Below, piece by piece: positions 1 to 64,000 of a stretch of 64,000 nucleotides of DNA. How positions within the stretch are numbered: the first letter of the stretch is position 1; every line of letters begins with the position of its first letter. The notes beneath the pieces were generated by a model. That model worked only from the letters and a program-made list of their open reading frames with translations, was not told the origin of the DNA and searched no databases. The stretch is from Terriglobia bacterium (GTDB lineage Bacteria; Acidobacteriota; Terriglobia; Terriglobales; Acidobacteriaceae), in contig JAIQFH010000032.1 in NCBI GenBank assembly GCA_020073385.1, positions 1-64,000 of the forward strand. Reading direction: 5' to 3'. The position numbers were made by a program, and so were the translations under genes.

Positions 1-2689
1 CCAAGCCATAGTAGACATTTACAGCCGTATAGAGAGCTTCCAGATTTGGCTCATCGCCAAGCGAGAGTGGTTCGATGATCGCCAGAGCTTTCTGATATTC
101 GGTCAGGGCTTCGTCGAGATTCTCCTGTTGCAAGTGAATGCGCGCCACTCGGTCCAGAACGCCCGCGACCATGATGCAGTCCCCAACGTCCTTTGGATCC
201 GATCGGCAAATGTCGCTGTAGTTGGCCAAGGCAACTTCGTATAGACGCAGTGCGTCCTTCACGTCCCCGCTCTTCTCCATTCCCCCCGCCATCCAAAGCC
301 TGATCAACGTCTCCAGCCCCCTGGTTCCCGAATCCGTTTGCTTATCTGCCGCGATCTGTTCAAGACCATGACGCAAGGATGCAAGACCTTCCCGAATTCG
401 ACCTGCTCTCCATAGCGCATGGCCATACGTGGCATGGGCGGCCACCAGACCTTGGCGAAAAACCATGTTTTTCGGGTCCATTGCCACCAGTTTGACGGAC
501 GTTTTCAACTGTTTTCGGTAGTACGGCACCGATTCCTCAAAGCGGCCCGCGACCAGCAGCATGTCGCCCATGCGCTGGTATGCCAAATTCAGCGTATTCA
601 GGTAAGTGAGCTTATTGTCTTGTTGGGAGATCTTCTCGAAAGTTCGTGTCGCTTGTTGGTAAAGGGGGACTGCCTGTCTCACGTGACCGGTTTCAAATAG
701 ATCGTCAGCCGTCAGAATACTTAAGAGGCCATGCCAACTGTTGAGATCGACGTCAGCAGGATTGGCTTTGGCTAGCCCTTCGACCAAGGCGAGGGCTTTG
801 CGATGATTGTCCAGCGCCTTATACCAATCACCGGCAAAAGCACCGGTACCGTTTTCGCCGTAGGCTCGGCCGGTTGCGTCGTAATCCCTGGCCAGTTCTG
901 TCAAAACCTCACGATTGCCCTGCTCCACCTGGCTTTGTTTCTCGGCGATCTTCATGGCCGCCTGGCAGTACTCCAGAGCGGTTCCGATATTGCCCAGGTA
1001 CTCGGTGTTGAGTCTGCACAATTCCCGATTACTCGCCGCCAGCGCGATCAGATCTGCGGAATTCGGTTTCGTTTCTAACTTGACAATTTGCTCTCGAATG
1101 GCTAGCGCCTTATGAAAACTGTCGTGAGCGCCGGCAATGTCGCCGAGGTTCGAGCCGTTAGGATCTCCCTGAACCAGCCCAATTCGTTCGTACGCATTGG
1201 CCAACTCACGCTGCAGAGAGGTGTCTCCACCTGAGTCCTTCGTCAGTCGGTTAAGATACTGGAGCGAGCGCTGCACGATGAGCTGGCGTGCAGGGTTCGC
1301 GCCCGGCAGGTCCCGGATTGAATCATGCACCTCGAACATAAGCGAGTTCGCCAGTTGGCGGACATCGTCGAAGTGTTGCTGCGCGCGTCGCTCGTTCTGG
1401 GCGGCAATACGCGCTTCGCGAACGATCGCGCCCACTCCTACTGCAAGGGTCAGTGCTATGGCCGCGATCGCAGCGACACCAACCTTGTGCCGGGATACGA
1501 ATTTGCTCGCCCGATATCGCCACGAACCTCTGGTGGCCGCTACCGGCAAGCCTTCCAGATGACGGCAGATGTCGTCTGAAAACTGCTCGACCGATGTGTA
1601 GCGGCGCTGCGGCTCTTTGCGCAGAGACATGAGGACGATAGCGTCCAGATCGCCGGCCAGACGGCGGCGCAATTTTGCGGCGGATCCTTCCCGCATAGTG
1701 ACGTTTTGATGCAAAGTCACTTCCCCGGTGGACTTCGGCAGCAACCGCGCTTTCAGGATTGCTGTGCTCGGCCTTTCCGGTTCGATCTCGCAGACCGCCC
1801 GCGCAAGCTCGTGCGCCGAGCGTGTGGCGCCGAAGGGCGATAGGCGGGTCAGCAATTTATAGAGGACGACGCCGAGGGAATAAACATCTGAAGCCGTGGT
1901 GATCGGCTCGCCGCGAATCTGCTCAGGGCTGGCATACTCAGGCGTCATGGGACGAACGATGGTTGTTTCGGCGGCACCGGTGGGATCGAGAATCTTTGCG
2001 ATCCCAAAGTCCAGAAGTTTGGGCACTCCGTCCTTGGTCACGAGAATGTTGCTGGGCTTGATGTCGCGATGAATCACCAGCCTCTGGTGCGCATATTGCA
2101 CCGCACCGCACACTTGCCGAAAAAGTTGCAGACGCTCGGTGATGGCGAGGTTGTGTCGGTCGCAATAGTTATCGATCGGTTCGCCTTCGATGAGTTCCAT
2201 CACAAGATAGGGAATTCCATCTTCCGTGGTGCCGCCGTCGTGTAGCCCTCCGATGTTGGGATGATGGAGCGTGGCGAGGATCTGGCGCTCGTTGCGGAAG
2301 CGTTCCAGCACGAACTTGGAATCGAATCCACCGCGCACGAGTTTGATGGCAACTTCTTTGCTGTACTGTCCATCCGCGCGGACGGCGCGATACACCTCGC
2401 CCATGCCGCCATGGCCGATCTCTTCGGTAATCTGATAGACGCCGATCCGGCGGCCCACCCGATCGAACTTACCGTCGCTCCCGGAAGCAGAGTTCGCCCA
2501 ATCAACTGCTGGAGTATTCAGAAAAATGCCGCCCGCCTTTTCATGAGATCGCAGCAGGGATTCCACTTCCAGGCGCAAGTCAGCATCATTCGAGGAGGCT
2601 TGATCCAGGTAGACCTGGCGTTCCGCGGGAGGAATGGAGATGGCTTCTTCCAGGATTTCCCTCACCTGTCGCCACCGTTCCGGTTTCAC
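1..2689 (-). CDS. Receptor-like Ser/Thr protein kinase with TPR sensor region (3' end outside window)
   Basis: About 896 codons are visible, open to the left edge, so the C-terminus is missing. The start is a GTG at 2689 that overlaps the TGA of the sigma-factor gene (GTGA, 4 bp), implying translational coupling. A ~90-residue N-terminal segment precedes a PknB-type kinase domain: glycine loop GHGGMG near residue 90, VAIK lysine near 113-116, HRDIKPSN with H207, DFG with D227, all catalytic residues present. A hydrophobic helix lies near residues 395-415, followed by degenerate TPR-like helices to the window edge. The layout (cytosolic kinase, one membrane helix, TPRs) is common in Acidobacteriota next to an ECF sigma gene. 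Inference: the kinase and sigma factor form a signalling pair. The substrate is unknown. Confidence 0.9.
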   Translation of the reverse strand, partial: MKPERWRQVREILEEAISIPPAERQVYLDQASSNDADLRLEVESLLRSHEKAGGIFLNTPAVDWANSASGSDGKFDRVGRRIGVYQITEEIGHGGMGEVYRAVRADGQYSKEVAIKLVRGGFDSKFVLERFRNERQILATLHHPNIGGLHDGGTTEDGIPYLVMELIEGEPIDNYCDRHNLAITERLQLFRQVCGAVQYAHQRLVIHRDIKPSNILVTKDGVPKLLDFGIAKILDPTGAAETTIVRPMTPEYASPEQIRGEPITTASDVYSLGVVLYKLLTRLSPFGATRSAHELARAVCEIEPERPSTAILKARLLPKSTGEVTLHQNVTMREGSAAKLRRRLAGDLDAIVLMSLRKEPQRRYTSVEQFSDDICRHLEGLPVAATRGSWRYRASKFVSRHKVGVAAIAAIALTLAVGVGAIVREARIAAQNERRAQQHFDDVRQLANSLMFEVHDSIRDLPGANPARQLIVQRSLQYLNRLTKDSGGDTSLQRELANAYERIGLVQGDPNGSNLGDIAGAHDSFHKALAIREQIVKLETKPNSADLIALAASNRELCRLNTEYLGNIGTALEYCQAAMKIAEKQSQVEQGNREVLTELARDYDATGRAYGENGTGAFAGDWYKALDNHRKALALVEGLAKANPADVDLNSWHGLLSILTADDLFETGHVRQAVPLYQQATRTFEKISQQDNKLTYLNTLNLAYQRMGDMLLVAGRFEESVPYYRKQLKTSVKLVAMDPKNMVFRQGLVAAHATYGHALWRAGRIREGLASLRHGLEQIAADKQTDSGTRGLETLIRLWMAGGMEKSGDVKDALRLYEVALANYSDICRSDPKDVGDCIMVAGVLDRVARIHLQQENLDEALTEYQKALAIIEPLSLGDEPNLEALYTAVNVYYGL

Positions 2690-3282
2690 TGAACCGCTCT
2701 CCGGTCGAGTTCGCGAAAGAGCCAGGCGCGGGCACTCATCCAATAGCGTTCGACGGTCGATGGAGAGATCGCAAGCACCTCCGCAGTCTCGTTGATTGAC
2801 AGCCCGCCAAAGAATTTCAACTCGACCACCCGGCTTTGCTGTTGGTCCATTTCGGCGAGAGTCTTCAGAGCGTCGTCCAGCGCGATCACATCCACATCGG
2901 TCATGAGAGGAATCTCGGAGACTTCATCGAGCGTGAGCTTGCATCCGCCTGCGCCACGCTTGGCGGCGCGATGACTACGCGCGTAGTCGACGAGGATTTG
3001 TCTCATCAGTTGTGCTGCCACGGCGAAAAAATGTGCGCGGTTTTCCCATTGCGGCAAATCCTGGTGTGCGAGCCTGACGTAGGCCTCATGCACCAGTGCC
3101 GTGCTCTGTAGAGTATGGTCAGGTCGTTCGGCACTGAGGTAGCGCCGGGCAATCCGGCGCAGTTCGCCATACACGAGCGGCATTAGCGTATCGAGTGCCG
3201 CTTTATCTCCGCCACGCCAGCGAATGAGTAATTCAGTAACCTGGTTGGAAGGCTCGCCCTGCAAGGTTTTCGCCCCGGACAC
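2686..3282 (-). CDS. ECF-type RNA polymerase sigma factor (Sigma70_ECF / TIGR02999-like)
   Basis: 198 residues, usual length for the family. Sigma region 2 spans roughly residues 20-95 (motifs TALVHEAYVRL, RAHFFAVAAQLMRQILVDYAR) and region 4 roughly 130-190 with a helix-turn-helix (FFGGLSINETAEVLAISPSTVERYW). It matches the ECF subgroup common in Acidobacteriota and Planctomycetota that sits beside kinase-TPR genes rather than beside a classical anti-sigma factor. Start is GTG at 3282 with no clear Shine-Dalgarno; a good sigma-70-like promoter lies just upstream (3309-3337). It overlaps the downstream kinase start by 4 bp. Inference: activity is controlled through the adjacent kinase. Target promoters were not identified. 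Confidence 0.93.
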   Translation of the reverse strand: MSGAKTLQGEPSNQVTELLIRWRGGDKAALDTLMPLVYGELRRIARRYLSAERPDHTLQSTALVHEAYVRLAHQDLPQWENRAHFFAVAAQLMRQILVDYARSHRAAKRGAGGCKLTLDEVSEIPLMTDVDVIALDDALKTLAEMDQQQSRVVELKFFGGLSINETAEVLAISPSTVERYWMSARAWLFRELDRRAVQ

Positions 3283-3308
3283 ACCCGGGGGAAAGCGTGT
3301 GGATTGCT

Positions 3309-3337
3309 AGCATAGCGACTCGGCATCTTAGTGTCAA
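3309..3337 (-). promoter_or_regulatory. Sigma-70-like promoter of the sigma factor-kinase operon
   Basis: On the minus strand a perfect -35 TTGACA (3337-3332) and a -10 TATGCT (3314-3309) are separated by 17 nt. The expected start of transcription is about 20 nt upstream of the GTG at 3282. The rest of the ~370-bp gap to the divergent gene at 3654 shows no other convincing element apart from two Shine-Dalgarno sequences near 3577 and 3645. Confidence 0.55.
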
Positions 3338-3653
3338 TGACCCTGAAAACAAGGAATTTAGTTCGATAGGCGATTACCCGCCAGCATGCCGCAGTTTGTC
3401 AAGCCAAGAAAAATAGATCTGTTGGTGACCAAAAGGCCACGCAATTTTTCGCCTTTAGGAATAGAGGTCCTGCGCGAAGACAAGGAATCGCAGCAGCGGC
3501 CATGGCGCAAGGGCGCGCGGGCTCGTGGTTCTCCATTTCTGTGAACTGGACCTATAAGGCACCGCCAACAGCATCAGGGAGGAATTGGACATGGTGCCCC
3601 GCGGAAAAAAGGCCTACCCGAGCCGAGACGATGGGTTCATGGGGGAGGAACGT

Positions 3654-6600
3654 ATGAGATATGCATTGGAGCATGTGCGGCGACCTCAAGCACTAAGAAC
3701 TGGATGGCTATGCTTGATTCTGATTCTTTGTGCAGTAGTACAAGCTCAGGACCTAACCATGCAGAAAGGCGCGCAGGCGACCATCGGTGGAGCGCCAGCA
3801 GGCTTGCCCGTTTCCACCGAACGCCTTTCGACGCGCGCAGACGCTCCGCATGCACGGGTGTCTCCCGATCCGAAGGACAAGTCGCGCGCCCTGGCTCTTC
3901 TTTCGAGCCTTCCGGTAAACTTCGAACCCAATCGCGGCCAGGCTGATCCGTCAGTGGAGTATCTGTCTCGTGGCCCCGGATACTCTCTCTTTCTCACGCC
4001 GACCGGTGCCCTCATATCCATCCAGCGTCCGTTCGAGCCATCGTCTGGCCAACCTGCGGCGAATCGGTTTTCACTCCTGCAATTGGAGTTCGTTGGCGGG
4101 AACCGCCACAGCCATCTCGAAGGCGTCGCACCCCAAACCAACCGCAGCAACTACTTCCTAGGTGACCGAGCCGACCGACAGTTGACTGACGTTCCAAACT
4201 TCGCACGTGTTCGTTACTCGTCCGTCTATCCAGGAACCGACCTGATCTTTCACGGCGATCCCTCTCGCCTGGAATTCGATCTCAATCTCGCTCCAGGCGC
4301 TGATCCCGGTCGCATCCGCTTTCGTCTGAACGGTGCGGATCAACTGTCTATCGACTCGTCCGGCGATCTTATTGCCAAGATTGCTTCCACCGAGTTCCGC
4401 TTGCATCGTCCCGTTGCCTTTCAGCCTACCGATGGCAGCGACCGTTTGGTCAGGGCGGAGTTCGTTCTTTCCGCGAATCACGAGGTTAGTTTTCGAATCG
4501 GCAACTTCGATCCAAGTCTTTCGCTGACGATAGACCCGGTTCTTTCCTACGCCTCGTTCCTGGGCGGAAGCGGCGCAGATACCGCCTACGCCATCGCACT
4601 GGACTCGCAGCACAATTTCTACGTCTCAGGCGAAACAGCTTCCAGCGATTTTCCAATCTCCGGTGCTGTACAAGGCTCGAATGGCGGGACCAACGACGCC
4701 TTCGTCCTCAAGATCAAAGCCGATGGATCTGGGCTTGCCTACTCCACATTTCTTGGCGGGAGCCTCATCGATGCCAGCCAGGCCTTGGCCGTCGATTCAA
4801 CCGGCAGTGCCTACGTCACAGGCTACACGTCCTCCTCGAACTTCCCGACAGTGAACGCTCTGCAGCCCGCGCTCGCGGGCGACCAGGATATCTTCGTGAC
4901 GAAGTTGAGTCCCGACGGGGCTTCGCTGGTCTTTTCCACGTATCTTGGCGGCACCGGTCTCGATACCATCGCTGCTATTGCGCTCGACTCCACCAGCAAC
5001 GTCGTTCTTGCGGGCACCACCAAATCCACGGACTTCCCCATCGTCAATGCCTTGCAGCCCACTCTTACGGGCAGCTCCGGCAACAGTGATGCCTTCGTGG
5101 CAAAACTTAAAGCGGATGGTTCAGCACTGATCTTTTCTACCTACTTCGGTGGCACCGGCGTTGATGGAGCCACCGGCGTCGCGGTCAGCTCTACAGGGAA
5201 CATCTGGGTCAGTGGCGGCACCGGTTCAACAGATTTGCCTGTCGTCAATGCGCTTCAATCCTCCTTCGGTGGCGGCGGTGTAACCAATATCTCTCCCGGC
5301 GATGCTTTCCTCGCCGAGTTCAAGCCCGATGGGTCCGCGCTCCTGTTCTCGACGTTCTGGGGTGGTTCGGGTCAGGAACAAGCCACCACTCTCAGCCTGG
5401 ATTCCAGCGACAATGTTTTTCTGGTCGGCATCACAAGCTCCACCGATTTCCCAACTCATTCTGCTCTACAACCTCAACTGGCCAGCAACGGCGGTTTCAA
5501 CACGTTCATAACCAAATTCGCTGCCGATGGTTCAAGCGCTCCTTTTTCCACGTACTTCGGTGGCTCCGGCTCTGATCTCGCCTTCGGATCCGCCACGGAT
5601 TCCAGTGGCAACATTTTCATCTCCGGCAATACCAGTTCCACGAATTTACCCGTCGTCAACGCAATCCAGTCCTCAAATCTTGGAGGCAGCACAGACGGGT
5701 TCGTCTCCGAGCTTTCCGCCAATGGCTCCACTCTCTTATTCTCCACCTATCTTGGTGGCACTGGCGCTGATGGCTTCAATCGCATTGCGGTCGATTCCAG
5801 CGGCGTGTACGTTGTCGGCACCACTCAGTCTTCTGACTTCCCCACTATGGGCACCCTGGTCAACACTTTCGCTGGGGCAACCGATGGCGTGATCGTCAGA
5901 CTCGCTGGTTTCACTCCAGCCCCTGATCTGGCTCTGTCCAAGAGCCACACGGGGAACTTTACGGCGGGCGCGGACGGCTCCTACACTCTCACTGTCTCTA
6001 ACGTCGGTAACGGTCCGACCGCCGCTGCAATTACCGTGACGGATACTCTTCCCACGGGTCTCACCTACTCCTCTGCGTCGGGCACAAACTGGTCTTGCAC
6101 GGCCGCTTCGCAAGTCGTTACCTGTACCAACCCCGGCCCACTTGCCGCGAACGCAACCAGCGCGATCACTCTCAATGTTCACATCGCTTCGAACGCAACA
6201 TCGAGCATCACTAATACCGCATCGGTCAGCGTTGCCGGGGACACAAGCTCTGCCAACGATTCCGCCACGGACGTCGCGTCGATCGGCGTATCTCCGCCTG
6301 TCATCGCGATCGCTTTCAGCGACTCAACCATCGGTCTCAATGGCTCGACTTCTCTCACATTCACCTTGAGCAATCCCAGTGGGGCAGAATTCACCGGACT
6401 TGCGTTCAGCGACACGCTGCCCGCGGGACTGGTTGTTGCCACGCCTAACGGGCTGACCTCGTTCTGCGGCGGTACGGCAACAGCCGCTCCAGGGTCATCC
6501 TCGATCGCCCTTACGGGCGGGACTCTCTTCCAAGGTGGGAGCTGCGCGGTAATTGTCAGTGTGACAGCGACCACGACTGGCACATTCAACGATTCTGTCT

Positions 6601-8657
6601 CTGTGACGTCGACCAATGGCGGCACCGGGAACACCGCGAGCGCCTCCCTGACGGTTGCCAACCTCGCCCCGTTTACGCTGGCAGCTTCGTTTACTCCGTC
6701 TACGATCCTGATGAGCGGGACCTCTAGTCTGGTGCTCACCTACACCAACCCTAATTCGTCGGTTTCTCTCAAAGTCAACCCTGGCGTAACCGTTGCCCTA
6801 CCTGCAGGCCTCACATTCCCCAGCCCGTTTACGACTCCGGTGACTTGCCCAGGTGTAGGCGTCGTAACTGCCAGCCAGGACGGCACTTCATTCACGATTA
6901 CTGCTTTCACCTTGCCTGCCGGTGCATCCTGCACGGTTACGGCTCAAGTCACGGGGACTACTGCGGGCACGTTTACCGCCAGCAACTCGGTCAATTCGAA
7001 CGCCGGGATCAGCAACACCGCCACCGCCTCGCTGACTGTCAACCAGCCCGCCCCGTTTACACTGGCGGCTTCGTTCACCCCGTCTACCATCCTTATGAGC
7101 GGGACCTCTAATCTGGTGCTCACCTACACCAACCCCAATTCGTCGATACCTCTCAAAGTCGACCCTGGCGTAATCGTTGCCCTACCTGCCGGCCTCACAT
7201 TCCCCAGCCCGTTTACGACTCCGGTGACTTGTCCAGGTGTAGGCGTCGTAACTGCCAGCCAGGACGGCACTTCATTCACGATTACTGCTTTCACCTTGCC
7301 GGCCGGTGCATCCTGTACGGTTACGGCTCAAGTCACAGGAACTACTGCGGGCACATTTACCGCCAGCAACTCCGTCAACTCCTTGTACGGCGGGATCAGC
7401 AACACCGCCACCGCCACGCTGACCGTCAACAAGCCTGCCCCGTTTACACTGGCGGCTTCGTTCACCCCGTCTACCATCCTTATGAGCGGGACCTCTAATC
7501 TGGTGCTCACCTACACCAACCCCAATTCGTCGATATCTCTCAAAGTCGACCCTGGCGTAATCGTTGCCCTACCTGCCGGCCTCACATTCCCCAGCCCGTT
7601 TACGACTCCGGTGACTTGTCCAGGTGTGGGAGTCGTAACTGCCAGCCAGGACGGCACTTCATTCACGATTACTGCATTCACCTTGCCTGCCGGTGCATCC
7701 TGCACGGTTACGGCTCAAGTCACAGGAACTACTGCGGGCACATTTACCGCCAGCAACTCCGTCAACTCCTTGTACGGTGGAATCAGCAATACCGCCACCG
7801 CCACGTTGACCGTGACCTCTCAAACGATTCCCCTCACGATTACGGCAAACAATGCCACGCGGGCTTATGGAGCAGCAAATCCGGCGTTTTCGGTTACCGC
7901 GAGCGGATTTGTGAGTGGCGATACCCTTGCGGTGCTGAATGGCACCCTGACCTGCACAACTACGGCTAGTCCTTCGGCCCCAGTCGGGACCTATCCTATT
8001 TCGTGCTCGGGACTGAGTTCGCCAAAATACGCAATCACCTTCGTGCCCGGAACCCTATCCGTGACACCGGCACCACTTACGATCACGGCAAACAACCTGA
8101 CCAAAGCGTTTGATCAACCGAATCCGGTGCTCACTTGGGTAGCGACTGGTTTTGTAAATGGCGAGAACACGAATGTGCTGACGACCCTGCCGACGTGCAC
8201 CACAACGGCCACGACGACAAGTCCCGCAGGAAGCTACCCGATTACGTGCTCCGGTGCGGCAGCAGCGAATTACTCGATTACGTATGTCCCAGGGACGCTT
8301 ACCGTGACCGGGACCTGCCATTACGTCTCGATGGCACTGTCACCCTCCACCGTGCCCCAGGGAGGCAAGTCGAGATTGAACGGAACAATCATGTCCTGCT
8401 CGAATCGGACGCAAGTGGTCTCGCTCGACTTCAAGTTAACCGGACCACTCCAGCCCGGCAGTTGCGGGACGTCTGAATCGGTAATATTCCAGACGCCTCC
8501 CTTCGCGTTGCCACCGAATACTTCCCAGAACTTTTCGCTCCCCGTGCGGATTCCGAAGTGGGCCTGCCCTGGCAGTTTCACAGTCTCCGCCTCAACGCGC
8601 GTGAACAAGACGGTTGTGGACACAACCTCAGCGGTGCTTACAGTTACGCCAAAGTAA
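3654..8657 (+). CDS. Giant secreted SBBP beta-propeller / Ig-like / MBG-domain protein
   Basis: About 1,667 residues. A Sec signal follows this ATG (hydrophobic LCLILILCAVVQA), and GGGGGAGG lies 5 nt upstream. An in-frame ATG at 3591 also has a strong GGGAGGA 7-8 nt upstream and would add 21 residues, so the start is not settled. Domains in order: a FEPNRGQ-type N-terminal domain (about 75-290); SBBP propeller repeats (about 295-750; recurring STYLGG / DAFVAKL / GNxxVSG); a DUF11-like domain (about 755-870); a conserved-repeat Ig-like domain; three near-identical Ig-like modules of 128-129 residues (6669-7826); two MBG-like domains (PLTITANN...YAITFVPGTLSV); a C-terminal Ig-like domain. No LPXTG, PEP-CTERM or T9SS-like tail is obvious. 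Expected role: exported adhesin-like or cell-surface protein; ligand unknown. Confidence 0.88.
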   Translation: MRYALEHVRRPQALRTGWLCLILILCAVVQAQDLTMQKGAQATIGGAPAGLPVSTERLSTRADAPHARVSPDPKDKSRALALLSSLPVNFEPNRGQADPSVEYLSRGPGYSLFLTPTGALISIQRPFEPSSGQPAANRFSLLQLEFVGGNRHSHLEGVAPQTNRSNYFLGDRADRQLTDVPNFARVRYSSVYPGTDLIFHGDPSRLEFDLNLAPGADPGRIRFRLNGADQLSIDSSGDLIAKIASTEFRLHRPVAFQPTDGSDRLVRAEFVLSANHEVSFRIGNFDPSLSLTIDPVLSYASFLGGSGADTAYAIALDSQHNFYVSGETASSDFPISGAVQGSNGGTNDAFVLKIKADGSGLAYSTFLGGSLIDASQALAVDSTGSAYVTGYTSSSNFPTVNALQPALAGDQDIFVTKLSPDGASLVFSTYLGGTGLDTIAAIALDSTSNVVLAGTTKSTDFPIVNALQPTLTGSSGNSDAFVAKLKADGSALIFSTYFGGTGVDGATGVAVSSTGNIWVSGGTGSTDLPVVNALQSSFGGGGVTNISPGDAFLAEFKPDGSALLFSTFWGGSGQEQATTLSLDSSDNVFLVGITSSTDFPTHSALQPQLASNGGFNTFITKFAADGSSAPFSTYFGGSGSDLAFGSATDSSGNIFISGNTSSTNLPVVNAIQSSNLGGSTDGFVSELSANGSTLLFSTYLGGTGADGFNRIAVDSSGVYVVGTTQSSDFPTMGTLVNTFAGATDGVIVRLAGFTPAPDLALSKSHTGNFTAGADGSYTLTVSNVGNGPTAAAITVTDTLPTGLTYSSASGTNWSCTAASQVVTCTNPGPLAANATSAITLNVHIASNATSSITNTASVSVAGDTSSANDSATDVASIGVSPPVIAIAFSDSTIGLNGSTSLTFTLSNPSGAEFTGLAFSDTLPAGLVVATPNGLTSFCGGTATAAPGSSSIALTGGTLFQGGSCAVIVSVTATTTGTFNDSVSVTSTNGGTGNTASASLTVANLAPFTLAASFTPSTILMSGTSSLVLTYTNPNSSVSLKVNPGVTVALPAGLTFPSPFTTPVTCPGVGVVTASQDGTSFTITAFTLPAGASCTVTAQVTGTTAGTFTASNSVNSNAGISNTATASLTVNQPAPFTLAASFTPSTILMSGTSNLVLTYTNPNSSIPLKVDPGVIVALPAGLTFPSPFTTPVTCPGVGVVTASQDGTSFTITAFTLPAGASCTVTAQVTGTTAGTFTASNSVNSLYGGISNTATATLTVNKPAPFTLAASFTPSTILMSGTSNLVLTYTNPNSSISLKVDPGVIVALPAGLTFPSPFTTPVTCPGVGVVTASQDGTSFTITAFTLPAGASCTVTAQVTGTTAGTFTASNSVNSLYGGISNTATATLTVTSQTIPLTITANNATRAYGAANPAFSVTASGFVSGDTLAVLNGTLTCTTTASPSAPVGTYPISCSGLSSPKYAITFVPGTLSVTPAPLTITANNLTKAFDQPNPVLTWVATGFVNGENTNVLTTLPTCTTTATTTSPAGSYPITCSGAAAANYSITYVPGTLTVTGTCHYVSMALSPSTVPQGGKSRLNGTIMSCSNRTQVVSLDFKLTGPLQPGSCGTSESVIFQTPPFALPPNTSQNFSLPVRIPKWACPGSFTVSASTRVNKTVVDTTSAVLTVTPK
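6669..7826 (+). repeat. Three tandem near-identical in-frame modules (384/387/387 bp)
   Basis: Units begin at 6669, 7053 and 7440, each opening with the PFTLAASFTPST motif. Units 2 and 3 differ at only a few positions. Unit 1 is more diverged and lacks one codon in the NSLYGG region (it reads NSNAGIS). They encode Ig-like modules of the large secreted protein. The high nucleotide identity, including synonymous sites, points to recent duplication or gene conversion and makes copy number prone to vary or be mis-assembled. Confidence 0.93.
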
Positions 8658-8821
8658 TACAGTGGGCCATGATCTGAGGCGCGTCGGGTCCCGGAAACTG
8701 CTCTGAGTGCGCGGAGTAGCTTCAGGTGTTGACCGCACATCGGCCGGAACGGAACCTGAGTTAATCCTTAGTCTGGTGTTGATCGTACCAAGTGCCGATA
8801 TTTATGCTCCTCAGTTGGTCG

Positions 8822-9160
8822 TCACGCTGTCGCTCTAAAGAGCATCGCCTCCAGCCTTGCAGCAACCTCGTCCTGCATGTGTGGAAGCACGTCAGGATGA
8901 GTGTCCAATGTGAAGGCCGTGCTGGCATGTCCGAACTGCTCAGAGATAATTCTTGTTGACACTCCGGCAGCCAGCACGATTGTGGCCGCCGAGTGCCGCA
9001 AATCGTACAGCCTGATTCGTGGCAAACCGGCGAGGTCGAGTATTGAGTTCAGGTTACCCGGCACGGCGGCCACGCTGCTCTCGAATCTCTCGACGGCCAA
9101 TGGCTCTTTTACGCAAAGACTCCCATGGCCGAGCCCGACGTTTGGCGCGTGCCGGTTCAC
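8822..9160 (-). pseudogene. Tyrosine recombinase (phage integrase family) C-terminal remnant
   Basis: The readable part (about 112 codons) carries the C-terminal catalytic region: IRLYDLRHSAAT with the box II Arg, and FGHAS. The segment that normally holds the nucleophilic tyrosine (DTYxHVLPHMQ in relatives) reads DTHPDVLPHMQ, so the catalytic Tyr is replaced by His. The N-terminal half of the protein is missing; the upstream 9161-9479 contains no recognisable continuation. It is therefore a dead, truncated integrase. It points away from a second integrase remnant at 9480-9782. Confidence 0.75.
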
Positions 9161-9479
9161 GGCGGTGAGGAAAGTCCTGTTCCTCTCGTACGTCCCAGCT
9201 CATGGCAAGCTGGCAAGTTACAAGAAAGGGCATCCTGGTTGTAGGCCCCGTCGCTTGGACACCAAGCCGCCGTGAGTTTCTATGATTTCGCTCACCAACG
9301 CACCACCAGACTCGCAGTGCTGAAGCGACTCCATTTTGGCTAGGCGCGACGACAGACGGCAAACTCGTTGCGTTCGATCAGCCCGGCCAGGAACAATCCC
9401 AAACGATGTCGGTCGAGAACATTCGCTAAGTGTTCTGTGAAGGGCTGGCGGCAGTTCCCGAGGAGGTCGACAGGTACTG
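9161..9479. other. Non-coding gap between two integrase remnants
   Basis: About 320 bp without a recognisable gene. Short open frames on both strands show no family features. It probably holds decayed 5' parts of the two recombinase genes. Confidence 0.5.
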
Positions 9480-9782
9480 TTATCGCCGGCTCTCCGAGAA
9501 AGCCCCGAAGCGAAGCCGGACTCCCAAAGGAACTGGTCTTTACTGCGCGCGACATGTTATGGCACTCACGTTCTCATACGAGTTGGCAACCTGGCAGCTG
9601 TAACGAAGTCCCGTGTGGGACATAGGGATGTGAGGACTGCAATGCATTATCAATACACAGTACTGGAAGTCGTTCACGCCGCGTTGAACTACGGCGCGAT
9701 GTCTGTTGTTCTAAGCCATGGGTGCAACAGAAGAGGTTACGGCTCATTCAGCGACACACCCGAAAAATCCCAACGACGGTAA
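9480..9782 (+). pseudogene. Second tyrosine recombinase remnant, broken by two frameshifts
   Basis: Reading across frames restores a typical integrase tail: AGLPKELV near 9505-9530, then YCARH near 9540, then YGTHVLIRVGNLAAVTKS and GHRDVRTAMHYQ from 9558, to a TAA at 9780-9782. One base appears lost just before YCARH and another just after it (the codon between ARH and YGT). The Arg (CARH), the GHRDVR box and the nucleophilic Tyr (MHYQ) are all present, so inactivation comes from the frameshifts and 5' loss. This is a different integrase subfamily from the minus-strand remnant at 8822-9160. No att-like direct repeats were found by eye. Confidence 0.72.
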
Positions 9783-9973
9783 GTTGTTGATAAGTTCGGC
9801 TAATTTGGCTGTAGCTGATTCTGCCGACGCTTAACGGCCGATTAGCTCGTCAGATTTCGCCGTGCTCGACTCGAGCCCGCACTTCGCTTCGCTGCGCTCG
9901 GATCCCCAGTTCCAGTAGTTGACTCAGCGCTGCAGCAAGTAAATGCACATCACAGGCATTGATCTAGACACAT

Positions 9974-9994
9974 GCCTCATCCGCTCCGGCTGAG
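9974..9994 (-). terminator. Stem-loop downstream of the metallopeptidase gene
   Basis: On the minus strand CCTCA...TGAGG flanks an inner CCG/CGG stem, just beyond the TAA of the gene ending at 10002. There is no U-tract, so intrinsic termination is only possible, not clear. Confidence 0.3.
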
Positions 9995-10001
9995 GTTATT
10001 G

Positions 10002-11369
10002 TTAACCGACCGGCTGAGCGGAATAAGCGGGTTGTGCGCATGCCGTTTCGACGGTCTCAGAATCCACCAGTCCGGCAGCCCCATAAAGTACTGGCAGCAG
10101 TTGGCTCGGCTGATACTTGCGGCGCAGTTCTGCTACTTTTTCTGTGCCGCACCGGTAAGCCGGCAGATACATGCGTCCCAGGAGCGGATGGCGTCCCCAA
10201 GCGCCGGAGAGTTTGTCGGCACGCTCCTCGGTAACCAGGTAATCCCGCCGCAGAATCCTGGCCACTTCTTCTTTCTGCATCTTTTCGCCCCAGGTGAGAT
10301 ACGATGCTTCGTTCTTGGCGTCATCCTGCAAGAGCGCGAGCAGCAGGCCAATCTGTAGGTCCTCGTCTGGAAGCTGGTCCACTTCCGTGACGCCATGGGC
10401 AATCAATATTGCGTTGTTGGCGATTCCTTCAAAAAGAGTGGCGGCACGCGTATTTATGGTGAGCACGGTGGCTTCGAATCCGACCAACCCGCGCACGTAC
10501 AAATCCTGAAGGTAAGCGAATGTGGTCACGTGTCCGGGCACGACTTCATGGCTGACAAGCTGTTCGAACTCTGGAAACGACATTTGTAGAGAAGCGTTGA
10601 TCTCGTAAGTCGCTTCGTACTTCGGAGAGCCATCGGCATTGCGTGCGCGCCCGATGTAGTTCATCGAGCCTGAGAACCAGGCGTCTTTGATGGGCAGGAA
10701 ATCGATGTTGGCGCGGGGCACACGAGCGAGCTCATGCGGAAGATGCGGCGCCAGATTCTTCTCGCAGAGCTCGTTCATTTGCGCGATGACCGCCGCACTG
10801 ATCGCGCGAACAGAGGCCATGGGGACGATACGATCGCGGCGCCATGCATCGACAGCGTTCAAAACGCCCGCCGGGCCCGACGCATGATACCCGCTGCGCG
10901 CGAGCAATTCGGCGACGCGTTCGCGCTTGGCTTCCGGCTGCGAGGGCTCGGGCGGGCGGCCGGTGGATGCCTTAACACTGTTCTCATAAGGCACGCGGTT
11001 GCCCCTGCCGATAGTTTCCATGGCGAGCTGCCACATGATTTGGAGGCACAGGTTCAGGTTTTCGAGAAAGGTGCCGCGCAGTCCACCCACGCGACGGGCC
11101 TCGACGTTAATGGCGTCCATCGAACGGATGATCTCCGCGCTCATCTCCCGCAGGTAGTCCTCGACGGCAACGCTGTCTTTGCCGGTAACGCCGCCGGCCG
11201 CGCGCAGACGTGCTGCGGTGGGATGGGTGTAAGTAGGGGGCAACGGCTCGTCAGAAAACCAACAGTCGGCGATAAAGCGGCCTGTGCCTGATGGGCACAT
11301 GACATCGCCTCCCCAAAGAGTATCGATACCGAGAATTGCGTTGGCGATGGAAAGATCAGCTTGATTCAT
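10002..11369 (-). CDS. DUF885-like zinc metallopeptidase (HExxPGH)
   Basis: 455 residues. The motif SHEVVPGHVTT (nt ~10550) matches the HExxPGH zinc signature of DUF885-type peptidases. A downstream Glu-rich segment (LFEGIANNAIL) may supply the third zinc ligand, by analogy. There is no signal peptide, so it is likely cytoplasmic. The ATG at 11369 is preceded by GGAGGACTCC. It lies 78 bp downstream of the OPT peptide-transporter gene on the same strand, so it is probably co-transcribed with it; an imported peptide would be the natural substrate (inference). It is somewhat shorter than typical secreted DUF885 proteins, which run to about 550-600 residues. Confidence 0.78.
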   Translation of the reverse strand: MNQADLSIANAILGIDTLWGGDVMCPSGTGRFIADCWFSDEPLPPTYTHPTAARLRAAGGVTGKDSVAVEDYLREMSAEIIRSMDAINVEARRVGGLRGTFLENLNLCLQIMWQLAMETIGRGNRVPYENSVKASTGRPPEPSQPEAKRERVAELLARSGYHASGPAGVLNAVDAWRRDRIVPMASVRAISAAVIAQMNELCEKNLAPHLPHELARVPRANIDFLPIKDAWFSGSMNYIGRARNADGSPKYEATYEINASLQMSFPEFEQLVSHEVVPGHVTTFAYLQDLYVRGLVGFEATVLTINTRAATLFEGIANNAILIAHGVTEVDQLPDEDLQIGLLLALLQDDAKNEASYLTWGEKMQKEEVARILRRDYLVTEERADKLSGAWGRHPLLGRMYLPAYRCGTEKVAELRRKYQPSQLLPVLYGAAGLVDSETVETACAQPAYSAQPVG

Positions 11370-11447
11370 AGGAGTCCTCCATTGAAATCGTTCATATCAC
11401 AGCATGCTGGCTGTGGCGCGTGGTTTAAGGTGGGTCGCGCCCCCGAT

Positions 11448-13460
11448 CTATTCGTTTTCGGACTTCGGTTTCTTCATCGAGTTCAAATAGGTGTAGACGC
11501 AGAGCGCCACGAACCCGAGCGCGGAGAGCATCTGCGACACCGGGATGTTGTCATAGAACGGCGTCTGGACCCACTCTTCTTTGAAGTGTGGCAGCACGCG
11601 CAGCGCCGCCCCAATCACGCCGCCGAGCGCTCCGCCCGCCATTAGGCCGCCGGCAATGATGATACCCCGCTCGCGGATTGTCTTACCCTGCTGTCCGCCG
11701 GTCTTTTCGGCACGCTTGTTCACAAGGTGCGAGAGGAATCCGCCGGTCAGGATGGGCGTGGTCAGTTGCAGCGGTAGATAGATTCCGAGCGCGAAGACCA
11801 TGGAGGAAAGGCCCAGCATCTCCATCACTACGGTGACCATGGCGCCGAGGCCGAACAAGATGTAGGGGGCGGGCTGACCACTCATGAAGCCCGAGACCAC
11901 GGCCTTCAGCGCAGAAGCCTGCGGTGCGACCAGGACTTGCCGCGGATCGCCGGGCATCGCTTCTCCGAATTGAAATGCCTTGGCCAGCAGGATGATGGTG
12001 AAACCCGCAGTGATCGCTGACGCGATGACTGCGATGAACTTCACCTTCTCCTGTGCTGCGGGCGTGGAGCCAATCCAATAGCCGGCCTTCAGGTCGGTGA
12101 TGAACTGCCCGGAGCAGCACAGAGCAACGCAGACCATGCCAGCTAGGGCCATCACGAAAAACATGCCTGTGGTCCCGGAGAGCCCGAACTTCAACAGCAC
12201 GACGGCGGAGACGATCATAGTTAGCAACGTCATGCCGCTGGCTGGATTGTTGGCGGTTGTGGCAATGGCGTTCGCCGCCACCGTAGTGAAGAAGAATGAG
12301 AACAGCAGCGTCAGGGCCAAGCCAAGTCCAACCACGGTCCAGGAAACATGAAGCCGTCCAAAGAAGGCGGCCACTGCGATCGCGCCCAGCACAACTCCGA
12401 GCAGGATGCTGATGATGGGAATGTCGCGATCCGTGCGTTCCATTTCTGGCGCTTCACCCCTACGGAAGGCGCGTAGGGCGATGCCGAACGATCCCGCAAC
12501 CACGCGCAGGGACTTGAGGATTCCAACCAATCCCGCGCTGGCGATGGCGCCCACGCCGATGAAGCGCACGTAGTTGCGGTAAATATCCGCAGCGGTCATG
12601 TGCGAAATAGGGGCGGTGGCGGGATACACGGTGACATCGCCCATGTGGCTACCGACAAACCAGATCATCGGCACCAGCACGAAGTTCACCAGTACTCCAC
12701 CGGCACAAAAGATGAGAGCCACGCGCAAGCCCATCACGTATCCGAGGCCGAGAATGAAGCCGACCGCATCGAAATTGAAGACCATGCGGCTGCGATCGGC
12801 GAGCGACCGCACTACCGGCAGAAACTGGAAGTTCAGGTACTCCTTCCAGACATGAAACGTGGTGACAAAAAAATCGTAGATCGCGGCGACGACAGTGGCC
12901 TGCAGGAGCAACTTGGCTGGCGAGCCACCTTTTTCGCCCGTCACCAGGACTTCGGTGATGGCTGTGGCCTCCGGGAAGGGGAATTTGCCGTGCATCTCGC
13001 GGACAAAGTAGCGCCGCAGCGGGATAAGAAAGAGGATGCCAAGGCACCCGCCGGCCAAACAGATAAATATGGTCTGCACCGGATGCGGATCGAGGTGGAG
13101 TGCATACAGCGCCGGCAGCGTGAAGACAGCCCCTGCGACGACAGCGGCCGAGGCGCCACCCATGCCGGTGATGATCACGTTCTCCAGCAGCGAGGAGCGT
13201 CGTGGGTACAAGCGCGCCAAGCCGATAGCGAGGATGGAGATGGGAATCGCCGCCTCCATCCCCTGGCCGACTTTCAGAGTCGAGTAGGCCGACGCCACCG
13301 TGAAGATCACGCAAAACAGGACGCCCCAGAAGATTGAACGCGAGGTGAGTTCTGGCAATTCACCGGAAGCCGGAACGATGGGCAGATACAGTTCGCGGTC
13401 ATGCAGAGGTTTGTAAGCATTTTCGGGAAGAGTTTTGGTGTCAATCAGTTCAGCCGACAT
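11448..13460 (-). CDS. OPT-family oligopeptide transporter
   Basis: About 670 residues from an ATG at 13460, with AGGGG upstream; an in-frame GTG at 13493 would add 11 residues. The polytopic protein has roughly 15-16 hydrophobic helices. Family motifs include the opening segment ELTSRSIFWGVLF, the STLKVGQGMEAAIPISILAIG stretch, the KFPFPEATAITEVL segment and a C-terminal GIIIAGGLMAGGALGGVIGAAL. It resembles the prokaryotic OPT branch (TIGR00733 type), thought to move oligopeptides or metal chelates by proton symport. With the adjacent HExxPGH peptidase it suggests peptide uptake and cleavage. Confidence 0.9.
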   Translation of the reverse strand: MSAELIDTKTLPENAYKPLHDRELYLPIVPASGELPELTSRSIFWGVLFCVIFTVASAYSTLKVGQGMEAAIPISILAIGLARLYPRRSSLLENVIITGMGGASAAVVAGAVFTLPALYALHLDPHPVQTIFICLAGGCLGILFLIPLRRYFVREMHGKFPFPEATAITEVLVTGEKGGSPAKLLLQATVVAAIYDFFVTTFHVWKEYLNFQFLPVVRSLADRSRMVFNFDAVGFILGLGYVMGLRVALIFCAGGVLVNFVLVPMIWFVGSHMGDVTVYPATAPISHMTAADIYRNYVRFIGVGAIASAGLVGILKSLRVVAGSFGIALRAFRRGEAPEMERTDRDIPIISILLGVVLGAIAVAAFFGRLHVSWTVVGLGLALTLLFSFFFTTVAANAIATTANNPASGMTLLTMIVSAVVLLKFGLSGTTGMFFVMALAGMVCVALCCSGQFITDLKAGYWIGSTPAAQEKVKFIAVIASAITAGFTIILLAKAFQFGEAMPGDPRQVLVAPQASALKAVVSGFMSGQPAPYILFGLGAMVTVVMEMLGLSSMVFALGIYLPLQLTTPILTGGFLSHLVNKRAEKTGGQQGKTIRERGIIIAGGLMAGGALGGVIGAALRVLPHFKEEWVQTPFYDNIPVSQMLSALGFVALCVYTYLNSMKKPKSENE

Positions 13461-13660
13461 TTGGTGTCCCCTGGTCCGTTGCAAGTGGACCACTCCGTCC
13501 TACATCGATCAATGACCCAGATCACAGTGCTTTGGCCCGCGAACGGTCACAATGAATGCCGAAATCCCCTGGATCGGGGAAAGACCGGGGAGGTCAGTTG
13601 TTAGCCCCCCGGCCTTCGGCGAAGTAGAAGGCGTTAACGTTATCTGGAGAAGAGGATGCA

Positions 13661-15016
13661 ATGGAACCATTCCGCTTTCATCTTTTCGTCTGCACGCAAC
13701 AAAAGCCCGAAGGTGTCCCTTCCTGCCCCACCAGTGGGTCGTGGGCTGTGCTCGAAGGACTGGATCGGGAGGTGCAAAGACGCGGCCTCAGCCGTGACAT
13801 ACAGCTCACAACGTGCGGCTGCATGGGGCTATGCGACGAAGGCCCGGTGATGGTCGTTTATCCGGAGGGAGTGTGGTACCGGCGCGTTCAATCCTCGGAC
13901 GTAAGCGAGATTGTCGATGCACATCTGCTTAACGATAAGCCCGTCAATCGTCTCGTTTGGAACGACGCGCCGGCGATGAGAGCCATGTCAATCGAACACG
14001 GAGAGAAGTTCCGCGCTGCCATGACGGCACGTGAAAAAGCGGGCACTCTGCCCGACCGCCTGGATCAAATGATCCACGGGTACATGCCGAGTCGCTGCAT
14101 TCTTACCGCGCTGGAGCTCGACATCTTTACGGCCATCGGCGAAGGGGCCAATGCGGAACAAATCGGGACGAGGATCCACGCCCACGCTCGCGCCGCAGAG
14201 ACGCTGCTGAATGCACTGGTTGCTCTCGGACTGGTCACTAAGAGCGGTGGCATCTACAGCAACACTCGCGAGTCCGCGCGCTTCTTTGTCCACGACTCGA
14301 AAGACAATCATCGCAACGGACTGCTTCACACAGCGAACATTTGGCATCGCTGGAGCACGCTGACCGACGCAGTACGCCATGGCACTTGCATTCCCATCGA
14401 TCGCGGCAGCACGCCCGAATGGACGGCTAACTTCATTGCCGGCATGGATCGTAATGCCAAGGCTCGTGCTCCACTTTTGGTCCAGGCTCTGGGCACCGCC
14501 GGCGTTCGCCGCATCCTCGATCTAGGCGGCGGCTCCGGCGCATACTCCATCGCGTTCGCAAAAACGTCGCCTGATGTGCGGTGCGACATCCTCGATATAC
14601 CAGAGGTCGTGCCGTTGACGACTGAATACGTAAGTAAGGCCGGCATTTCAGCCCAAATCAGCCTTCGCTCTGGAGACATGCTTACGGACGATCTGGGTTC
14701 GGGCTACGACATCATCATGCTGAACGCGATCTGCCACATGTTTTCCGAGGAGCAAAACCAGCAACTCTTTCGCCACGCTCGCCAGGCACTCGCACCCAAC
14801 GGCCGCTTGGTTGTGCAAGACTTCATCCTCAATAGCGATAAAACAGGGCCGCTACACGCCGCGCTATTTTCACTGAACATGCTCGTCGCCACTAACCACG
14901 GCGCGAGTTACAACGAAACCGAATATTCCGGCTGGATGAAAAACGCCGGATTCGCGGACATATCCCGGATTAGCCTACCCGGCCCCAGCGATCTGATTGT
15001 CGGTCTGGCGAAATAG
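13661..15016 (+). CDS. [2Fe-2S] ferredoxin-like domain fused to a SAM-dependent methyltransferase
   Basis: 451 residues. Residues 1-100 form a thioredoxin-like [2Fe-2S] ferredoxin domain: Cys at 11 and 22 (C-x10-C) and a CGCMGLCDEGP motif giving C54 and C58. From about 130 a dimerisation/winged-helix segment (LPDRLDQMIHGYMPSRCILTALELDIF) leads into an O-methyltransferase-type Rossmann domain with motif I LDLGGGSGAYS near 286-296 and DILDIPEVV as the acidic SAM-binding strand. Both halves match separate known families; the fusion is continuous in one frame with no break. GAAGAGG lies upstream of the ATG. It is divergent from the OPT transporter. Methyl acceptor and role of the cluster are unknown; a redox-linked methylation (for example of a quinone, tetrapyrrole or metalloid) is speculation. 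Confidence 0.82.
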   Translation: MEPFRFHLFVCTQQKPEGVPSCPTSGSWAVLEGLDREVQRRGLSRDIQLTTCGCMGLCDEGPVMVVYPEGVWYRRVQSSDVSEIVDAHLLNDKPVNRLVWNDAPAMRAMSIEHGEKFRAAMTAREKAGTLPDRLDQMIHGYMPSRCILTALELDIFTAIGEGANAEQIGTRIHAHARAAETLLNALVALGLVTKSGGIYSNTRESARFFVHDSKDNHRNGLLHTANIWHRWSTLTDAVRHGTCIPIDRGSTPEWTANFIAGMDRNAKARAPLLVQALGTAGVRRILDLGGGSGAYSIAFAKTSPDVRCDILDIPEVVPLTTEYVSKAGISAQISLRSGDMLTDDLGSGYDIIMLNAICHMFSEEQNQQLFRHARQALAPNGRLVVQDFILNSDKTGPLHAALFSLNMLVATNHGASYNETEYSGWMKNAGFADISRISLPGPSDLIVGLAK

Positions 15017-15250
15017 ATCCCGATGCTTTGCTCCACGGCCAAGGGCGCAGTGTGCCGCCGGTCACGGACGCGTCAGAGTTGAAGCCCGGGAGGGTCATGT
15101 CAAACGCGGCTTAACGCCCGCTCCAGGATGCCGCCACGCGTTCGAATTTACCCGTATCAAAATCAGGATGCACCTCGATCCGGCGCCCTTCCGGCAGCGC
15201 GCATACAATCAACCTTCCGTGCGCTCGTGCAACTAGTCACCAACCCGATA

Positions 15251-15676
15251 CTATTCGGTCCACACTGGTAAGACCTTAGAGACTGGCGGCCGTTCCCTTA
15301 GTGACATCGCCCGCACCCGCTGCGTGTTTGAGAGGAAAGGCGAGGAATTGACGTCTGAATCCAGCACCGCTTTCAGCAAGTGCCCTTCGCCCCGGAGACC
15401 CATGGCTAAGATCTGCGAAATCAGTATCAGTAAAGCGGCGCAAGCAATCAACGAAGCAAAGATTACAGCGAAACCATGATGCTCTGCGGGATTCAATATG
15501 AATTCGACGAGGCCCGCGACGAAAATCACACCGCCTACGCAGATGCCGCCAAGCTTGACGGTTTGGCCAAAAGTGACTACCCCATCTGCTACGCGATAGC
15601 CATCTTGATAACGCCTGATCGTAGCTGTGGAGTCATTGGAGTGTGTGTCGAAAGCAGTGATGACGGCAGCGCTCAT
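15251..15676 (-). CDS. Small two-helix membrane protein, unknown function
   Basis: About 141 residues from the ATG at 15676, preceded by AAGGGAGG at 5 nt; an upstream GTG at 15682 is less well placed. Two predicted membrane helices (about 43-63 and 70-93: ICVGGVIFVAGLVEFIL; GFAVIFASLIACAALLILI) separate an N-terminal soluble part from a basic C-terminal tail. No family recognised. Its strand differs from the methyltransferase gene upstream. Confidence 0.6.
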   Translation of the reverse strand: MSAAVITAFDTHSNDSTATIRRYQDGYRVADGVVTFGQTVKLGGICVGGVIFVAGLVEFILNPAEHHGFAVIFASLIACAALLILISQILAMGLRGEGHLLKAVLDSDVNSSPFLSNTQRVRAMSLRERPPVSKVLPVWTE

Positions 15677-15682
15677 AAGCAC

Positions 15683-16144
15683 CTCCCTTGCCTTCCTGGA
15701 TCGCGCCCGCTCTATACGATGGCTCTCTATGAGCAGCCTTACAGGATCGGTCGCTTGTTAAGAAGCACTATCGTCATTTTCCTACCCACCAACTCGTGGC
15801 GCAGTGCGTGGTATCACAGAGACTCGCCAGGTCCAGTTTTTGTTTTGAAGGCCACACACAGACGTTCCCGATTGAACCGCCATCAAGCGGAGCCTATGTG
15901 GTCGGGGAGGGCCAGATTGATGCACCACTACGAGTTCTTCTGTCGCGGGCGGAATCGAATCCTCAAGGTACCGACCATTTTCGGATCTCGAGTTCCGTAG
16001 CCGGTTCTAAAGGGTTAGTTCGAAGGTTTCTCCAGAACACAGTTCTCAGCGAGCGATCCCCGAATACTCGAGGTTTGGTGTGGAGGCGCTACAGCGGGCG
16101 GATTCACCGGAGCGAATTCCGCCCGCGAGTGCGCTCGTGGTTGC
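15683..16144. other. Intergenic region, nothing recognised
   Basis: About 460 bp. Open frames here have no family features or start signals, and no repeat or RNA structure stood out by eye. Confidence 0.5.
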
Positions 16145-18694
16145 TCAGAATTGCCTGGAAGCAAGACCCAGGGATGCCCATTTGTTGGTATCGATGGGGA
16201 CCATGTAAAGAGTACGTCCTGAAGCTACGTACATCGCGTAATTGACCGAGATGCCGTTGAAATTGAGAGTTGCTTCGCCGCGTCCGTTGGCATCCATGGT
16301 GTAGGTACCAGTGATTGCGGTATCTGGCACAAGCGAGCGCGTGGCACTGCCATCGATAATGGCATTGACGTCGGCGGTTCCTGTCAATGTTCCGGCGGCG
16401 TCGCTGGTTAACTGGGCGATTACGTCAGCACTTCCCGGCCAGTAGTAGAAGGTTTCTCTGAGATTCACGCCCCAGCTTCCTCGGATTGTGGAGACGTCGA
16501 AGGTTCCGCTGGCTTGCGGCAGCAGTTGGCCGGTCGAAATCACACCGTTCATTAGGGACACGTACACGAGATTGCTGGATGAAACCATGTAGACCGCCAC
16601 AAGGTTATATCCGCCGCCCGCGGTGCTAATGGTCATAGTTCCATGACCGTTGGCTTGAATGGAGTACGTTCCAGTGGAGCTCAGCTTGTACCCAACGGAA
16701 CTGGCCCACGTCGGATGACTTGCGATGTTGTCGATGACGCCGTTAGTGAGGTTGCCAAAGCCATCAGCGGTAAACCGTCCGAGAGCGACGGCGTCCGAGT
16801 GTTCGCTGGAACTGCCGTAACCGGTCGAGGTCATGACGAGGTTTCCAGATAGCGAACTGTTCGAGAAGGTGGCAGGGTTGTCCCGGTGGATGGCAACGCC
16901 GAAATAGCCGGTACCTGCATCTCCCGAGATCAGAATCAACACATCCGAACTGAACTGGTAAAAGATGAAGTGTGTCAGCGTACTTCCTCCACTGAGAGTG
17001 GCGGTGGATGGTTGATACGAACTCAAAGGCGTGTAGGCACCAGCGAAGGCGAGGTTCGGTGTGACAGAACCGTCAAAGTTGATGTCTGCCAATCCTGACG
17101 TTATCGTTCCTCCGCTGGCAGTGAACATTCCGGCCGCCGCCAGAGGGTGCAGGTTGTCATCAAAACCGTCCAACATGAAAACGTAGGTGCCGGAAAGATC
17201 TGTGGACGAGGTCAATCCTGTCTGCAGATCGAGGTTGCCCCAGCCTGTTCCCGTGTCGTCGAAACCCACGATTCGCGCAGAGGTGTTGGAACTCAATACG
17301 AAGTGGATCGGGAATTGAACCGGTTGACCTGCCTGCTGGAAGTTGAACGTGGCGGAGCCTCTGCCGTCGGGTTTGACCGAATAGGTTCCGGTGACGGGAG
17401 CAGTGACGGGCGACGTCGTTGCTTGATAGAAACTCAGCGAACCGCTCGAGATGGCGCCCTTGCCATCGGCTTGGACACTGCCTACGCTGAACAGGCCCAC
17501 ACCGCTGTTGCCCCTGTATCGCATGGCGTAGTGGCCTTGCAGAGAGGCATTCGAGAACACGACGGTGGCAACCGAATTCGTGGAGTGCCTGGGATCGACG
17601 TGCAAGGTTGCTTTGATGTTGACCTTGCCGGTCCAAGGGGGAGAGAGCGGGGCTGTGTAGACTCCGGCCGCGGAGATTGTGCCCCAGGTTGCCGGGTCCG
17701 TGCCCTGAACGCCGCCAACTTCCCACGTCACCGGCACGTCGGCAGTGAACTGCTGGTTCGCTCCGGCGAGCACCGTAACCGTTGCAGGAGAAATTGTAGG
17801 CGTCACAGCAACCGTGATGGTCATGGTGCGGAACACGTCAGGATCAGCTTGCGAGACGGCGGTAATCTGAGCCGTGGTCTCGTTATCCAGGGTTGTGGGT
17901 GCCGTGTAGAGGCCCGAATTGCTGACACTGCCGGGACCGCCCAAATGCCAGGTCACTCCGGTGTTGGCGGCGTTTGTAACCGCAGCGGTGAATTGCTGTG
18001 TCATTCCCAGTACCACGCGCCCGGTCGTAGGCGTGAGAGACATAGATACGGCAGGAATGGTGATCGTCACCGACGCGGATTTCGAGGTGTCCGCCTGTGA
18101 AGTGGCGGTGACTGTAGCGGCTGACGGGGTGTGCATTGATGCTGGTGCGGTGTAGTGGCCGCTAGTGTCGATGCTGCCCGGGCCGGACAAGTTCCACGTC
18201 ACGTCCTTGTTCGTGTTGCCGCGCACTGTCGCCGTGAATTGCTGAGTCGCGCCAACAAACACGGTCGGGGCCGTGGGTGTTACGGCAATGGTTACGACCG
18301 GTGGAGTAATCGTGATCGTGCCTATATCGGACTTGGAATGATCGTCCACCGACGTCGCTGTTATGGTCACTGTGGCCGGATTGGGCACGCTGAGCGGCGC
18401 CGTGTACGTCGCGGTCCATCCCTGATCTTTGTTACCTCCGAGATTGCCGATGCTGCCACAGGCAGCACCCGTGCAACCGGACCCGCTCACAGACCAAGTC
18501 ACACCTCTATTGTTCGGGTTGAGGATTGTTGCCTTGAAGTCTTGGGTCGCATCTCCTGCGACGGAGATGGTTTTGGGTGAGACAGTCACGGTTATGTCCT
18601 GCTTCTGTTGGCCGCCGTTGTTGCCGCTCCCGCCGCAGCCGGTCATCATTACGGAAACTGCAATCAGAACCGGAATCAGAATGTAATAGCGCAT
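16145..18694 (-). CDS. Ig-like (BIG2-type) repeat lipoprotein
   Basis: 849 residues. A lipobox-like sequence ending in MTGCGG after a hydrophobic stretch (Cys20) predicts a lipid-anchored surface protein. Four Ig-like units follow at about 35-370 (recurring TxxVxxGATQQFTAxV ... VTWxLSGPGSI ... YTAP). The C-terminal 470 residues hold three or four repeats of a domain starting SLxGxYxMxxxG and containing ADGxGxxxxGxxD and GTYSVxxxGRG. This architecture is frequent in Acidobacteriota surface proteins. The ligand is unknown. The gene is followed on the same strand by nothing within 460 bp. Confidence 0.85.
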   Translation of the reverse strand: MRYYILIPVLIAVSVMMTGCGGSGNNGGQQKQDITVTVSPKTISVAGDATQDFKATILNPNNRGVTWSVSGSGCTGAACGSIGNLGGNKDQGWTATYTAPLSVPNPATVTITATSVDDHSKSDIGTITITPPVVTIAVTPTAPTVFVGATQQFTATVRGNTNKDVTWNLSGPGSIDTSGHYTAPASMHTPSAATVTATSQADTSKSASVTITIPAVSMSLTPTTGRVVLGMTQQFTAAVTNAANTGVTWHLGGPGSVSNSGLYTAPTTLDNETTAQITAVSQADPDVFRTMTITVAVTPTISPATVTVLAGANQQFTADVPVTWEVGGVQGTDPATWGTISAAGVYTAPLSPPWTGKVNIKATLHVDPRHSTNSVATVVFSNASLQGHYAMRYRGNSGVGLFSVGSVQADGKGAISSGSLSFYQATTSPVTAPVTGTYSVKPDGRGSATFNFQQAGQPVQFPIHFVLSSNTSARIVGFDDTGTGWGNLDLQTGLTSSTDLSGTYVFMLDGFDDNLHPLAAAGMFTASGGTITSGLADINFDGSVTPNLAFAGAYTPLSSYQPSTATLSGGSTLTHFIFYQFSSDVLILISGDAGTGYFGVAIHRDNPATFSNSSLSGNLVMTSTGYGSSSEHSDAVALGRFTADGFGNLTNGVIDNIASHPTWASSVGYKLSSTGTYSIQANGHGTMTISTAGGGYNLVAVYMVSSSNLVYVSLMNGVISTGQLLPQASGTFDVSTIRGSWGVNLRETFYYWPGSADVIAQLTSDAAGTLTGTADVNAIIDGSATRSLVPDTAITGTYTMDANGRGEATLNFNGISVNYAMYVASGRTLYMVPIDTNKWASLGLASRQF

Positions 18695-18715
18695 GAAGCC
18701 TCCTGCATTCGTGAA

Positions 18716-19390
18716 CTATGAGTGGTGAACCGTCGTCCACAGTGGCGTGTTTTGCGTGTGGTGTATTCGGTTGAACTTGAACTGGAGATAAACGACGTTG
18801 AAAAAGACAGTCGCTGCGCTGCTAAGTGAGAGCGGAATTCCCAAATTCTCGTAGTGCTGCAGGATGGATTTCCGCAGCTCGAACACTGCAATTTCAAACA
18901 ACACCAGCGCCACAAGCTGAAGAAGGGCCACCAGGGCTAACTGTTTGGCGCCATTCGCGGTGCTTAGGAGCGTGGCGACGGCCACAACGCTGATGGCGAG
19001 AGCGCCGATCAGGAGAAAGATCGATCGATGGCGCGGATCGATCTTGCGTACCCATCTCGCGAGGACGAAACTCCAGATCCATCCGAAGAGTCCGAATGTC
19101 AAAACTGCGAGCAGCAGCACGAGGCCCCAATACAACCCGGGTGGCAATAGTGCGGGCGGAGCAGTGTGCGGAGGAAGTTGGCTGCCCGGTGCAGCATCAA
19201 AGTCTGCGGTGTGCGATGGAAGCGGCGGCACCCCGATGCCCACCAATTGGGAAATCGGGAGCCACTGATTCATTCCTTCGGAGCGGCCGAGGTCTCCCGG
19301 GTAGATCTGGCCGGTGCAAAGATGGCCCTGCACCTCGGCCCTCGAATAAGGACCGTAATGTTCTCCATTGCGTAGTATGAAGTAGCGCAA
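18716..19390 (-). CDS. GYF_2-domain membrane protein
   Basis: About 224 residues from a TTG at 19390, chosen because AAAGGAGTAAGG lies just upstream and the protein then opens directly with a GYF_2-like domain (RYFILRNGEHYGPYS). Longer in-frame starts up to 19447 exist. A proline-rich linker (about 65-85) leads to four predicted membrane helices (LYWGLVLLLAVLTFGLFGWIW; IFLLIGALAISVVAVATLL; LALVALLQLVALVLFEIAVF; a last weaker one). It ends 22 bp before the lipoprotein gene on the same strand, so the two are probably co-transcribed. Function unknown. Confidence 0.65.
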   Translation of the reverse strand: MRYFILRNGEHYGPYSRAEVQGHLCTGQIYPGDLGRSEGMNQWLPISQLVGIGVPPLPSHTADFDAAPGSQLPPHTAPPALLPPGLYWGLVLLLAVLTFGLFGWIWSFVLARWVRKIDPRHRSIFLLIGALAISVVAVATLLSTANGAKQLALVALLQLVALVLFEIAVFELRKSILQHYENLGIPLSLSSAATVFFNVVYLQFKFNRIHHTQNTPLWTTVHHS

Positions 19391-19616
19391 CCTTACTCCT
19401 TTTGCCGCACAACTCCGATCAAGCCGTGGAGCGAACCGCGCGAACAATTCGGAGTTACGCCTTTCGGGAGTCGCGGAGAAGTTAAATGGGGTGAAAAAGC
19501 AAAGGCTCGGAAAAGACTCGGAGATTCATGCATTTGAAGGCAAGGAAGAAACAGCAGTTAACGGTGAAATGTGCTGAAGAGGGGACTGAAAAGGCAAATA
19601 AGAGGTGGATCGGCGG

Positions 19617-21989
19617 TTATTGCAGCCGAGCGCAGCGACCCTGGGCCTCCCGCAGCACCGGGATATCCGGATCGGCTTCCTTCCAGAGTGTCAGGAACTG
19701 CTGGCACGCCTGCGTTGCACCCGCCTGGTCATGAGCCACCACACGCGCCTCGCCCAATTTCAGGTAGGCGAGGGCATGCAGCGAAAAATTTAGAACTAGG
19801 CCCGGATGATCGGCGATCTTTTGGTATTCGCGAGCGGCAGCGTCAGCTTGCCCGTCCAGCAAGTAGGCCTCACCGCGCAGATACACGGGATAGAGCGAGG
19901 CGACGCCGATGGGAGGCGGTGATCCCAGTTCGAACTGAGATACGGCTTGTAGTTCTTCGATTGCATGCTTCGGTTCGTGCTTGCTCAACTCGATGGCGGC
20001 CTGAATCGTTGGCAACCAGTAGAGTCGGATGATTGTGTTTGTCGGATACTGCCTATCCAACTCTTGCGATATTCGAGTGGCACCGACCGTGTCGCCGGTT
20101 CGTGCCATAGTTAGCGCGGCCAGAACGAGCACATCCCGCCCTCTGGAGAGACGCAACGATTCCGAGACGTTCCTACGCGCGATGAAGGCGTTACCGAACT
20201 CAGCTTCGCGCAACGCCGCATTCACCATCCAACCCGCCGCTGCCTCATTGGCGTGCGCTTGCCTCGCCAAATCGACCGCGCGCTGCGAATAGTCCCGAGC
20301 GCTTTTGAGTCTTCCGTAGTAGGCCTCTGTGTCTGACTGTAGAGATAGCAACGGATCTTCGTCGCCAGACTTTCCTCTCACATCTGCGAGTTGCCGCGCC
20401 ATGCCTGCGGTGTCGCCGCGCAAAAACGCGAGCTCATATAGGTTGCTGTACAAGAACTTGCTGCTGAGACTTCGCGCCGTGGCCGTGCGTAGAACGGTTT
20501 CGGCATCCTGCGGGCGGCCCAGTTTGATGTAGCTGGCCGCCAGATTCGAATAAGGCAGGACGTTGTTGGGCTCGAGCTTCAGCGCTTCCTGCGTCTCTGC
20601 GGCGCATTTGTCGTACTGGCCCGTCCAGGTGTACGCCAGACCGAGATTGATATACGGTGCAAAGTCTCGCGGATAGCTCTGCTTCCAGAGTTCGTAGGTT
20701 TCAATCGACTTGTTCAGATCGCCCTTCACCACATGGTAGTAGTACGCGAAAATGCGGTATTTTTCGCGCTCGCTCACGCGATCGCAAAGTTCATACGCTT
20801 TTCTGATGTAGTCTGCGCCTGCGCTTGGCTGGGCGAGATTCACATAGGAGACTCCAAGCGCGGCATATGCAACCGCAAACTTCGGGTCCAGTTCGATGGC
20901 GAGCTTGTAGTAAGGAATATCCGCGGGGCTGCCTTTTTCGCGCGCCATGCGTCGGCCCAGCCCGTAGGCCTGCAAGGCCTCCAATGAAGGTGTTGTTGCT
21001 TCTTCTATTGGAGCATCGAACTTCTGGATTGAGCTTAGTGACTCACCCAGTTTTTCGCGCAGTTTGACAGCTGATTCATCTAAGGCAGCTAGCACTGATT
21101 CTTTGTTCTTCGCCGCTGCCTGAAGATGAACGAGGGCCTCGCCCGTGACGCAGTTTGTCGTGGTAAGCCCGATGACGTATTGATCCCCGAGGTGACTGAT
21201 CGCACCTGCGACGACCACCTTGCTTCCGGAGCGGATGCAGACCTCGCGAGCCAGATTCTCATTCAAATGCGCGGCCGGCGACTGTCCCATGAATTTGAGG
21301 ACTTGTCCGACGTGGCGGTCCGACAGGATGTTCAGGTAAGGGGACTGCTCCAGTTCCACTGTCAGACCTTGCTTCAATGTTTCGTCGAAAACCGCGTCGC
21401 CCGTGGAATTGGTGAATTCAGCCAGGACGATGGAATCGCGCTCGGTCAGGGCTGGATTGTATCGCCGGGAAGAAAGCAGGAACGCACTGCCTGCAACAAG
21501 CGTTAACACCAAAAAGATTGTTCCAAAAATGAGAAGCCGATTCTTTGACGGCAGTCGATGTGCGCTGCTCCAGGTATTGTCATGGGATGGCGCGCTCTCT
21601 GGTACAACCAACGCGGAGGTGATTTCATCGGCGAGGACAAATGAGGGAAGGTAACCTCCCTTCTGGATTTCGATGCGGAGCGGATCTGCGCCGCCCTCCG
21701 CTGCATAATAGCCCTCTAGCACCGCTCGCAGACGCCGAGCTTCCACACGTACCAGCGAGTCGATGCGAGGATCGAAATCGGCGGGACGGCCGAACACTCC
21801 AACACCCAGTACATATTCCTTAAGTTGAGGGCCGCGGCCAGCGAGTTCTTCTTCAACTACGAACTTGAGGAAACGCCGCAGTTGGGGACGGCGGGCGAAC
21901 TCGGCTGAGTGCAGGACTCTATTCAACTCGGCACGGATATCGGAAGGCGCGATGCTCGCACTTCGATCCTCGGCACGCACCGCCTGCAT
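19617..21989 (-). CDS. Membrane-anchored TPR regulator-like protein
   Basis: 790 residues. Residues ~15-110 resemble a recurrent N-terminal domain of acidobacterial TPR proteins (RRPQLRRFLKFVVEEELAGR ... DSLVRVEARRLRAVL ... KGGYLPSF), possibly winged-helix-like. One membrane helix (about 160-182, LLIFGTIFLVLTLVAGSAFLL) is followed by an AEFTNSTGDAVFDETLK domain of the type seen in predicted signalling proteins, then about ten TPRs (320-770). The topology suggests cytoplasmic N-terminal domain and extracytoplasmic TPRs, a one-component sensor layout (inference). No partner or target is evident nearby. Confidence 0.75.
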   Translation of the reverse strand: MQAVRAEDRSASIAPSDIRAELNRVLHSAEFARRPQLRRFLKFVVEEELAGRGPQLKEYVLGVGVFGRPADFDPRIDSLVRVEARRLRAVLEGYYAAEGGADPLRIEIQKGGYLPSFVLADEITSALVVPESAPSHDNTWSSAHRLPSKNRLLIFGTIFLVLTLVAGSAFLLSSRRYNPALTERDSIVLAEFTNSTGDAVFDETLKQGLTVELEQSPYLNILSDRHVGQVLKFMGQSPAAHLNENLAREVCIRSGSKVVVAGAISHLGDQYVIGLTTTNCVTGEALVHLQAAAKNKESVLAALDESAVKLREKLGESLSSIQKFDAPIEEATTPSLEALQAYGLGRRMAREKGSPADIPYYKLAIELDPKFAVAYAALGVSYVNLAQPSAGADYIRKAYELCDRVSEREKYRIFAYYYHVVKGDLNKSIETYELWKQSYPRDFAPYINLGLAYTWTGQYDKCAAETQEALKLEPNNVLPYSNLAASYIKLGRPQDAETVLRTATARSLSSKFLYSNLYELAFLRGDTAGMARQLADVRGKSGDEDPLLSLQSDTEAYYGRLKSARDYSQRAVDLARQAHANEAAAGWMVNAALREAEFGNAFIARRNVSESLRLSRGRDVLVLAALTMARTGDTVGATRISQELDRQYPTNTIIRLYWLPTIQAAIELSKHEPKHAIEELQAVSQFELGSPPPIGVASLYPVYLRGEAYLLDGQADAAAREYQKIADHPGLVLNFSLHALAYLKLGEARVVAHDQAGATQACQQFLTLWKEADPDIPVLREAQGRCARLQ

Positions 21990-22235
21990 CTTCCCTCCGC
22001 AACGGGAACTGCTGCCTTAGAACCCACTATTCTCCCACCGGTTGCGCACGGGTTCAATGCCTGTGGCCAGCCCTGTATTCCGACGAGATTTCTGAGTACA
22101 AAAGAAAGCAAGCCCGAAAATGACGTCACGGGCTATGTGCCGGCCTTGTTATGTCGAACAGCTCTCAGCAGCCTGCGCAACTCCCATTAAGGGCGCCGCA
22201 TGCCAGATGCTGATTTCGGCAAGGCAAATGGGCGT

Positions 22236-23336
22236 CTATTCCTTCATCTCCCCGTATTGAAAGCGCGGCGCGAGCTTGGCCCCAAACCGTTCCGCGATCG
22301 CCAAGGTGAGTGCCTGCGGCGCTACGACAGACGTGATGCCTTCCCATGGCTCCGGAGTCGCGTCTATTCTGACCGGCAAGAGCCGCTTGGAATGAGGACG
22401 ATTCTCGGACTCAACCAGGATCACTCTCCCTCCACGAGCCAGGCAATCTTCCGCGAGAGAGACCCCGAGAGCTGCGGTCTTGCCCAAGGCCAAAATGATG
22501 GCCACGTGAGATTCGTTTACATCCAGCAGGGGCCCGTGGCGAAAACCTCCACCAGTGTGGGGAGCAGCGCGTTGTCCCGTCATCTCGCGGATGCACAATG
22601 CGCCCATGATGGCACCGCCGTAGGCAGGCCCACGCCCAATGATCTCAATGTTAGCTGCTCCCCGACAGATTTCCTCCATTTCCCCCCGTTGCTGGAACAC
22701 CACGTCCAGAGAGCGGGAGTATGACTCAACTATCTGTTCGGCTTGCTCACGCCAACTCCGGCCCAAGATGTGCGATGCCAGGACGATACACGCGGCCGTT
22801 GCGTTTGTGTAAGTCTTAGTGGCATTACCAAATTCCGGCCCGGCCATGATCGGGAGTCTGTGCTGGACTAGCGACCAGCAGGTGCTACGGTAATTGTTGG
22901 AGAGCAAAGCCAGCGGCGTGGGTGCACCTTTCTGGCATAACCGGACGAGTTCCGCGCTTTCCCCAGAAGTGGTGATGAGCAAAGACAACGCAGCTTCATC
23001 CCATGTTGCTGAATAGTGGAGCCACTCGCTGGCATCCAGTGCGAAGGAAGACCGACCGCCTGATTGCAGATAAGAAACTCCCGTGATGGAAGAACAATAG
23101 GAAGCGCCCATTCCAATCATCAGAATCGGGCCGGACGAGCGTGACATCCCGCACAGGATCTCAAGTTCTTGCCTGATCACCGAATCGCTTTGGTACGCAT
23201 GTAATAGTTGCGCAAGTCTCTGAGGCTGTTCACGACACTCCATCTCGTAGATCGAGGTCATGTTCCGGCCACGTAGCTCAGACGGCGGTTCCACGCCCCC
23301 GATCCAACGGGACGCTAGATCCTTCTTTTCTTCCAT
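22236..23336 (-). CDS. Double SIS-domain sugar-phosphate protein (GlmS-isomerase/AgaS/FrlB-like)
   Basis: 366 residues. Two SIS domains: about 50-190 (MIGMGASYCSSI, LITTSGESAEL) and 210-350 (IEIIGRGPAYGGAIMGALCIREMTG, with RHGPLLDVNE). There is no glutaminase domain, so this is not a full GlmS; closest behaviour is isomerase/deaminase or deglycase on aminosugar- or fructosamine-phosphates. ATG at 23336 with GGAAGG upstream. It is divergent from the sugar-porter gene at 23419; the 82-bp gap carries an AT-rich motif also seen near 32270. The substrate is not determined. Confidence 0.82.
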   Translation of the reverse strand: MEEKKDLASRWIGGVEPPSELRGRNMTSIYEMECREQPQRLAQLLHAYQSDSVIRQELEILCGMSRSSGPILMIGMGASYCSSITGVSYLQSGGRSSFALDASEWLHYSATWDEAALSLLITTSGESAELVRLCQKGAPTPLALLSNNYRSTCWSLVQHRLPIMAGPEFGNATKTYTNATAACIVLASHILGRSWREQAEQIVESYSRSLDVVFQQRGEMEEICRGAANIEIIGRGPAYGGAIMGALCIREMTGQRAAPHTGGGFRHGPLLDVNESHVAIILALGKTAALGVSLAEDCLARGGRVILVESENRPHSKRLLPVRIDATPEPWEGITSVVAPQALTLAIAERFGAKLAPRFQYGEMKE

Positions 23337-23369
23337 GTCTGCCTTCCAAAGGTGTCACGTATGAACTTT

Positions 23370-23383
23370 TTAATCAATCATTA
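23370..23383. promoter_or_regulatory. AT-rich motif, possible ROK-repressor operator (copy 1)
   Basis: TTAATCAATCATTA lies in the divergent SIS/sugar-porter promoter. A related TTAATTAATATTCATTA occurs at 32270-32286, in the promoter between the ThuA operon and the ROK repressor gene. NagC/Mlc-type repressors bind AT-rich palindromes, so this is a candidate site by analogy only. Confidence 0.3.
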
Positions 23384-23418
23384 TAAACAACGCGATATGA
23401 TGGAAACGAGGTGGAACC

Positions 23419-24801
23419 GTGGCCGCTCTTCGCTCTCTTGCTGTGCCCCATGTACATCGCGGCTTCATCCTGCGAACCTCGTCGATAGCTGCTCTGGGCG
23501 GTGTTTTGTATGGTTACGACATGGGAATCATTGCGGCTGCTGCGATTTTCGTCAAACGAAGCTTTGCGCTCTCCACTATAGCCGAGGAACTAGTCGTCAG
23601 CATTGTTCTGATCGGTGCGATGACAGGGGCAATTGTTGGAGGAGCGGTCGCAGACCGGATCGGCCGCCGCACAACCCTGATCTGGGCGGCCGGAATTTTC
23701 ATCGTGGGTTCTTTGTTAGCTCCGTTGGCTTCGAATGTCACGGTACTCATTATTGCGCGGGCCATCATCGGTCTAGGGATTGGATTCACATCGGTTACCG
23801 CTCCTGTTTACGTGTCCGAATTAGCACCCCCACAATCCCGTGGCATGCTGATCGGGTTGTACCAGTTCGCACTGACCGTCGGGATCGCCCTCGCCGACCT
23901 CGTGGGCTACTTACTTGCATACCAACAGGCATGGAGACTGATGTTCGGGCTCGCAGTCGTTCCAACCGTTTTATTCTTGATCGTGATTTTGACTGTTCCT
24001 GAGAGTCCGCGCTGGCTCTTTGCTCATAGCCGTGAAAAAGATGCTGCGAATGTGTTGCTCAGTTATACGGATACCGCCGGCGCGAACCAGCTTCTGACCG
24101 ATATCCAGGAGGGACTCAAGGTCTCCATGGAGCAGAGATGGCGCGCCCTGTGGAGTCCGGCGGTGCGTGGCTCACTCTTGATCGCAGTGGGCATGACCGT
24201 GCTGCAGCAGGTCACAGGAATCAACACGATCATCTACTACGGTCCCCAGATTTTTGCGCTTGCGGGAAGCGCGTCGCACAGCAGTGCTATTCTCGCGACA
24301 TTTGCAGTGGCCATTGTCAACGTGATTGGAACGGTAGTTGGGATTTCACTTGTGGACCGAGTCGGGCGAAAGCCCCTGCTCTATGTAGGCGTCACGGGCA
24401 TGACCATTGCGCTTTTCGCGCTCTCCTATGCCTTCAGTCACAATGCAATGTTCGGAACATCGCTCGGACTGATTGCGATCGTCTGCCTGATGATCTACAT
24501 CGCTTGTTTCGCCTTCAGCCTCGGAGCCATTGCTTGGATTCTGGTAGCCGAGGTTTTTCCACTGCGGGTGCGAGGACGCGGCGTTGCCGCCGGCACACTG
24601 GGCTCCGGCATTTCAAACTTTATCGTATCGATCACATTTCTTTCGCTAGTCGAAGCAATCGGAAGCGCGCGGACATTTGCCATTTATGGCGCAATGAGCA
24701 TTCTCACGCTTCTTTTTGTTCGTTTCATCGTGCCGGAAACGTGCGGGCGTGACCTCGAGAGCATCAGCGCTGCGACGGAAGCTCAGATATCCTCGCAATG
24801 A
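23419..24801 (+). CDS. MFS sugar porter (sugar:proton symporter family)
   Basis: 460 residues, about 12 membrane helices. Sugar-porter signatures are clear: ADRIGRRTTL after helix 2, RAIIGLGIG, VYVSELAPPQSRG, the PESPRWL motif at the end of helix 6, QQVTGINTIIYYGPQIF at the start of helix 7, DRVGRKPLL and a final VPETCGR. GTG start at 23419 with GAGG upstream. Divergent from the SIS gene and convergent with the ROK kinase, so it belongs to the sugar-use locus. Likely imports a hexose or related monosaccharide released by the GH116 enzyme (inference). Confidence 0.92.
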   Translation: MAALRSLAVPHVHRGFILRTSSIAALGGVLYGYDMGIIAAAAIFVKRSFALSTIAEELVVSIVLIGAMTGAIVGGAVADRIGRRTTLIWAAGIFIVGSLLAPLASNVTVLIIARAIIGLGIGFTSVTAPVYVSELAPPQSRGMLIGLYQFALTVGIALADLVGYLLAYQQAWRLMFGLAVVPTVLFLIVILTVPESPRWLFAHSREKDAANVLLSYTDTAGANQLLTDIQEGLKVSMEQRWRALWSPAVRGSLLIAVGMTVLQQVTGINTIIYYGPQIFALAGSASHSSAILATFAVAIVNVIGTVVGISLVDRVGRKPLLYVGVTGMTIALFALSYAFSHNAMFGTSLGLIAIVCLMIYIACFAFSLGAIAWILVAEVFPLRVRGRGVAAGTLGSGISNFIVSITFLSLVEAIGSARTFAIYGAMSILTLLFVRFIVPETCGRDLESISAATEAQISSQ

Positions 24802-24838
24802 ATTCAGGGCAGGGACCTTTTCCAAAAGATCCTTGGAG

Positions 24839-25903
24839 TCAAACACGACCTAGGACGGGCTGTTTTGCCGTCGTCAGCGCCAGGCGAATCGCTCCCATCA
24901 ATTGCGCATCGGTGCCAAGACTACTGATGACTAGTTTCGGGCGCGACGGTTCGTTGTAACGCTCCAAAATCCTCCTGGTGGCATCGCATAACGGAATGCT
25001 CACGCCAATGCCTCCTCCTAAGACAAACAATGAACAGTTCAGCACTAGCGAGATGTTATATACCGCATACGCCAATAGTTGAGCCGAGTGCTCCAGAACT
25101 CTTCTAGCCTGCGGGTCTCCTTTGCTCGCGCGCGAGAAAATTTCAGTGGCGGTGAGGCTTTCTGGTTTTGAATTGTCAACAGATACGCTCGACCACTGCC
25201 GCCGAATACCGTCGCCTCCGATAATGCTTTCCAACGCACCTGGTTCGCCAGGACCCGCAGGTTCTTGCGTCGCGAGAGGGACGTGCATGTAGCCAACCTC
25301 TCCAGCGGTCCAGTTACTTCCATGGATGAGTTTCCCATTCGCGAAGACGCCGGCGGCAATTCCTGTTCCGATTGCCAGAAATACGAAATCGTCCACCCCG
25401 CGTGCGGCGCCCATCCAGTGCTCTCCGAGGGCTGCCATTCGCACATCGTTCTCGACCGCAGCAGGGACACCCAAGGCTGACTCCAACAGCTGTCGCAAAG
25501 GCACATCCCTCCAACCTCTGAGGTACGATGTTGCCAAGACCACGCCTGCCTGGGCATTCGTGACACCCGGAGCGCCCGCAGCAACAGACAGCAGAGAGCA
25601 ACGCGAATAGGACGATTGTGACAACAGATTGTCGATGCCGTGCTGAATCTGCGCGATCACCATGTCAGGGGACGAAGTCGCCTTCGTGGACGCATTCCAC
25701 GTTCCTGAGATATTCCCATGAAGATCGGCGAGTGCAATGCGGAGATTGCTTCCTCCAATATCGACTCCGGCCACCAGCCCATTTTCTTTGCCAAAGCGCC
25801 GCGGTCCCGTTCGTTGATCACCAGCGCTGTTCCCAGGCAGGGGCTTTGCACGTCGCTTCCTTTTCGTGGGACCAGAGGAATCTTTACCCGAATGAGCTTT
25901 CAT
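24839..25903 (-). CDS. ROK-family sugar kinase
   Basis: About 354 residues from the ATG at 25903, which overlaps the stop of the GH116 gene (ATGA, 4 bp); longer starts would run deep into that gene. A basic, low-complexity ~40-residue N-terminus precedes GVDIGGSNLRIAL (ATP phosphate loop). The catalytic Asp is in ENDVRMAALGE, followed by LAIGTGIAAGVFANGKLIHG and NWTAGEVGYMHV. The usual ROK zinc motif (CxCGxxGCxE) is absent: that region reads PAGPGEPGALESI. Without a helix-turn-helix it should act as a glucokinase-like enzyme rather than a repressor. Confidence 0.85.
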   Translation of the reverse strand: MKAHSGKDSSGPTKRKRRAKPLPGNSAGDQRTGPRRFGKENGLVAGVDIGGSNLRIALADLHGNISGTWNASTKATSSPDMVIAQIQHGIDNLLSQSSYSRCSLLSVAAGAPGVTNAQAGVVLATSYLRGWRDVPLRQLLESALGVPAAVENDVRMAALGEHWMGAARGVDDFVFLAIGTGIAAGVFANGKLIHGSNWTAGEVGYMHVPLATQEPAGPGEPGALESIIGGDGIRRQWSSVSVDNSKPESLTATEIFSRASKGDPQARRVLEHSAQLLAYAVYNISLVLNCSLFVLGGGIGVSIPLCDATRRILERYNEPSRPKLVISSLGTDAQLMGAIRLALTTAKQPVLGRV

Positions 25904-28350
25904 TTCGGCAGCGGGTTCAAGGCAGATTGAGAGTTCTTGATCATCGGAGCGGTCGGTGACTGCATCATTTCCATTGCCCACACCGCAGCGGGACGCATAT
26001 ACATCGAGGCACGAAAGTTCCCCTCGATGTCCCAAGCTTCAGGAGTGCGGAACCAGTATCCTTTGCTCTCGTAGATCACGTGATAGAGTCCCCACGCCGT
26101 GTGATACGCCTCCTCCGTCATTCCCTCACTGAGCAGGAGTGCAGCGAAGCCGAAAGTCGTCCCGACCCAGACTTCTGGAGCTTGTTCGTTGTCGCGAATG
26201 ATCGATCCGTCAGCGGACATGCCGTTGGCCGCACCCAATTCTCCGCCGCCGAATTTCATTACGTTGAAATCAAATATGGTTTTCGCGGCAGAGAGTTGCA
26301 TATCCCGGGGCACTAAATCTCCCAAACCAGTCAGGTTGGCATACCACTGACCGGCCAACTGGTCGGCTTGAACACTGTCGCGATACTCGCTCTCCGTGTC
26401 GTAACGGAAGTACTTCCCGTTCCACAGCTTGTCGATATAGCTCTTCTGCGCTTTCAGAAAGAGTTGATGGTACTCGCTCGCTGTTTTTTCATCGCCGAGA
26501 GTAAGGGCAATCTGTTCTGTGGCGCGAACAGCCGCCAGCCAAAGACCGCCACAGTAGGCGCTCACACCACGCACAACCCAGGAGTCGTAGGTCTGATCCG
26601 GATAGCCGCTATTCTCTGGGATGCCGGCGCCGCGATCGAACTGGCGCAAATAGGTCATCGCATCTTTCACGGCGGGGAACATATCCTGCAAGAAGCCCTT
26701 GTCCTTCTTGTCGGAAAGCATGTAGTCGCGATAAACCATCAGGACGAACTTGGAATTCAAATCCTTCCAGTCATTGGTGTCCTGCCATCCCGGTTCATTG
26801 ACCGCGAAAAAAGGATCTCCTTCCGGCACTCCGAGATCGTGCGGCACCGCGCCTTTCTTCTTGCGCATGTGCAAACTGGGTTCATCCTGCTGTTGCGATT
26901 TCCAGACCCATTGCCCTTTCTCCGGCCATTCTTTAGCAACCGTGCCAGCGAATTCTCGCAGAACTTGCCGGTCAATCTGAGGCCAGAATTTTAACAACGG
27001 CATTGAGGCATAGAAGCGAACGTCGAGGGTTCCGTAGTAGGCGTAATCGAAGCATTCCAGGAGAGCAAACGATGCTGGGTTCTTGCGATCAGATCCTGAC
27101 GGGCGTCCCCAGAATGTGCCTCCATCGGTCAGCACGTAAAGTTCATTGAAGAGCATGCCGCGATACCAAAGCGGCTTGCTCTCATCGTTAATGTACGGGG
27201 CCTGCCAGGTATCGATGGCGTCGCTCCACGCTGCAGCAGTCTTCAACCCGTCGCGAGCGATGGCCCAGGCGTTGGCGCCGTTGACGCCATAGAAGTCGGT
27301 GTAGCGGCGATTCCACTCGCGCCCCTCCCCGAATTGCACGACCGGAAAATCCCAGGCGATCACCATCGGGATGGACTTCTTTTCTCCCGGCTGAAGAGTG
27401 AAGCGGACAGCAATTGCGCCCGCCAGTTTCTCTCCGTCGCTCACCCATGAGGTGGCATTGTCGGCCAGACGTCCGTCTTTTGCGAAATGGCTCCAAATGA
27501 GCTTTCCGTCTCCTTCCGCAGGAAATGAAGCGTGGTAGCTTACTTCAATCCCAGGCATTTCAACTGTTGCAATGGCGAATTGTCCGTCGGCTTCATGCGG
27601 CGCGGACCCGGCGCGATTGCGGTCGAAGACGATTCCCTTCATCAATCCGGAAGCGACTTTCTCCTCTGCGTATTCATTGTGGTTTCCCTGGTTAGGGGCA
27701 CCTTGGAAATCACGCGTGAAGGTGCGAAACCAGCCCGCCATGTTCGTCCAGGAAAGAAGAACGGAGACTGTCACCGGTTTGCTGGTCGGATTTTCCGCGT
27801 GCCAAAGATAAATCGCAATCGGATAACTAGATTCACGATAGTTGTTGGGTAGAACGGGCGAGAATTGTTCGAGTACGACGTGCGCCGGGAACTGCTTCCA
27901 TTTGTAATCAAACCAAGACTTGGGATAGAGCGCAGCGTATTCGCCTGCGCCAACGGGATAGTCCCATTGCCACGTGCTGAGAGTCCTATCCGAGGGATGG
28001 TCCGTCATGAGAACGCGCGCCGTCCCCTGTGCTTCACCCTCAGTCTGTTGAAACATGGCGAACTGATTTGAGTAAACCGGGACGTACTTGTGAACGCCTG
28101 CCTTGATGTGCCAGCGTGCAAAATCGCCGCGGTAGCTTCTGGAGAAAGTGCCGGCCCCAAATCCACCAACCGGAGCCCCCTGCCAGTAGCCATCATCAAT
28201 ATTCCCGGGGACTCGGGTCACTCCCGGTTTCTCAACGGGCAGGCCGAGTGGTCGTCGCCAGGCAGCCTTGGGGATCGTGTCGCTAGCCCATGATTGCGCG
28301 GCAATTGTAAGAAGAAGAGTAAGAGTGGCGAAATATGAAGACAGTTTCAT
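25900..28350 (-). CDS. Secreted GH116 beta-glucosidase (GBA2/DUF608 type)
   Basis: About 816 residues from the ATG at 28350 (GGGAGA nine nt upstream), which gives a clean Sec signal (SSYFATLTLLLTIAAQSWA). N-terminal GBA2-like beta-sandwich (VGGFGAGTFSRSYRGDFARW) is followed by an (alpha/alpha)6 DUF608 catalytic domain. By comparison with GH116 enzymes, the nucleophile is probably the Glu in LLECFDYAYYGTLDV (near 432) and the acid/base the Asp in PDQTYDSW (near 586); both motifs are present. Expected activity: hydrolysis of beta-glucosides or beta-xylosides, possibly glycolipids, outside the cytoplasm. It lies in a same-strand gene row with a 66-bp gap upstream and a 4-bp overlap downstream. 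Confidence 0.88.
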   Translation of the reverse strand: MKLSSYFATLTLLLTIAAQSWASDTIPKAAWRRPLGLPVEKPGVTRVPGNIDDGYWQGAPVGGFGAGTFSRSYRGDFARWHIKAGVHKYVPVYSNQFAMFQQTEGEAQGTARVLMTDHPSDRTLSTWQWDYPVGAGEYAALYPKSWFDYKWKQFPAHVVLEQFSPVLPNNYRESSYPIAIYLWHAENPTSKPVTVSVLLSWTNMAGWFRTFTRDFQGAPNQGNHNEYAEEKVASGLMKGIVFDRNRAGSAPHEADGQFAIATVEMPGIEVSYHASFPAEGDGKLIWSHFAKDGRLADNATSWVSDGEKLAGAIAVRFTLQPGEKKSIPMVIAWDFPVVQFGEGREWNRRYTDFYGVNGANAWAIARDGLKTAAAWSDAIDTWQAPYINDESKPLWYRGMLFNELYVLTDGGTFWGRPSGSDRKNPASFALLECFDYAYYGTLDVRFYASMPLLKFWPQIDRQVLREFAGTVAKEWPEKGQWVWKSQQQDEPSLHMRKKKGAVPHDLGVPEGDPFFAVNEPGWQDTNDWKDLNSKFVLMVYRDYMLSDKKDKGFLQDMFPAVKDAMTYLRQFDRGAGIPENSGYPDQTYDSWVVRGVSAYCGGLWLAAVRATEQIALTLGDEKTASEYHQLFLKAQKSYIDKLWNGKYFRYDTESEYRDSVQADQLAGQWYANLTGLGDLVPRDMQLSAAKTIFDFNVMKFGGGELGAANGMSADGSIIRDNEQAPEVWVGTTFGFAALLLSEGMTEEAYHTAWGLYHVIYESKGYWFRTPEAWDIEGNFRASMYMRPAAVWAMEMMQSPTAPMIKNSQSALNPLPK

Positions 28351-28416
28351 TTCATTTGATCTCCCAAACATGCCAGTACAAGCCGGAATATGCGGCAGAC
28401 AGAAAGCTGCCAAACC

Positions 28417-29562
28417 TCAGGGTTCCGACCAGTACCGGTTGAACCCCTCGTAATCGGACGGCAAATTCGCCAGGATCGTCCGTCTCAATTCCAGAACGTC
28501 AAGAGAGCCCTGCTTCTTGTATAAGATCTTGCCGTCAGGAGCGATCAGCACCGTATACGGGACCGCGGATTCCCACGTAGGGTCGAACGCAGCCTGCAGC
28601 GCCGCAGTATCACTGGAGTCGAACAACAGGTTGCGACTGGTGGCGTGCATTTTCTGCAACACGCGCATGACTGATTCCTTTTCATCCGGCATGTTGGCTG
28701 ACACCGTAACCAGTTCGAAATCGCGCACGCTGTACATCCGGAATGTGTCTTCAACCTCTGGAAACTCGTGGAGGCACGAACCACACCAAGTCGCCCAGAA
28801 ACTCACAAGCAACATTTTCTTTTCGGCATTAATGCGTAGCTTCTTCAAATCCGCAGCGGACGCCATCTCTAGCTTCACCGGTTGCGCCTCGATTTTTCGC
28901 AACGCTTCTACCTGCGCCGCATGTTTCTCCTTCCATTTCGTCGAACACCCAAAAACACCGGTGTGCTTCACCGCGGGATCTTGGTGCGCCAGCAGAGCAT
29001 CAATCGCGTCGCGCACCTCGTGAGTCTTAACCAGCTCGGAGCGGTAGCTATTGTCGACGCGGCCCTCGTAGCGCAAGCGCCGCTCGCTATCGAACACGAA
29101 GGCGTGGGGAGTCGCCTGCGGTCCATACGCCTCAGTCACCGATTGCGTTTCACCGTCGTAAAGATACGGATAGGTCAAATGCTTGTATTCGGCGCGGACC
29201 TTCATCTCTTCAAGGCTGTCGCTGATGTCCGAAGAATCGAGTTCGTCGATGGTGATCGCCTTCGGATCGTTCGGCTCAATCGCCACCACGCTCACGCCGC
29301 GATCCTTATAGTCGGCGCTCAGTTGGGCGAGGCGCCGCTCATACATCTGCGCAATCGGACAATGATTGCAGGTGAAGATAACCACTAGAACGGGACTTGC
29401 AGAATAATCAGAGAGCTTGTGGACCGCTCCATCGATACCGGGAAGTTCGAAGTTCGGCGCAGGCGATCCGATGGCCAGAATTGGATGCGCTTCCTCGGCC
29501 CATGCGGTCAGCGAAAGTACTATCATCGCGCCGACTGTCCATAGATTGCGGGCGTATTTCAC
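28417..29562 (-). CDS. Exported tandem thioredoxin-fold protein (redoxin + TlpA-like)
   Basis: 381 residues. GTG start at 29562 with AGGAGA upstream; signal peptide (NLWTVGAMIVLSLTAWA). First thioredoxin fold (about 28-190) is AhpC/TSA-like with FTCNHCPIAQMYE; second (about 235-375) is TlpA-like with WATWCGSCLHEFPE. Two CxxC pairs in series suggest thiol exchange in the periplasm. Position inside the ThuA-GH116-ROK operon is unusual for a redox protein; it may keep secreted operon products reduced or act as an electron relay (inference). Confidence 0.85.
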   Translation of the reverse strand: MKYARNLWTVGAMIVLSLTAWAEEAHPILAIGSPAPNFELPGIDGAVHKLSDYSASPVLVVIFTCNHCPIAQMYERRLAQLSADYKDRGVSVVAIEPNDPKAITIDELDSSDISDSLEEMKVRAEYKHLTYPYLYDGETQSVTEAYGPQATPHAFVFDSERRLRYEGRVDNSYRSELVKTHEVRDAIDALLAHQDPAVKHTGVFGCSTKWKEKHAAQVEALRKIEAQPVKLEMASAADLKKLRINAEKKMLLVSFWATWCGSCLHEFPEVEDTFRMYSVRDFELVTVSANMPDEKESVMRVLQKMHATSRNLLFDSSDTAALQAAFDPTWESAVPYTVLIAPDGKILYKKQGSLDVLELRRTILANLPSDYEGFNRYWSEP

Positions 29563-29589
29563 GAAATCTCCTGTGCGCGACGTTTCACG

Positions 29590-31380
29590 TTAGTCTCTCG
29601 GAGGAACAGGCGACGATGTCGCCATCGTGGTTCCATCGATCAGCGTCAGATCTCCATCGAGACTGAGAACGGCTGCCAAGTGAGTTTGGCTATTCACTGC
29701 GATCGCGAAGGGCCATTTCTCCACTTTCACCGTGCCCAACACGGAATTCTTGGTCCCGTCGAGAACTGTTACGGTGCGCTCGTGTGTGCTCACAACATAG
29801 ACTTTATGGTTGTTGGAATCGACCGCGATTGCCTGCGGTTTTGGGCCAACGCTCATTGTGCCGACAACTGAGTCACTGGCGCCGTCAATCACTGTGACAT
29901 TGTTGCTGACAAAATTCGCGACGAAGGCTTTTCCTGAGCTATAGTCCACGGCGACCGCGCACGGACTTTCTCCAGTACTCACGGTTCTCGTTGCGTGCGA
30001 GGTCCCGTCAATGACCGTCACGTTCGAATTGCCTACGCTTACGGCGTAAACCTTATTTCTTGCCGGGCTTCCTGCTATCGCCCACATGTGATTGGGGGTC
30101 TCTATCTTGGCCGTACGATCATTTTTGCCGTCAAACACTGTTAGGTGTAGTGACTCAAAACTGGTCATGTACGTAGCGTTGTCGAGAGACTCCGCAGCAA
30201 CTGCATCTCCGATGCCCGCTTTGATGGTGGTGGGCGTATCTGTCTTTCCGTCGATGATGACTGTGATATCGCTGAAGGTCCGCGAAACGTACACCTTATT
30301 CGCCGGCCGATTGACAGCAATTGTGTATGGAAGATCTCCGACCGCTACAGTTGCAATTACCTTATCCGTATGCCCGTCAACTACACTGACGTTCCCGCTA
30401 CCCGAATTGGCGACGTAGACGCGATTGGTATCGGGGTTCGACGCAAGGGATACAGGTTCCTTTCCCACTGGAATGCGAGATACGAAGTGTCCATTTCTGT
30501 CGAGCACAGTCACGGTATCTTTTGAGGGGTTTACGGCGTAGAACTTGCCGGTTTGTGAATCAAGTACAATCCCGTGTGCGTTGATCCGGATTCCACTTCC
30601 TTCGACCGGAGTCTCCGGCGCGGCTCCCGTTCCCAACCAGATCACCGCGTTGTCGATAAGCCGGTTCTGTATCGTGCTGGTGAAAATCTTGTCGCCATGC
30701 CCCATATTCATGTAGAGCATTCTGTATTTCGTGTTGGTCCAGACGACAGGGAGATCACCACTCGTAAGGACGTCTTTGAATCCGATAGGGTAATTCGACG
30801 GATCGAGTGTGGCGAGTATTCGGACGTTCTGGTTGACCCGAGGACTTGGCTGCCAGATATACCATTCGTTCGCAGGCGATTCGAACTGGCGTGGAATTCC
30901 GGTCATCACGAAATGCGTCTGGTCATCGATTTCGACTCGTGCCGGCAGCGGAGGCCAGCTATTTATGGAAAACACAGCTCCGCCAAGAAACTCCACGAAC
31001 CACGGCCAATTCGTATTCTTGTCGTTGTAGGCGGCAGCATGGAACCCAAGCCATGTACCACCTTGCTCGATATAGCGTTGAAATGCACTCCGCTGTTCAG
31101 CTTTCGAAGGAGACTCGTTCAGCCAGATAACGAGCTGATAGCCTTTTAAGCGCTCGTCGTTCAGATCTTCCCACTTGCTGGTTGCGTCGAAGGTGAAGTG
31201 CTCGTTTGCGGCCCGCTCACTCAGAAACTTCACCGCATCTTTGGCAAACTGAATATGATCCGGCTCCGTGGTGTCGGAATAAAATGCCAGCACTCGGAAG
31301 CGACTTTGCTGTCCAAGCGATGCAGAGGCGGCAAATGGAATTGATATACATAGGAGCAGGAGAAATCGCCGGGCGCTCAT
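29590..31380 (-). CDS. ThuA-like domain fused to a YVTN beta-propeller, secreted
   Basis: About 596 residues. The start at 31380 overlaps the preceding TGA (ATGA); an in-frame start at 31395 lacks this logic. Signal peptide FLLLLCISIPFAASASLG. Residues ~25-225 are a ThuA-type class I glutamine-amidotransferase-like fold (VLAFYSDTTEPDHIQFA, GGTWLGFHAAAY, PVVWTNTKYRMLYMNMGHGD). Residues ~240-590 form seven or so YVTN propeller repeats (IPVGKEPVSLASNPDTNRVYVANSGSG and similar). ThuA proteins are linked to disaccharide metabolism in other bacteria; here export and the propeller suggest binding at the cell surface. Confidence 0.85.
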   Translation of the reverse strand: MSARRFLLLLCISIPFAASASLGQQSRFRVLAFYSDTTEPDHIQFAKDAVKFLSERAANEHFTFDATSKWEDLNDERLKGYQLVIWLNESPSKAEQRSAFQRYIEQGGTWLGFHAAAYNDKNTNWPWFVEFLGGAVFSINSWPPLPARVEIDDQTHFVMTGIPRQFESPANEWYIWQPSPRVNQNVRILATLDPSNYPIGFKDVLTSGDLPVVWTNTKYRMLYMNMGHGDKIFTSTIQNRLIDNAVIWLGTGAAPETPVEGSGIRINAHGIVLDSQTGKFYAVNPSKDTVTVLDRNGHFVSRIPVGKEPVSLASNPDTNRVYVANSGSGNVSVVDGHTDKVIATVAVGDLPYTIAVNRPANKVYVSRTFSDITVIIDGKTDTPTTIKAGIGDAVAAESLDNATYMTSFESLHLTVFDGKNDRTAKIETPNHMWAIAGSPARNKVYAVSVGNSNVTVIDGTSHATRTVSTGESPCAVAVDYSSGKAFVANFVSNNVTVIDGASDSVVGTMSVGPKPQAIAVDSNNHKVYVVSTHERTVTVLDGTKNSVLGTVKVEKWPFAIAVNSQTHLAAVLSLDGDLTLIDGTTMATSSPVPPRD

Positions 31381-32177
31381 TGATTCGCCGCCCACAAAAT
31401 GGAGTTATGGAAGATCGTGGTAAAGGCAGAGTTCTGAAACAGCTCAGGATGATGCCCCATGAAGATATACACATTACGTGCCTTCATGTGTTCGTTTGTC
31501 CAAATCACCGGATGATCCCCGCCCATCTTGGTGGGGGTATTGGGCGAATACGTCGATTCATCGACGTGAGCTAGCACATGAACATTTGACCGCGGGGTCT
31601 TGTCGTACGTGTACCACTCCTCCTGATCCACAACGAACGATGACGGGACATTCGCCATCACCGCGTGCGAGTGCTCCTCGACCACGACGGTCGCGGTGGC
31701 AAACTTTGGAATGTAATCCTTGAAACGGATTCCGCCCATGAACTGCGAAAACCACGGCCACATCTGGTACCCATCGAATTCACCTAGCAGAGTCGCGTGG
31801 TGAAAGCCGATCCATCCTCCGCGACCTTCCTCGATGTACCTGGTAAAAGCAGCGATTGCTTTCGGCGTCCAGCCGTAGGGCGGATAGTCTAGCTGTATGA
31901 ACAGCTGAAAGCGCGACAGGAATGCGTCGTCGATCTTGTCGGTATTCTCAATGTAGTCAACCGAGAAGTTGTTTTCAGGAGCCTGCTTTTGCAACCAGAT
32001 CTTTGCAGCGTTCACAAAAGGGCGATGAATGCTGTTAGCCTCTGCCAGCGCAATGACGTTGAACTCCGGTGCTGAATTCCTCCGGGTGCTGCCCACCGCT
32101 GACGGCGAAGTCAGCACGCCGAGAACCCACGCACAGGCCAGGCAGCGAATCGACAAATAAAGTCGTGATGTCACCAC
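31377..32177 (-). CDS. Secreted ThuA-like protein
   Basis: 266 residues. GTG start at 32177 with AGAAGG about nine nt upstream; signal peptide LSIRCLACAWVLGVLTSPSAVG. ThuA fold throughout: FNVIALAEANSIHRPF, GRGGWIGFHHATLLG, WPWFSQFMGG, DHPVIWTNEHMKARNVYIFMGHHPE. It is a close relative of the first half of the next protein, so the pair arose by duplication. First gene of a five-gene row (ThuA, ThuA-YVTN, thioredoxin, GH116, ROK kinase) read away from the divergent ROK repressor. Confidence 0.85.
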   Translation of the reverse strand: MVTSRLYLSIRCLACAWVLGVLTSPSAVGSTRRNSAPEFNVIALAEANSIHRPFVNAAKIWLQKQAPENNFSVDYIENTDKIDDAFLSRFQLFIQLDYPPYGWTPKAIAAFTRYIEEGRGGWIGFHHATLLGEFDGYQMWPWFSQFMGGIRFKDYIPKFATATVVVEEHSHAVMANVPSSFVVDQEEWYTYDKTPRSNVHVLAHVDESTYSPNTPTKMGGDHPVIWTNEHMKARNVYIFMGHHPELFQNSAFTTIFHNSILWAANQ

Positions 32178-32269
32178 ATTGCTTACCTTCTTGCTTTGGG
32201 CTGCGACCGATTCCTGCAGCCGACGTGGAAATCGTCCGGTTAATCGGCCTCAGTCATTGTATGACAGAC

Positions 32270-32287
32270 TTAATTAATATTCATTAG
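32270..32287. promoter_or_regulatory. AT-rich motif, possible ROK-repressor operator (copy 2)
   Basis: TTAATTAATATTCATTAG sits between the ThuA gene (start 32177) and the ROK repressor gene (start 32408), resembling the motif at 23370. It is a plausible autoregulatory site, by analogy to NagC/XylR binding, but two copies are weak evidence. Confidence 0.3.
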
Positions 32288-32407
32288 AATGTTTCGTTCC
32301 GGGGAATGTCCGCGACGGCGCCGATCAGACGGCACCCAGGAATCGATTAGCATCTATGATCGACATTGCAGCTTTCACTACTACGGGGACTTGGAGGTGA
32401 TCTTGTC

Positions 32408-33610
32408 GTGACTCGCAAAACCGTGTTGGTCGGGCGGCCTCCACTCATCCGCCAAACAAACGCTGAGATTCTGCTGCGACTTCTGCGGGAGTCAGGGCCA
32501 TGCTCTAAGGCAGACTTGGTGCGAGCGTCCGGATTGAGCGCACCTTCTGTCACCAATGTCGTCGCTACGCTGATTTCAACTGGCCTGGTCGAGACCGTAG
32601 GGGAGGGAGATTCCACCGGCGGCCGGCCGCCTGACATCTTGCGATTCAAAGCCCAGCACGGTTGTGTTGCCGGAGTGGAAATTACCAGGAACCTACTCCG
32701 CTTCTTGTTGGCCGATCTGAACGGCCGGGAATTGGCTCAGTCGGAGACTCTTATAGACAAATCAAAGAGTACCCCTCGCCAGATCTGCCGGCAAATCGCA
32801 AAAGAACTATGGCGATTGCTCGCAAAGAGAGGGCTGTCACGAAACCGACTGTTTAGCCTGACCGTGGGTGTTCCCGCGATTGTGAATGTAGATGAGGGCA
32901 CGGTGCTCGCGTTCACCGCGCTGCAGGACTGGAGCGGAGTGCCCCTGGGTCCAATGCTCGGCCGCGAGTTGAAGTGCCCAGTGCTCGTGGATAACGACAC
33001 CAATCTGGCAGCCCAGGGCGAATTCCATTGTGGAGCAGCGCGAGGCGAAAGCGATTTTGTATTTATCACCATTGGCGACGGAGTCGGAGCCGGAGTCTTC
33101 CTGAACGGCCGCATCTATCGAGGATCCCAGTGGTCAGCCGGCGAGATCGGCTATCTGCGAGTGCCTGATATCTCCAGAGAACATCCGTCCATCCGTAAAT
33201 ATGGCAAGCTCGAAACAGCTCTCTCAGCCTCAGGCATTTTGAAAAGTTGGCGTGCCGGTGGTCATGCGACGAGCCGCTCGCGAGTCATCTGTGTAGCCGA
33301 CGTTTGGGATCTGGCAGCTTCGGGCAACGCTGAGGCAAAGCGACTGCTCAGGCAGCGCGCTACGATTCTGGCAGACGTAATCCTCGACCTCGCCCTTATT
33401 CTCAATCCCAATCTCATTTTGCTCGGCGGAGAAGTGGGCAACCATCCAACGCTGTTACGCGAGTTAAACGCTTTGCTTGAGGGCAGCGAGTTTGCCGTCT
33501 TGCGAGTGGCGTTGGGCGCCCTGGGCATTCCTGCAGTACTATTGGGCGCCGTATCTATCGCACTTGAGCCCACAGTTCTTCGCTTGCTGCAAGCTCCTCG
33601 CCAGGGGTGA
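32408..33610 (+). CDS. ROK-family transcriptional repressor (NagC/XylR type)
   Basis: About 400 residues from the GTG at 32408, with GGAGG ten nt upstream. N-terminal winged helix-turn-helix (about 15-70: RQTNAEILLRLLRESGPCSKADLVRASGLSAPSVTNVVATL), then a ROK domain from about 85 with VDNDTNLAAQGEFHCG and ITIGDGVGAGVFLNG. The ROK zinc-site cysteines are not visible. Divergent from the ThuA-GH116 operon, so it probably represses that operon and perhaps the SIS/MFS genes in response to a sugar or sugar phosphate. Confidence 0.88.
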   Translation: MTRKTVLVGRPPLIRQTNAEILLRLLRESGPCSKADLVRASGLSAPSVTNVVATLISTGLVETVGEGDSTGGRPPDILRFKAQHGCVAGVEITRNLLRFLLADLNGRELAQSETLIDKSKSTPRQICRQIAKELWRLLAKRGLSRNRLFSLTVGVPAIVNVDEGTVLAFTALQDWSGVPLGPMLGRELKCPVLVDNDTNLAAQGEFHCGAARGESDFVFITIGDGVGAGVFLNGRIYRGSQWSAGEIGYLRVPDISREHPSIRKYGKLETALSASGILKSWRAGGHATSRSRVICVADVWDLAASGNAEAKRLLRQRATILADVILDLALILNPNLILLGGEVGNHPTLLRELNALLEGSEFAVLRVALGALGIPAVLLGAVSIALEPTVLRLLQAPRQG

Positions 33611-34161
33611 GGTTGGTTCTGTTCGCCGGGTTCCAAGCATGTTATAGATTCCTGCGGCCGAATCCCCTGACAAGGAAGCCTCTGAGGTACCGACCAGTGC
33701 CATTGTCGTGGTTCGAAGGAAGCACACATCCCACACACTATCTGGGCCGTTATGCCGGACGTTCGCGATCATTCCAGAGAAGACGACTTATTGGCCGTTA
33801 GACGACGTGAAGGAGTTGTTGACTACAATGACTCGCGAGATCAATGACTTGCCGACAACCGCCCGCGCGGAAGTGGCTTCTATCGATATGTACAATTTCT
33901 TGGGTTTATCCCTCATCTGTTTGCGACACGCGGCACATTAACGGCACACCGACACGCGCTCTGAGATCCAGTGGACAGAGTGAATGCTCGGTCGGATATG
34001 GCCTTCAGCCGCATGCGATGTTTCGGATACCACCAGGCTCAATTTGACACCTCCTTCAGCGCAGGGTAGGTTCTCATTTCGACGTAGTGCGATTCGGATC
34101 TCCCGCCATGCTTCTGGCCGGGGGCAACGCCGATGACAATAGCAGCCCCCTGAGGAGAGTA
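33611..34161. other. Intergenic region, nothing recognised
   Basis: About 550 bp. Short frames exist (for example 33708-33941) but without recognisable features or start signals. A clear GAGGAG ribosome site appears only at the right end, before 34162. Confidence 0.5.
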
Positions 34162-35301
34162 ATGGCAGATAGAGTATCGACTGGATCCGTGATACTAAAA
34201 TTCCTGCGCCGCCTCGGTGTGAGCCTGCTCTCGGTCGGATTGGCTTTCGCCCTCACCATGCTGTTGCAGCCTCTCTTTCCGTATCCGTTCTTGTTCCTTT
34301 TCTTCGGCGCGGTGATGGCAAGCGCGTGGTTCGGAGGCACGGCTGGAGGGCTCCTAGCAGTACTGCTCTCGACGATAATTGTGGATTACTTCTTTGTACC
34401 TCCCGTGCATTCGTTTTCGATTAGCACTACAGCCGAGGCGTACTTATTTGCATTCGTTGCGTGTGCGCTTGCGGCAAGCTGGATTAGCTCCGCGAAAAAG
34501 AAGAGTGAGGTTGCGCTCCAAGAAGCTCTCGATAACTTGGAAGTTCGCGTCTCCGAACGTAGTGCCGAACTCTTTAAGACACAAACCGAACTTGCCCACC
34601 TGTCACAGGTTCTCAGCATGGGCGAGTTGACGGCCTCGATCGCGCACGAGATCAATCAGCCCCTAACGGCAGTAGTCACGCACGGTCATGCATGTCTAGA
34701 ATGGCTCTCGGCGGACCCTCCCAATCTCGATAAAACCAGACAGACGATCGAAAGGATCATCCTGGACGGAACTCGCGCAGGTGCGACGATAAGCCGAGTC
34801 CGTGCTCTCTTTAAGAAAGAAGCTCCGGTCAAAGATTGGCTTGACGTCAATGAAGTCGTCCATGAGTTGACGATTTTCCTGCGAGACGAAGCGATCCGGC
34901 GCGGTATTTTGGTCCAAACTGACCTCGTGCCCGGATTGCCCAAAATCAAAGCAGACCGCGTTCAGCTGCAGCAGGTGCTATTGAACCTCATCATGAATGG
35001 CATGGACGCGATGGACGACGTGGCGAATCATCGTAAAGAACTGGTCATCAGTGCGCGAGTCGAGGACGCAAATTTGGTCGTGCGCGTCGTAGACTCCGGA
35101 AAGGGACTGGACGGGCAGACCGCAGAGAAGATCTTTACTCCATTCTTTACTACCAAACCGCATGGAATCGGACTTGGGTTGTCACTCAGCCGATCGATCG
35201 TTGAGGCTCACGAAGGTCGACTGTGGGCATCGCCGCGAGCTTCTGGTGGCACTTCATTTCAGTTTACACTTCCCATTCACCCACGAGATTCCGATGGCTG
35301 A
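34162..35301 (+). CDS. DUF4118 membrane sensor histidine kinase
   Basis: About 379 residues from an ATG at 34162 with GAGGAG upstream; an in-frame GTG at 34087 has no such site. Residues ~15-110 hold a DUF4118-type multi-helix membrane region (LGVSLLSVGLAFALTMLL, FLFLFFGAVMASAWFGG, VDYFFVPP). A coiled coil leads to HisKA with SIAHEINQPLTAV (H near 163) and HATPase with NLIMNGMDAMDD, DSGKGLDG, TTKPHGIGLGLSLSRSI. Resembles FixL/TodS-type partners of FixJ regulators. Start of the response regulator overlaps its last codons. Signal sensed is unknown; DUF4118 is shared with KdpD, but the KdpD N-terminal domain is absent. Confidence 0.9.
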   Translation: MADRVSTGSVILKFLRRLGVSLLSVGLAFALTMLLQPLFPYPFLFLFFGAVMASAWFGGTAGGLLAVLLSTIIVDYFFVPPVHSFSISTTAEAYLFAFVACALAASWISSAKKKSEVALQEALDNLEVRVSERSAELFKTQTELAHLSQVLSMGELTASIAHEINQPLTAVVTHGHACLEWLSADPPNLDKTRQTIERIILDGTRAGATISRVRALFKKEAPVKDWLDVNEVVHELTIFLRDEAIRRGILVQTDLVPGLPKIKADRVQLQQVLLNLIMNGMDAMDDVANHRKELVISARVEDANLVVRVVDSGKGLDGQTAEKIFTPFFTTKPHGIGLGLSLSRSIVEAHEGRLWASPRASGGTSFQFTLPIHPRDSDG

Positions 35302-35911
35302 AACACGTGAAACTATATTCGTCGTGGATGACGACCCTTCGGTACGCGATGCCATTAGCAACCTTCTGGAGTCGGTGGGAATGCGCGCCAAAGTATTCGC
35401 GTCGACTGAAGCATTCTGGAAGGCGCCACGACCGGACGGCCCGAGCTGCCTCGTGCTGGACGTGCGGCTTCCGGGCGCCAGCGGCCTTGAATTTCAGGAA
35501 ATGCTGATCAAGAAAAAGGTTTCCATTCCTATTATTTTCGTCACCGCACACGGAGATGTGCCTATGACGTCTCGGGCGATGAAGGCGGGCGCGATCGAAT
35601 TCCTCATGAAGCCGTTTCAAAAGGACGAACTGCTGATGGCGGTTCGCCATGGATTAGACCGTGACCGAATCCGCCGCGAACAGGAAGCCGAACTCTCCGC
35701 GTTGAAAGTTAAGATTGGTCAACTCTCAGACCGGGAACGGGAAGTTATGGATTTGGTGGTGACGGGACTCATCAATAAAGAGATCGGCGCCAAACTTGGA
35801 CTGAGTGAAGTGACAATAAAGATTTACCGCAGCCGTGTAATGCAAAAAATGGAGGCTGCGTCGCTAGCTGATTTAGTCAGGATGGCGGACAGACTCAATC
35901 CTCGTGCATAA
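35294..35911 (+). CDS. FixJ-type LuxR-family response regulator
   Basis: 205 residues from the ATG at 35294, which overlaps the kinase gene by 8 bp. Receiver domain with acidic pocket D12/D13/D14, phospho-acceptor D56 (CLVLDVRLPG) and Lys in MKPFQKD. LuxR helix-turn-helix near 140-200 (LSDREREVMDLVVTGLINKEIGAKLGLSEVTIKIYRSRVM). Cognate output for the preceding sensor kinase. Likely activates nearby targets; the GAF-ANTAR gene 95 bp downstream is a candidate by proximity. Confidence 0.93.
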   Translation: MAETRETIFVVDDDPSVRDAISNLLESVGMRAKVFASTEAFWKAPRPDGPSCLVLDVRLPGASGLEFQEMLIKKKVSIPIIFVTAHGDVPMTSRAMKAGAIEFLMKPFQKDELLMAVRHGLDRDRIRREQEAELSALKVKIGQLSDREREVMDLVVTGLINKEIGAKLGLSEVTIKIYRSRVMQKMEAASLADLVRMADRLNPRA

Positions 35912-36005
35912 CCTCTGATTGTGATCTGACGAATCTGATTTTTCCATCGATTTGTATACCAAAGGATGATTGTCGTTTGGAAAAGCACCTAATACTGTGG
36001 TCTCC

Positions 36006-36767
36006 ATGAGCGCTACCACCGCGTGGGAAGGGACTCCAAGATCATTGCTAGTCGGACCGAAGTCCACAAATCCGTTTGCCCGGCAACACGCGTTTTTGAA
36101 TCGCATTGCCACTCGAACGAGCTCGGCAGTCCCATTCGAGCAGGTACTTGCGCAGCTTGTCGATTTTGTTATCTCGGTGGTCGAGTGCGATTCGTGTTTT
36201 GTCTATGTTCTCGAAGGGGACGAACTGGTGCTCCGAGCCTCAAAAAATCCACATCCCGAGGCTGTGGATCGCCTGAAGCTCAAAGTTGGACAAGGCATTA
36301 CTGGCTGGGTTGCGCAGCATCGTCAGCCGGTCGCGGTTGCTTGCAACGCGTGTAATGATGTCCGATTCCAGTTTTTTAACGAGCTGCCAGAAGATCGGTT
36401 CGAAGCATTTCTATCGGTTCCTCTGATGAGTCGTGGCCGCGTTGTTGGCGTGCTGAACCTGCAAAATCGAGCGGCGCATGACTACAGTGAGCGAGAAAGT
36501 ACGCTCATTTCGACTGTAGGATTTCTGGTTGGCGCAGAGATCGAAATGGCTCGCCTTGAAAAGGAGAAGTCCCAGCTGGCGGACCAACTCAAGATCAGAA
36601 AAGTTGTCGAACGGGCCAAGGGGATATTGCAGCGCCAGCTGAAGATCAGCGAACCGGAAGCGTATGAGATGCTACAGCGCCAGAGCCAACAACGACGCAA
36701 GCCGATGAGGGACATCGCCGAAGCGGTCGTTTTGAGTCATGCTGTTACACACAATGAATGCGACTAG
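36006..36767 (+). CDS. GAF-ANTAR RNA-binding antiterminator regulator
   Basis: About 253 residues from the ATG at 36006; an in-frame TTG at 35970 with AAAGGA upstream would add 12 residues. GAF domain about 35-185 (ECDSCFVYVLEGDELVLRASKNP, KLKVGQGITGWVAQHRQPVAVA, RFEAFLSVPLMSRGRVVGVLNLQN). ANTAR domain about 192-248 (LKIRKVVERAKGILQRQLKISEPEAYEMLQRQSQQRRKPMRDIAEAVVL), with the alanine/aromatic-spaced three-helix pattern of the family. ANTAR proteins bind paired hexaloop hairpins in nascent RNA and prevent termination, often in nitrogen genes. Two hexaloop hairpins lie about 110 bp downstream and an amtB-containing operon follows. Confidence 0.88.
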   Translation: MSATTAWEGTPRSLLVGPKSTNPFARQHAFLNRIATRTSSAVPFEQVLAQLVDFVISVVECDSCFVYVLEGDELVLRASKNPHPEAVDRLKLKVGQGITGWVAQHRQPVAVACNACNDVRFQFFNELPEDRFEAFLSVPLMSRGRVVGVLNLQNRAAHDYSERESTLISTVGFLVGAEIEMARLEKEKSQLADQLKIRKVVERAKGILQRQLKISEPEAYEMLQRQSQQRRKPMRDIAEAVVLSHAVTHNECD

Positions 36768-36875
36768 CGGTTCGGAAGTTAAATGGGATCAATAAAAAGT
36801 TTGAATTTGACTTTGGAGTAGGCAGTAAGCAGAATCACAAATCTAACGTTGGATTAATGTATTTCTGAGTTGTTC

Positions 36876-36924
36876 CTTCTTTTCGACGCGGAAAAGAAGC
36901 GAATCTCAGGCACGATGCCGTGCC
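36876..36924 (+). promoter_or_regulatory. Two tandem stem-loops with six-nucleotide loops (possible ANTAR target)
   Basis: Stem-loop 1: CTTCTTTTC / GAAAAGAAG (36876-36899), 9-bp stem, loop GACGCG. Stem-loop 2: GGCAC / GTGCC (36909-36924), 5-bp stem, loop GATGCC. They are 9 nt apart. Known ANTAR targets are pairs of hexaloop hairpins with A at loop position 1 and G at position 4; here both loops have G at position 4 but G, not A, at position 1 (A is at position 2). The match is therefore partial. Location, between the GAF-ANTAR gene and the amt operon, is what makes it notable. The remaining 36768-37116 region holds no gene. Confidence 0.4.
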
Positions 36925-37116
36925 GAACTAAGACGAAATTGGAATTTTGGAATGAGCGCACCGGGCAGCGGTCCCTGTGACCCGTTGCTTGTCTGGGCGC
37001 GAAGTCCGCCCCCAGGGGAGTGTCACTCTGCCCACTCTTCTGGAGGCGGCATCGTTGAAGGCTAGGCTGGAATGCTCAAGCTCTACGAACTAAGGAGAGC
37101 TTGCGGGAGCAAAGCG

Positions 37117-37425
37117 ATGGATGGAAGGACAGCTTTATTCGAGTTGCTGATGGCGGGATTCTTCGCCGTTGCCTGTCTGCGCGCACACGGCCCCTTCGCA
37201 ACGGACAGCAAAGTAACTTTTGGAGAGTTCGTGCGCTTGCCAGATCGGCTGGAGAGGCTGCGTCGCTCGCGATGGCAATGGGCTTCGATGGTTGCGATCC
37301 TGCTCGTGACTCGACTGCAACAGCCCATTCCGCTGGGAATGGAAATCATGATTGCAGCACAGTTCATGCTGTTCATGGCCTTGCCGGTTCGCCACGAGGC
37401 GAAGGTCGGAGTGCGACGCAAATGA
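37117..37425 (+). CDS. Small membrane protein, unknown
   Basis: About 102 residues from the ATG at 37117 (GGGAG seven nt upstream); an ATG at 37072 lacks a ribosome site. Three hydrophobic stretches (LLMAGFFAVACLRA; WASMVAILLVTRL; MEIMIAAQFMLFMALPV). Overlaps the next gene by 4 bp (ATGA), so they are coupled. No family recognised. First gene of the proposed amt operon. Confidence 0.55.
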   Translation: MDGRTALFELLMAGFFAVACLRAHGPFATDSKVTFGEFVRLPDRLERLRRSRWQWASMVAILLVTRLQQPIPLGMEIMIAAQFMLFMALPVRHEAKVGVRRK

Positions 37426-37889
37426 GGCCGATGTGGAAAGCCGCCGATCTCGTGCGACGAGTGCATCGTAGATTGCGTTTCGGTGAGCTGTCGAGAGCGC
37501 CGCTGCGCCTGTTGCGATTTGAATTGCGCGGCCAGGAAGCGGAGTGCGAGTGGATAGCTCGTCCGCCGGATCCATGGGATGTAGATCTGCCTCCGGCGGT
37601 CGCACATAGGAACCACACGTATCAGGCTTTGCGCGACACCGTCGCAGTTCGAGAGCTGATGTTCGACGCGATATCGGAAATCACGACCGCCAAGCTTCGC
37701 GTTTATCGCGAGTCGGAGAGTTCAGTCGAGCTGATTATCACCGGTACGGTGACTCGCGAGGACAAGCCGCCTCTTCGAGTCAGTTCGATCGCTATGCAGG
37801 CCAAACTGTGCGGTCTGCACTTCACGCTTGAGGACGGAGTGCTAGGGACGCTTTCAGCCAGAGAGCGCAACCTGGGTTACGCAACTTAA
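37422..37889 (+). CDS. Hypothetical protein coupled to the small membrane protein
   Basis: About 155 residues from an ATG overlapping the previous stop. Mostly soluble and charged, with an arginine-rich N-terminus (LVRRVHRRLRFGELSRAPLRLLRF) and a beta-rich C-terminal half (SVELIITGTVTREDKPPLRVSSIAMQAKL). No family recognised. Overlapping starts give good support for translation. Confidence 0.55.
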   Translation: MRPMWKAADLVRRVHRRLRFGELSRAPLRLLRFELRGQEAECEWIARPPDPWDVDLPPAVAHRNHTYQALRDTVAVRELMFDAISEITTAKLRVYRESESSVELIITGTVTREDKPPLRVSSIAMQAKLCGLHFTLEDGVLGTLSARERNLGYAT

Positions 37890-37924
37890 TTCGGAGTGGA
37901 CTTCTAAGGTCAAGGAGGCAATTG

Positions 37925-38314
37925 ATGGCAGCAACTTCAGGGCAAGGTCGTTCGTTTACGACATTCCTGGTCGGGCTAACCGTAGCCTGCGCCGGAATTG
38001 CATATTTCTCCAGCGGGATGGGCAAATTCGCGCTCGTCGTTGGCGTGGTGATCTTCGGGCTGAGTCTTCTGCAATTTCTCAAACTCAAGCCGCTCGAAGG
38101 GGCACCAGCCCAGATTGCAGGCGCCGGAGGGATGAAGGCGCTCGGAGCATTTATCGCCTGCTTCGGATGGCTTCTGATACTCGGCGGACTTCACGTCGTC
38201 ACCGGAACAGGCGGCCGCATCGCGCTGGGAATCGTGGGCATCGCAGTGAGTCTGCTCGGGATCCTTTTCGTGTTGCCGGCCGCGTTTAACAAAAACGCGA
38301 TTTGGAAGGCTTAA
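37925..38314 (+). CDS. Four-helix membrane protein, unknown
   Basis: 129 residues from the ATG at 37925, preceded by AAGGAGG. Four membrane helices (FLVGLTVACAGIAYFSS; LVVGVVIFGLSLLQFL; MKALGAFIACFGWLLILGGL; GIVGIAVSLLGILFVLPAAF). Small helical bundle without recognised family, directly upstream of the ammonium transporter and on the same strand. Confidence 0.65.
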   Translation: MAATSGQGRSFTTFLVGLTVACAGIAYFSSGMGKFALVVGVVIFGLSLLQFLKLKPLEGAPAQIAGAGGMKALGAFIACFGWLLILGGLHVVTGTGGRIALGIVGIAVSLLGILFVLPAAFNKNAIWKA

Positions 38315-38363
38315 GAAAGCGCCGATAGCGGGCGAACTAAAAATGAACATGGAGCACACAATA

Positions 38364-40049
38364 ATGAGACGGATCGTACGCGCTTGTTCGTGTTTCTGCC
38401 TGGTTGCGATCGTGCTTTCGCTGTGCACAGCGGCTCTCGCACAAGCCGCGGCGCCGGCGTCGACCGCGACTCCACCACCCTCCGCTGCGACAGCCGAGCT
38501 TAAGGACGCTGCCGGCAAAGCCCCGACTGCCGATGCCCTCAAGTCTGGCGATCCCGGAGGCACTCTTACGGGCACCATCAACGACGTTCCTGCCTCGGAT
38601 TCGAAAGTGGGTGTGACACTGCCCGATGTCGCCAACCAGGTCGGCCAGAATAAGCTGGGCATCAACTTCACTTGGACGCTGGTTTGCGGATTCCTTGTCA
38701 TGTTCATGCAGGCCGGCTTTGCGATGGTGGAAGCGGGCCTGTGCCGCGTCAAGAACTCGAACCATACCTACATGATGAACTTCTTCGTGTATGGCTGCGG
38801 GCTTCTTGCCTATTGGCTGATCGGGTTTGCTATCCAGATGGGCGGTTCCGCGGGAAATGGAAATCTGGGCGGACTGAACCCACTCAACGTCGAACACCCA
38901 CTCACGCTGTTTGGCAAGACTTGGGGCATTTTTGGTGGCAGCGGAATGTTTCTGGGCGGTCACACCTATGACGTCGGCGTGATGGTGATCTTCCTGTTTC
39001 AAATGGTGTTCATGGACACCGCGCTGACGATTGTCACCGGAGCGTGCGCTGAGCGATGGAAGTTCCTAACCTTCTCGGTTTCCTCCGTGCTGATGGGAGC
39101 GTTTACTTATCCCCTGTTCGCCAATTGGGCTTGGGGCGGAGGTTGGCTTTCGCAGCTGGGAACTAATCTGGGCTTAGGCAAAGGCTACTGTGATTTCGCA
39201 GGTTCAGGAGTCGTACACGCGGTGGGCGGACTAACGGCATTGGCTGTTGCGATGATTGTCGGCCCGCGGATTGGGAAGTTCAACCGCGACGGTTCGAGCA
39301 ATGTGATTCTCGGGCATGACATCTCGGCAGTGCTGATTGGGTGCTTCATTCTGGCGTTCGGTTGGTTCGGGTTCAACCCCGGTAGCACACTGGGCGCATC
39401 GGCGAACGGCAATCTACGTATCGGTTCGATCGCAGTGAACACCATGCTCGCCGGATGCACGGGAACGTTCGGAGCCATCCTTTACATGTGGATCATGAAA
39501 GGAAAGCCGGATGCCTCAATGAGCGGCAACGGACTGCTCGCTGGATTGGTGGCCATCACGGCGCCCAGCGGTTTCGTCAACCCCACGAACTCGGCCATTA
39601 TCGGCCTGATCGCCGGGGTTCTGGTGTGTCTGAGCGTTGCGTTCATTGAAGGCGTCCTCAAAATCGACGACCCGGTTGGCGCAATCTCCGTTCACGGAGC
39701 CAATGGGCTGTGGGGCGTGCTCTCGGTCGGACTGTTCGCCGACGGCACCAGCAGCTACGGAGGGAGTTGGAATGGGGTCACAGGCTCCGTGACAGGGTTG
39801 TTCTACGGCGACTCTAGTCAGCTGGCGGCGCAGCTGATCGGCATCTCAACCCTACTGGGCTTCGTCTTCACCTTCAGCTTCGCGCTCAACATGGTTCTCG
39901 AGTTCTTCCTGGGGCATCGGGTTTCGGCAGAAAGCGAAGTTGCCGGCCTCGACCTTCCTGAGATGGGGCAGCTGGGATATCCCGAGTTCCTGTTCGCCAA
40001 GGAGCCCGATATCTTCGTGACCCACCCGCGGGAGTTCGCCGTCGCGTAA
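38364..40049 (+). CDS. amtB: Amt/MEP/Rh ammonium transporter with a signal peptide
   Basis: About 561 residues from the ATG at 38364, with GGAG nine nt upstream; an ATG at 38343 has no ribosome site. N-terminal signal (VRACSCFCLVAIVLSLCTAALA) and a ~70-residue Ala/Pro/Ser-rich extracytoplasmic stretch precede the Amt domain (from about 95): INFTWTLVCGFLVMFMQAGFAMVEAGLCR. The twin pore histidines are recognisable in GSGVVHAVGG and ISVHGANGLWG. It ends with a short cytoplasmic tail. Transports ammonium. No glnK gene is adjacent; instead a TPR protein follows, so the usual GlnK gating partner may lie elsewhere. Confidence 0.93.
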   Translation: MRRIVRACSCFCLVAIVLSLCTAALAQAAAPASTATPPPSAATAELKDAAGKAPTADALKSGDPGGTLTGTINDVPASDSKVGVTLPDVANQVGQNKLGINFTWTLVCGFLVMFMQAGFAMVEAGLCRVKNSNHTYMMNFFVYGCGLLAYWLIGFAIQMGGSAGNGNLGGLNPLNVEHPLTLFGKTWGIFGGSGMFLGGHTYDVGVMVIFLFQMVFMDTALTIVTGACAERWKFLTFSVSSVLMGAFTYPLFANWAWGGGWLSQLGTNLGLGKGYCDFAGSGVVHAVGGLTALAVAMIVGPRIGKFNRDGSSNVILGHDISAVLIGCFILAFGWFGFNPGSTLGASANGNLRIGSIAVNTMLAGCTGTFGAILYMWIMKGKPDASMSGNGLLAGLVAITAPSGFVNPTNSAIIGLIAGVLVCLSVAFIEGVLKIDDPVGAISVHGANGLWGVLSVGLFADGTSSYGGSWNGVTGSVTGLFYGDSSQLAAQLIGISTLLGFVFTFSFALNMVLEFFLGHRVSAESEVAGLDLPEMGQLGYPEFLFAKEPDIFVTHPREFAVA

Positions 40050-40146
40050 ACCGCTCGGAAGAAGAACGGCAGGCGCGAATCGCAAGTCGCGCCTGCTGGA
40101 TTTTCCTCAACCAGTGACAATGGAACTCAACGGGGGATACAGCCTC

Positions 40147-40734
40147 ATGGCACAAACTACAAGCACAGACCTCGCAGTCGACGAGAGAACGAAAACCGCG
40201 GCACTGGATACACCGGTCTCATCTCTTGCGCTCGCGTCAGTCTCGCAAGAGACTCAGGGCCTTCTGCTGCGCATGTTCTCTGATCCGTACATGCTGGAGA
40301 AGGACGAACGCGCTAGCCTGGTGAAGCAGTTGCAGGATTGCGTCGAGCAATTCCCTGAAGTCTCGGAACTGCGCGTCCTGCTTGGGATGGCGTTGTGCGT
40401 AAACTTCGACGCGCAGGCCGCGATTGAAGAGCTCCGCGAGTCGGTGCGCCTGGCTCCCGATAGTTTCATCGCCCAGCTAAAGTTCGGTGAGCTCTGGATG
40501 CGTCTGCGCGTGATGGATCAGGCAGAAGAACATACGCGGCTTGCCGCTAAGTTTGCGCGGAATCTGGCACAGTCTGACATGGCTCGGCGGCAGGCTTCTT
40601 CCATCCGGACTATGAAACGCGAGGGCATCGAGCGAGGTGGATATGGCACGCCATTGCAGAAGCTGACATCTTCTCTTCGTCGTGTCTGGATGCGTCGCAG
40701 CAGTGAACCCTCGACCGCACTCGATCTCAGTTGA
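40147..40734 (+). CDS. TPR-containing protein downstream of amtB
   Basis: About 195 residues from the ATG at 40147 (GGGGGA about ten nt upstream); in-frame starts at 40120 and 40114 exist. Helical repeat region about 45-150 (PEVSELRVLLGMALCVNFDAQAAIEELRESVRLAPDS; AQLKFGELWMRLRVMDQAEEHTRLAAKFA) and a basic C-terminus. No signal peptide. Ends 3 bp before the antiporter gene. May act as a scaffold for the transporter genes around it (inference). Confidence 0.65.
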   Translation: MAQTTSTDLAVDERTKTAALDTPVSSLALASVSQETQGLLLRMFSDPYMLEKDERASLVKQLQDCVEQFPEVSELRVLLGMALCVNFDAQAAIEELRESVRLAPDSFIAQLKFGELWMRLRVMDQAEEHTRLAAKFARNLAQSDMARRQASSIRTMKREGIERGGYGTPLQKLTSSLRRVWMRRSSEPSTALDLS

Positions 40735-40737
40735 ACC

Positions 40738-42105
40738 ATGCAGCCAGCCCTTCAGCTAGCACTGCTGGTGGCCATTTTGCTGCCCGCTGGCAAGTTTGCG
40801 GCGTCGGTGTGCACACGTTTTGGCATCCCGGCGATTCTGGGCGAACTCCTCATCGGCGTGCTCTTCGGTCCCGGCGCGATAAATCTCCTGCACCTCCGTG
40901 TGTTTGATGGTGGGCTGGCAACCGGCGCCCTCATGCTGCTTGCTCAATTCGGCGCTATGGTCTTGATGTTCATGGCAGGCATCGAGACCGATATCGAACG
41001 CATGCGCGAGGCCAGTGTGACCGCCTTCGCAGTGGCGCTCTCCGGAGTGATCTGGCCCTTTCTTCTCGGGGCTGGCGTCGGTCATCTCTTCGGGCTCTCA
41101 TGGACAACCTCGTGCTTTCTGGGCGGCGCATTGACGGCGACGAGCGTATCCATCTCGGCAAGGACATTGATGGACGCCGGCAAGATGTCGTCGCCGGAAG
41201 CCACGGTCATACTCGGGGCTGCCGTAATCGACGATGTTATGGGGCTGTTCGTGCTCGCATTTCTTGCCGCCTCAAGCACATCCGTACACGGAGAGTCGTT
41301 CGGCGTGGCGGCTGCTACAACTGCCTGGCTCGTGCTGCGGGTGGCGTTCGCGGCCAATCATCCTTTACTCATTCAGATGATCGTCATCAGTTTGAGCGTG
41401 TCTGCATTCTTCGTGGTGGGATACGGTGCTGCGCGACGATGGCTGGATCCGTTGATGAAACAGTTGCGCAAGCTCTCTGCTAATGAAGCAGTCCCGAGCT
41501 GCGTGCTGGCGTTGCTGCTGATCTATGCGATCGGGGCTGAATGGCTCGGCAGCGTGGCTGGGATCACGGGTGCCTACCTGCTCGGGTACGTTTTTGCACA
41601 GTCGCAGTTCAAGGCCGACGTTGAGCGAAGCTTCTATGCAATTGGCCATGGTTTCCTGGTGCCCCTGTTTTTCGTTTCCATCGGCCTCACGAGCGACTAC
41701 CGCGCGTTGTCGGGACACTGGGGACTCATGTTCGTCGTCCTTGCAGTAGCAGTAGTCGGGAAACTCGTCGGTTGCGGACTCGCAGCTTTGGGTTCTGGAA
41801 TGGACTGGGTGCGCAGCCTCCGCGTCGGTTGCGGAATGATCTCTCGCGGTGAAGTGGGTCTGATCGTGACTGCAATGGGCGCTAGCACGGGAATTTTCGG
41901 CAGATCAGAGGTGGCGGTCATGGTCGCGGTGGTTCTGCTAACGACTCTGTTGACTCCGCTCGCTCTTCGCGGTACGTATCAACTCAAATCCAGGCAAGAT
42001 GCTGAGGAAGGCTTGTACGATCGAGAAGTCCGCAAACTCGATGAAGGGAATCAAGTGTTGGCAGCAGGTGCTTCAAATACGATGAGCGAATCGATCAATC
42101 AATGA
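40738..42105 (+). CDS. CPA2 cation:proton antiporter (Kef/NapA-type)
   Basis: 455 residues, about 12-13 helices, typical for the CPA2 membrane domain without the RCK/TrkA-N C-terminal domain. Clear CPA2 features: PAILGELLIGVLFGP and the ion-binding Asp pair in GAAVIDDVMGLFVLA. C-terminal part carries GMISRGEVGLIVTAMGAS. Exchanges Na+ or K+ for protons. Its last codons overlap the next gene (ATGA, 4 bp). With amtB and the kinase-like protein it suggests coupling of ammonium and cation/pH balance. Confidence 0.9.
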   Translation: MQPALQLALLVAILLPAGKFAASVCTRFGIPAILGELLIGVLFGPGAINLLHLRVFDGGLATGALMLLAQFGAMVLMFMAGIETDIERMREASVTAFAVALSGVIWPFLLGAGVGHLFGLSWTTSCFLGGALTATSVSISARTLMDAGKMSSPEATVILGAAVIDDVMGLFVLAFLAASSTSVHGESFGVAAATTAWLVLRVAFAANHPLLIQMIVISLSVSAFFVVGYGAARRWLDPLMKQLRKLSANEAVPSCVLALLLIYAIGAEWLGSVAGITGAYLLGYVFAQSQFKADVERSFYAIGHGFLVPLFFVSIGLTSDYRALSGHWGLMFVVLAVAVVGKLVGCGLAALGSGMDWVRSLRVGCGMISRGEVGLIVTAMGASTGIFGRSEVAVMVAVVLLTTLLTPLALRGTYQLKSRQDAEEGLYDREVRKLDEGNQVLAAGASNTMSESINQ

Positions 42106-43055
42106 GAATTCCCGTCCATCCCGGCGACCAGATCGACCATTATCAGATCGAGGGTGTGGCCGACCGCACTGGTTCCGCTTCTGTTTTTCGTGCAATTGAC
42201 CTGCGAACAAAGAACACCGTGGCTATCAAGATTCCGGATCCTGAGATCGAAGCAGACCCCATTTTCTTCGAGCGCTTTCAGCGCGAGGAAGAAATCGGAA
42301 GATCGCTTGACCATCCTGGCATTCTAAGGATTTTTTCTGACGAGCAGCGAAGCCAAGCCTACATCGTTAGTGAATGGTTCGACGGAGTGTCACTACGTCA
42401 AATCCTGAACGCCGAAAAACTCGTTCATGAACGCGCGGTTCGCATTGCTCTGAATATCGCGAACGCGTTGGCTTACATTCAGGACCACGGAGTGCGACAC
42501 CGTGATGTGAGGCCGGAGAACATCCTGGTGGGAGCGGCCGATGAAATCAAGCTGACGAATTTCGGTACTGCGACGAAAACAGGTGCCCGCCGGATTACTT
42601 TCACTAACATCGCTCAGGTCGTAGGGGTCTCGGAGTACGTGTCTCCAGAAGAATTGAACGGCAAACGCGACGACGGCCGCAGCGACATTTATTCGCTGGG
42701 AGTGATTTTGTACGAAATGTTGACCGGTAAGACGCCATTTCAGGGGTTGGGTCCGTATGATCGATTGCTGAACAATCCCACGCCGCCGCGTGACCTTGAC
42801 GCCACAATCTCAGTTCAACTCCAGGAAGTGATCTACCGCGCCCTCGAACGGGAACCAAAAGATCGATATGCGAATGCTCACGAATTCTCTTCTGATCTCG
42901 CGAATTTGGAGCGTGTAAAGGTTGTCCGACATCCCAAACTTCAGACTTTGCAGAAGACACGGGTCCCTGCCTGGAAACGCATCATTCTGTTCGTTGGAAT
43001 TGCAGCCCTTCCGGTCGTAATCTTCGCTTTACTTCTTTATTTTGCCCGGCGCTAG
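42102..43055 (+). CDS. Membrane-anchored kinase-like protein with degraded active site (probable pseudokinase)
   Basis: 317 residues, start overlaps the antiporter stop. Full protein-kinase fold: VAIK lysine K43 and EEEIGRSLDHPGI helix C present. HRD is intact (H133-R134-D135) but the next Lys is Arg (HRDVRPEN, R137), and the DFG Asp is Asn (NFG, N153). The glycine loop is poor (GVADRTGSASVF instead of GxGxxG). The lower lobe (DGRSDIYSLGVILYEML) is conserved. A C-terminal membrane helix lies near 293-314. Loss of the magnesium-binding Asp usually abolishes catalysis, so this is probably a binding or scaffold kinase. Coupling to the antiporter suggests it regulates transport. Confidence 0.85.
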   Translation: MRIPVHPGDQIDHYQIEGVADRTGSASVFRAIDLRTKNTVAIKIPDPEIEADPIFFERFQREEEIGRSLDHPGILRIFSDEQRSQAYIVSEWFDGVSLRQILNAEKLVHERAVRIALNIANALAYIQDHGVRHRDVRPENILVGAADEIKLTNFGTATKTGARRITFTNIAQVVGVSEYVSPEELNGKRDDGRSDIYSLGVILYEMLTGKTPFQGLGPYDRLLNNPTPPRDLDATISVQLQEVIYRALEREPKDRYANAHEFSSDLANLERVKVVRHPKLQTLQKTRVPAWKRIILFVGIAALPVVIFALLLYFARR

Positions 43056-43297
43056 TGACGAAGCCGCACTTCGGAACACCCAGGTGCACCGCAGTGCTGC
43101 GAGATCCGGTGGTGGTGACCGGACGGGTTACGACCGGGTACGCCTGAGGGACTAGCTTCTGTGCCCCTTCAATCTTGATTTCCCAGTTTCGGCAACTGCA
43201 AGCTCCGGACGATCACTGCCGCTCTCTCCGACTGTTCAACCTTCGCCATTATGATCTGAACCTCATGGCCAACGAATCGGTTGAAATGCTGGTGCAA

Positions 43298-43492
43298 TCA
43301 TGTTCCGAAGTGCCTGCGCCCAGCCGACGATCTCCGATCACATTGCATCGGATTGTGATGCACGGCAAGACGGACCACGCTGCCGTCGGGATGTACGAAG
43401 AACTTAACCCGGTCACCCGGGTGCAGCCCGAGATGCTCACGGATAGATTTCGGGATGGTGGCCTGTCCTTTGACAGTAATTGCCGATTCCAT
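43298..43492 (-). CDS. AbrB/MazE-type DNA-binding protein (orphan, C-terminus disturbed)
   Basis: 64 residues. Residues 1-42 match the SpoVT/AbrB swapped-hairpin domain (VKGQATIPKSIREHLGLHPGDRVKFF). After VVRL the sequence changes to a basic tail (AVHHNPMQC...RRH). In another frame it continues LPCITIRCNVIG, which resembles the usual LPxxPITALxG tail of such antitoxins, so a frameshift probably replaced the normal C-terminus. No toxin gene (PIN, MazF) is visible next to it. The DNA-binding half looks intact. Confidence 0.6.
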   Translation of the reverse strand: MESAITVKGQATIPKSIREHLGLHPGDRVKFFVHPDGSVVRLAVHHNPMQCDRRSSAGRRHFGT

Positions 43493-43999
43493 ATTCCTCC
43501 ATTACATAGAACAAAATGCAATACCACGATTGCCCGATGTCAAGCGGGAGCGCCATTCATTGGAGCCGATTCGGCGAGAGAAAGGCTTTACTTCGCCAGA
43601 GAGAGTTACGATCCCGCGGCCAATTCCACAGTAGCATAAACGGCGCCAGGGGTCAGTTCCTTAGGTAACGCGCAAATGGTCTTATCCTGCGAGCTTGTAT
43701 GCGATGTTTCGATACTGGTGTCCTGTCGCAAAGAAATCATCGATGTTTACTCTGCGACAGGACACTAGGTGCAGCGCAGCAGTGCTCTCAGAAAGGCGTC
43801 TACGTCAACAACTTGATCAGAACTCGGTAGCGAGGATGACCTCTCCCCATCCACCCGGATCCAGGATGACGCCTGTAGCAGTACCAGAAGGAGCCGCCTG
43901 CGCATATACCTAGCCAGTGCAAGTTCCAACGGGAAGTGCGGTATAGACACTCTTGGTGTAAATGGAGGGCGAAATCCGAGTTTTTCAGCAGCCTGCTAG
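43493..43999. other. Intergenic region left of the IS701 element
   Basis: About 500 bp with no recognised gene. It contains the inverted repeat at 43715-43768 and, close to the element, a TTTTTCAGCAGCCTG sequence of the kind found at ends of other insertion sequences, perhaps a second, older remnant. Confidence 0.45.
43715..43768. repeat. Inverted repeat, 16-bp arms
   Basis: CTGGTGTCCTGTCGCA (43715-43730) and its complement TGCGACAGGACACTAG (43753-43768) pair with one mismatch; the loop is 22 nt. The CGATGTTT sequence occurs on both sides. Could be paired ends of a lost mobile element or a strong RNA hairpin; there is no T-tract. Confidence 0.6.
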
Positions 44000-45501
44000 T
44001 ACTACTGTGTTATAAAAAGGGCGATCCACAAAAAGGACAATCCGAGAGTTGTCGGAGCAGAACCCGTGCGATGGTTTGTCGAAGCGTAGCAATGGACCAG
44101 GGGTTATGCCGCTCCAGGCGTACCGGGCGAACCCCGAGGGCGGAACTTGAGCGGCATTTCGGGGACGGGTAAGTCCACTTGACCGGCGCGAGCGGAGGGG
44201 GAAAAACGGCTCCGCTCGGCCACCAGGAACCCATAGGCCGCAATACAGAGAGTAGCGTGATGATGAAAGCCGCGCCAGCCTCGTCCTTCATAGTGGCCCA
44301 GTCCAAGTTCTTGCTTCAGTTCTTGGTAGTCACGCTCGATGATCCAGCGCTGCTTAGCCAAACGCACCAGATCGGAAAGGTTCGTGGAGGCGGGCAACGT
44401 AGATAACCAGTACTTGGTCGGTTCGGCTTCTTGCTTCGGCCACTCGATCAGCAGCCACTCCTCGGGGCGAGGCTCGCTGCTCCAGTAATCGCGATGGGCC
44501 GCACGCACGCGCACAGCCGTAAAACGGGAACAGAGGGGTTTACGAGTTCCTTCCCGCCAGCGCACCGTCTTCCAGGCGGAGGAAGGCAAGCTCATCGCCA
44601 ATTCGCGCACTGCAACCGGAGCATGCTTGTCATCACGGCGTAACAGCTTCGTGGGACGTCCGATTCCTTTCCACTTCCGTTTGGGTAGCGGTGCCTGGCC
44701 TGGTTGCCACACACTCACCGACGACTGGATACCCATTACGTACAGCAAACCTAATTCGGTGATGCCGTCGCGAAACCCGGTGTCGTTGCCGTAGGCCGCG
44801 TCAGCCAGTACCGGAGCGGTGGGGATCTCTCGGTCCAGGGCGGTGCGAATTTGTTGCAAAGCAATTTCCGACTTGGTTTGAAAACTGATTTCCGGCGGTA
44901 TGCCCGTGGCCTTTCTCCGCCTCTTATCTTGAGTCCATACTTCCGGTAAGTAGAGACGCCAGGCGATCGGCAAACTCACCTCCGCAGTGCTGATCGACAA
45001 ACTCACCGCCACCCGGCAGTTCTCTTGCTTGCCCACTTGTCCACAGTACTGTCGCGTGACTCCTACCGAATGCCTCCCCTTCTTCACCAATCCCGTGTCA
45101 TCGACGATCCAGGCCTCGATCGGTCCTGGCTTCTGCATAGCGGGCAGCGCATACCGACGCACCGCTTCCAGAATGTCTTCATCCCTCCAGGGCGCATGGG
45201 CCACGACATGGTGCAACGACTGATGGGTTTGGCGCACGTTGTCGGGGCAGAGACGAGCCGCCATCGGTTCCACGCTTTTGCGTTCCCCGGGAAGCAGCAA
45301 ACCGGTGCAATAGGACTTCAGAGGGACCACGCGATCCAGGTGCCCCGCGGCTTGCGCCAGGCGATTCAGATAGGCCGCGAAGCGTTTTTGCTGGGCGCCT
45401 GGCGCAACAGAATGGGCGCTCATGACCAGCAACTTAACATTAAAGGATGCAGTCCGGGCTGGTTTCTCAGTCTAAGGTATCCACTTTATAACACAGTAGT
45501 A
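44000..45501 (-). mobile_element. IS701-family insertion sequence with CTAG flanks
   Basis: A 1,502-bp element. Perfect 17-bp terminal inverted repeats TACTACTGTGTTATAAA (44000-44016) and TTTATAACACAGTAGTA (45485-45501). Each end is bordered by CTAG (43996-43999 and 45502-45505), consistent with the 4-bp target duplication known for IS701 elements. One long transposase gene fills it. Ends and gene are intact, so it is likely recent. Confidence 0.88.
44104..45423 (-). CDS. IS701-family DDE transposase
   Basis: About 439 residues from the ATG at 45423 (a TTG at 45432 is also possible). IS701/DDE_5-like features: IEAWIVDDTGLVKKGRHSVGV near residue 103-123 with the first catalytic Asp, APVLADAAYGNDTGFRDG with the second Asp near 208, and WIIERDYQELKQELGLGHYEGR carrying the Glu. 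Length is typical. The protein appears complete, in agreement with intact ends. It cuts and joins the element's ends. Confidence 0.9.
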   Translation of the reverse strand: MSAHSVAPGAQQKRFAAYLNRLAQAAGHLDRVVPLKSYCTGLLLPGERKSVEPMAARLCPDNVRQTHQSLHHVVAHAPWRDEDILEAVRRYALPAMQKPGPIEAWIVDDTGLVKKGRHSVGVTRQYCGQVGKQENCRVAVSLSISTAEVSLPIAWRLYLPEVWTQDKRRRKATGIPPEISFQTKSEIALQQIRTALDREIPTAPVLADAAYGNDTGFRDGITELGLLYVMGIQSSVSVWQPGQAPLPKRKWKGIGRPTKLLRRDDKHAPVAVRELAMSLPSSAWKTVRWREGTRKPLCSRFTAVRVRAAHRDYWSSEPRPEEWLLIEWPKQEAEPTKYWLSTLPASTNLSDLVRLAKQRWIIERDYQELKQELGLGHYEGRGWRGFHHHATLCIAAYGFLVAERSRFSPSARAGQVDLPVPEMPLKFRPRGSPGTPGAA

Positions 45502-45505
45502 CTAG

Positions 45506-45948
45506 GACTGGTTTTGCGCGTTTTATTTCCACTTCCTCAGGAAGCCCACCCTTCACCTTTTCAATGTACTTGTTCGCAACGTCTGTTAGCTCTTTTTGTG
45601 AATCCTTTGTCCTTTACGACCGGATCGGCGTGTTCTACGAGGGAGAGGATTGTTCCTGCCAATTCTAGCTCGAGGAAGTTTGGAGGACCTGGCTCCGGTT
45701 TAGTGAAATACTCGGCGTCAACAAACTCGGGATCTTGAAGTGATGAACAGGTTGTCTGTCAGGCCATTTCGCACGTATGCACATCGTTAAGTACCCTATA
45801 GACATCGTTGGAGACATCCCTCTTTCTGACAAAGAAGTACCGCCCGGACAGCAGGCGGCTGGTGCCTTACCTTTCGGAGCGTTCTTCAGCGACCACGACA
45901 ACCAACCCCGCATTTCTACGGGGTTGGTTGCTGGACGCTAACCCAGGC
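45506..45948. other. Intergenic region right of the IS701 element, with small ORF and hairpin
   Basis: A possible 54-residue ORF (45777-45941, plus strand, opening MHIVKYPIDIVGDIPLS) has no recognised family and poor start signals. A perfect 12-bp stem CAACCAACCCCG / CGGGGTTGGTTG (45899-45910 / 45919-45930) with an 8-nt loop lies near its 3' end but has no T-tract. On the minus strand the segment next to the element encodes a short charged tail (KELTDVANKYIEKVKGGLP) that would continue through a repaired CTAG site to a stop, so the element may have hit the end of a decayed gene. Confidence 0.4.
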
Positions 45949-46521
45949 TTACTTGCCGGCTGCCTTTGAGATTCGAGGTTTGCGGGTGTTGCTGGCGCTG
46001 TCGCTCGCACTGAGCGTTCCCGTCCTCGTTCCCGTCGCTTTCGGCGTGAAAATCACGCTGATCGTGCATTTTGCTTCGGCCCCCAGACTGGTAGTGCAGG
46101 TCGTGGCTGAGACCGCGAAGTCTCCGGTTGTCCCAATAGAGATGCCGGTCAACGCCACAGTCATGTTGTTCGTCAGCGTAAACGTCTTCGCCGCGCTGGT
46201 CGTGCCACCTGCTTGCCCAGAGTAAGTTGCGCCCGTCGGCGTCATCGGCCAGCGCGTGCTTCCGGCATTTTCTGGGATCCGTTCAAGCCAGCGGACGTGT
46301 CCGCTGGCTCCATTCTCACACGCACTTTCTGGCCCGCGGCCCGCCAGTCCACCGTAAAACTTCTCCGCCTCTTCGCGATGCCCCAGCCGCTTTTCCTGGA
46401 ACTCTCCCGTGTCCTTATCCCCCAAAGCAATTTGCTGAAACTCGGGGTGAAAATCTACTCCTGTAATGATATTGTTCGGCTCCTTTCTCCCGAGCCTGTT
46501 GGTTAGTATCAGCACCACCAA
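45949..46521 (-). pseudogene. IS110-type transposase N-terminus joined to an Ig-like fragment
   Basis: One frame reads about 190 codons but contains two unrelated parts. The first ~75 resemble the N-terminal DEDD region of IS110-family transposases (ITGVDFHPEFQQIALGD, LGHREEAEKFY, ASGHVRWLER). A local frame change is visible inside: another frame reads AGQKVRVRMEP where relatives have AGQxVRVGMEA. The last ~85 resemble a choice-of-anchor/ASH Ig-like domain (SGQAGGTTSAAKTFTLTNNMTVALTGISI, CTISVIFTPKATGTRTG). Both are truncated. It looks like an accidental fusion of two decayed genes, not a functional protein. Confidence 0.65.
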
Positions 46522-46726
46522 CTCTACCCGGGGCTGAGAGCCGACATTGTCATGGAATCAGTTGCACTCAACATCCCCCGGTAGAAGTTTTGCGCGCTAG
46601 CTCCCGATCCGTCGCTTCGGCACACCGTTCGAAATCAGAAATTCATCTTGATCATCTTGAGCGAAGAATCCGAATTAGATCGAAACCGAATCGCAGCGAT
46701 TGCGTCAACTCTCTCCGAGGGATAGA

Positions 46727-47440
46727 ATGTCACCCCCTAGGAGACCACTCGTGGGCGTCAAAGCGTTCGCAGGGATTATTCTTCCGACTCACTTCCGTCA
46801 CTTATCATCAGACGAATGGACCATAGTCGATCACGTCTTCGGTGCGGCAAATCTGCCGTATCGCTTTCGAGTCGTCATCGCTGACGGGATCGGGCTTTAC
46901 GACACGCCATTCACGGTCCCCACATCGGCTATCTCGTCGGCCCTGCTTGCCGCTGGGATCACTAATCCGCTCTTGAGCCTGGCTGGGCCTGTCGGTCTCT
47001 TGACCACGCCAATCAGAATGCTGGTGGGGGGCGTTGCCGGTCAGGGTGCAAGCGTCGCAAATGCTGGATACATCATCAATGTCGGTCCGACGTACTACCC
47101 GGATACTACGAAGGATGCGTACGGCAAAGAAACGCTGGTGCATGAGATGACCCACGTCTGGCAAGGCAAGAACAATGTGTTTGCACTGACTGCCACGCTG
47201 GCCTCGCTTGCCGCGCAATGCCGGGGAATGTCTGTGTCTGGCGGGTATAAGGGGCGCTCTGCGGCATATGGGTACACAATCGGCACCCCACCGCCCGCCT
47301 GGGGCAGTTACAATCCCGAGCAGCAGGCCAACATCGTCCAACAGTGGTACAACGACAGCCAGGACCCCACAGTTGTGTCGACCACCACCAAGGAATGGCC
47401 CTACGTGCGCGACTACGTGCGTCAGGGCAAGACGAGTTAA
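46727..47440 (+). CDS. HExxH metallopeptidase-like protein, unknown family
   Basis: About 237 residues from the ATG at 46727, with GAGGG upstream. Contains ETLVHEMTHVWQGKNN near residue 140-155: an HEMTH zinc-binding motif. The C-terminal part (AAYGYTIG ... YNPEQQANIVQQWYND) may supply the third ligand (Glu). Hydrophobic segment SALLAAGITNPLLSLAGPVGLL lies at 65-90. No signal peptide is apparent. The family is not recognised beyond this motif. It stands alone in a zone of gene remnants. Could be an effector-like or housekeeping peptidase; unknown. Confidence 0.6.
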   Translation: MSPPRRPLVGVKAFAGIILPTHFRHLSSDEWTIVDHVFGAANLPYRFRVVIADGIGLYDTPFTVPTSAISSALLAAGITNPLLSLAGPVGLLTTPIRMLVGGVAGQGASVANAGYIINVGPTYYPDTTKDAYGKETLVHEMTHVWQGKNNVFALTATLASLAAQCRGMSVSGGYKGRSAAYGYTIGTPPPAWGSYNPEQQANIVQQWYNDSQDPTVVSTTTKEWPYVRDYVRQGKTS

Positions 47441-48078
47441 ATGCCTTCAATGGTGTCGAGGAACCGCTTGTTGGCAGTTGGTTCATGATCCGGTGCGCGC
47501 CTGCACCATCCGGTGGCGATGCCACAGCAGTTGCCGCAGATAGCGATTCTCCGGTACGCCTTCTTAGCCAAGTCGACTGCCGCCCCGTGATCCGGCGTTC
47601 GGGCGGACATCGTTCTAATCCGTACGCCGAATGAGAAATGCATATGTGACTTGGCACCAGGGCCGGTCCTTGAATACGACGGAAGGATCTGGAATCACCC
47701 ACAGTTTGTCTGAATTGGAGGACGTGAAGACCGAACCCCACTCGTTAGATAGTCAGCGCTGCCGTCTTTGCGATGTGAGACTCCAGAGGTGGTCAAAGGG
47801 GACGAGGTAAGGGGTAGGCTTGCGAAAATCGTAAAGGAGAACTGCTGGTTGCGATCTGGTTGCCGTTGTCCTCCGCTGTCTTAATTGCTCCGTGGGTTGC
47901 GTCTGTTTTCTCCGGCGTTCGAATCCGGGCAGCAGTCTTGCATGGCGCTGAAGACCCGACTTGGAGTCACCTCGTATCCACGGCGAATTACTGCACCTCG
48001 GTTTTGCGCTGAAGGTTTTGATGAGGCTCGCAGATTATCCGACCATTTCTTTAAGAACGAGATACTGGCGACATCTCC
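47441..48078. other. Gene-poor decayed region
   Basis: About 640 bp without an intact gene. Only the rve-type transposase scrap near 47955-48010 is recognisable. Confidence 0.5.
47946..48020 (+). pseudogene. Integrase-core (rve) transposase scrap
   Basis: The stretch EDPTW | SPRIHGELLHLGFAL is readable with a single-base slip between the halves. It matches the WxxPRIHGELLKLG signature before the rve domain of IS481/IS3-like transposases. Only about 25 codons remain and the frame then degenerates. Confidence 0.5.
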
Positions 48079-48600
48079 CTAAGGTTTTCCTGAGTGAGAT
48101 TGCAGTCGCAGTCGATAGTCCTTGTCGTCTGGAAGCCGGCCATCGATTCTCAGGATTTTCACGGATTGGTCTACGTCCGTTCCCTTCACGTACCCGATGG
48201 CACCCGGCACGTTGAACACGAACTTGCGGACGTCGGCGGCGCTGCCAAAGGTTTTCGGAGGAGCGAGCACGCCGCCGGTAAAAACGCCCTGAATAAAGTG
48301 GTTATTCAGATCCTTTTCCGACATGTTGTAGATCTCGCGCAGCACGACCTTCCTTTCCGGCTGCGCGGGATCAAGCATCACCAGAGTGATGCGGCGGCCA
48401 TTGGGCCAATGACTCTTTTCCCCAAGGAAGATCTTGCGCAAGTCTTCGAACGAACAATTCTCAACGGGGTTCGACGGATTAACGATGATCGCCAGGGACT
48501 GGTCGAGGCCGGCTCCGCTTACTGCCGGCGGAGTCAAGAGCACCCATCCCGCCACTGACGGCAGCGCAATCGAAATCACGAGAATCCAGATGCGTCGCAT
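48079..48600 (-). CDS. Short PstS-like phosphate-binding protein (periplasmic)
   Basis: About 173 residues from the ATG at 48600. Signal peptide (RIWILVISIALPSVAGWVLL). PBP-like-2 fold: LAIIVNPSNPVENCSFEDLRKIFLGEKSHWPNG, then LREIYNMSEKDLNNHFIQGVFTGG and VPGAIGYVKG. It is much shorter than classical PstS (~320), like the small substrate-binding proteins often found beside porins. Lies 10 bp downstream of the porin-like gene on the same strand, so probably one operon. Ligand probably an oxyanion, not shown. Confidence 0.8.
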   Translation of the reverse strand: MRRIWILVISIALPSVAGWVLLTPPAVSGAGLDQSLAIIVNPSNPVENCSFEDLRKIFLGEKSHWPNGRRITLVMLDPAQPERKVVLREIYNMSEKDLNNHFIQGVFTGGVLAPPKTFGSAADVRKFVFNVPGAIGYVKGTDVDQSVKILRIDGRLPDDKDYRLRLQSHSGKP

Positions 48601-48610
48601 CGTCGTATCC

Positions 48611-49903
48611 CTAGAAGGTGAATGCAAACTGAAGCTCCAAGCCATTCACGGATTGCTGCTGCCTGTAGTTGGCATGGTCATATTGTAATTTTAGGGCCAC
48701 TGCCTCAGAAGCATCGAATCGTAATCCAACCGAGGGGCCATGCTGCAAACCCACAAATGGGAAAACCGGCTCCTGATCGGATGCGTTGACATATTGGTAG
48801 CGGAAATACGGCCGGTATGGGCCAAACACCTTCGAGATCTGACTGTAGAAGCCGGGCGTGTCGAAGACGTGCCCGCCATCGACCGCATGTCGGATGACCA
48901 GGGCTTCACTCAGCCATTCGAAATTGGGGCGCTGGAGCACCGCATGGGCGGCGAGAATCGTCTCCCCAATACGCGCCGCCCCGACCGGTTGCAGACCGTC
49001 GTGGTACGCGGAAAAGCCTACCTGCAAACCGTGCACTGCATTGGGACGGGCAAACAACGCCAGGTTGATTGACTTCCCATTGTTCTCATCGATGATGTTC
49101 TGCACAGGTTCGGCCAGCGGAGAGTGCGACGCGCGCCCATTGCCGACTTCAGCAACATAATGCAGTCCCAAGCGCCCGGACGGAATCTGGCCGTACACCG
49201 AGGCGCCCACGTTATGAATCGGGAGGATACCGCCACTGTCTTCAAACTGAAACAGGAACGGTCGTGCAACCGCGGTTTGCAGCCAGGCGCTGTGATGATA
49301 GGCCGTGTTGTAGAAACCGATGTCCGTGTGATACCGGCCGACCGCAAAATTAAAGTAGTCGTTGTGGGAGTACTGGAGGAGAAGTCGCTCGATGTCGACG
49401 CCAAAGTTGTTGGTTGGGTCGGCTTCAAATACGATCTCGCTCAGTAGTCGAAATTTCTCCGATATATCGGATGTCACAAACAGGTTGAGCTGGCCGAGAC
49501 TGAAGCCCGTATGGGTGCCCCGCAGATCGCTGCCGTGAAAAGTCATATCCCCAAAGCCACGGATCTGCATCAGAGTCCGCGTTTCCATGCGCTCCGGCTC
49601 CATCATGCGTCCAGATTCTTGTGCTGGTGCTGATTCCGAAACAGAGGGTGCCGGCGTCTGTGCTGGGGCAGGACCAGATTGCGCCGGCGGAGCCGGCTTC
49701 TGCTGCGCTTCCAGTTGCGCCACGCGTGCCTCAAGTTGCTCAACGCGGTGCAGGAGTACCTTGATGGCTTCCCGATCAGAGTCCGTTACGGCGGAGTCCC
49801 TCGCAAACAGCATGACGGGAAGGATGAGGAATCCCAGCAAGGACACAGTGACCCCGGTCAACATCTTTCGACTTGAGACAAAGGGCCAAGCAAAAGACTG
49901 CAT
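48611..49903 (-). CDS. Outer-membrane beta-barrel (porin-like) with coiled-coil N-terminus
   Basis: About 430 residues from the ATG at 49903 (GGAGGT four nt upstream; an upstream TTG at 49918 is in the ribosome site). Signal peptide (MLTGVTVSLLGFLILPVMLFA), then a coiled coil (LLHRVEQLEARVAQLEAQQ) and a Pro/Ala-rich linker, as in phosphate- or anion-selective porins. From about 110 alternating beta-strands run to a terminal LELQFAFTF ending in Phe, the signature for Bam-dependent insertion. Paired with the PstS-like protein, it may carry the same anion across the outer membrane (inference). Confidence 0.8.
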   Translation of the reverse strand: MQSFAWPFVSSRKMLTGVTVSLLGFLILPVMLFARDSAVTDSDREAIKVLLHRVEQLEARVAQLEAQQKPAPPAQSGPAPAQTPAPSVSESAPAQESGRMMEPERMETRTLMQIRGFGDMTFHGSDLRGTHTGFSLGQLNLFVTSDISEKFRLLSEIVFEADPTNNFGVDIERLLLQYSHNDYFNFAVGRYHTDIGFYNTAYHHSAWLQTAVARPFLFQFEDSGGILPIHNVGASVYGQIPSGRLGLHYVAEVGNGRASHSPLAEPVQNIIDENNGKSINLALFARPNAVHGLQVGFSAYHDGLQPVGAARIGETILAAHAVLQRPNFEWLSEALVIRHAVDGGHVFDTPGFYSQISKVFGPYRPYFRYQYVNASDQEPVFPFVGLQHGPSVGLRFDASEAVALKLQYDHANYRQQQSVNGLELQFAFTF

Positions 49904-50161
49904 ATTTACCTCCGGCAATTGCTACGACTGCTGGGATTCGCGCAGTTCGAGAGATATGTTCACAATCGTCACGTTCCGCAACTCGCGCGGCACGCCGACC
50001 TTAGCTGTTGGCATCCACTTACAACGACACTTTTGAGAACTGGGACAGCTGACTCGAAACCAGTGAGACCCCGGGGAAGACGAATGCCGAACTGTTTCTT
50101 AGACATCTCCGGCACAGCACGCAAGTGAATTCAGATTTCCAACTTGTAGTCGGTTGCGCCG

Positions 50162-50521
50162 CTACTGCCCCGATTCACGGATCAGCACGACGTCGGAATC
50201 GGTGTGCCCGCGGAGAATGCCAACGCTTCGTCCATCAGGAGACCAGTGAAACCCAACGATCTGTTCGGAGGTGAAAGTGGTGATCTGCCGTCCGGCTAAG
50301 CCCTCCAGCGGCTGGGTCCACAAGTTATCCACGCCGCTCTCCCGAATCGGATACGTGATGGCTTTGCTGTCTGGCGTGAAACTCAAACCTCCGCTCGAGA
50401 TTCTCTCGTCGGCATTGATCAAGCGCGGCGCAGTCGTGCCACTCGGGTCCAGCAGCGCAACCTTATATTGGGGATACGGATCCTCCGGGGTCGGAACGGT
50501 CGCGAGCACGTAACCGAGCAC
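50162..50521 (-). pseudogene. C-terminal PD40/TolB propeller fragment
   Basis: About 119 codons with two to three PD40/WD-like blades (ISSGGLSFTPDSKAITYPIRESGVDNLWTQPL; FHWSPDGRSVGILRGHTDSDVVLIRESGQ). It matches the C-terminal sensor part of acidobacterial kinase-PD40 proteins. Everything N-terminal is missing: the readable part stops at ~50521, where an oppositely directed kinase sequence begins. It looks like a rearrangement remnant. Confidence 0.6.
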
Positions 50522-50591
50522 CGACTACTGCGATCAGAAGAAGCTTGGCGTTCGTGATCGCCTGAAGTTATTTCTGCAGGTCTGCGAGGGC

Positions 50592-52709
50592 GTGCAGCAT
50601 GCCCATCAGAAAGCCGTTATTCATCGAGATTTGAAGCCCTCCAACATCCTGGTAGTCGAAGTGGGCGGGAAACCGATGCCGCGGATCATCGACTTTGGCC
50701 TGGCGAAAGCGATCACCGCGCCCGTGCCCGGCGAAACACTGTTCACACAGGTTGGAGCTTTCCTGGGTACGCCCGGCTACATGAGCCCAGAGCAGGCCGA
50801 CCCGAACGTGCATGATATCGATACCCGCACCGATGTGTATTCGCTGGGCGTCGTTTTATACGAACTGCTCACGGGTTACTTGCCATTTGACACGACGCAA
50901 TGGAAGAAGCAGGGGCTAGAGGAAGTTCTGCGGCAGTTGCGTGAAACCGATCCACAGCGCCCGAGCACGCGAGTCGGCGCGAATAGAGGTACTTCCACAT
51001 CCTGTGCCGAGGTACGAGGAACACAACTGGCGCAACTCGTCAGCCTGCTGCGCGGGGATTTGGACTGGATCACCCTGAAGGCGCTGGAGAAAAACCGTGA
51101 GCGAAGATATGGCACACCGTCCGAACTCGCTGCCGAGATCGAACGCTACTTGGAGAACAGGCCGGTCGTGGCTCGTCCAGCGAGCCGTGGGTATCGTCTG
51201 CGAAAGTACGTGCGCCGGAATCGCGTGGCGGTCGCGGTGGCGATGGGATCGATCGCCATCCTCGTGGCGTTCGTCGTTACACAGGCAATGCAGTTGCGTC
51301 GGATCACGCGAGAACGCGATCGTGCCGACCGAATCACCGAATTCATGACCAACATGTTCAAGGTGTCGGATCCGAGCGAGGCCCGCGGCAACAGCATCAG
51401 GGCGCGCGAGATTCTTGACCGATCGTCAAAGGAAATCGATACAGGACTGACCAAGGATCCGGAACTGAAGGCGCAGATGTTGCTGGTCATGGGGACGGTG
51501 TATCAGAAACTGGGACTCTATACCCAAGCCGAGTCTTTGCTCACCCAGGCCATCGACATTCGCGGTCGCATATTGGGGCCCGAGCACCCCGACACGTTGA
51601 AAGCTAAGGAGCGGATGAGCCCGCTGTTCGCTGAGCAGGGCCGGTTCGCGGAAGGGGAAAAATTTGACCGGGAACTTCTCGCAAGCCAGCGCCGAGTCCT
51701 GGGGCCTGACCACCGCGAGACTCTTGCCACTCAGAGTGAGCTGTTTTGGCTATTGGATTGGTTGGGCCGCTCCCAGGAAGGTGAAAAGCTGGGTCGCACA
51801 ACGCTTGCGGCACAGCAACACGCTCTCGGCAAGGAGGACCCCGATACTCTTCTGTCCATGCGCCGGCTGGGTTCGATTCTCGAATCGGAGGACCATTTGC
51901 CGGAGGCAGAAGCGCTGTCTCGCCAGAGCATTGAAATCCGAAAGCGGGTTTCAGGGCCGGAGCATCCCGAAACCCTACTGGCCATGTCCGACCTGGGATT
52001 GGTGCTCACCCAAGAGGGGCGCCCCGCAGAGGCGGAAGTAGTGCTCCGCGAAACACTGACGGTGCAGCGTCGTGTGCTGGGTTCTGACCACCAGAATTCT
52101 GTCGCCACTATGAATTCCCTTGCCATCGCCCTGCAGCACCAGCAGAAACTAGATGAGGCAGAAAGTTTGTATCGGGAGGCGTTGGACACATCCCGCCGTG
52201 TCCTGGGGCCGGAACATCCTGGGACGCTGATGGAAATGGGCAACCTGGGTACGATCTTTCAAGACCGTAAACAATATAGTGAGGCGGAGAAAGTGGAGCG
52301 AGAGGTTCTCACGATCCGGCGCCGCACTCTCGGTGCGGACCATCCCGACACTGCGCTGGCCATGTTCAACATCGCCGATGCTCTACATCATGAAGGCCGG
52401 AACGCCGAGTCGGCTGCTCTTTTCCGAGAAACGGCGGACATCCAGCGTCGTGTCTTGGGTCCAACTCATTCCGATACTCTCGACACCCTGTATAACCTTG
52501 CTTGTGCGCTTGCGACCGATCACAAACCGGGCGAGGCCCTCGCCGTCTTGCGCCAGGCGGTTGAAAACGGCTTTCCGCCCCCCAATGAACATCTAAAGAT
52601 CGAGTCCGATGAGGAGTTGAAATCACTGCACGGGGACCCGAGGTTTGCCGCCATTGTCGCTGAGGCGCAAGAACGTGCCGCCTCTGCTGCAAGAGGTCCA
52701 GAACGCTGA
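50592..52709 (+). CDS. Ser/Thr kinase-TPR protein that has lost its N-lobe (likely pseudogene)
   Basis: 705 codons are open from a GTG at 50592. Kinase sequence is recognisable upstream too (TDYCDQKKLGVRDRLKLFLQ from ~50520), but an in-frame TAA lies at 50511 and the glycine loop, catalytic Lys and helix C are absent. HRDLKPSN (D13), DFG (D34), membrane helix (about 210-230) and a long set of kinesin-light-chain-type TPRs (about 285-690, repeated VLGPEHPxTL) remain. The breakpoint coincides with the start of the inverted PD40 fragment. The TPR part could still be translated but the kinase cannot be active. Confidence 0.8.
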   Translation: MQHAHQKAVIHRDLKPSNILVVEVGGKPMPRIIDFGLAKAITAPVPGETLFTQVGAFLGTPGYMSPEQADPNVHDIDTRTDVYSLGVVLYELLTGYLPFDTTQWKKQGLEEVLRQLRETDPQRPSTRVGANRGTSTSCAEVRGTQLAQLVSLLRGDLDWITLKALEKNRERRYGTPSELAAEIERYLENRPVVARPASRGYRLRKYVRRNRVAVAVAMGSIAILVAFVVTQAMQLRRITRERDRADRITEFMTNMFKVSDPSEARGNSIRAREILDRSSKEIDTGLTKDPELKAQMLLVMGTVYQKLGLYTQAESLLTQAIDIRGRILGPEHPDTLKAKERMSPLFAEQGRFAEGEKFDRELLASQRRVLGPDHRETLATQSELFWLLDWLGRSQEGEKLGRTTLAAQQHALGKEDPDTLLSMRRLGSILESEDHLPEAEALSRQSIEIRKRVSGPEHPETLLAMSDLGLVLTQEGRPAEAEVVLRETLTVQRRVLGSDHQNSVATMNSLAIALQHQQKLDEAESLYREALDTSRRVLGPEHPGTLMEMGNLGTIFQDRKQYSEAEKVEREVLTIRRRTLGADHPDTALAMFNIADALHHEGRNAESAALFRETADIQRRVLGPTHSDTLDTLYNLACALATDHKPGEALAVLRQAVENGFPPPNEHLKIESDEELKSLHGDPRFAAIVAEAQERAASAARGPER

Positions 52710-53049
52710 GCCGCGAAACTGCTGCGGGAAAGCACTGTCGCGGGTTTCTTATGGATGTGGCGCTGCAAACGGCGGTCTCGACGGATGGGCCCTTGAAATC
52801 CAGATCGTGGGCAGCGTGCGGAGCACTGAAAAACGTGCCTTCTTTAGCTATTAAGGCATACCGCCTTATCCTTTAATAACGCGACCGCCTGTTAAAGGAA
52901 TCCTACACACCCAGCAAACTCTCTTCGCTTGCTATTTCACGTCTTCGTGCAACATCAAATTGATTTTCTTAGCAAAGGACTATCCGGCATTCGATAACTC
53001 CCTGGTGATCCGGCTGGCCGGGCAGACATGCGATCATTGACATACGAAT

Positions 53050-53063
53050 TTGAAACGTTTTAA
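53050..53063. promoter_or_regulatory. LacI-type operator upstream of the pseudogene copy
   Basis: TTGAAACGTTTTAA, a near-palindrome with one mismatch to the perfect site at 62419. It lies about 95 bp upstream of the recognisable part of the SUMF1-like pseudogene, in the same position as the site upstream of the intact paralogue (58940-58953). No gene is seen in the rest of 52710-53145. Confidence 0.7.
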
Positions 53064-53145
53064 ATTGGCCCGCGTAAATCATATAGATGCTGGTCGACGT
53101 AAACCGCCGGTTATCGGGAGTGCACTCATGAGATTCGCAATCGCG

Positions 53146-53802
53146 CCTTCGGAGCGGACGGCGTAAACGGCGACACGCAGGACGGAGTCCCGCCGTCCTT
53201 TTCCTTGGCTGCCGACAAGATTGGCCATCCCCTCGTCTTTGAGCCGGAGAGCGATCCCCCGGACGATGCCCTGGGTTGGGATCTGCTGACTTGGGGGCAA
53301 TATGAATATTCTTTTGTACCCAGGATCGACAAGTACAAGTGGCTGGAAACGCGCCACCGGGTCTCGCTCGAAGACGCCCGTGCCTACGCGGCTTGGGCCG
53401 ACAAGCGTCTGCCCCACGAGTGGGAGTGGCAGTATGCGGCGCAAGGCAGCGATGGCCGCGCTTATCCATGGGGGGAATGACTGGAAGGAGGATGCCGTGC
53501 CCCTTCCCGACCACGGGCGGACCATGCGCGGACCGGATGCGGTCGATACCCATCCGCAAGGTGCCAGCCCGTTTGGCGTCATGGATCTGGTCGGAAACGT
53601 GTGGCAGTGGACCGAAGAATTTCACGACGAACACACCCGCAGCGGGATCCTGCGAGGAGGCAACTATTACCAACCGCTGGATTCCGTCTTCTACTTCCCT
53701 CAAGCCTACAAACTTGGCGAACACGGCAAGCTTCTGATGATGGCTCCCAGCATGGACCTCTCCGGAGGGCTCGGGTTCCGTTGCGCCCAGGATGCGCAGT
53801 AG
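53146..53802 (+). pseudogene. Decayed paralogue of the GH-like/SUMF1 protein at 59-61 kb
   Basis: The sequence follows the intact gene at 58991-61162 from [14 protein letters not shown] to KYKWLETRH, then jumps in frame to [12 protein letters not shown]: a deletion of about 900 bp removing the rest of the N-terminal domain and the start of the SUMF1 domain. An extra G in the PWGN codons (near 53472) then shifts the frame, giving an early TGA at 53478; the remaining [15 protein letters not shown] to FRCAQDAQ continues in the next frame. The 5' third is also missing. Its LacI-type operator survives. Confidence 0.88.
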
Positions 53803-53862
53803 CCGATAGCCGATATCGGGCGGAAAAGCAGCCTCAGTGGCTCCTTCCGCATGGCAGCCTGA

Positions 53863-55350
53863 CTAAGGAGTCACGCGAGATTCATTCGACTGTCGTCGTG
53901 TCAGCAGGCGATCGAGTTCATCGATCAAAGACTTTCGATCCACCGCGAGAATTCGGATCGCGTCCGCGGCAAGCAGAGCGTCATTGTCTCTTCCGATCCG
54001 GAAATAGGCATCGCACAACATGAGAAGGGCGCCCGGGTCAGCCGTTCGGGATTTCTCCAGATAGTCGGCCGCTGCGGCCCAGTGCTGTTTCTGGTACTGG
54101 ATGCTTCCCATCCCTATCAGGGCCAGGGCCTCTCCTGAGCCGAATTCAAGGGCGTCATGGAACGATTCCTCGGCTGCGGCCGTCTCTCCGGAGGAAAGTT
54201 GAACCATCCCAAGATAAGCCGCGAAGTGGGCAGCCTTCGGGGCGTTCGCTCGGGCAGTTTTCAACATGCGCTCCGCGTCAGCCTTGCGTCCCAAGCTGTA
54301 ATACATCGCGCCGAGCAAGTAGTGCGGCTCGCCGTGCCCGAGCAGTTTGGCAACCGGCAACTTCGCCAGTAGTTGGAGCGCCTCGCCTTCTTTGCCAGCT
54401 TCCAGCAGGGGTCTTACCTGTTTCCATGCCTGCTCCTCTTCTGGTCCTGCCAACTCATTGGCGGTGTCCACGCGGTCATTCAGGACGTTAAACAACTCGT
54501 TCTCATGCTGTGCATTCTTCGTTAGCCCGAGTTGACGGTATGCCCTTCCGAGTTGGAAGTGAGCCTTGATCAGAGCGGGCTGAAGGACGGACGCTCGTCG
54601 AAGCGGCTCGATGGCAGCCTGAAATTCGCCCAGCTCAACCAGTGCTCGCCCGAGTCCGTAGTATGGGGCACCGCTCGAGTAGCCTCGCGTCAGCGCCAAT
54701 GCGTAATCTTTTCGTGCTTCCTCCCAGTCGCCAAAGTTCGCGTGCGACTCGGCCAGATAGAATGCTGCCTCTCCGTCAGCAGGATCCTTCTTCAGAGCGG
54801 CCCCCAGGCTGGACACAGCGGACTGGTAATCCGTCAATTCGAATTGGGCTTTGCCGATTTCGAAATCGATCCGCTTGAGGCCGGGATACAGGCTGCGTGC
54901 TTTCATCAGCCACGACAGCCCTTCGGCGCGGGTTTCCAGCGTGGCAGTGAGGTACTCTCCATATTTCTGGCAGATCTGTGGATCGTTCGGCGCAATAGCG
55001 GCCGCCTGCGCGATGGTTTCGCGGGCACGAGCGAGATCCGATTCCATGAAGTAGGCTTCCGCCAGATAGAACAACGGTTTGACTATTCCGGGCCGAGTGC
55101 GGATGCTGTTGGTGAAGTTCTCGACCGCCTTGGGCCAATTCTGCTGTTGGAAATACACCATCCCAAGTTCAAAGCGCAGGTCAGGGTCATCCGTGGCTCT
55201 CAGGAGTCCGTTTTCATAGAGTTCTTGTGCCGCGGCCAACCGGCCGGCCTCGACGAGCTTTGCTCCACGTTTCAAAACATCCGAGACATCTGAACGGGAC
55301 TGTCCTGCGATCAGTGTCGACATTATAAGAATCGTGAGGAGGGCTCTCAT
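53863..55350 (-). CDS. Secreted TPR protein
   Basis: 495 residues; signal peptide (LLTILIMSTLIAG). Nine or more TPR units from residue ~25 to 470 (LKRGAKLVEAGRLAAAQELYENGLL; FELGMVYFQQQNWPKAVENFTNSI; YYGLGRALVELGEFQAAIEPLRRA). No enzymatic domain. Divergent from the CRTAC1-like gene at 55438 (88-bp gap), suggesting shared control. It may bind partner surface proteins; unknown. Confidence 0.8.
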   Translation of the reverse strand: MRALLTILIMSTLIAGQSRSDVSDVLKRGAKLVEAGRLAAAQELYENGLLRATDDPDLRFELGMVYFQQQNWPKAVENFTNSIRTRPGIVKPLFYLAEAYFMESDLARARETIAQAAAIAPNDPQICQKYGEYLTATLETRAEGLSWLMKARSLYPGLKRIDFEIGKAQFELTDYQSAVSSLGAALKKDPADGEAAFYLAESHANFGDWEEARKDYALALTRGYSSGAPYYGLGRALVELGEFQAAIEPLRRASVLQPALIKAHFQLGRAYRQLGLTKNAQHENELFNVLNDRVDTANELAGPEEEQAWKQVRPLLEAGKEGEALQLLAKLPVAKLLGHGEPHYLLGAMYYSLGRKADAERMLKTARANAPKAAHFAAYLGMVQLSSGETAAAEESFHDALEFGSGEALALIGMGSIQYQKQHWAAAADYLEKSRTADPGALLMLCDAYFRIGRDNDALLAADAIRILAVDRKSLIDELDRLLTRRQSNESRVTP

Positions 55351-55437
55351 CCGGCAGGGATGTTATCACTGTTGCGCGAGTGCGCCGCGTTAGAAGATGA
55401 TGGGGCGCAGCGTCAGAGCACCGAGTGAACTGGTTCC

Positions 55438-57114
55438 GTGCGTAGGCTAATCATCATGTCCGCGCTGGTTGTGGCTTTTGTATCGAACGGAGCCCCCAGC
55501 GCCGCGCCCGGAATCCGATTTGAAGAGATTGCGGCAAAGTCCGGACTAAACTTCACGACCGCCAGTTCGCCGACGGAGAACAAGAACCAAGTCGAAACGA
55601 TGGTTGCGGGTGTGGCCCTGCTGGATTATGACGGCGACGGCTACCTTGATATTTATCTGGTCAATGGTGCTGCTATCCCGTCGCTCAGGAAGGAATCACC
55701 GGCGTACTGGAACCGATTGTTCCGCAACAATCATAACGGGACGTTCACAGACGTAACGGAAAAAGCTGGTGTCGCCGGGGCTGGTTATGGCATGGGTGTT
55801 GCCGTCGGCGACTATGACAATGACGGATGGCCCGACCTGTTCGTCGCTAATGTGACCGCGAATCAGTTGTTTCACAACAACGGGAATGGAACTTTCACGG
55901 ACGTCACGAAAAAGGCGGGGCTGCAGGGCGCGACCTTGGATGGAAAGAAAATGTGGTCGGTCGGCGCCGGCTGGTTCGACTACGACAATGACGGCTTGCT
56001 GGACCTCTTCGTGGTCAACTACTGCAAGTGGGAGGTCAATCGTGACCCGAATTGCACCATCGGTGGCGGCACCCGCGGATACTGTCATCCAAAATACTAT
56101 TCTCCAACTCACAACTCTCTTTATCGGAACAAGGGCGACGGTACTTTCACCGATGTCTCCGACAAGACCGCAATCGCTGCACAGTTTGGCAAAGGTATGA
56201 GCGTTTCATTTGCCGACTACGACGGCGACGGCTTTCTGGACGCTTTTGTCGCCAACGACACGACTCGTAACTATCTTTTCCATAACATCGGAGGAAAGCG
56301 ATTCGAAGAAGTCGGCGAGATGGCAGGAGTGGCGTATGGGGCGAATGGTACAGCCCTCTCGGGAATGGGTTCTGATTTCCGGGATGTCAACAATGATGGG
56401 CTGCCGGACATTTGGCACACGGCTGTCGAATTCGAGACTTTTCCGCTGTACCGGAATCGAGGCGGAGGGGACTTCACCGACATGACCGTCAGCAGCGGCC
56501 TGGGACAGATGACGGCTCAAATGTCAGGGTGGGGAAACGGAATCGTTGACTTTGACAACGATGGCTGGAAGGACTTGTTCGTCGCCCGTTCCAACGTCCT
56601 CGACAACATCAACAAGTTGGTTTCTAACCGGCAATATCCGGAAAGGAACTCCGTCTTCCGTAATCATGGCAATGGGAAGTTTCAAGATGTAAGCGTCGAG
56701 GCCGGTCCTGACTTCCAAAGGGCCGCCCCTCATCGGGGTCTCTCATTTGGAGATCTCGACAACGACGGGCGGATTGATGTGGTCGTCACCGTGTTAAACG
56801 GTCAACCAAAGGTGCTCCACAATGGTTCAGATGGAAACAATCACTGGATCATCCTGAAACTCGAGGGAACGAAAAGCAATCGAATGGGGATAGGCGCACA
56901 GGTGCATATCGTCGCCGAAGATGGACGATCGCAGTGGAATGAAGTGACGACGGCGGTAGGCTATGCCTCGTCGAGCGATTCCCGAGTTCATTTCGGGTTG
57001 GACCAGAGCCACCGGATTCGCGAACTGGAAATTCGATGGCCGAGCGGAATCCGGCAAGTCCTGCATGATCTGGATGTGGATCGCATCGTAGTCGTGCGGG
57101 AGCAGCAAAGCTGA
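55438..57114 (+). CDS. Secreted CRTAC1-like protein (FG-GAP/VCBS repeats plus ASPIC/UnbV)
   Basis: 558 residues from a GTG at 55438 (ATG at 55456 possible); signal peptide IIMSALVVAFVSNGAPSA. Seven calcium-binding FG-GAP motifs of the DxDxDGxxD type (DYDGDGYLDIY, DYDNDGWPDLF, DYDNDGLLDLF, DYDGDGFLDAF, DVNNDGLPDIW, DFDNDGWKDLF, DLDNDGRIDVV) form a propeller (about 25-450), followed by an ASPIC/UnbV domain (about 465-535, RMGIGAQVHIV...VGYASSSDSRVHFGL). Such proteins bind calcium at the surface; carbohydrate binding is suspected but not shown. Confidence 0.88.
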   Translation: MRRLIIMSALVVAFVSNGAPSAAPGIRFEEIAAKSGLNFTTASSPTENKNQVETMVAGVALLDYDGDGYLDIYLVNGAAIPSLRKESPAYWNRLFRNNHNGTFTDVTEKAGVAGAGYGMGVAVGDYDNDGWPDLFVANVTANQLFHNNGNGTFTDVTKKAGLQGATLDGKKMWSVGAGWFDYDNDGLLDLFVVNYCKWEVNRDPNCTIGGGTRGYCHPKYYSPTHNSLYRNKGDGTFTDVSDKTAIAAQFGKGMSVSFADYDGDGFLDAFVANDTTRNYLFHNIGGKRFEEVGEMAGVAYGANGTALSGMGSDFRDVNNDGLPDIWHTAVEFETFPLYRNRGGGDFTDMTVSSGLGQMTAQMSGWGNGIVDFDNDGWKDLFVARSNVLDNINKLVSNRQYPERNSVFRNHGNGKFQDVSVEAGPDFQRAAPHRGLSFGDLDNDGRIDVVVTVLNGQPKVLHNGSDGNNHWIILKLEGTKSNRMGIGAQVHIVAEDGRSQWNEVTTAVGYASSSDSRVHFGLDQSHRIRELEIRWPSGIRQVLHDLDVDRIVVVREQQS

Positions 57115-57228
57115 TCAGCAAAGTACTTCGGGCTGCAACCTGAAATCGCAAGCTGTATCCAACGATAGGTTGACCATGCCAGGTAGCCGCAAAGACTCGC
57201 GCGTTCTAAATACGAAGGCGCGGCGGCA

Positions 57229-58848
57229 TCATTTCACCACCAGGTCTTTCCAGTAGGCGTTGCCCGCTTCGTGATGTGGAACCAGTACTCGTTGATAGAG
57301 CCGCAAGACGACCTCCTGCCCGGCATAGGTCGATACATCGACGTTAATGTCCTGCCAACTTCGCGTGTCCGAGCTCCCCGCGATAAGTTTGTCCAGGACT
57401 TTGTCGTCGTTCACATACACCTGCAGCTGCCATGCCCGGCCCGAATCCACACCGGCTTTGAAACTCAGGGCCGGATTGTTGCCGAGTTTCAGCGTTTTTC
57501 TCAAGACCGCTCCGCGCACTTCATCCCGAGGATAAGTGGACAAGACTTCTCCATCGAGATAAGTGATCCCACGGATTCCGGCCATCCCTCCGCCAGCTCC
57601 GCCGAATCCGGCCCGATCCAGGGTCCACTGAGGATTCCAGTAGCGGACCAGGTCCGCTAATCGGAACAATTCGGCCGGTTGAGTCTCAGGCTCCTGAATC
57701 TCAATTCTGAGCACGCTGCCGTCGTCGATGGCTCCGTGCGCCACTGCGTTTGCGATGCCCAGTCTCGCTGTTCGGCTCGCCAACTCCGTGATGCTCTCGT
57801 CTACAGCCGGCGTCAGACGTAATGGACCCATGGTTTCACCCTTGATTCGGTCGTGCAGTTCGGAGACCTGCCCGGCCGGCAGGGCCTTCATACCCCACAT
57901 GGCTGCCACCACGGACTCGGCATTGGCTGCATTGCAGTCGGCATCGGCGAAGTCCGCGGCGTGCACCGTCAGTTCGATGGTCTTCTGAAAGTCACCTCTC
58001 CCAAACCACACCGCGGTGGCAACAAGGCCGCCGTTGACGACCGCATTATTTGTCGCTGGGTACTCGATCCCCCAGCGCTCGTCAATAGCGCGAAAGATCT
58101 GTTCTGGTCCGGCGCCACTATCCGCCATGGCGATGATCATCTCCAAGCACTTGCGATACGGTGACTCCGGGTGGATCAAAGTTGCGGCTTTCCGAACGAC
58201 CGTGCGGGAATTCTTTTCCGCGAAAGCAATACTGATCATTGCGGAAACGAAGACAGCTCCGTCCGTTCCCTCGGCATAACCGTTAATATGGCCCAAGCGA
58301 CGGGCCAGTTCACCCGCAAGATTGGGCATCCCCGGACTGAGCGCCCCATATACATCACTGCTGAATTGCGGTCCGATCGTCCACCAGAGTCTGTTGTAGC
58401 GGGGATGGCCAGTGTCCGGAGGCTTTATGCCGCGCTTCAGAAGTACCAGGGCCTGTTCGCTTGATCCCCAGGAACCGGCGTTGTTCTCCAGCCACTGCTG
58501 ACCGAGTTGTTCGACCGTCAGTCCTATGCCGTATTTCTCGAACGCGCGGACGGCCACCATTTCATAGTAGTAATCGTCATCGACCGGAGCGTAGCCCGGC
58601 ACATGACTTAACGGTGTCACCGGAAGCGCCGAAGCGGGTTGGTGTTCGAATCGGACACCCGTATTCTGCCCAATCATCTGCGCCATCCAGATTGCTTGCA
58701 CTCGATCGATGTACTCTGCATGCGAGAGTTGCAGAATTCGAGATGGTGCGTGCGTCTCGCTCGGCCTTGGCAGTTGGCCATGCAGGCCAACGCTACCCGA
58801 CGCAGCCGCAATGAAGAAGATGAGCAACAGAAACTTTTGCGGGTTCAT
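57229..58848 (-). CDS. Exported ADP-ribosylglycohydrolase-family protein with C-terminal beta-domain
   Basis: 539 residues from the ATG at 58848 (AGGGAGGA upstream). Signal peptide FLLLIFFIAAASGSVGLHG. ADP_ribosyl_GH fold about 55-400: the metal-site acidic segment PVDDDYYYE near 100, ELARRLGHINGYAEGTDGAVFVSAM near 200, and ADADCNAANAESVVAAMWG near 300. A C-terminal ~130-residue jelly-roll-like domain (SWQDINVDVSTYAGQEVVLRLYQRV) follows. Family members with export signals in this phylum are probably glycoside hydrolases rather than ARH enzymes. Divergent from the SUMF1 fusion across an operator at 58940. Confidence 0.82.
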   Translation of the reverse strand: MNPQKFLLLIFFIAAASGSVGLHGQLPRPSETHAPSRILQLSHAEYIDRVQAIWMAQMIGQNTGVRFEHQPASALPVTPLSHVPGYAPVDDDYYYEMVAVRAFEKYGIGLTVEQLGQQWLENNAGSWGSSEQALVLLKRGIKPPDTGHPRYNRLWWTIGPQFSSDVYGALSPGMPNLAGELARRLGHINGYAEGTDGAVFVSAMISIAFAEKNSRTVVRKAATLIHPESPYRKCLEMIIAMADSGAGPEQIFRAIDERWGIEYPATNNAVVNGGLVATAVWFGRGDFQKTIELTVHAADFADADCNAANAESVVAAMWGMKALPAGQVSELHDRIKGETMGPLRLTPAVDESITELASRTARLGIANAVAHGAIDDGSVLRIEIQEPETQPAELFRLADLVRYWNPQWTLDRAGFGGAGGGMAGIRGITYLDGEVLSTYPRDEVRGAVLRKTLKLGNNPALSFKAGVDSGRAWQLQVYVNDDKVLDKLIAGSSDTRSWQDINVDVSTYAGQEVVLRLYQRVLVPHHEAGNAYWKDLVVK

Positions 58849-58939
58849 GATCTTCGGTCCTCCCTCAGTCTGTGACGAATGAACTTGTTGCAGCATCCCG
58901 CATGGGAACCTTCACACAATATCGGAATAGACATGAGGT

Positions 58940-58953
58940 TTGAAACGTTTTAT
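58940..58953. promoter_or_regulatory. LacI-type operator in the divergent promoter
   Basis: TTGAAACGTTTTAT lies 38 bp before the ATG at 58991 and 92 bp before the ATG at 58848, so it can act on both divergent genes. The core GAAACGTTT is identical to the sites at 53050 and 62419. The plus-strand gene has AAGGAG before its ATG. Confidence 0.75.
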
Positions 58954-58990
58954 ATTTCCTCCCGGAGATCCTCGTTGAAGGAGCGGACTT

Positions 58991-61162
58991 ATGTTCTCCA
59001 CGATAAGACTCATTGCTATCACAATTCTGGTTGTTCTCTGCTCAATGTCGCTGGCGCAGGATTCCCGCTATCGGCCCGAGCGTCAGCAGATTCCAACGCC
59101 TGGATGCCTTGTCATGAAAGGAGCGTGGGAGGGTGGGGGCACAGCCTGCCAGAAAAATGAACACGACACATGGCTCGATGACATTCGCCACTGGCGCACG
59201 GAGCGCAAGATTCGCATCGGCTACAACGGATCCCGGTATGACATGCCGGAGTTGAAATGGACGCAGTCCAGCTTCTTCCAACCGCAGATGATGGTCGAGG
59301 ACCGGTACTTCTACGATCCCATTGCACATCGCTACACGGTGGATCGGTATCTCGACGATCTCGAGAAACGTTACGGCGGCATCGATGCCGTACTCATCTG
59401 GCCAACCTACCCGAACATGGGCATCGACAATCGCAACCAGCACGACTTGATCCGCTCGATGCCGGGTGGAGTGGCCGGCGTGCGCCAGATGATTGCCGAT
59501 TTCCATAAGCGCGGCGTCCGCGTTCTTTTCCCGATGATGATGTGGGATCAGGGCACGCGCGATCCCGGGATGCCGTGGCCCGATGCAATTGCCAGCTTGA
59601 TGAAGGAAGTCGGGGCCGACGGTATCAACGGCGATACGCAGGATGGAGTGCCGCTGGCGTTTTCTCTCGCCTCCGACAAGGTCGTGCACACCCTCGCCTT
59701 TGAGCCCGAAGGCGGCCCATCCGACGAGGCTCTCGCCTGGAACGTGATGACCTGGGGCCAGTATTCGTACCCATTTGTTCCCATGGTGGACAAGTACAAA
59801 TGGATGGAGACGCGCCACATGGTCAACATCTCCGACCGATGGAAGCGCGACAAGACGGATAACCTGCAGTTCGCGTTCTTCAACGGTGTGGGCTGGGAAA
59901 GTTGGGAGAACATCTGGGGGATCTGGAATGAGGTCACGCCGCGGGACGCCGAGGCCACACGGCGCATCGCTACCATCGAACGGGCGGTGGCGCCATTCCT
60001 GATCAGTCCTGATTGGGAGCCGCTTGCACCAATGTTGCGATATGGCGTTTACAGCAGCCGTTGGCCGATGGGTCAGCAGACGCTGTGGACCATCGTGAAC
60101 CGGAATGAATACGACATCGACGGGCCTCAGATCGAACTCGCGCCCCAAGATGGCATGCGGTATTTCGACCTCTATCACGGGGTAGAACTCAAGCCGACAA
60201 AGAACCCGAAAGGAAGCACTGTCCTTAGCTTCTCCATGGAAGCGCATGGTTACGGAGCGCTACTGGCGACGTCATCCGCCCCCGAGAACAACATCGAGAA
60301 TCTCATGGCGAAGATGAAGGAACTGACGGCGAAGCCTCTGGCCAGTTACTCGCATGAGTGGAAGGTTCTGCCGCAGAAGATCGTTGCTATTGCGCCGACC
60401 AAGCCGCCCTCCGGGTCTCCCGGCGATATGATCAAGATTCCCGAATCTGACTTTGATTTCCGCGTCGAGGGGATTGAGATCGAAGGATTCGACGATATCG
60501 GAGTGGACGTGCAGTATCCGTGGGAAGATACGCCACGACGTTTCCACGATCATCCGATGTACATCAAGTCATTCTGGATGGACAAGTATCCGGTGACCAA
60601 CGCGCAGTTCAAGAAGTTTGTCGATGCGACTCACTACCATCCGCAGGATGATCTGAATTTCCTGCGGGACTGGAAAGACAGCAACTATCCCTCTGGTTGG
60701 GACAAGAAGCCAGTGACGTGGGTTTCCTTGGAGGATGCGCGAGCCTATGCGGCATGGTCGGGGAAGCGCCTGCCGCACGAATGGGAATGGCAATATGCGG
60801 CCCAGGGCACCGATGGGCGTCTGTATCCCTGGGGGAATGATTGGAAGGCCGACGCCGTTCCCGTGCCGGACAAAGGTCGCACGATGCGCGGACCGGACCC
60901 CGTCGATGCACATCTTCAGGGTGCAAGTCCGTTTGGAGTGATGGACCTGGTTGGAAACGTCTGGCAGTGGACGGAAGAGTTTCAGGACGAGCACACGCGA
61001 GGGGGCATTCTGCGCGGAGGCAGTTATTACCAGCCCCAGGGATCCATATGGTATTTCCCGCAGGCTTACAAACTCGGTGAGCACGGGAAGCTCTTGATGA
61101 CGTCCCCGAGCATGGATCGCTCAGGGGGACTCAGCTTCCGCTGCGTTCAGGATGCGGAGTAG
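58991..61162 (+). CDS. GH-like TIM-barrel domain fused to a SUMF1/FGE-like domain, secreted
   Basis: 723 residues. Signal peptide (LIAITILVVLCSMSLA). Residues ~30-440 look like a glycosidase TIM barrel of unassigned family ([48 protein letters not shown]). Residues ~510-723 are a formylglycine-generating-enzyme-type (SUMF1) fold: [71 protein letters not shown]. The copper-binding Cys pair of true FGE is missing (the GGS segment reads SYYQPQGSIWYFPQAYK), so it should not oxidise sulfatases; it may bind ligand. The N-terminal part may cleave a glycan; catalytic residues cannot be assigned. Confidence 0.82.
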   Translation: MFSTIRLIAITILVVLCSMSLAQDSRYRPERQQIPTPGCLVMKGAWEGGGTACQKNEHDTWLDDIRHWRTERKIRIGYNGSRYDMPELKWTQSSFFQPQMMVEDRYFYDPIAHRYTVDRYLDDLEKRYGGIDAVLIWPTYPNMGIDNRNQHDLIRSMPGGVAGVRQMIADFHKRGVRVLFPMMMWDQGTRDPGMPWPDAIASLMKEVGADGINGDTQDGVPLAFSLASDKVVHTLAFEPEGGPSDEALAWNVMTWGQYSYPFVPMVDKYKWMETRHMVNISDRWKRDKTDNLQFAFFNGVGWESWENIWGIWNEVTPRDAEATRRIATIERAVAPFLISPDWEPLAPMLRYGVYSSRWPMGQQTLWTIVNRNEYDIDGPQIELAPQDGMRYFDLYHGVELKPTKNPKGSTVLSFSMEAHGYGALLATSSAPENNIENLMAKMKELTAKPLASYSHEWKVLPQKIVAIAPTKPPSGSPGDMIKIPESDFDFRVEGIEIEGFDDIGVDVQYPWEDTPRRFHDHPMYIKSFWMDKYPVTNAQFKKFVDATHYHPQDDLNFLRDWKDSNYPSGWDKKPVTWVSLEDARAYAAWSGKRLPHEWEWQYAAQGTDGRLYPWGNDWKADAVPVPDKGRTMRGPDPVDAHLQGASPFGVMDLVGNVWQWTEEFQDEHTRGGILRGGSYYQPQGSIWYFPQAYKLGEHGKLLMTSPSMDRSGGLSFRCVQDAE

Positions 61163-61247
61163 GTCGGATGGGCACTCCTCTTGCTGTTGAAGGCTGAGGC
61201 CCAACTCGGCAACGGCCAATCTGCTAACCTGAGCTTCGTGGTATCAG

Positions 61248-62318
61248 ATGAATCCTCCGGTCACAATGCGGCAAATCGCGGAGCGCGCCGAGGTTTCCAT
61301 TGGCACCGTGTCGCATGTCATCAACGGCACGGCCAAGGTGCGGGAGAAACTCCGGCAGCGAGTACTGGACGCGATTCGCAGCCTGGGTTATCAACCCAGC
61401 CAGTTGGCGCGAGGTCTTCGCCGCAACCAGACCAACATCGTGGTGATGATTGTTCCCGATATCACAAACCCGTTTTTCCCCGCGGTTGTGCGCGGCGTGG
61501 AGGATGTTGCCTATAAAGGCGGATTTCGTCTGGTTCTTTGTAACACCGATAACGATGCGCAAAAAGAGAGCTTCTATCTGAATGAAATGCGATCTTACCG
61601 GCCCGCAGGCTGGCTTGTGATCCCGGCGACCGACAGCCATATGGCAACCCAGTTAAAATCGTCGGCCATTGCAGGGCCTCCGGTTGTCTGCATTGACCGC
61701 CAGCCTCCGGACTGGAAGGGAGACGTGGTGCTGGTGGCCAATGAGGCTGGAGCATATAGCGCTACGCAACATCTCCTGCGCATGGGGCATCGTCAACTCG
61801 CAGTGATCACCGGACCGCTGCACCTGACCAACGCCGTCGAGAGATTAAAGGGATTCGAACGCGCCCTGGCGGAAGCCAAGGTGTCAATTGAACCGGAGTA
61901 CATTCAGGAAGCGCGGTTTAATCGTCAGAGCGGGTACCAGGCAGCAACGCGACTCTTGCGCATGTTGCCTCGGCCGACTGCGATTTTTGCATGCAACGAT
62001 CTGATGGCGATGGGCGTTCTGCTGGCGACCCGGGAGTTGGGTCTCCACTGTCCCGAAGATGTATCTATTGTCGGATTTGATGACCTCGACTTCGCTGAGT
62101 TTACGGCTCCAGCACTGACTTCGGTACACCAGCCCGGATATCAGATCGGTACCACCGCGGCACGTCTCTTGCTCGACCGAATTGACGGCTCGCGGGGTTC
62201 CCCCCAGAAAATAGCGTTGCCCAGTGAGTTGAAGATCCGCCATTCGGTTGCATGTCTTTCCCCCACAGTTCCTCCTGCCAGATCGAAACGGCGCGAGGCC
62301 GCTTTCGAGATTCGCTGA
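61248..62318 (+). CDS. LacI-family transcriptional repressor
   Basis: 356 residues. N-terminal LacI helix-turn-helix (MRQIAERAEVSIGTVSHVING, about 7-27) and hinge helix (YQPSQLARGLRRNQT); periplasmic-binding-protein-like sensor domain 65-330 (VMIVPDITNPFFPAVVRGVEDVA; IFACNDLMAMGVLLATRELGLHCPEDVSIVGFDDLDFAEF). A basic tail (PPARSKRREA) is extra. The gene lies between the SUMF1 fusion and the TonB receptor, and three matching operators occur in this window, so it most likely represses these genes; the inducer is probably a sugar. Confidence 0.92.
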   Translation: MNPPVTMRQIAERAEVSIGTVSHVINGTAKVREKLRQRVLDAIRSLGYQPSQLARGLRRNQTNIVVMIVPDITNPFFPAVVRGVEDVAYKGGFRLVLCNTDNDAQKESFYLNEMRSYRPAGWLVIPATDSHMATQLKSSAIAGPPVVCIDRQPPDWKGDVVLVANEAGAYSATQHLLRMGHRQLAVITGPLHLTNAVERLKGFERALAEAKVSIEPEYIQEARFNRQSGYQAATRLLRMLPRPTAIFACNDLMAMGVLLATRELGLHCPEDVSIVGFDDLDFAEFTAPALTSVHQPGYQIGTTAARLLLDRIDGSRGSPQKIALPSELKIRHSVACLSPTVPPARSKRREAAFEIR

Positions 62319-62374
62319 GTTCCCCCGAGAGGCTCCTGTTCTGTACTTGTCGTCGGCATTTGTTTTATTTCTGC

Positions 62375-62404
62375 TTGACAACGGTTTTGCAGCGGGAATA
62401 CACT
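62375..62404 (+). promoter_or_regulatory. Promoter of the TonB receptor gene
   Basis: TTGACA (62375-62380) and TACACT (62399-62404) are 18 nt apart. Predicted transcription start near 62411, so the LacI operator at 62419 would lie within about +9 to +22, where a bound repressor would block transcription. Confidence 0.6.
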
Positions 62405-62418
62405 CCGCCGTTGTGAGA

Positions 62419-62432
62419 TTGAAACGTTTCAA
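62419..62432. promoter_or_regulatory. Perfect LacI-type operator before the TonB receptor gene
   Basis: TTGAAACGTTTCAA, a perfect 14-bp palindrome with a central CG, as is typical of LacI-family sites. Located 82 bp upstream of the ATG and just downstream of the predicted promoter. Confidence 0.8.
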
Positions 62433-62514
62433 AACAACGATTCCTGCCCTGACTGGCCCTGACTGATCGTACGGCTTTTGTCAGCGCTGAGCACTCACCG
62501 TAGAGGAGGGTCGT

Positions 62515-64000
62515 ATGCGTCACCGTTGTGGCTCGCTCCTGATTGGTCTCTTCCTTCTGCTCGCCTCCGCCTTACTCGCTCAAGTCGTGATCACGAGCAC
62601 AATTCTTGGCACAGTCACCGACCCACAAGGGGCCATGATTCCAGACGCCAACGTCGTATTGAAAAATCTCGATACGGGCGTTCAATGGACTGCCTTGACC
62701 AACGGCGGCGGTGAATATCAGTTCCCGAATCTCATTGCGGGCCGCTACAAGCTGGAAATTGCCAAAGAGGGCTTCGCCAAGGCAGTTTCGACGGAAGTAC
62801 CGCTTGAGAACGGTACCACCAAGCGCGTGAACATCGCGTTGAAAGTGGGGCAATCCGAACAGGTCGTGGAAGTCAGCGCAGCTGCCGCTCTCGTCAAGAC
62901 CGACGACGCCAATGTTTCCGAGGTGATCGAGAACAAATTCGTACGGGACCTTCCCGTCGAAGGCCGCAGCTTCCTCAACTATGCGCAGATCGTCCCTATG
63001 TTCAACAGCGGCACGAGCGACAACGGGCGCATCTCCTGGGGTCTTGCCTCTGCCACCAGCACGGGCGCAAAACAACTGAACGTGGGCGGGACAGAATATG
63101 GAGTCGGATACTACATTGACGGCCTCAACAACAACGACAACTGGGTTGAGGGCCCGGTCACAAACGTCAACATGGACGCGGTGCAAGAGGTAAAAGCGGA
63201 GGTGATCAACTACTCCGCGGAGTACGGCCGCGACGTGGGTCAAATCAGCCTGACGACCAAGTCCGGCACCAATAACCTGCACGGCACCGTCTACGACTTC
63301 TTCCAGAATTCGGGCATGAATGCCAATGATCCTTACTCGATCGTTTATGGCGTTCCCCGAACACCCTATCACCAGAACCAGTACGGGTTCACCGTCGGCG
63401 GCCCAGTTTACATTCCGCACGTCTTTAACGGACGCAACAAGCTGTTCTTCTTCGCGTCTGCCGAGTGGTTGCGTAGTCGATCTCACGGCACAATGCGTGC
63501 CTATGTTCCCACCGCGCTTGAGCGAACGGGCGACTTCAGCGAGTGGCTGGCGAACTTCCCCGTCGATCCTGCGCAGTGTGACGGTACTGGGAACGCGCCC
63601 GCTAACTGCCGTTATGTGATTTACGACCCGAATACCTATGATCCTGATACATCAACCCGGCAGCCCTTCCCCAACAACGTTATCACCAACCCCGACCCGA
63701 TCGCGCTAGCGTATCTCTCTCACTTTCCGGATCCGAACTTTAAGTCGCCGGTGGCCACCGATTTCAACAACTGGTCCGGCCCCACAACCGACGGCATCGA
63801 CAACAACAACTATTCCGCGCGTGCCGATTACAACATCTCGAAACGCGACAGCTTGTATTTTCGTTACTCGCACGATTACGGCACCAAGCTGCATGAAGGC
63901 GGATTGATTCCCGAGTTGGCTCTCGGCAACGGACCGGTCCACACCACCAACATGTATCAGGTGCACTGGGTGCACGCCTTCGGTTCCACCTTCAGCAACG
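62515..64000 (+). CDS. Oar-like TonB-dependent receptor (5' part; continues beyond window)
   Basis: About 495 codons visible. GAGGAGG lies just upstream of the ATG. Signal peptide LLIGLFLLLASALLA. Carboxypeptidase-regulatory-like domain (about 25-110: ILGTVTDPQGAMIPDANVVLKNLDTG, GEYQFPNLIAGRYKLEIAKEGF), then a plug (RDLPVEGRSFLNYAQIVP, YYIDGLNNND, VQEVKAEVINYSAEYGRDVGQISLTTKSGTNNLHGTVYDFFQNS) and the start of the barrel (RADYNISKRDSLYFRYSHDYG). This is the acidobacterial Oar/CarboxypepD_reg family rather than a siderophore type. With the LacI operator it is a candidate oligosaccharide importer for the adjacent hydrolases. Confidence 0.9.
   Translation, partial: MRHRCGSLLIGLFLLLASALLAQVVITSTILGTVTDPQGAMIPDANVVLKNLDTGVQWTALTNGGGEYQFPNLIAGRYKLEIAKEGFAKAVSTEVPLENGTTKRVNIALKVGQSEQVVEVSAAAALVKTDDANVSEVIENKFVRDLPVEGRSFLNYAQIVPMFNSGTSDNGRISWGLASATSTGAKQLNVGGTEYGVGYYIDGLNNNDNWVEGPVTNVNMDAVQEVKAEVINYSAEYGRDVGQISLTTKSGTNNLHGTVYDFFQNSGMNANDPYSIVYGVPRTPYHQNQYGFTVGGPVYIPHVFNGRNKLFFFASAEWLRSRSHGTMRAYVPTALERTGDFSEWLANFPVDPAQCDGTGNAPANCRYVIYDPNTYDPDTSTRQPFPNNVITNPDPIALAYLSHFPDPNFKSPVATDFNNWSGPTTDGIDNNNYSARADYNISKRDSLYFRYSHDYGTKLHEGGLIPELALGNGPVHTTNMYQVHWVHAFGSTFSN

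Follow-up and report, generated by a model that had tools for sequence, protein, structure and literature searches.

Does the intergenic region that separates a gene for a GAF-ANTAR regulator from an ammonium transporter gene row serve as the RNA target of this very regulator? We asked this question for a locus (Table 1) in the window, the entire 64,000-nucleotide stretch of DNA from a Terriglobia bacterium that was analysed. The ANTAR domain (PF03861) of the encoded regulator scores 68.7 bits against a curated cut-off of 27.3 bits. Its GAF domain resembles those of PtsP-type proteins and of NifA; the likeness is restricted to this domain, since the scores are far below the cut-offs of those families. 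GAF domains of the PtsP/NifA type can sense nitrogen metabolites. The adjoining response regulator gene probably starts further inside its listed open reading frame, and homologues suggest that ATG 37117 is the true start codon of orfA. This has a bearing on the length of the gap, initially put at 350 bp: counted from the ANTAR stop at 36767, the figure does not fit the listed orfA start at 37072 (304 bp) and is matched by the ATG at 37117 (349 bp). The AATAAAAAGTTTGAA stretch that precedes the promoter-like element and both promoter hexamers are conserved in two relatives, the second hexamer reading CAAAAT in one of them (L197). Neither orfA nor orfB nor orfC has a match in Pfam or NCBIfam; the three genes accompany this type of amt across Terriglobia.

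Table 1. Features of the GAF-ANTAR/amt locus (positions refer to the window).
Feature	Position	Strand	Basis or remark
Sensor histidine kinase, DUF4118 membrane domain + HisKA + HATPase_c	34087..35301	+	Pfam
Response regulator, receiver + LuxR-type (GerE) DNA-binding domain	35162..35911	+	Pfam; listed ORF
GAF-ANTAR RNA-binding regulator, presumed reader of the leader	35970..36767	+	Pfam GAF_2 + ANTAR
Promoter-like element, TTGACT, 17 nt, CAGAAT	36807..36835	+	conserved AATAAAAAGTTTGAA stretch just before
Weak hairpin, loop AACGTT (A1/G4)	36840..36855	+	overlaps expected transcription start; low confidence
Hairpin H1, CTTCTTTTC-GACGCG-GAAAAGAAG, 9-bp stem, 6-nt loop	36876..36899	+	read directly
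Hairpin H2, GGCAC-GATGCC-GTGCC, 5-bp stem, 6-nt loop	36909..36924	+	read directly
Candidate H3 remnant, loop TTGGAA	36934..36949	+	low confidence; absent in L197
orfA, 117 aa as listed, no family	37072..37425	+	
orfB, 155 aa, no family	37422..37889	+	served as locus tag
orfC, 130 aa, no family	37922..38314	+	
amt, ammonium transporter	38343..40049	+	PF00909 E 2.8e-105; TIGR00836 above cut-off
206-aa protein	40114..40734	+	3' of amt in relatives too

The preliminary description had reported two hairpins with six-nucleotide loops (GACGCG and GATGCC) standing 9 nt apart in this gap, both with G at loop position 4 (G4) and A at position 2, and direct reading of the sequence bears this out. Both loops begin with G and are closed by a C:G pair. 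Both helices are also part of the minimum-energy structure of positions 36860-36960, the folding of which had been proposed as a check (-30.3 kcal/mol, z -2.36; 3 of 200 shuffled sequences fold as well as the real one). In this structure, G1 and C6 of the H2 loop are paired so that H2 is drawn with 6 bp and a tetraloop, a closure that folding programs often introduce. When the gap was shuffled 2000 times with preservation of dinucleotides, 0.65% of the shuffled gaps held at least one pair of G4 hexaloop hairpins (stem at least 5, spacing 3-25). Three overlapping pairs are present in the actual gap, since H1 and H2 have two weaker hairpins with G4 hexaloops beside them; across all 64 kb the count is six, five on the forward and one on the reverse strand. 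Hence, measured against shuffled gaps, the window hairpins exceed chance. The weak hairpin at the expected transcription start is not kept in L197 or in L198, another relative, and H3 of the window is degenerate.

A comparison with the ANTAR covariance model of Rfam, likewise proposed beforehand, yielded nothing: the Rfam search returned no match at the gathering score in the window and none at E <= 5 in 36700-38400, the ANTAR model being either absent from the Rfam copy searched or non-matching. With orfB as a tag, 23 loci were found in 22 of the 399 genomes of the class. The named collection yielded 25, of which 16 are shared with the class set and nine are new. In the gaps 3' of the ANTAR genes, H2 recurs as GGACAC-GACGCC-GTGTCC, with H1 preceding it and a third hairpin, H3, coming after it. 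Covariance model R1 was built from 15 sequences, ten of which, the window included, had been picked for their upstream ANTAR gene, while the other five had been spotted by eye in stretches without an ANTAR gene. It gave 25 matches at E <= 1.2e-4 in the 399 genomes, ten of them new, and lists the window site at E 4.3e-6, a value that is to be read with the window being part of the model. The second model, R2, comprises 26 sequences and excludes the window; with it, the window site ranks first in its 8.2-Mb genome, albeit weakly (25.9 bits, E 0.026), and reaches E 2.1e-4 when the search is restricted to the window. A search of the class with R2 under stricter filters at E <= 0.02 just missed the site. 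With R2, the reverse strand at H1 reaches 23.1 bits, nearly as much as the forward site, which is what a near-symmetric hairpin would lead one to expect. About 30 further instances of the leader were found in Terriglobia. Beyond the class, 12 genomes out of 396 gave matches at E <= 0.1 when the phylum was searched, the strongest outside match having 28.6 bits. We took these as chance matches because the stretches checked, other than the window, were without an ANTAR homologue.

Two relatives bear directly on the arrangement in the window. L197 is a full orthologous locus with the same gene order, an ANTAR protein 77% and an Amt protein 90% identical to those of the window, and two hairpins 9 nt apart, H1 and H2 both having the loop GATGCT. 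L198 resembles it, with hairpins 9-10 nt apart, so that both place and spacing are conserved; the hairpins of L197 and L198 are independent of both R1 and R2. Covariation of paired bases scored 0.307 in 15 sequences against 0.172 after shuffling, with none of 500 shuffles as high and eight pairs changed on both sides, and 0.248 against 0.163 in the 26 sequences without the window (again 0 of 500). It resides mostly in H1, H2 being nearly invariant, and the three window-type sequences alone contain one double change, which is not significant with so few sequences. The alignment across relatives that had been called for thus speaks for the hairpins, in that they are conserved, their stems covary, and L197 and L198 keep their place and spacing. 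Weak R1 matches (L165, L166, L170) had been removed before alignment A4, L163b, L168 and L169 were retained despite poor alignment, and H1 of L213a and L213b was unreadable and is excluded from the counts. In the relatives, H1 and H2 are separated by 21-46 nt, and H2 and H3 by 18-19 nt in 24 of 26 sequences; in sequences of the window type, the first two hairpins have moved close together and H3 is degenerate or lost. Both types may represent two ways to retain a close pair of hexaloops.

Across the aligned leaders, positions 1-3 of the loops vary while G4 holds, being present in 31 of 31 H2, 28 of 29 H1 and 20 of 26 H3 loops. The closing pair is C:G in all 26 H2 and in 25 of 26 H1 hairpins, the remaining H1 having U:G. 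Position 1 is occupied by G 18, A 6, C 5 and T 2 times in H2 (n=31), and by G 18, C 10 and A 1 times in H1 (n=29); the A1 rule of ANTAR targets does not hold, with A1 in 6/31 and 1/29 loops, respectively. As aligned, H1 of L163b combines G1 with A4 and is an exception both to the G4 rule and to the link between residue 172 and loop position 1 described below. From the two window loops a shifted consensus had been proposed; the departure from A1 stands, and the consensus can be refined to G, C or A at position 1, with G4 and the hexaloop kept.

The distribution of the leader follows that of ANTAR genes. All 15 orfB-amt loci with an ANTAR gene in the stretch possess the leader, as against 3 of the 17 without one (Fisher 1.5e-6, uncorrected for kinship; 32 distinct loci, tallied by hand in stretches that vary in length and in part end at contig ends). 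The genomes of these three leader loci carry an ANTAR gene elsewhere, two of the loci being on short contigs, and the genomes G328, G401 and G430 have neither an ANTAR match nor a leader. Within the family with most matches, 16 of 26 lie within 500 nt 3' of a same-strand ANTAR domain (about 0.0009 expected), as do eight of the ten R1 matches at E <= 1.2e-4 that lie outside the model. Among 89 genomes of this family, every one of the 15 with a leader match, including G363 with its weak match (E 0.0098), carries an ANTAR gene, compared with 34 of 89 overall (Fisher 4.9e-8, uncorrected for kinship). Nine loci with the kinase/regulator pair and without an ANTAR gene lack the leader (0/9), and it is present in L058, L063 and L065, where the stretch encodes a DUF4118-ANTAR protein but has no regulator gene. 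The leader tracks the ANTAR gene and not the neighbouring kinase/regulator pair. In the two further loci checked (L117, L128), the leader stands before a gene of unknown function, after which comes a gene for an amino-acid permease. Nitrogen supply is common to the amt and permease targets. Tandem leaders, each before its own amt unit, are present downstream of a single ANTAR gene at L213:2667-2802 and L213:5466-5565. In three other loci checked (L163, L168, L169), the leader lies before genes with a TonB_C domain, and the stretch contains no ANTAR domain.

On the protein side, the residues by which EutV holds G4 are R142, K149, E160 and Y164 (PMC8934654), and their equivalents are kept in the window ANTAR protein and in 19 of 19 ANTAR rows from leader loci. 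The EutV variant M172A, which alters the residue that plugs the loop, and the triple variant N173A/R175A/R177A lose binding, as described in the same source (PMC8934654, in the part drawn on here). Position 172 is Met in EutV, Rv1626, NasR and AmiR in our alignment, Ser in PAL and Gln in the window protein; among 55 distinct rows from Terriglobia, 40 have Arg there, 14 Gln and one Met, and all 14 Gln172 rows derive from leader loci. ANTAR proteins of leader loci have positions 172, 173 and 177 replaced and 175 kept in 18 of 19 rows. The contact geometry must differ from that of EutV, because N173 and R177 are replaced as well.

Residue 172 goes along with the first base of the loop. Where the ANTAR gene lies directly 5' of the leader, Gln172 is accompanied by G1 (17/17 in H1, 17/18 in H2) and Arg172 by C1 or A1 (3/3 in each), with Fisher values of 0.0009 and 0.003 that are uncorrected for kinship; the contrast has little phylogenetic depth, since the tree shows perhaps two Arg lineages. 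Eleven leaders have no ANTAR gene directly 5'. In H1, nine of them have C1, the doubtful L163b has G and L213b is unread; ten are without G1 in H2, and the one with G1, L213b, has a Gln172 ANTAR gene about 3 kb upstream. An Arg172 ANTAR protein was found in 7 of 7 examined genomes with non-G leaders (G109, G352, G298, G409, G173, G196, G251). In a tree of 28 GAF-ANTAR proteins, seven of the eight leader-linked ones group together with G251a, whose genome has a leader elsewhere, and the window protein falls just outside this group, the branch support being open. The pairing of residue 172 with loop base 1 suggests a recognition code. In a wider form that we put forward tentatively, and with rather less than even confidence, residue 172 would sit inside the loop and pick base 1 in Terriglobia (Met-A, Gln-G, Arg-C/A), giving two insulated sets per cell; some readers would be membrane-anchored (DUF4118-coiled coil-ANTAR) and act on transporter leaders, and the output may involve Rho or translation rather than intrinsic antitermination.

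DUF4118-ANTAR fusions are encoded at L117:12078-12734, L129:3000-3719, L058:3856-4560, L063:4284-4985 and L065:4637-5338, and DUF4118-GAF-ANTAR proteins at L117:10374-11612 and L118:8695-9948. Six of the 11 proteins of the DUF4118-ANTAR type examined have four hydrophobic segments, and the fusions would be candidates for membrane-anchored RNA-binding regulators. The genome of the window encodes a second GAF-ANTAR protein (G000:C90:103558-104220; L080:4538-5299), which has Arg172 and belongs to a group common to many members of the genus; a putative receiver and phosphatase-like protein, as read from its sequence, is encoded beside it on the opposite strand. No leader was found near this gene and its genus relatives, either by R1 in L080-L088 or by eye, and a C1-type model (R3) run on 40 relatives found no leader either (best matches, E 0.013-0.02). 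In L123, L124, L125 and L127, the region 3' of a second ANTAR gene contains a short reading frame with many Tyr, Phe and Trp codons and then a strong hairpin, with a T-run further downstream in L123 and L127; this element looks like a leader-peptide attenuator for aromatic amino acids.

Could the inverted repeats act at the DNA level instead, as operators bound for example by the LuxR-type response regulator whose gene adjoins? The nearly invariant H2 arms (GGACAC/GTGTCC) would suit such a role, yet the leader is missing from the kinase/regulator loci without an ANTAR gene (L071, L073-L076, L210, L215, L217, L218) and present in the three loci without a regulator in the stretch, the arms of H1 vary in sequence and stay paired nonetheless, and the repeats sit 3' of the promoter. 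Furthermore, position 3, which mirrors the invariant G4, varies (in H2: C 19, T 7, A 3, G 2; n=31); the conserved part is therefore strand-specific, and we regard an operator function as very unlikely. The notion that H1 and H2 are mere chance structures could appeal to their short stems of few bases and to the weak model score at the window. It is hardly credible in view of the rarity of G4 pairs in shuffled gaps, the conservation and covariation across genera and families, and the place and spacing retained in L197 and L198; conservation in relatives has already refuted it.

A structured 5' leader that no ANTAR protein reads, such as a riboswitch or the site of another RNA-binding protein co-inherited as a cassette, would accommodate the replacement of several EutV contact residues and the 10 of 26 leaders (about a third) that have no ANTAR gene directly upstream. 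Such leaders nevertheless occur in ANTAR-carrying genomes (15/15), loop position 1 follows ANTAR residue 172, and the hexaloop, the invariant G4 and the C:G closing pair are known ANTAR recognition features (PMC3369931, PMC7496416), which makes an unread leader unlikely. An ANTAR-read, nitrogen-linked leader, the core of the preliminary description, is the best reading of an element that is conserved, follows ANTAR genes, keeps G4 and C:G, and lies before ammonium and amino-acid transporter genes. We consider it quite probable that the amt operon has this element as its 5' leader and that the GAF-ANTAR protein encoded just upstream targets it; as judged from sequence, the window leader would represent a novel variety of ANTAR-target RNA with a link to nitrogen transport.

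The sequence evidence for the hairpins, their conservation and covariation, the conserved promoter, and the association with ANTAR and transporter genes lends itself to a working model. The promoter conserved in the gap would start the leader RNA at about 36842, and this RNA would fold into the hexaloop hairpins H1 and H2. An ANTAR dimer, controlled through its GAF domain and perhaps also by the DUF4118 kinase/regulator pair, would then bind the loops via the invariant G4 and alter expression of orfA-orfB-orfC-amt, most likely by allowing RNA polymerase or ribosomes to get past the leader when nitrogen is short; binding, the signal to which the protein responds and the direction of its effect are inferred. 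The antitermination switch envisaged earlier found no support: the leaders show no enrichment of intrinsic terminators (found in 5 of 27 against 5.3 expected), and no terminator-like site was found in 36768-37200 of the window, the region 3' of the hairpins included. Published ANTAR targets are often without an overlapping intrinsic terminator (PMC3369931, PMC8164766, in the parts drawn on here). A downstream GTGTC copy that might compete with H2 was present within 160 nt in 11 of 27 leaders against 5.5 in mononucleotide shuffles, which we found unconvincing. We favour control of transcription elongation, through a Rho-dependent or non-canonical terminator, over control of translation, because the hairpins lie about 190 nt upstream of the probable orfA start. 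According to the part of Walshe et al. (PMC8934654) drawn on here, A1 makes no specific contact and is suggested to hold the loop open, and Met172 excludes small loops. G1 is able to pair with C6 and C1 loops cannot do so; a reader devoid of this Met might accept a loop with paired G1-C6 or open it.

If our reading is correct, ANTAR-target RNAs extend to the Acidobacteriota, widespread soil bacteria, and are tied there to the uptake of ammonium and amino acids. Among the matches listed in a search of the open-licence literature, no title dealt with an ANTAR leader in Acidobacteria or in ammonium transport, and none combined DUF4118 with ANTAR. The two halves of the loop rule come apart, G4 being retained and A1 not, in keeping with the published structure, where the protein makes contact with G4 but, in the part drawn on, not with A1 (PMC8934654). 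Sequence models based on A1 would miss such RNAs. The pairing of residue 172 with loop base 1 would offer a direct and inexpensive way of testing how an ANTAR protein selects its RNAs, as well as natural orthogonal pairs.

The leader has counterparts in several known systems. It shares with the EutV-dependent eut leaders of Enterococcus faecalis a presumed ANTAR reader, six-nucleotide loops and G4, and its spacing of 9 nt in the window compares with 5-12 nt in eut (PMC3369931). It differs from eut in having G, C or A rather than A at position 1, in that no overlapping intrinsic terminator was seen, and, in the relatives, in a third hairpin and an H1-H2 linker of 21-46 nt; in its reader, a GAF or DUF4118 domain takes the place of the receiver of EutV, and Gln or Arg that of Met172. 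PAL (PAS-ANTAR-LOV, Nakamurella; PDB 6hmj) likewise has no Met at this position, Ser standing there in the alignment, but is a light sensor. NasR/nasF of Klebsiella oxytoca has in common with our leader nitrogen control, paired hexaloops, C:G closing pairs and G4; NasR responds to nitrate via its NIT domain and prefers A1, whereas the targets studied here concern the transport of ammonium and amino acids (PMC7496416). Actinobacterial ANTAR targets also have relaxed loops, with A1 and G4 each more than 50% conserved, linkers of 2-25 nt and few terminators (PMC8164766, in the part drawn on here). Compared with that set, G4 is essentially invariant in the Terriglobia leaders, A1 is rare, and the base at position 1 correlates with the protein.
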